A DNA stretch of 64,000 bases from Escarpia spicata (Eukaryota; Annelida; Polychaeta; Sabellida; Siboglinidae), in contig OZ023217.1 of NCBI GenBank assembly GCA_963995525.1, positions 2,696,627 through 2,760,626 of the forward strand, read 5' to 3'. The translations under genes were made by a program, and so were the position numbers. Of this stretch, positions 1 to 64,000 are shown in pieces (positions within the stretch are counted from its first letter, which is position 1; every line of letters starts with the position of its first letter). The notes beneath the pieces are model-generated. The model was not told where the DNA came from. It searched no databases and was given only the letters and a program-made list of their open reading frames with translations.

Positions 1-140
1 CTCATTAGTTATTTAAATTAGTCAATCCATATCCAGTTGTATTTTTAATGTGATGGCCTCGTCATGATGTAAAAAAATAGTTTTGACTGATTGACCCTGC
101 TATTGTATCAATTAACTGAGTGTTGGTGTTGATGTTGTAG

Positions 141-20287
<20,147 letters not shown>

Positions 20288-20747
20288 GCCACCAGGTGGT
20301 GTCAGTGTATCATCATTTCCGCACGTTCTGACATGCCACATTGTTCGGGTTGATTCGGTATAAAGGTGTATCTGGTGTTTTCGGTAGTATATTGATAGCA
20401 TTCCTGTTCCAAACGGTGTCGCCACCTATGAGGTTATAAAATATACCCGGGCCTACATCAAACACAATCTGACAAGATTTGTCTGAAATCTGCGTAGTAT
20501 CAAAAGTTTTGCTTATCGACCGCTGTAGATTTTCATTACATAGTTGTGGAAATCACAAGGAAATATGTAATTTATGATTTTTTCACTTGATCAAACGAAG
20601 TCCATGTTAAAACAAGATACATATATACAAAAATCCATATTGTATATATATGTGAAATCTGTATAATGAGGCATGTCGTTTGGCTGTAATCAATACACAT
20701 TCACAGATGTCAACATCTGTTTGTGTAAAAGTACTCATGGAAAACGG
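20288..20747 (+). other. Start of the ACSL-like 3' untranslated region
   Basis: 460 bases directly after the stop codon. I find no AATAAA or ATTAAA here, so the transcript may run on into the following arrays (inference). Confidence 0.5.
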
Positions 20748-23700
20748 GAAACATGTTTCACGCTGGAGAGTGATAGTGTTGACACTGACACACCACCCAT
20801 GAATGAAACATGTTTCACACTGGAGGGTGATAGTGTTGACACTGACACACCACCCATGAATGAAACATGTTTCACACTGGAGGGTGGCAGTGTTGACACT
20901 GACACACCACCCATGAATGAAACATGTTTCACACTGGAGGGTGGCAGTGTTGACACTGACACACCACCCATGAATGAAACATGTTTCACACTGGAGGGTG
21001 GCAGTGTTGACACTGACACACCACCCATGAATGAAACATGTTTCACACTGGAGAGTGATAGTGTTGACACTGACACACCACCCATGAATGAAACATGTTT
21101 CACACTGGAGGGTGGCAGTGTTGACACTGACACACCACCCATGAATGAAACATGTTTCACACTGGAGAGTGATAGTGTTGACACTGACACACCACCCATG
21201 AATGAAACATGTTTCACACTGGAGGGTGGCAGTGTTGACACTGACACACCACCCATGAATGAAACATGTTTCACACTGGAGGGTGGCAGTGTTGACACTG
21301 ACACACCACCCATGAATGAAACATGTTTCACACTGGAGAGTGATAGTGTTGACACTGACACACCACCCATGAATGAAACATGTTTCACACTGGAGGGTGG
21401 CAGTGTTGACACTGACACACCACCCATGAATGAAACATGTTTCACACTGGAGAGTGATAGTGTTGACACTGACACACCACCCATGAATGAAACATGTTTC
21501 ACACTGGAGGGTGATAGTGTTGACACTGACACACCACCCATGAATGAAACATGTTTCACACTGGAGAGTGATAGTGTTGACACTGACACACCACCCATGA
21601 ATGAAACATGTTTCACACTGGAGGGTGGCAGTGTTGACACTGACACACCACCCATGAATGAAACATGTTTCACACTGGAGGGTGGCAGTGTTGACACTGA
21701 CACACCACCCATGAATGAAACATGTTTCACACTGGAGGGTGGCAGTGTTGACACTGACACACCACCCATGAATGAAACATGTTTCACACTGGAGGGTGGC
21801 AGTGTTGACACTGACACACCACCCATGAATGAAACATGTTTCACACTGGAGGGTGGCAGTGTTGACACTGACACACCACCCATGAATGAAACATGTTTCA
21901 CACTGGAGGGTGGCAGTGTTGACACTGACACACCACCCATGAATGAAACATGTTTCACACTGGAGGGTGGCAGTGTTGACACTGACACACACCACCCATG
22001 AATGAAACATGTTTCACACTGGAGGGTGGCAGTGTTGACACTGACACACCACCCATGAATGAAACATGTTTCACACTGGAGGGTGGCAGTGTTGACACTG
22101 ACACACCACCCATGAATGAAACATGTTTCACACTGGAGGGTGGCAGTGTTGACACTGACACACCACCCATGAATGAAACATGTTTCACACTGGAGGGTGG
22201 CAGTGTTGACACTGACACACCACCCATGAATGAAACATGTTTCACACTGGAGGGTGGCAGTGTTGACACTGACACACCACCCATGAATGAAACATGTTTC
22301 ACACTGGAGGGTGGCAGTGTTGACACTGACACACCACCCATGAATGAAACATGTTTCACACTGGAGGGTGGCAGTGTTGACACTGACACACCACCCATGA
22401 ATGAAACATGTTTCACACTGGAGGGTGGCAGTGTTGACACTGACACACCACCCATGAATGAAACATGTTTCACACTGGAGGGTGGCAGTGTTGACACTGA
22501 CACACCACCCATGAATGAAACATGTTTCACACTGGAGGGTGGCAGTGTTGACACTGACACACACACATCCATGAATGAAACATGTTTCACACTGGAGGGT
22601 GGCAGTGTTGACACTGACACACCACCCATGAATGAAACATGTTTCACACTGGAGGGTGGCAGTGTTGACACTGACACACCACCCATGAATGAAACATGTT
22701 TCACACTGGAGGGTGGCAGTGTTGACACTGACACACATCCATGAATGAAACATGTTTCACACTGGAGGGTGGCAGTGTTGACACTGACACACCACCCATG
22801 AATGAAACATGTTTCACACTGGAGGGTGGCAGTGTTGACACTGACACACCACCCATGAATGAAACATGTTTCACACTGGAGGGTGGCAGTGTTGACACTG
22901 ACACACCACCCATGAATGAAACATGTTTCACACTGGAGGGTGATAGTGTTGACACTGACACACCACCCATGAATGAAACATGTTTCACACTGGAGGGTGG
23001 CAGTGTTGACACTGACACACCACCCATGAATGAAACATGTTTCACACTGGAGGGTGGCAGTGTTGACACTGACACACCACCCATGAATGAAACATGTTTC
23101 ACACTGGAGGGTGGCAGTGTTGACACTGACACACACACATCCATGAATGAAACATGTTTCACACTGGAGGGTGGCAGTGTTGACACTGACACACACACAT
23201 CCATGAATGCAACATGTTTCACACTGGAGGGTGGCAGTGTTGACACTGACACACACACATCCATGAATGAAACATGTTTCACACTGGAGGGTGGCAGTGT
23301 TGACACTGACACACACACATCCATGAATGAAACATGTTTCACTCTGGAGAGTGGCAGTGTTGACACTGACACACACACATCCATGAATGAAACATGTTTC
23401 ACACTGGAGGGTGGAAGTGTTGACACTGACACACACACATCCATGAATGAAACATGTTTCACTCTGGAGAGTGGCAGTGTTGACACTGACACACACACAT
23501 CCATGAATGAAACATGTTTCACACCGGAGGGTGGCAGTGTTGACACTGACACACACACATCCATGAATGCAACATGTTTCACACTGGAGGGTGGCAGTGT
23601 TGACACTGACACACACACACACACACACATCTATGAATGAAACATGTTTCACACTGGAGGGTGGCAGTGTTGACACTGACACACACACATCCATGAATGA

Positions 23701-24540
23701 AACATGTTTCACACTGGAGGGTGGCAGTGTTGACACTGACATACACACATCCATGAATGAAACATGTTTCACACTGGAGGGTGGCAGTGTTGACACTGAC
23801 ACACACACATCCATGAATGAAACATGTTTCACACTGGAGGGTGGCAGTGTTGACACTGACACACACACATCCATGAATGAAACATGTTTCACACTGGAGG
23901 GTGGAAGTGTTGACACTGACATACACACATCCATGAATGAAACATGTTTCACACTGGAGGGTGGCAGTGTTGACACTGACACACACACACCCATGAATGT
24001 AACATGTTTCACACTGGAGGGTGGCAGTGTTGACACTGACACACACACATCCATGAATGAAACATGTTTCGCGCTGGAGGGTGGAAGTGTTGACACTGAC
24101 ACACATCCATGAATGAAACATGTTTCACACTGGAGGGTGGCAGTGTTGACACTGACACACACACATCCATGAATGAAACATGTTTCACACTGGAGGGTGG
24201 CAGTGTTGACACTGACACACATCCATGAATGAAACATGTTTCACACTGGAGGGTGACAGTGTTGACACTGACACACACACATCCATGAGTGAAACATGTT
24301 TCACACTGGAGAGTGACAGTGTTGACACTGACACACACACATCCATGAATGAAACATGTTTCACTCTGGAGAGTGGCAGTGTTGACACTGACACACACAC
24401 ATCCATGAATGTAACATGTTTCACGCTGGAGAGTGGCAGTGTTGACACTGTCACACACACATCCATAAATGAAACATGTTTCATGCTGGAGAGTGGCAGT
24501 GTTGACACTGACACACAAACACACCCATGAATGAAACATG
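20748..24540. repeat. 57-bp (later 60-bp) tandem array, about 65 copies
   Basis: Unit gaaacatgtttcacactgga / gggtggcagtgttgacactg / acacaccacccatgaat is 57 bp up to about 23100. Beyond that the end becomes acacacacatccatgaat and the unit 60 bp. Each unit holds the perfect 14-bp palindrome TGAAACATGTTTCA and the hairpin CAGTGT-TG-ACACTG. Open frames occur on both strands and break where 57 or 60 becomes another length (e.g. 21990, 22736), which argues against coding. Confidence 0.97.
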
Positions 24541-24804
24541 GCTGTCGTTTGTTTATCTGACAGCCTTCGATGTGTAATCGTAGACCCGGCTTGTGGTTTT
24601 AGTTATTTATCTATTTATTTCAACTTGATCCGTGGTTACAAGATCGGCTCTAAGAACATTGCTCAGGTACGGGGTGAGCGCATAAATTTGCAAACTAAAA
24701 AAATGTATAGCATGACATCTGGGTGGATTGGTCATCACCACGTACTGCGGAGTAAATCACAACTGAATTTATATCAATGCACATTGACAATATTGTGGAT
24801 ATGA
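24541..24804. other. Unique spacer between two arrays
   Basis: 264 bases with a chance open frame; no recognisable protein or signal. Confidence 0.5.
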
Positions 24805-26035
24805 GAACCAGGCAGCGTGGTGGGTCAAATTTTGGCTAGTGCGTCACGTCAGTTGAATCAGAACCAGGCAGCGTGGTGGGTCAAATCTTGGCTAGTGCGT
24901 CACGTCAGTTGAATCAGAACCAGGCAGCGTGGTGGGTCAAGTCTTGGCTGCTGTGTCACGTCAGTTGAATCAGAACCAGGCAGCGTGGTGGGTCAAGTCT
25001 TGGCTACTGTGTCACGTCAGTTGAATCAGAACCAGGCAGCGTGGTGGGTCAAGTCTTGGCTACTGTGTCACGTCAGTTGAATCAGAACCAGGCAGCGTGG
25101 TGGGTCAAGTCTTGGCTACTGTGTCACGTCAGTTGAATCAGAACCAGGCAGCGTGGTGGGTCAAGTCTTGGCTACTGTGTCACGTCAGTTGAATCAGAAC
25201 CAGGCAGCGTGGTGGGTCAAGTCTTGGCTACTGTGTCACGTCAGTTGAATCAGAACCAGGCAGCGTGGTGGGTCAAGTCTTGGCTACTGTGTCACGTCAG
25301 TTGAATCAGAACCAGGCAGCGTGGTGGGTCAAGTCTTGGCTACTGTGTCACGTCAGTTGAATCAGAACCAGGCAGCGTGGTGGGTCAAGTCTTGGCTACT
25401 GTGTCACGTCAGTTGAATCAGAACCAGGCAGCGTGGTGGGTCAAGTCTTGGCTACTGTGTCACGTCAGTTGAATCAGAACCAGGCAGCGTGGTGGGTCAA
25501 GTCTTGGCTACTGTGTCACGTCAGTTGAATCAGAACCAGGCAGCGTGGTGGGTCAAGTCTTGGCTACTGTGTCACGTCAGTTGAATCAGAACCAGGCAGC
25601 GTGGTGGGTCAAGTCTTGGCTACTGTGTCACGTCAGTTGAATCAGAACCAGGCAGCGTGGTGGGTCAAGTCTTGGCTACTGTGTCACGTCAGTTGAATCA
25701 GAACCAGGCAGCGTGGTGGGTCAAGTCTTGGCTACTGTGTCACGTCAGTTGAATCAGAACCAGGCAGCGTGGTGGGTCAAGTCTTGGCTACTGTGTCACG
25801 TCAGTTGAATCAGAACCAGGCAGCGTGGTGGGTCAAGTCTTGGCTACTGTGTCACGTCAGTTGAATCAGAACCAGGCAGCGTGGTGGGTCAAGTCTTGGC
25901 TACTGTGTCACGTCAGTTGAATCAGAACCAGGCAGCGTGGTGGGTCAAGTCTTGGCTACTGTGTCACGTCAGTTGAATCAGAACCAGGCAGCGTGGTGGG
26001 TCAAGTCTTGGCTACTGTGTCACGTCAGTTGAATC
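24805..26035. repeat. 56-bp tandem array, 22 copies, almost identical
   Basis: Unit gaaccaggcagcgtggtggg / tcaagtcttggctactgtgt / cacgtcagttgaatca. Units 4-22 look identical. Units 1-3 carry stepwise differences (caaatttt..agtgcg, caaatctt..agtgcg, caagtctt..gctgtg). Confidence 0.97.
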
Positions 26036-28536
26036 CGGCGGCAATTGGTGCTTTTGGAAGCCATTTTGAATCACTCAAAGTCTGAAGTCCATCACCCCAT
26101 AATGGTGGAGTTAGGGTTTGATCCAGTATGAAACACTGCTTTTTGTGACTTTGCGACTATGAGATGACCCCTAAGTTGCCCAATTTTAATTATGATTGAT
26201 ATCGGTGTCTGACCTTGTTATATCGGTGCAGATTATATGTCTTGCACTTGCAATTTGTTCTATTTACAGCAGCACCTTTAAAGACTATAGTGATGTTTTA
26301 AATTATAGCAGTTTTTATATAATGGTTGTTATGATATAGTTCTTTGATGTATGCATGTTATTCCTTGCACATACTGTTTTATTGAGTTGTTTGTATTTGT
26401 ATGTGGTTGATGAATGGTTTTTGTGTGGATATTTTGCCGCAATATTGAAGGGGTATCTTTGCTAGGATTTATTTAGCTTTTCTTACATGTGGTAAAAATC
26501 TGAGGACCTTCCCCTGGTACATCTTGTTTGTTACACATGTGATAGGTTACTGCTATACAATGTGACACAACATGAGTTAGGAGGTGTATTGTTTTATCTA
26601 ACCTGGCATATTGGTACAGGGCCAATATGCTATTTGTGAACAGACATTCATTTCAAGGTCGAGGCAGTTCCATGAGTGACAGGTGTCACAAGACCAAATA
26701 TAAGTATCCCAGATTTAATTATAACATTATTTAGCATAAGAACAAAATATCCCTTTGACATAAAACCAGTTAAATCCTTGCAAAAATACAATGGCAAAAT
26801 AGATGCCGGCGTAACCTTCTAGCAAACACGTACAATGTGCCAAATATGAGTTAAATGATGCTACACAGCTGCTGCATTTTGCTTATTTATAACCAATTCT
26901 TCCTGCACACTGAGTATTTGTTGGTCTCTCTCACATGATGCTGAAGCTTCTATTGCTTTTATTAAGATTGTATAATACAAAAAACACATTCTAAATACGT
27001 TACAGATAAATCTATAAAACTATCAACCGTACAGAGTTTGATTTCAGTTCATCAAACTGTTTGTTCACAATTTTTAATGTAATCTTCATACTAGAATAAA
27101 TATGATGAAGGTATAGTTCCCACCAAATTACTATAAATAGCGTTGTAACATATTTTGCAATTTGAATGTTGCATCCATACAAATAGTGCAAACTCATTGC
27201 TTTAACTAACAAAGTTACATTGATTATTGATGTATCGATCTCGCAAGTTACAACCAGAAATACTGTGTTCTAGTCTGTTTACATTGATGACAAACTTTGG
27301 TATGATAACTTGTGAACAGTGATTATTAATACCAGTACTAACGTTGAAACTGAACACTGCCATTATATGCATCTTGGTGTTTTAATAAAAAACGCACACA
27401 GTAAATAGTCACAAAAAGCAGCATGATCCCAGGTGTTAGCACACCTTTTTACTGCTGTTTTATCAATTTAGAGTAGTTATATGATAAATAAAATGCTCAC
27501 AGTTCAGAAGAATGTAGTTTGTATGCAGTAATATGTTTGTGTTACAGTTGACGATAAATGTTTTCATTCTAATGTAAAAAACATGCTTGAAATGTAATAT
27601 TGATACTCATGTGTAGTCTGGTCTCACAGTTACGTGTTTACAAATGTATCATTTTTGTCACTACATGTACATTTTTTTACAAATCTCGTAAGATTTGAAA
27701 CTTATAATTGTCACAGGATTTAAAAATAACAAAAAAAAGTTTATTTGAACAGTTAGAGAAGGGTTTAAAAATAAGAAAATGTTTATTTGAACTGTTAGAC
27801 GAACCTGTTCCTAGTCACTCTTATAAATGAATATAATTAGTGTAAGTTGATATATTTAAAAAGTATGTTTTATTCCGCACCCCTATCGCTGTGTAATGTT
27901 TACCTCATGTGGGGATCGATAGGATAGTCTTTGTTCTAAGACTATTCTTGCTACAGCTAAAACGATTGTTTATTGCTACTTTATGAGGTATACATGTACT
28001 CATCACCACTTTCATCAACTAAGTCCTCCCCATTTGTCTGTGGGATACCGTCTGTATTTACCAACCCGGTCAACATTCCAACACATGCAACATATCACTG
28101 TATTCTAGCTAAGCCGACTTCAGATCTCCCGTTTTCACCTTCTACAAGTTGTAAAATAATGGGTTAGGGAGAAGTGGAATCTGCCTGCTAGATATGGAAG
28201 GTCCTGATAAGCAAATAGAAACGACGGCGGCTGTGTATTACAAGGCCTTGTTATACTTCATGTCGTAGCCAGTAGTTGCTGCCATTTTAACCTCGTCTTC
28301 ATGTGTCACACAGACGTGGTTTAAGAGTCATGCGAGTGGTAATTTTGTTTATCTGTACATGTGTTGTGGTATATACCTTGTTCTGTCACCAACAGTCTCC
28401 AGTTGCATATGTGGATGTTCTCATTTTAAATTGTTATATTTGACTGACTGTAACTTGTGTTCTGAATTGGTTGAATAAAATCATTGTGAGCAATGAGATC
28501 AGTCATTTACAACCTGCGCACGCATGAACAGCACAC
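26036..28536. other. 2.5 kb AT-rich non-coding sequence downstream of ACSL
   Basis: No exon found on either strand. First AATAAA after the ACSL stop is at 27095-27100; another lies at 28474-28479 followed by GT-containing sequence. Either could be the ACSL polyadenylation signal, so this may be distal 3'UTR (inference). Confidence 0.45.
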
Positions 28537-30570
28537 ACACACACACTGTCACATGCATGCACGTACACTGTCACACACATGGTCTCACACACACACACAC
28601 TGTCACATGCATGCACGTACACTGTCACACACACACACACATGGTCTCTCACACACACACTGTCACATGCATGCACGTACACTGTCACACATACACACGG
28701 TGTCTCACACACACAGTGTCACGCACGCACGCACATACACTGTCACACACACGCACGTACACTGTCACACGCACGCACATACACTGTCACAAACACACAG
28801 TGTCACACACATGCACGTACACTGTCACACATACACACGGTGTCTCACACACACACACTGTCACACGCATGCACGTACACTGTCACACATACACACGGTC
28901 TCACACACACACACACTGTCACACGCATGCACGTACACTGTCACACATACACACGGTCTCACACACACACACACTGTCACACGCATGCACGTACACTGTC
29001 ACACACACACACGGTGTCTCACACACACACACTGTCACACGCATGCACGTACACTGTCACACACACACACGGTGTCTCACACACACACACTGTCACACGC
29101 ATGCACGTACACTGTCACACACACACACGGTGTCTCACACACACACTGTCACACGCATGCACGTACACTGTCACACATACACACGGTGTCTCACACACAC
29201 ACACTGTCACACGCATGCACGTACACTGTCACACATACACACGGTGTCTCACACACACACACTGTCACACGCATGCACGTACACTGTCACACACACACAC
29301 GGTGTCTCACACACACACACTGTCACACGCATGCACATACACTGTCACACACACACACGGTGTCTCACACACACACACTGTCACACGCATGCACGTACAC
29401 TGTCACACACACACACGGTGTCTCACACACACACACTGTCACACGCATGCACGTACACTGTCACACACACATACGGTGTCTCACACACACACACTGTCAC
29501 ACGCATGCACGTACACTGTCACACACACACACGGTGTCTCACACACACACACTGTCACACGCATGCACGTACACTGTCACACATACACACGGTCTCACAC
29601 ACACACACACTGTCACACGCATGCACGTACACTGTCACACACACACACTGTCACACGCATGCACGTACACTGTCACACACACACACACTGTCACACGCAT
29701 GCACGTACACTGTCACACATGGTCTCTCACACACACGGTGTCTCACGCACACTGTCACACACATGCACGCACGCACATACACTGTCACACACATGCACAT
29801 ACATTGTCACACACACACACCGTGTCACACGCATGCACATACACTGTCACACACACACCGTGTCACATGCATGCACATACACTGTCACACACATGCACAT
29901 ACATTGTCACACACACACACCGTGTCACACGCATGCACATACACTGTCACACACATGCACATACACTGTCACACACACACCGTGTCACACGCATGCACAT
30001 ACACTGTCACACACACACCGTGTCACACGCATGCACATACACTGTCACACACACACAGTGTCACACACATGCACATACACTGTCACACACACAGTGTCAC
30101 ACACATGCACGTACATTGTCACACACATGCACGTACACTGTCACACACACACAGTGTCACACACATGCACATACATTGTCACACACACACATGCACGTAC
30201 ACTGTCACACACACATGCACGTACACTGTCACACACACACAGTGTCACACATGCACATACATTGTCACACACACACATGCACGTACACTGTCACACACAC
30301 ATGCACGTACACTGTCACACACACACAGTGTCACACACATGCACATACATTGTCACACACACACAGTGTCACACACATGCACGTACACTGTCACACACAC
30401 ATGCACGTACACTGTCACACACACACATGCACATACATTGTCACACACATGCACGTACACTGTCACACACACATGCACGTACACTGTCACACACACAGTG
30501 TCACACACATGCACATACATTGTCACACACATGCACGTACACTGTCACACACACACAGTGTCACACAGTC
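28537..30570. repeat. CA-rich compound minisatellite, 2 kb
   Basis: Repeated blocks of (CA)n with actgtcacac(g)catgcacgtacactgtc and ggtgtctcac. In the regular middle part gcatgc recurs every 56-58 bp (28983, 29041, 29099, 29155). It separates the convergent ACSL and POP5 genes. All three plus frames are open for about 700 codons (His/Thr-rich), which is an artefact. Confidence 0.95.
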
Positions 30571-30971
30571 GATTTACCTTCTTCCCGTGGCATTCTGACT
30601 GTCATCAGCAATCTTAATGAGGTGGCTACCAGTAGATGTACGCCTGGTGAAGAATGCTGATAACAGCCGAAACATCGCTGAAAAAGCTAAACTGTGAAAT
30701 AGGTCAATGTATACGACTCATTTCAACCATCCACTGATCCAGTCTGATGAACCTCTTCACTCAACTTTATTTTTCTCAGAAAAAGATATTTTTGTCACCT
30801 AGAATTTCAACAAACAGTACAACAAAATGTCCGACAACTTTATATTGTCTGTCAGTTGTATTAACTGTCTGGTACTTGGTAACGGCTGCCTTCCTACTGT
30901 GGATACACAATCAAGTGAACCTCAAAAACTAGTAGACCAACGCTGGACTCTCTTGGCTACGATTGCTGACT
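30571..30971. other. Intergenic sequence at the POP5 3' side
   Basis: Unique sequence with gctgataacagccgaaac, which loosely resembles 3' ends of some retroelements. It holds the candidate POP5 poly(A) signal. Confidence 0.4.
30766..30771 (-). terminator. Candidate POP5 polyadenylation signal
   Basis: AATAAA on the minus strand (tttatt on plus), about 540 bases after the POP5 stop. The intervening 3'UTR would contain the 65-bp array. Confidence 0.4.
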
Positions 30972-31298
30972 TGGCCTTGCACGGGTCATGTTTGACCAGG
31001 AATGTCATGGTAGTGACGGTACAGTTCTAATCCCATGGGCCTTGCACGGGTCATGTTTGACCAGGAATATCATGGTAGTGACGGTACAGTTCTAATCCCA
31101 TGGGCCTTGCACGGGTCATGTTTGACCAGGAATGTCATGGTAGTGACGGTACAGTTCTAATCCCATGGGCCTTGCACGGGTCATGTTTGACCAGGAATGT
31201 CATGGTAGTGACGGTACAGTTCTAATCCCATGGGCCTTGCACGGGTCATGTTTGACCAGGAATGTCATGGTAGTGACGGTACAGTTCTAATCCCATGG
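30972..31298. repeat. 65-bp tandem array, 5 copies (POP5 3'UTR)
   Basis: Unit gggccttgcacgggtcatgt ... cagttctaatcccat recurs every 65 bp. It contains the perfect palindrome CCCATGGG. The array edge is 12 bases from the POP5 stop codon, so it is almost certainly transcribed in the POP5 3'UTR. Confidence 0.93.
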
Positions 31299-31309
31299 TG
31301 CAGTAGACA

Positions 31310-45890
<14,581 letters not shown>

Positions 45891-46624
45891 GTTCATGTAT
45901 TGTTACATTACAATAGTTGAAAATTATCTTAATAAAAGTCAACACTTCACGCTGGGTGTTAGATGCGATTATCCAGCCGCCGTGAGGTGGCAGCATTGCC
46001 CCGTCACAACGGACTGGAATATTAAAGCTCCAGGTAGGGGGCTTTACCCCAGATTCGAGTAGAGACGATGCTTGGCTCTCAGGCCAACTATGAAGTAACA
46101 AATTCAATAAGGATACACTTTTTTATCAGATAATACTATTCTATAATAATAATACATTTATTCGTACTAAAATTGTACAATTCAACTAAATCAATGCCCT
46201 TGGTGGCCGTGGAAATGTTCTGCCATTATGGCTGTGCCTCTGGCGGCCGTGTACATGTTTTGGCATTCTGGCTGTGTGCCCTTGGTGGCTGTGTAACTGT
46301 TCTGCCATTCTTGGGATACCCTCGGTGGCTTTGTAATTATTTGTTCCGTTGCAATTCCTTAGTTACAGAGGTTGGCATTATTACCCATACGCTTTTATGA
46401 CTATCCTGGTTTTGGTTTTATGGTACAGAACATACTGTTGGTGGCAGTATATATTAATGCAATTACAGTGTGTAACGTTTGTATATTTGTGTTTCGTTCC
46501 TACTTTGGCCTGCTTCCATATTAGCTAGAATGAATTTACCTAGCGGTATGGGTTCATTATAATGTTCATTATAAAAAATATATGACCCAGTGTCTGCCCG
46601 GCTTTCCTTTCTCAATGTTTCAGA
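45891..46624. other. POP5 upstream region and 5' flank of the DIRS-like element
   Basis: Includes four diverged copies of a roughly 43-bp motif (c)ccttggtggccgtg...ttctgccat at about 46196-46345, possibly subterminal repeats of the retroelement. The POP5 promoter should lie near 45900-46100, but no motif is convincing. Confidence 0.45.
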
Positions 46625-46817
46625 ATGCCTCCAAAACGTAAACGTTCTACAAAAGCGCCAGCTCGTTATCGCGAGACAGTCGTGGGACCTCCTCGCAAAC
46701 GAGCCAGGACGGTTGATGGGGACTGGCCCGAGGAAAGGACATCCACAACCATGGCGATGGTTCCACCAGCCCCAGTGTTGTCAGCACCTCCTCCAACTGG
46801 CGAGATTGGTATCCTAC
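46625..46817 (+). pseudogene. DIRS-like gag, N-terminal part
   Basis: ATG 46625 gives a very basic start (MPPKRKRSTKAPARYRETVV), then a Pro/Ala-rich stretch ending TGEIGIL, where the reading frame is broken by an inserted element. The last 7 bases (ATCCTAC) are the target-site duplication. Confidence 0.75.
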
Positions 46818-47870
46818 TGAATTATAGTCGGAATGCACCACTACCTGAATGCACAAAACCTAGTCGCAATGCTCCAACCGCGTAGTCGGAATGCTCCAAC
46901 GGCGTAGTCACAATGCTCCAACGGTCTGGTCGCAATGCACCACTTTTGGTCGGAATGCCCCACTGATTGTAAAATTGCCAAACCTTTGCATACATATAGA
47001 TAATACAATTGTATATATTAAAACTTTAAATATTAAATGCATAATTAATATAGAAATAACATGTTTCGTTGACTTTCTGTACATCCTTAAAAGTAAACTA
47101 TGTTTTGTCTTCGCATACACGTGTATGATTGTATTACATAACCTATAATTAAATATCGATTACATATTGTCCTTTAATGTGTAGAAGTCATGTATTAATA
47201 ACCTAATAGGCATCCGGCTCATGCGTTGAGCAGATCTTTTACGTTGGTTGTTTTGGATGTGTGCCCACACTAATTGGCTAGCTACTCTGGCATTGTTTTA
47301 TTGAGCATGTCGGTTTGTTTGAATAACGGCATTGTACCAAAAAGATTGTACAATGTACATTGAAATAAAGCTTTTGACATCAAAGAAATCTAATTTATGT
47401 TGGTTTGGACAGCGGGTTGAATACGGGGAGGGACTACATATATATACCTTTATTATGTTATGGTTGATATCGTAAATGTATTATATATATATAATACATT
47501 TACGATATCAACCATATTACTATATATGTATATATATATATATATACATACATACATATATAGTAATATACGCAAAGTTGCGTGGGCGATACTTAAAGAA
47601 GTTATTATACTAGCTGACTTGCCCGGCGTTGCCCGTGGAAAAACTAACAAACCAACAAACAAACAGAGAAACCATAATGTTTTATAATATATACTATAGA
47701 TACCATAAGAGGTGCATTGCGCCAAACCATTGGAGCATTGCGACCAGGCGGTTGGGGCATTGCGACCAGGCGTTTGGGGCATTGCGACCACGCGGTTGGA
47801 GCATTGCGACTAGGCAGTTGGTGCATTGCGACTGGTGCATTCAGGCAGAGGTGCATTCCGACCATTACCC
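46818..47870. mobile_element. Foldback/MITE-like DNA element inserted in gag
   Basis: Flanked by the direct repeat ATCCTAC (46811-46817 and 47871-47877). The arms, about 46825-46970 and 47707-47865, are inverted copies built from tandem variants of gtcgcaatgctccaac(c/g)g. The outer ends share GGTCGGAATGCACC / TAGTCGGAATGCACC followed by ctgcctgaatgcac / ctacctgaatgcac. The 740-bp centre is AT-rich and holds a 58-bp perfect palindrome (47459-47516). No transposase is present. Without the insert plus one duplication, the gag frame is continuous. Confidence 0.82.
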
Positions 47871-47877
47871 ATCCTAC

Positions 47878-48818
47878 GTGACCAGATGCGGTCTATGCAG
47901 GAACAGGTGGAATCAATTCGGGAGGCGGTCATGGGGATGGCTGCATCCTCTCAGGTAGCGAAGGAGGCGACCCCAGTGGCAGCGGCATTAGCAACACCAG
48001 CAGCAGCCGGGTCAGCAGCAGCGGCTGGGTCAGCGGCAATGGTCACTGAGTCGAGCATGGGTGAGCTATGTGAGGAATTACCTGAATACCCCTCTAACAT
48101 GAGGGCATTGGCAGCAGTACCGCTTGGTAGCCTGGTGGACCAAAAGATTAAAGACAGAATTTGGTCCAACCAATATATCGATTTGGCTTTACTAATTAGT
48201 GACGCAGCGCATGAAACAACATATATGTCTCCCAATCTCACCTTTGATCAACCTCGGTCGCAGGTCATAAAGAAAATTGCTAACATCGAGCAGTGGTCAG
48301 ATGCTTTTCTCATTTTCATGGCCATATATACACAACACTGCCCATTAGAGACACAGGCTATCATGAAATACATGCAGATCATCCGGACCATGGCTTCCAA
48401 TTCACCCCCCAAGGTTTTTCTTACATATGACAGGGACTTTAGGAAGTTGAGGGCACACTTCACCATGCCGTGGTGTACGTTACATCAGGAACTCCTCCAT
48501 TCGGCTAGCAAGATCATAGGAAATCAGAGTCGTCCCTTTCCCCAGTGGAGACAGCCCATAGCCAGGCGACAGCCCTTTCCCACCGGCTACTGCTTCGCCT
48601 ACTGCAGTGATGGGCGTTGCACCAATCAGAAATGTACCTTCGCACACCGATGCCCATCTTGCAATGGACAGCATGCAGTGTCACAGTGCCATGGTAGTCG
48701 TCCGGCCATCCCATTCAAACGCCCTGCCACCCTCTTCAAACGGCCTGCTTTCACCGGCATCCAACCTCCCAACGCCAATCCACGCCGCCCGGCTATGGCA
48801 GCTCCTACAGGAAAGTAG
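47878..48818 (+). pseudogene. DIRS-like gag, C-terminal part with zinc finger
   Basis: Continues the gag frame from RDQMRSMQEQVESIREAV, through an Ala-rich stretch and the IWSNQYIDLALLIS core, to a Cys/His cluster at about 48590-48705 (CFAYCSDGRCTNQKCTFAHR then CPSCNGQH). This CCCH-type finger is typical of DIRS and related gag proteins, where it binds RNA. Ends TAG at about 48818, overlapping the RT frame. Confidence 0.8.
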
Positions 48819-50088
48819 GTATGAACCAGCCTTGACGGAGGAAATTTGCCAAGGATTTACCCATGGATTTCCACTTTCTTTTCAAGGCGATCTAAGCCAT
48901 AGGACAGTACCATGCAACCACCCATCTCTCCTAGCAAACCTTTCAGTGGCAAGGGACATGATTATGAAAGAATGTACTTTAGGTCGTATTGCAGGCCCCT
49001 TCGAATTAATCCCAATTTTTAACTTGGTTATATCACCATTAGGGCTTATTCCAAAGGCGGAGAAAGGCAAGTTTCGGATAATTCACGACTTATCATTTCC
49101 AAAGGGAAATTCAGTTAATTTTGGAATCCCAAAAGAGTGTTGTTCTGTAACATATGAGGATTATGACTACTTTGTTTCATTGCTGACATCAGTGGGTCGT
49201 GGTTGTTTTATTGCCAAAGCTGATATTGAATCTGCATTTCGGATTATTCCGGTTCATCCTAGAGATTATCATCTGCTTGGTTTTTCATTTGAAGGTCAAT
49301 ATTATTATGATAAATGCCTTCCAATGGGTTGCTCCATTTCGTGCAAAATTTTTGAACAATTTAGCTGTGCCTTGCAGTGGATTCTACAAACAAATTTTCA
49401 CGTTATGCATATGTCTCACATCCTGGACGATTACATTTTTCTCTCGCCATCTCGGTCGATTTGCAACTTCTATCTGCAGCAATTTTTCTTTATGGCTAAT
49501 TGGTTGTCAATTCCGATCAAGCATAACAAAACTGTGTTGCCATCTACTTGTGTGGTTGTTCATGGTATAGAAGTTGACACTGTAAAAATGGAGGCTAGGC
49601 TCCCACAGGACAAACTTGAAGCAGCGAGTAAGTTAGTCAAGTCCTTTAGTCACCGTAAAAAGGTTACCTTGCGAGAACTACAAAGTCTCCTTGGAACTTT
49701 ACAATTCTGTTGTAAAGTAATAATTTCCGGCAGACCATTTCTCCGAAGGTTGCATGACTTAACCCAGGGCAAAGTTAAGCCACATTTTCACATACGCCTG
49801 GATAAGGAGGCACGGCTAGACTTAGCTGCGTGGTCTATTTTTCTGGAGAACTTTAATGGGTCATCACTTCTCATTAATGATCAGTGGCTGTCTTCAGAAA
49901 AGCTTGAATTATTCACAGACGCTTCAGGTCTGGGTTTTGCTGGTCTATTGGAAAGCCAGTGGTTTCAAGGTCATTGGCCTTTGTCATGGCAGAACTTCAA
50001 TATTGCCGTAAAGGAATTATTTCCTATCGTACTTGCCTTGTACTTGTGGCCGCATGTTCTGAAAGATAGGAGACTGCTTGTGCTGTGA
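48607..50088 (+). CDS. DIRS-like reverse transcriptase / RNase H (N-terminal part)
   Basis: Open 493-codon frame. It overlaps the end of gag in another frame, so the true start may be downstream of the listed ATG. RT motifs: GLIPKAEKGKFRIIHDLSFP, FIAKADIESAFRIIPVHP, LPMGCSISCKIFEQFS, and the catalytic box SHILDDYIFLS, with LDD where most RTs have YxDD, as usual in DIRS. RNase H begins at LELFTDASGLGFAGLLE and includes VKELFPIVLAL. The frame ends at TGA 50086-50088, while RNase H continues in another frame. Confidence 0.88.
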   Translation: MMGVAPIRNVPSHTDAHLAMDSMQCHSAMVVVRPSHSNALPPSSNGLLSPASNLPTPIHAARLWQLLQESRYEPALTEEICQGFTHGFPLSFQGDLSHRTVPCNHPSLLANLSVARDMIMKECTLGRIAGPFELIPIFNLVISPLGLIPKAEKGKFRIIHDLSFPKGNSVNFGIPKECCSVTYEDYDYFVSLLTSVGRGCFIAKADIESAFRIIPVHPRDYHLLGFSFEGQYYYDKCLPMGCSISCKIFEQFSCALQWILQTNFHVMHMSHILDDYIFLSPSRSICNFYLQQFFFMANWLSIPIKHNKTVLPSTCVVVHGIEVDTVKMEARLPQDKLEAASKLVKSFSHRKKVTLRELQSLLGTLQFCCKVIISGRPFLRRLHDLTQGKVKPHFHIRLDKEARLDLAAWSIFLENFNGSSLLINDQWLSSEKLELFTDASGLGFAGLLESQWFQGHWPLSWQNFNIAVKELFPIVLALYLWPHVLKDRRLLVL

Positions 50089-50335
50089 CAATGAAGCAGT
50101 GGTACATGTTATCAATAACCAAACGAGTAAAGACAAACAACTGATGTCACTTATCCGTAAGTTGACTGTAGCACTCATGAAAAACAACTTGATTTTAAGA
50201 GCAAAACATGTCCCAGGTAAACAGAATAGAATCGCTGATGCGCTGTCTCGGTTTCAGGACACGCCAGAACTGCGCAGGCAGTATGGCCTCGAGCCAGTGC
50301 CGTCAGTCATCCCGTCGGATCTCCTGCCTTGGTAA
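50078..50335 (+). pseudogene. RNase H C-terminal part, frameshifted
   Basis: Picks up directly as CCDNEAVVHVINNQTSKDKQ and later PGKQNRIADALSRF. CDNEAVV carries an RNase H active-site Asp; ADALSR is the common end motif. The shift relative to the RT frame lies within 50070-50090, either decay or translational frameshifting. Confidence 0.78.
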
Positions 50336-50862
50336 CTGTCGTTCAACACTTGTTAGATGCTTCCTTGTCTGACCTCACCACACAGGCTTATCAAAAAAGT
50401 GTTACAATGTGTCACCAGTTCTGCCAATCTGATCTTCACCTCACACACTGGTTTCCAGCTAAAACACCAGCAATAATTTCTTTTATAGCATTTTGTTTTC
50501 AAAAAGGTTATGCGCCATCATCCATTACCAGTGTGATTTCAGCAATTTCATACGTGCATAAAATGCACACTTTTGCAGATCCAGCTGCTACATTTGTTGT
50601 TCGAAAATTATTGCATGGGGCTGCAAAATTGAGGTCATCAGGTGATCAGCGGGCACCTGTCACAAAATCGGTCATGCACAAGTTGGTTTGTTCTACACCA
50701 CACATCTCATGTTGCTATTATAACAACATTTTAACTTCGGCCATGTATTTACTAGCCTTTCACGCCTTCCTTCGAATAGGGGAAATTGCAGTGACTTCTA
50801 CTGCAAAAATCGGTCAAGTCTTGCAGGTGAGCCAACTGGCAGTGGCGACTAATGGCAGGTGA
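50329..50862 (+). pseudogene. DIRS-like tyrosine recombinase, N-terminal part
   Basis: Core-binding domain (SLSDLTTQAYQKSVTMCHQF, WFPAKTPAIISFIAF), then the catalytic domain up to LLAFHAFLRIGEIAVTS, where the Arg of LRIGE is catalytic residue I. The gene then enters the 32-bp array at 50824 and stops at about 50860. Confidence 0.85.
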
Positions 50863-52999
50863 GCCAGCTGGCAGTGGCGACTAATGGCAGGTGAGCCAGC
50901 TGGCAGTGGCGACTAATGGCAGGTGAGCCAGCTGGCAGTGACGACTAATGGCAGGTGAGCCAACTGGCAGTGACGACTAATGGCAGGTGAGCCAGCTGGC
51001 AGTGGCGACTAATGGCAGGTGAGCCAGCTGGCAGTGGCGACTAATGGCAGGTGAGCCAGCTGGCAGTGACGACTAATGGCAGGTGAGCCAGCTGGCAGTG
51101 ACGACTAATGGCAGGTGAGCCAACTGGCAGTGACGACTAATGGCAGGTGAGCCAGCTGGCAGTGACGACTAATGGCAGGTGAGCCAACTGGCAGTGACGA
51201 CTAATGGCAGGTGAGCCAACTGGCAGTGACGACTAATGGCAGGTGAGCCAGCTGGCAGTGACGACTAATGGCAGGTGAGCCAACTGGCAGTGACGACTAA
51301 TGGCAGGTGAGCCAGCTGGCAGTGACGACTAATGGCAGGTGAGCCAACTGGCAGTGACGACTAATGGCAGGTGAGCCAACTGGCAGTGACGACTAATGGC
51401 AGGTGAGCCAACTGGCAGTGACGACTAATGGCAGGTGAGCCAACTGGCAGTGACGACTAATGGCAGGTGAGCCAACTGGCAGTGACGACTAATGGCAGGT
51501 GAGCCAACTGGCAGTGACGACTAATGGCAGGTGAGCCAACTGGCAGTGACGACTAATGGCAGGTGAGCCAACTGGCAGTGACGACTAATGGCAGGTGAGC
51601 CAACTGGCAGTGACGACTAATGGCAGGTGAGCCAACTGGCAGTGACGACTAATGGCAGGTGAGCCAACTGGCAGTGACGACTAATGGCAGGTGAGCCAAC
51701 TGGCAGTGACGACTAATGGCAGGTGAGCCAGCTGGCAGTGACGACTAATGGCAGGTGAGCCAACTGGCAGTGACGACTAATGGCAGGTGAGCCAACTGGC
51801 AGTGACGACTAATGGCAGGTGAGCCAACTGGCAGTGACGACTAATGGCAGGTGAGCCAACTGGCAGTGACGACTAATGGCAGGTGAGCCAACTGGCAGTG
51901 ACGACTAATGGCAGGTGAGCCAACTGGCAGTGACGACTAATGGCAGGTGAGCCAACTGGCAGTGACGACTAATGGCAGGTGAGCCAACTGGCAGTGACGA
52001 CTAATGGCAGGTGAGCCAACTGGCAGTGACGACTAATGGCAGGTGAGCCAACTGGCAGTGACGACTAATGGCAGGTGAGCCAACTGGCAGTGACGACTAA
52101 TGGCAGGTGAGCCAACTGGCAGTGACGACTAATGGCAGGTGAGCCAGCTGGCAGTGACGACTAATGGCAGGTGAGCCAGCTGGCAGTGACGACTAATGGC
52201 AGGTGAGCCAACTGGCAGTGACGACTAATGGCAGGTGAGCCAACTGGCAGTGACGACTAATGGCAGGTGAGCCAGCTGGCAGTGACGACTAATGGCAGGT
52301 GAGCCAACTGGCAGTGACGACTAATGGCAGGTGAGCCAACTGGCAGTGACGACTAATGGCAGGTGAGCCAACTGGCAGTGACGACTAATGGCAGGTGAGC
52401 CAACTGGCAGTGACGACTAATGGCAGGTGAGCCAGCTGGCAGTGACGACTAATGGCAGGTGAGCCAACTGGCAGTGACGACTAATGGCAGGTGAGCCAAC
52501 TGGCAGTGACGACTAATGGCAGGTGAGCCAACTGGCAGTGACGACTAATGGTAGGTGAGCCAACTGGCAGTGACGACTAATGGCAGGTGAGCCAGCTGGC
52601 AGTGACGACTAATGGCAGGTGAGCCAACTGGCAGTGACGACTAATGGCAGGTGAGCCAGCTGGCAGTGACGACTAATGGCAGGTGAGCCAACTGGCAGTG
52701 ACGACTAATGGCAGGTGAGCCAACTGGCAGTGACGACTAATGGCAGGTGAGCCAACTGGCAGTGACGACTAATGGCAGGTGAGCCAACTGGCAGTGACGA
52801 CTAATGGTAGGTGAGCCAACTGGCAGTGACGACTAATGGCAGGTGAGCCAGCTGGCAGTGACGACTAATGGCAGGTGAGCCAACTGGCAGTGACGACTAA
52901 TGGCAGGTGAGCCAGCTGGCAGTGACGACTAATGGCAGGTGAGCCAGCTGGCAGTGACGACTAATGGCAGGTGAGCCAACTGGCAGTGACGACTAATGG
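50824..52999 (+). repeat. 32-bp tandem array, exactly 68 copies, within the recombinase gene
   Basis: Unit caggtgagccaactggcagt / gacgactaatgg. 2176 bp / 32 = 68 with no indels. The unit is the recombinase codons for QVSQLAV(A/T)TNG. Variants: caactgg/cagctgg, gtgacg/gtggcg, rare ggtagg. The 67 extra copies add 2144 bp (2 mod 3), so the frame is broken. Confidence 0.97.
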
Positions 53000-53412
53000 C
53001 TGTACAGTGGTGTTTTATGCATACAAGCATTATCAAGGCCCGCCTGTGACTTTAGCTATTCCAGCACATATCGAGTCACCATGTTGTCCAGTTAAAGCTA
53101 TGCGATCATATTTGGCATTACGAGGCAATTCGCCAGGTCCGCTCTTTATTTTTCCAGGAGGAGCTCCAGTTACAAAATCGTTCTTTGCTACTCAGCTGAA
53201 AAGGTCTCTTAAATGGGCAGGTCTCTCGACTTTATGCTATAAAGGTCATAGTTTTCGGATAGGCGCTGCAACAGCAGCTGCAATGCAGGGGGTCTCGGAC
53301 GACGAAATCCAGCGCATGGGACGGTGGAAATCCCAAGCTTTTAAAAAATATTCGAATTCCAATGTTGCAGTTGCAGTGACCTCTTTTTGTTTTGCAGTGG
53401 TTATGCTTACAT
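53000..53412 (+). pseudogene. DIRS-like tyrosine recombinase, C-terminal part
   Basis: Resumes as CTVVFYAYKHYQGPPVTLAI and contains GHSFRIGAATAAAMQG (His-x-x-Arg) and QRMGRWKSQAFKKYSN with the nucleophilic Tyr. All catalytic residues of the family are therefore present across the two parts. Ends at TAA about 53412. Confidence 0.85.
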
Positions 53413-53435
53413 AAGGTGGCAGGTGCACAAAGTAT

Positions 53436-54222
53436 GCTTTCTACTTAGGTGGGGCATATGGGGCAGCAATGCTTGTATTCATTAATTTCGAGAAAAAAAA
53501 TGTTGCATGAATTTTTTCTGCTGAGGTGGGGCATTCCATGTAATGTAATCACCATTTCAGCTACACAGTTAATATGTCAACTTAAACCGGTAAATATCAG
53601 TGTTGTGTTACACTCCTGGTAGTGAAATACTCCTTGTTTTGGCTATGTTTCACGGGTGCTTTCTGCTTAGGTGGGGCATTCTGTGTGAAATAGAAATGTT
53701 TTATATACACTCTCGGTGGTTAATATAGACCAATACTGTGTAGCACTTCAGTTACCGAAATGTGTGCATTCCTAATGTGCATTACATTTAGCCTTCACAA
53801 TTGTTGTTTCCAAACCGATGGCTATGTTAATTATACGCATAATGTGTAACGCTTCAGGTACTAAATCATTGTAGGATTAATATGTTGTGGCGCGTGCTTT
53901 CTGCTGAGGTGGGGCATTCCATGTAGCATAATTTTTGTTTACACACATGATGGATATTATATAGCAATAATGTTTAGCACTTAAGGTGCCGGTATATACT
54001 TTCGTGTGGTTTTCATGTATAGCATGAATGCTTTCTGCTTAGGTGAGGCATTCTAAGTGGCAGTAACAGTGTTCGCAGTAACACAGGTTATCTAAGTTCG
54101 TGCTAATTGCCATTGGACACACGTGTGGACTAATGTGTTGTTACATTGGATACCAATGTTTTTACACAAAAGTTCATAGTATTAGTAGGTAACATCCATG
54201 CTTTCTACTGAGGTGGGGCATG
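53436..54222 (+). repeat. Six dispersed copies of a 22-25-bp motif
   Basis: gctttctgct(g/t)aggtggggcattc-like motifs at about 53436, 53511, 53657, 53894, 54029 and 54199, in the same orientation with irregular spacing, downstream of the recombinase. Probably a cis element of the retrotransposon's 3' region. Confidence 0.75.
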
Positions 54223-54355
54223 ATAGGTACTGTTTTGATGAATAGTTGTTACATTCTGAGTGTAATTGCTGTAATTTTGCTTAGTGATACGGAATCCGGT
54301 GGGGTGGGGGAGCCATTCTGAAAATTAGTTATTACAGAATTGGCCTGGTGTGGTC

Positions 54356-54578
54356 GGTTCCCCCACCTTTGCTGTCAGTTTTGTGTATTTGTTATGACAT
54401 GTATAACTAGGTATCGACATTGTATATTATTGTAGTTATGTAATCTAGTTATACATAAAGAGTTGGCTTACTATTAAGCTCTTATACAAACATACATCTG
54501 ACTTGTGTTATCAGCAAACAAGCCACGTTTCCGAGTCACGGAGTCACAACTTTATTTGGTAGTGTTGTCCCGCATAAA
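54356..54578 (+). repeat. 223-bp direct repeat, copy 1
   Basis: From ggttcccccacctttgctgt to gtgttgtcccgcataaa. Differs from copy 2 at about one base (gtttccgag vs gttttcgag). Confidence 0.93.
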
Positions 54579-55128
54579 AACACCTTTTGAATGAAATTCA
54601 AACGGCATTTATGTGGGCAACAAAACCAATGCTTCTATTCTGGAATATACGGTAAGCTCAAAAAATTATGAGGCTGACAGAAACATGAGACTAGTTCTCC
54701 AATCCCAGCCTCTCTCTCGAAATTTCCAGAATTGAAAAGGTATATTCGCTCTCGATTTTTGAAGTTTGTTTTCCCACCCTCCTACCCCATCCACACCTGA
54801 GTATTTATATGGCTGGTGGTGTTTTTTTACTTATTTGTGTGTTTCTGCATGCAATTTTAAATACACGGTTTATATTAAGTTACAGTGTATGCATAATTGT
54901 GTTCTGTGCCATCATATCTCTTGCAACTATAGCCATGCAGTCTGTAGCATAGTTTGTCTTACGAGATTCTGGCTAATGATAATAGTACACTGTGTGTATG
55001 ATACATCTTCCAAAGGGTTTTAGGGCGGGGACAGGTGCACATGTACCTAACGCTTTCCCCTTGTTTTTGAATCACAGAATTTCACACATGTAAGTAAGAT
55101 GGTGGGTTTCCTCCACCTGCGTGTGGTT
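54579..55128 (+). other. 550-bp spacer between the 223-bp direct repeats
   Basis: Candidate A2 segment of a split-direct-repeat retroelement end. I could not see a matching A1 upstream of gag by eye. Confidence 0.4.
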
Positions 55129-55351
55129 GGTTCCCCCACCTTTGCTGTCAGTTTTGTGTATTTGTTATGACATGTATAACTAGGTATCGACATTGTATAT
55201 TATTGTAGTTATGTAATCTAGTTATACATAAAGAGTTGGCTTACTATTAAGCTCTTATACAAACATACATCTGACTTGTGTTATCAGCAAACAAGCCACG
55301 TTTTCGAGTCACGGAGTCACAACTTTATTTGGTAGTGTTGTCCCGCATAAA
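55129..55351 (+). repeat. 223-bp direct repeat, copy 2
   Basis: Second copy; its end abuts the 3' end of the minus-strand LINE at 55352. Confidence 0.93.
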
Positions 55352-57269
55352 TGTATATAAGTTACTGTGTACATAAAACAGTAAGCAATGAGCGCAGCTC
55401 GTCAATGGCTAAAAAAGAAGAGCTACCCATATTATTTATATTATGTAATACATCTTTTGCAAATGAGACTCTACATACTAGTTCATCATCCAGCCCCTCC
55501 TGGTAGTGGTCTTGAATCATACCATAAAACTGATTAGACTTCATTCGAAAGAATGTCATGGCATCAAGTTTGAATTTGGACATGATATAGTTAAAACTTT
55601 TAGACATATATGACCCACTACCTTGAAAGGCTAGATGAGAGAGCATTTTCAAACTGGAGTTACTGCATTTCAAGCAACTCTGCATAAATCGTACCATTCG
55701 ATTAATAATTTGAATTTGAATCGGTAAACAGTCTGCTAAAAGTGGCACCATATTACAATGCGTGCAAACTGGTAGATTAAACAGTTTTCTGATACCTTTG
55801 CGCCACGTAGTATAAAACATATCAAGATGTTTGTTTTGCAAGTTCCACAGACATACACCATAGAAAGATGTACAGTACGACATATATAATTGACGTTTTA
55901 TGTTTATATTACAAAACCCAAAATTAGCAGATAATGCATTTACACGCCATATAAAATCATGACACATATCTTTTACCATAGCCTGGTGAGCGTCAGGACC
56001 AATAACGTGGCCTAAATGCAACCCTTTTTTACTATGTTTCACTTTTAAACCATCAAAGTAAAATGGGCAGTCGGTACCACTGCCATATTTAATAAGTTGA
56101 CATTTTGCCGGGTTGAATTGTAAATCATATTCATATGCAAATTTTAGACATATATCACACATTTTTTTCAATGCATATATCGATGGAGCTACCAAAGATA
56201 TATCATCAGCATAGCCAACAGCACCATAGTACTTATGACCGATCATACAGCCAAAACCAGACATGCAGAGTCTTGTTAACATTTCATCAATGTAGATAGA
56301 AAATAAAATGGGGGACAACACCCCACCCTGCTTCACACCATTGGCAGTGGAGAAATGCAATGACATGGAATTGTTCCATGATACATTTAAATGTTGATTA
56401 GTGTACATATAAAGTAAACATCTGATTAAAAGGGGATTCATTCCTCTATCCATCAGTAAGTTAAAAAGTTTAACATAATTTACTTTATCGAATGCTTTAG
56501 TCGCATCTAGTAATAACACGTAAACATCCGATTTATTCTGCTGGAAATAGTTCACAGTCTCCATTAACGCAAAAGTACATTTAGCTGTAGAGCTTTGAGG
56601 TTTGAAACCAAACTGTAGATCACGTGTTTTAAGAGCATCAGAACTTTTTATCATTATAACCCAATCAAATATTTTCGACAGAGGGCTACTAAGAGCAATG
56701 GCTCGATAGTTGTCAGAATTATTTGCTGATTTCCTCTTGTTTTTTACCAGAGGTTGAATTGTTGATATATTAAAACCATCCGGGGTATATCCGTGATATA
56801 CCATTGCTGTGAATAGCAAAGAAAGAAAAACATGTAATTTGGTAGGTGCATGAATAAAGTGGTCGGTATATATAACGCCGTATCCATCACATTTGTTAAT
56901 CTTAACATGATTAATGCCATTCAAAACATCATGCACCGTAATAGTATTTTCACCTTCGTTACAATGTGCATCTACTTTACTATGTATGTTTTGTAGCAAT
57001 GACGTCATGTCTGCAACATTATAGGCTACTAAATTATATAAGTCCTCATACTTAGTAGCAAAGTGTTTAGACATATTTTCGTCTCCTGTCACTTCATCAA
57101 CCATGTTGGGTAGCATATTATTGTTCTTTGTAACTTTACCTACTTCTTTCCAGAAGTCCCTACTTTTATTTCCAAGTAACGCTGTCGCCATACTTTCTTT
57201 TTTAACATTATTTTGATTACGTTTAACAAAACGAACTGCTCTGTGATATTGAGAGCGTGATCTACGCAT
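55352..57269 (-). mobile_element. 5'-truncated LINE with intact reverse transcriptase ORF (635 codons)
   Basis: Minus ORF 57269-55362 has no internal stop. RT blocks in order: DNYRAIALSSPLSKIFDWVI, LLLDATKAFDKVNYVKLF, NGVKQGGVLSPILFSIYIDE, VGYADDISLVAPS (catalytic YADD), then thumb and a long C-terminal domain with HLGHVIG. There is no endonuclease domain upstream in this copy, so it is 5'-truncated at about 57270. It belongs to the non-LTR (Jockey/CR1-like) RTs; clade not resolved. The lack of stops suggests recent insertion. Confidence 0.88.
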
Positions 57270-57324
57270 GACGTCTTTGACGTCTATAATAACTGGTTGG
57301 TTGGGGTTTGCTTATCCATTTCCG

Positions 57325-57540
57325 GACGTTGCTACCTTGATGAATTGTCTATACAGCTCTTTCGTTTGCCAGTCTCCCCACTCGCCAGACGTCTGCTCCC
57401 ATCCATTCCTCTATGTCCTTCCCCCATTGTCTCCTAGGTCTTCCTCTGCTTCTGCTGCATTCCACTTTTACTTCCATTATTAGTCTCTCTATAGAGACTG
57501 ATGCCGTTTCACATGGCCGAAATAACTTAGTTTCTGTTTC
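57325..57540 (-). pseudogene. LINE C-terminal fragment
   Basis: The minus strand reads LSYFGHVKRHQSL, then (one stop) MEVKVECSRSRGRPRRQW and DIEEWMGADVWRV, the tail typical of non-LTR retrotransposon polyproteins. It is a different element from the one at 55352-57269, and defective. Confidence 0.7.
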
Positions 57541-57673
57541 TTTACAAAGTTCAATAAAGTTCTATAACAACTATTCAACATTAAACTTATACTGAAACAT
57601 GTCACACACAAAAAATAAACCGACATTAAACTTTTTCGTAGTTTAATACCTTTTAAGCACATGCATTCGGTGT

Positions 57674-58900
57674 ATGGGGTGTTTGAGGGTAGAATGTCTG
57701 ATGAAGGAGGTGTGTAAGTTGACGGATATAGTGAAGGAGATGGAGGTGAGACTCAACATAGAAATAGATGGAGCAAAGAGGGATGACGCGGAGAGAGTTG
57801 ATAATTCTACAACACACAAGAAGCAGAGTTGTGGCACAGAGACCGAAGAACGGAGACAGAGAGGAGGGAAGGTGACCGGTGTGAAGGAACAAGACATTGA
57901 GAAAACAGAGGGACGGAGGAAAAGTGTTCGGCAGAGGAAAAGAAAACGGGTCAGTGGGGATAGATCAACAGGTAGTCAGACTGTAGAGAACGAGGAGAGA
58001 CGCGACAGCGATACAGGTGGTGAAGAGGTAGATACCACAGAGGCAGTTGGTAAGACTGTGAGACAGAAGACTGATGGAAGAAGACAGAGTGTTCAGCAGA
58101 AAACATGACAGGCGTGAAGGTGACAGGAGAGAAAGTGACCATAGTGAAGGAGGTAGCCGGGGAAAAGGAACGGGAGAGGAGAGAAGAATGTGTATTGGGA
58201 GGAAAGAAGAAGGGACGAAAGGAAGTGAGAGTAAATGTGCTAGAAGAGAAGATGACAGGAGGAAAGGGGACAAGAGAAAACGCGACAGGAAAGAAGGGAA
58301 TGGAAGAGAATGTGACAGGAGAGAAGACGGCAAGAGGAAAAGACAACCACCACACATATGCAAACCGGAGGAGCTACTCCGAGGCAGTGATTGAGGGGCA
58401 CGGAGAAAAGAGAGAGTGTTTATGGGCGATTCAATTCTGAGAAAAACAGACAAGACTATATGCGAGGGGAAGGACGTTGTTGTATGTCTACCGGGGGCTA
58501 GAATAGAGCATGTGACCGAAAGGGTAGAGAAGGTATTAGGATATGGCAAGGGAGGGTCTATATATACTAGTACACGTAGGGACAAACAATGCCGACAAGG
58601 AGGGAACAGCTGGGATAGTTCAGAAGTACAGACATCTAGTGAGGAAGCTAAAGAAGACAAGAATGGAACAGGTTAGTCTCTCAGGAATTTTGCCAGTAAT
58701 GGGAGGAAGGGGGACAAGATACAGAAATTGCAAGAGGATGGCATCAACGCACTAGTTGAGCAGATGTGTGAGGAAGAAGGGGTAGGATTCATATATTTAT
58801 GGGATACTTTGTTGGGAGGGAAGATATGTACATAAGAGTTGGCCTCCATCTTAGTGGAAAGGGGGCAGCAGTTTTCTCAGAGAACCTGCTCCGATATGTT
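57674..58900 (+). pseudogene. LINE ORF1 with SGNH/GDSL-like domain
   Basis: First a Lys/Glu/Arg-rich stretch (57704-58390, frameshifted near 58105). Then FMGDSILRKTDKTICEGKDV with the GDS motif (58413), VCLPGARIEHVTERVEKVLG, LVHVGTNNADKEG (58567), and DGLHLS with a Gly-Lys-Gly-Ala tail (about 58835-58890). Some CR1-like ORF1 proteins carry such an esterase-like domain. At least three frame changes. Confidence 0.75.
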
Positions 58901-59034
58901 GACAGTGGGACAGGTTGCATCTATTTAAACTAAATTCGCAGGGGGGACTCACAGAGAAGCCTGGAACTGGAGGCATAGATAAAGACAACAAAAATAATTC
59001 AGCAAAGAACTGCCTGGAAAACTGTTCTGAAGCT

Positions 59035-59756
59035 GGGTATAAATGTGTTTGTTTAAATGCAAGGAGTATAGTAAACAAAAGAAATGAACTAAACATTATG
59101 GTAGAAGATATTGACCCTCACATAATAGGTATAACCGAATCATGGGCAACCACCGATATATCAGATGCCGAATTGGGACTGACAGGATATGTAATGTTTA
59201 GGAAAGATAGAATAGGAAGAAGGGGAGGTGGAGTTATTTTATATATTAAAGAATCTATCCAGGCTTATGAAATAAAATTAGACCTGCAGAGAAGCAGATT
59301 GCGAAGAAGCTGTTTGGTGTAACATAGTTACAGGAAACTCAACGTTAACGGTTGGATTAGTTTATCGAAGTCCAAACATAAGCATAGAAGCATAGAAGAG
59401 AATGAAAAAATACAAAACGCTATAAGGGAAGTGAGCAAACGGGACTGTGTTATTATGGGGGATTTTAACCATGGGCATATAAAATGGAAATCTCTACAGA
59501 GTATGGGTAGTGAGGACCACAAGTTTTTAGTTTTAGTACAAGATAGTTTCCTTTCTCAACATGTGCTAGAACCAACCAGGGGAGAGAATGTGTTAGACTT
59601 AGTTTTGTCCTCACAGAATGAATTATTTGACAATGTTAAATTATGTGAGCCTCTGGGAAGTAGTGATCACAACCAGATACATTTAACCATCAAAATAAAA
59701 TCAGAAAGAAATAATAAAAAAACAGTTCAGGAGAAATTTCCACAAAGGAAGATATA
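59035..59756 (+). pseudogene. LINE endonuclease domain
   Basis: Apurinic-type endonuclease motifs: VCLNARSIVNKRNELNIM, IIGITESW (catalytic Glu region), RRGGGVILYIKES, MGDFNHGHIKW, and SSDHNQI (catalytic Asp-His). A frameshift near 59315 splits it in two. Confidence 0.85.
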
Positions 59757-59953
59757 AGGAAATGAGGAAATATTTAGCAAAGATAGACTGGAATAACACA
59801 CTGAAGAATAAGACAGCAACAGAATGCTGAAATATCTTAAAGAATGAAATAGAGTGCATCGTAGATAAATTTGTTCCCTTCAAAAAACAAGGGAAACGGA
59901 CCAGAAAGAAATACTTATCGAAAGAAGCCATTAGAAAAATTAAGTATAAACAA

Positions 59954-61790
59954 ATGATGTGGAAGTCATATAGACGTACTGGAAATGACGAAGACTACAA
60001 CATTTATAAAGAAGCACTAAACCAAGCTACAGCTGAAATTAGAAATTCAAAGAGAAACTATGAACATAAATTAGCTTGTAATATAAAACATGACAGCAAG
60101 AGTTTTTATGCGTATGTTCGAAGCAAACAGAAAGTTCAGGATAAGGTCGGTCCTCTAGAAGATAGTGCTGAAAATATAATATCAGAAGGATTTTTAATGG
60201 CAGAAGACCTGAATGAGTATTTTAGTTCAGTGTTTACCAGAGAAGACACTAGTTCACTGCCAGTACCAGAGGCTAAGTTCAAGGGGGCAGAATCAGAATA
60301 TTTAAGACAGTTAATTGTAACCCAAGAAATGGTAGCTAAGAAAATTGGGGCTATGAAGGATAATAAATCACCTGGAGTGGATGGGATTCCGCCCAAACTA
60401 CTATTGGAAATTGTAGAAAAAATTAGCATACCGCTTGCAACAGTTTTCACCTTGTCATTACAAGAGGGAGTGGTTCCTTTAGAATGGAAAGAAGCAAACA
60501 TTATACCGTTATTTAAAAAAGGTTCGAGAAACAAGTCAAATAATTATAGACCAGTTAGTTTAACATCGGTGATTTGTAAATTATTAGAAAGACTAATTAA
60601 AGATCACATGGTGGATTTTCTTGTTAAACATAACTTGATAAACCCATCTCAACATGGGTTTCTAAGTGAGGTCATGCTTAACAAATATGTTATGTTTTTT
60701 GGAAGATATCACTAAGTGGATAGATGATGGATCACCAGTAGATATCATCTACTTAGATTTTCAAAAAGCTTTCGACAAAGTGCCACATCAAAGATTACTG
60801 CTTAAACTAAAGGCCCATGGCATAGGAATTGGTATAATTAACTGGATTGAAAAATGGCTGATTGACAGAAGACAACGGGTGGTTGTTAATGGGGAGGCTT
60901 CAAACTGGAAATCAGTTTTGAATGGGGTTCCACAGGGATCAGTACTGGGACCTATATTATTCTTAATATATATACAAACGATTTGAACGATGATATAGCT
61001 AGCAGAGTGTTGAAATTTGCAGATGATACAAAATTTTTTAGAAGGATTAAAAGTGATGGAGATAGACAGCATTTACAAGATGATCTTGACAGGTTGATCA
61101 AATGGTCTGAAAAGTGGCAAATGTTGTTCAATTTTGGGAAATGTAAATGCCTTCACACAGGACATGGGAACGAATATGTGGAATATACAATGGGGGGGAA
61201 CTGTACTAAGTACTACTGTAAAAAAAAAAAAATTAGGGTTGACAATTAGTGCTGACATGAAGGTTTCAGAGCAAATGTGGAATTGCAGCTTCAAAAGGAA
61301 ATCTAATCCTTGGATTGATTAGGCGAAATATAGCATATAAAGAAAAAATAATACCGTTGTACAAAACAATAGTTAGGCCTCATGTAGAATATTGTATACA
61401 AGCGTGGAGGCCATACCGCAAGAAGGACATAGATATGCTAGAAAGAGTACAGAGGAGAGCGACTAAAATGATACCAAAACTGAGGGATCTTAGTTATGAA
61501 AAACGCCTAAAAGAATGTGGTTTAACAACACTAGAGACCAGGAGATTGAGAGGAGATCAGATAGAAGTGTTTAAAATATTGAATGGTTATGAAAATATTT
61601 ATAGAAATATGTTTTTTTCAGTTAAGAAAGACTAGAGGACATGAAGTTACATTAATAAAGGAGCTGTGTAGATTAGAGGTAAGAAAGTTCTCATTTTCAC
61701 AAAGGACTGTGAATGAATGGAACAGGTTATCTGATGATTGTGTGGGTGATAGTAGTGTGAATATGTTTTAAAATAAATATTTGGCTGGAT
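59954..61790 (+). pseudogene. LINE reverse transcriptase and C-terminal region
   Basis: Blocks: NKSPGVDGIPPKLL, NNYRPVSLTSVICKLLERLI, IYLDFQKAFDKVPHQRLL, NGVPQGSVLGPILFLIYI, LKFADDTKFF (catalytic FADD). Then PLYKTIVRPHVEYCIQAWRP, MLERVQRRATKMIP and RRLRGDQIEVFKILNGYEN, typical of CR1-like elements. Frame changes occur near 60690, 60975, 61225-61310 and 61600. Not functional. Confidence 0.87.
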
Positions 61791-61850
61791 ATATGTAGAT
61801 AAAAGGGTTGGACTCTCGATAAGCCAAAGGGCTTCCTTGTCCACCTGTCA

Positions 61851-64000
<2,150 letters not shown>

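Follow-up and report, generated by a model that had tools for sequence, protein, structure and literature searches.

Within the tyrosine recombinase (YR) gene of a DIRS-type retrotransposon, 68 copies of a 32-bp piece of that same gene stand head to tail, which raises the question of how the array arose, what it did to the gene, and whether it serves any function. We analysed a 64,000-bp stretch of Escarpia spicata DNA (the window) that holds the array together with both parts of the interrupted gene. The array itself, the one-unit state of the gene in relatives, the broken reading frame and a second sequence with the same duplication junction are established by observation, and the growth process of the array and its lack of function are what we infer. 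We consider it very probable that a minisatellite was born here by tandem duplication of a 32-bp piece in the YR exon, most likely neutral and without function.

Results

The host element

The coding parts of the element lie on the + strand. Reverse transcriptase (RT) and the first part of RNase H occupy 48562..50088 (PF00078, E 1.1e-09; 1629 homologs at E<=1e-3 of 7999 scored candidates), and the remainder of RNase H (50063..50335) is in a frame that differs from that of the RT ORF, according to the ORFs, Pfam and comparison with the relative P0026; PF00078 and PF13456 (RVT_3) both score over their cut-offs. Among the matches listed, the RT relatives that have names are more distant (47-49% identity) and comprise, among others, proteins of scallop and oyster. 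The YR follows 3' of the RNase H in two parts, each recognised as an ORF. The left part (50239..50862) carries a SAM-like N-terminal domain (PF02899, Phage_int_SAM_1, E 8.2e-06; also supported by homologs) and a FLRIGE motif, which we take to be the site of the first catalytic Arg; the right part (52965..53414) carries the catalytic domain with HSFR and KKY motifs, based on the alignment and on a match to PF00589 (Phage_integrase, E 3.6e-05) that, at 24.1 bits, lies under the model's cut-off of 27.1. Relatives carry both halves in one ORF. A profile of the YR alignment matches chains of Cre, the best with E 1.6e-07, although the match covers only profile positions 9-133 of 276, and the window YR is a retrotransposon enzyme.

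Upstream, an ORF with its Met at 46625 (46625..48818, + strand) is split by an insertion; it is labelled gag-like on account of its position, as no Pfam gag model matched in the part scanned. The insertion (46824..47865) carries inverted ends of 31 bp (90% complementary), and a 22-bp repeat forms inverted arrays at either end, with 86% complementarity across 84 bp. Past the YR ORF, six dispersed + strand copies of TTTCTGCTTAGGTGGGGCATTC (53438..54223; 0-4 mismatches), 22-24 bp each and 77-238 bp apart, may be a conserved piece of the family's 3' region; the C-terminus of one YR relative, P0012, encodes by eye a similar stretch (FYLGGTS).

Elements of the DIRS order are typified by inverted ends with an internal complementary region, or by split direct repeats. 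None of the 13 inverted pairs of at least 22 bp in 43000-57500 links the two ends of the element. A 236-bp direct repeat (98.7%) is present at 54344-54578 and 55116-55351, 772 bp start to start, and the stretch between its copies has no upstream partner beyond a single 15-bp match; it may be the element's own split direct repeats, or else belong to a small insertion of separate origin. It lies beyond the YR ORF and adjoins a minus-strand RT ORF (55362-57311). DIRS proper is marked, relative to Ngaro or PAT, by a methyltransferase or hydrolase domain, and neither appeared among the Pfam matches of the six ORFs scanned in this damaged copy. Beyond the array, the lesions comprise the interrupted gag-like ORF, the shifted RT-RNase H frame and a shifted YR C-terminus, which past KKY diverges, as by frameshift, from 10 of the 11 aligned relatives; the exception, P0004, is itself shifted. 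The window copy is dead for several reasons.

A 68-unit minisatellite in a minisatellite-rich region

Counting units directly, we found that 68 uninterrupted copies of exactly 32 bp, with majority unit CAGGTGAGCCAACTGGCAGTGACGACTAATGG, fill 50824..52999 (+ strand) within the YR exon. Tandem Repeats Finder (TRF) independently reported 50823-53000, with period 32, 68.1 copies, 98% matches and 0% indels, so that the perfect-length copies described in the earlier note are confirmed by both methods. With units of 10-100 bp arranged head to tail, the array falls within the definition of a minisatellite. Departures from the majority unit amount to 27 in 2176 bp and are confined to three columns of the unit: column 1 (C in 66 units, T in 2), column 12 (A in 48, G in 20) and column 22 (A in 63, G in 5). 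These define five unit types, A to E, with 45, 16, 4, 2 and 1 members, respectively. We also compared the unit with the Jeffreys-type minisatellite core, GGGCAGGTGG, and rejected a kinship: the match of 8/10 is at chance level, since 15 of 400 shuffles reached it and it was the best among 15 arrays tested.

A view of the array as something singular is not supported, given that 14 other minisatellites occur in the window. Altogether, 19 tandem arrays take up 29,035 of its 64,000 bp (45%). Minisatellites with units of at least 24 bp number 15, including the 32-bp array and omitting one CA-rich array, and cover 26,143 bp, which makes the 32-bp array one product of a local habit. The other fourteen lie in 234-42205, with units of 24-91 bp and up to 98 copies, and some have long frames that stay open through the array (for instance 7030-9606, + strand, 858 codons; 7044-9578, minus strand, 844 codons). 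Elsewhere in the window (59323-60715), the + strand has two ORFs in separate frames, of which the first matches the endonuclease domain of an endonuclease-RT and the second, under the cut-off, an RT start; they are probably remains of a further broken element of the non-LTR type.

The array closes the recombinase frame

The unit consists of in-frame YR codons, encoding the peptide QVSQLAV[A/T]TNG, and stands after FLRIGE and before the KHY, HSFR and KKY motifs in the alignment. Its assignment to a DIRS tyrosine recombinase agrees with Phage_int_SAM_1 on the left and, below its own cut-off, Phage_integrase on the right. As the earlier note had read from the two ORFs, the left one runs into the array in frame (...GQVLQVSQLAVATNGR, then stop) and the right one leaves it with the same peptide (QVSQLAVTTNGCTVVFYAYKHY...). 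Read through from the left piece, translation halts after QVSQLAVATNGR, at a stop 12 codons inside the array, and the 67 extra units displace the right frame from the left one by 67 x 32 = 2144 bp, or 2 mod 3; the enzyme is therefore broken, as claimed. Stops occur in all + strand frames of the array, none of which stays open for more than 17 codons. Because a single added unit already shifts the frame and gives an immediate stop, the gene was closed by the first extra copy, and the length that the array subsequently reached is of little consequence to it.

Relatives carry a single unit

In all 11 aligned relatives, the left and right YR pieces join at one unit, without gaps at that point. The two YR searches together gave 82 relatives; 54 of them extend across the unit site, none with an added unit, a count that leaves out the 28 non-spanning ones and is biased accordingly, since array-bearing relatives would show as truncated ORFs and thus fall among those 28. 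At the site, 28 of the spanning relatives match the length of P0005 and 14 are off by more than 4 residues (-11 to +7), and none of the length differences in the 54 is a repeat of the unit peptide. The origin of the minisatellite from coding sequence with a one-unit ancestor, also proposed in the earlier note, is upheld by these comparisons. No single-unit YR of more than 77% identity appeared among the matches listed, whereas an RT of 99% identity did. In IMG/VR, a pattern for the right YR piece matched 16 stretches with no true relative among them, and a 21-bp unit pattern matched none; in a prokaryote genome collection the latter gave two single matches, both to bacterial MAGs (L001, L002), which we attribute to chance. 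The predicted structure of P0005 is poor (mean pLDDT 44.9), with a strand at residues 141-146, the position of the unit peptide, and it supports no claim. Another YR relative in the database, P0190, has an N-terminal half made of a repeated peptide (GRQALYGAAKLYMGPPSSIW-like) and looks like a further tandem array fused to part of a YR.

Two close relatives were compared with the window residue by residue. P0145, a separately deposited sequence on a 2467-bp contig with the source label 'lgn' (presumably Logan), is 97% identical to the left YR piece, and its C-terminal end, ...QVLQVSQLAVATNGR (…VATNGR), is the duplication junction, the sole such end among the 82 YR relatives. Hence, the duplication is not limited to this assembly. 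P0145 and the window are not one sequence, as they differ at 4 of 176 residues (a fifth, L versus M at residue 4, reflects how the start codon is read and was not counted). Because both have the junction and, in unit 1, the Ala codon, the duplication together with that codon is older than their split. Compared with 24 relatives, the state of P0145 at the four differences is the only one at two positions (18/18, 24/24), the commonest at one (12/19) and tied commonest at one (3/8); none of the window's private amino-acid changes occurs in P0145, despite the shared junction and codon. The two may be alleles, orthologues or separate copies. P0026, the RT-RNase H relative (99%; contig of 2955 bp), is unbroken at the site of the window's frameshift and differs from the window at 3 of 374 residues, one clearly derived in the window and two ambiguous, as judged against 13 further RT relatives from the 120 listed of 1629.

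Growth of the array

The ends of the single-copy unit overlap at the junction by 1+1 bp (GC), an overlap that points to break repair with microhomology or to slippage and proves neither. The variants are placed non-randomly along the array: all five units with G in column 22 are within units 1-7 (0/5000 shuffles), and there is a 25-unit stretch with a single non-A unit (2/5000 shuffles). Non-A units number 11 in units 1-16, one in 17-41 and 11 in 42-68, with limits picked after viewing the data, a distribution that fits a homogenised centre and divergent ends. The residue set by column 22, Ala in unit 1, is Thr in 8, Asn in 2 and Ser in 1 of the 11 aligned relatives; G22 in units 1, 2, 3, 6 and 7 is therefore derived, and the left-end units are not ancestral. 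Two further patterns are not claimed: higher-order blocks, suggestive only, as 31 of 500 shuffles equalled the most informative one (AAADBAB), and likeness between adjacent units, which was reached by 245 of 2000. The idea that the array preserves a record of its growth thus stands as regards variant placement, but not as regards the left end, where the variant is derived, or block structure.

Folding of four units was compared with shuffles, giving z -4.18 on the + strand (0/200) and z -0.85 on the minus strand (40/200); the modelled + strand fold would favour slippage. We propose that a 32-bp piece of the YR exon was duplicated in tandem before the window sequence and P0145 diverged, that slippage or unequal exchange of whole units then expanded it to 68 copies, and that the middle was homogenised, with most variants left at the ends.

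Splice-site-like sequence in the unit

The motif CAGGTGAGC (CAG/GTGAGC, the slash marking the predicted donor boundary) is present in 66 of the 68 units and the remaining two have TAGGTGAGC; the splice site that the earlier note attributed to every unit is real as sequence, matching 8 of 9 consensus positions, but is two units short of the claimed count. Outside the arrays, such donors occur 12 times on the + strand in 34,965 bp. Since the junctions read TAATGGCAG/GTGAGC, a single AGGT gives both the acceptor AG and the donor GT, both from the duplicated segment. The pyrimidine content of the array acceptor is 0.38, which is the 29th percentile of yAG sites outside arrays, and other AGs are nearby.

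Discussion

It is possible, though we doubt it, that the array-bearing form is a non-autonomous subfamily copied in trans by the enzyme of intact copies, which would be compatible with our best explanation. P0145 and the window have the junction and the unit 1 Ala codon in common while differing at 4 residues, and an intact RT-RNase H exists in P0026; conversely, P0145 may be an allele, or a sister-species orthologue at the same locus, and the matches listed include no intact family YR with more than 77% identity. That the array is an assembly artefact, in whole or in length, seems hardly credible: the unit number comes from the assembly, so the length may still be off, but the separately deposited P0145 ends at the same junction, which shows that a second unit at least begins there, and variant units are unevenly spread.

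Far-reaching but very unlikely is that the array is a newborn spliceosomal intron, in which splicing would join the unit 1 donor to the unit 68 acceptor, so that a single unit remains and the frame stays open across the site. As every junction regenerates a donor, recursive splicing could reduce an array of whatever length to a single unit, and the element could thereby keep a working recombinase despite a 2-kb array; that a still-living retrotransposon lineage carries a minisatellite intron of this sort is a long shot. The near-consensus donor, rare outside arrays, speaks for it, as does the missing single-unit YR above 77% identity beside a listed 99% RT. P0145, with the junction yet no private changes, could indicate that the array-bearing lineage is still under constraint, an argument from a small sample (4 versus 0) and from ORF collections, which enrich for intact sequences; moreover, P0145 possibly derives from DNA or unspliced RNA. 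Precedents are fission-yeast introns that arose from 24-nt tandem repeats (PMC3629103) and the AGGT duplication model (PMC4974935). Against it, the array acceptor is weak and has competing AGs, and stronger acceptor-like sites in the right flank (53158, 53398) would either way remove YR codons, 53158 being by coordinates also out of frame with the left YR part. An open product is obtained from the 1-to-68 splice only, the window copy bears other lesions, and donor-like sites also occur in 2 of the 14 other arrays, both on the minus strand.

Comparable systems are known. Retrotransposon-derived repeats and satellites of Lathyrus sativus similarly involve short expanding tandem arrays inside retrotransposons (PMC7004042), although those are in LTR-retrotransposons, whereas here the unit comes from a YR-retrotransposon exon with both gene parts attached. 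The 'mirage' minisatellites of amphioxus (PMC3087553) are likewise in a gene, have many units with AG/GT signals and are homogenised except at cluster boundaries, but span existing host intron-exon boundaries; here there are 68 units and no known intron. In two BflGb6 haplotypes the mirage units number 6 and 3, and amphioxus minisatellites with AG/GT signals seemingly leave regular splicing undisturbed (PMC3087553). Intron gain by tandem duplication (PMC4974935, PMC3629103) also involves a duplicated exonic segment with a proto-splice site, given for fission yeast as AGGC (PMC3629103) or AGGT (PMC4974935); the fission-yeast cases are two, one of them termed unsettled by its authors, with few 24-nt units (PMC3629103), in contrast to 68 units with splicing only predicted. 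Our literature search found no paper on a minisatellite with AGGT spliced as a tandem intron, which is not proof that the phenomenon is unpublished, and a search by title found none on a DIRS tyrosine recombinase with a minisatellite.

The birth of a minisatellite from retrotransposon coding sequence is real, cleanly legible and of a kind already known. Its legibility is unusual in that the coding ancestor is known from relatives and both gene halves are present, and a second sequence, P0145, dates the duplication to before its divergence from the window. Under the ordinary reading, the locus is just a further instance of a tandem array seeded by a transposon, in a region rich in minisatellites. 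Were the intron reading true, the recombinase would survive a 2-kb array otherwise fatal to its gene. With its 68 units, the locus also offers a place where RNA reads alone could test the AGGT duplication model of how introns are born.
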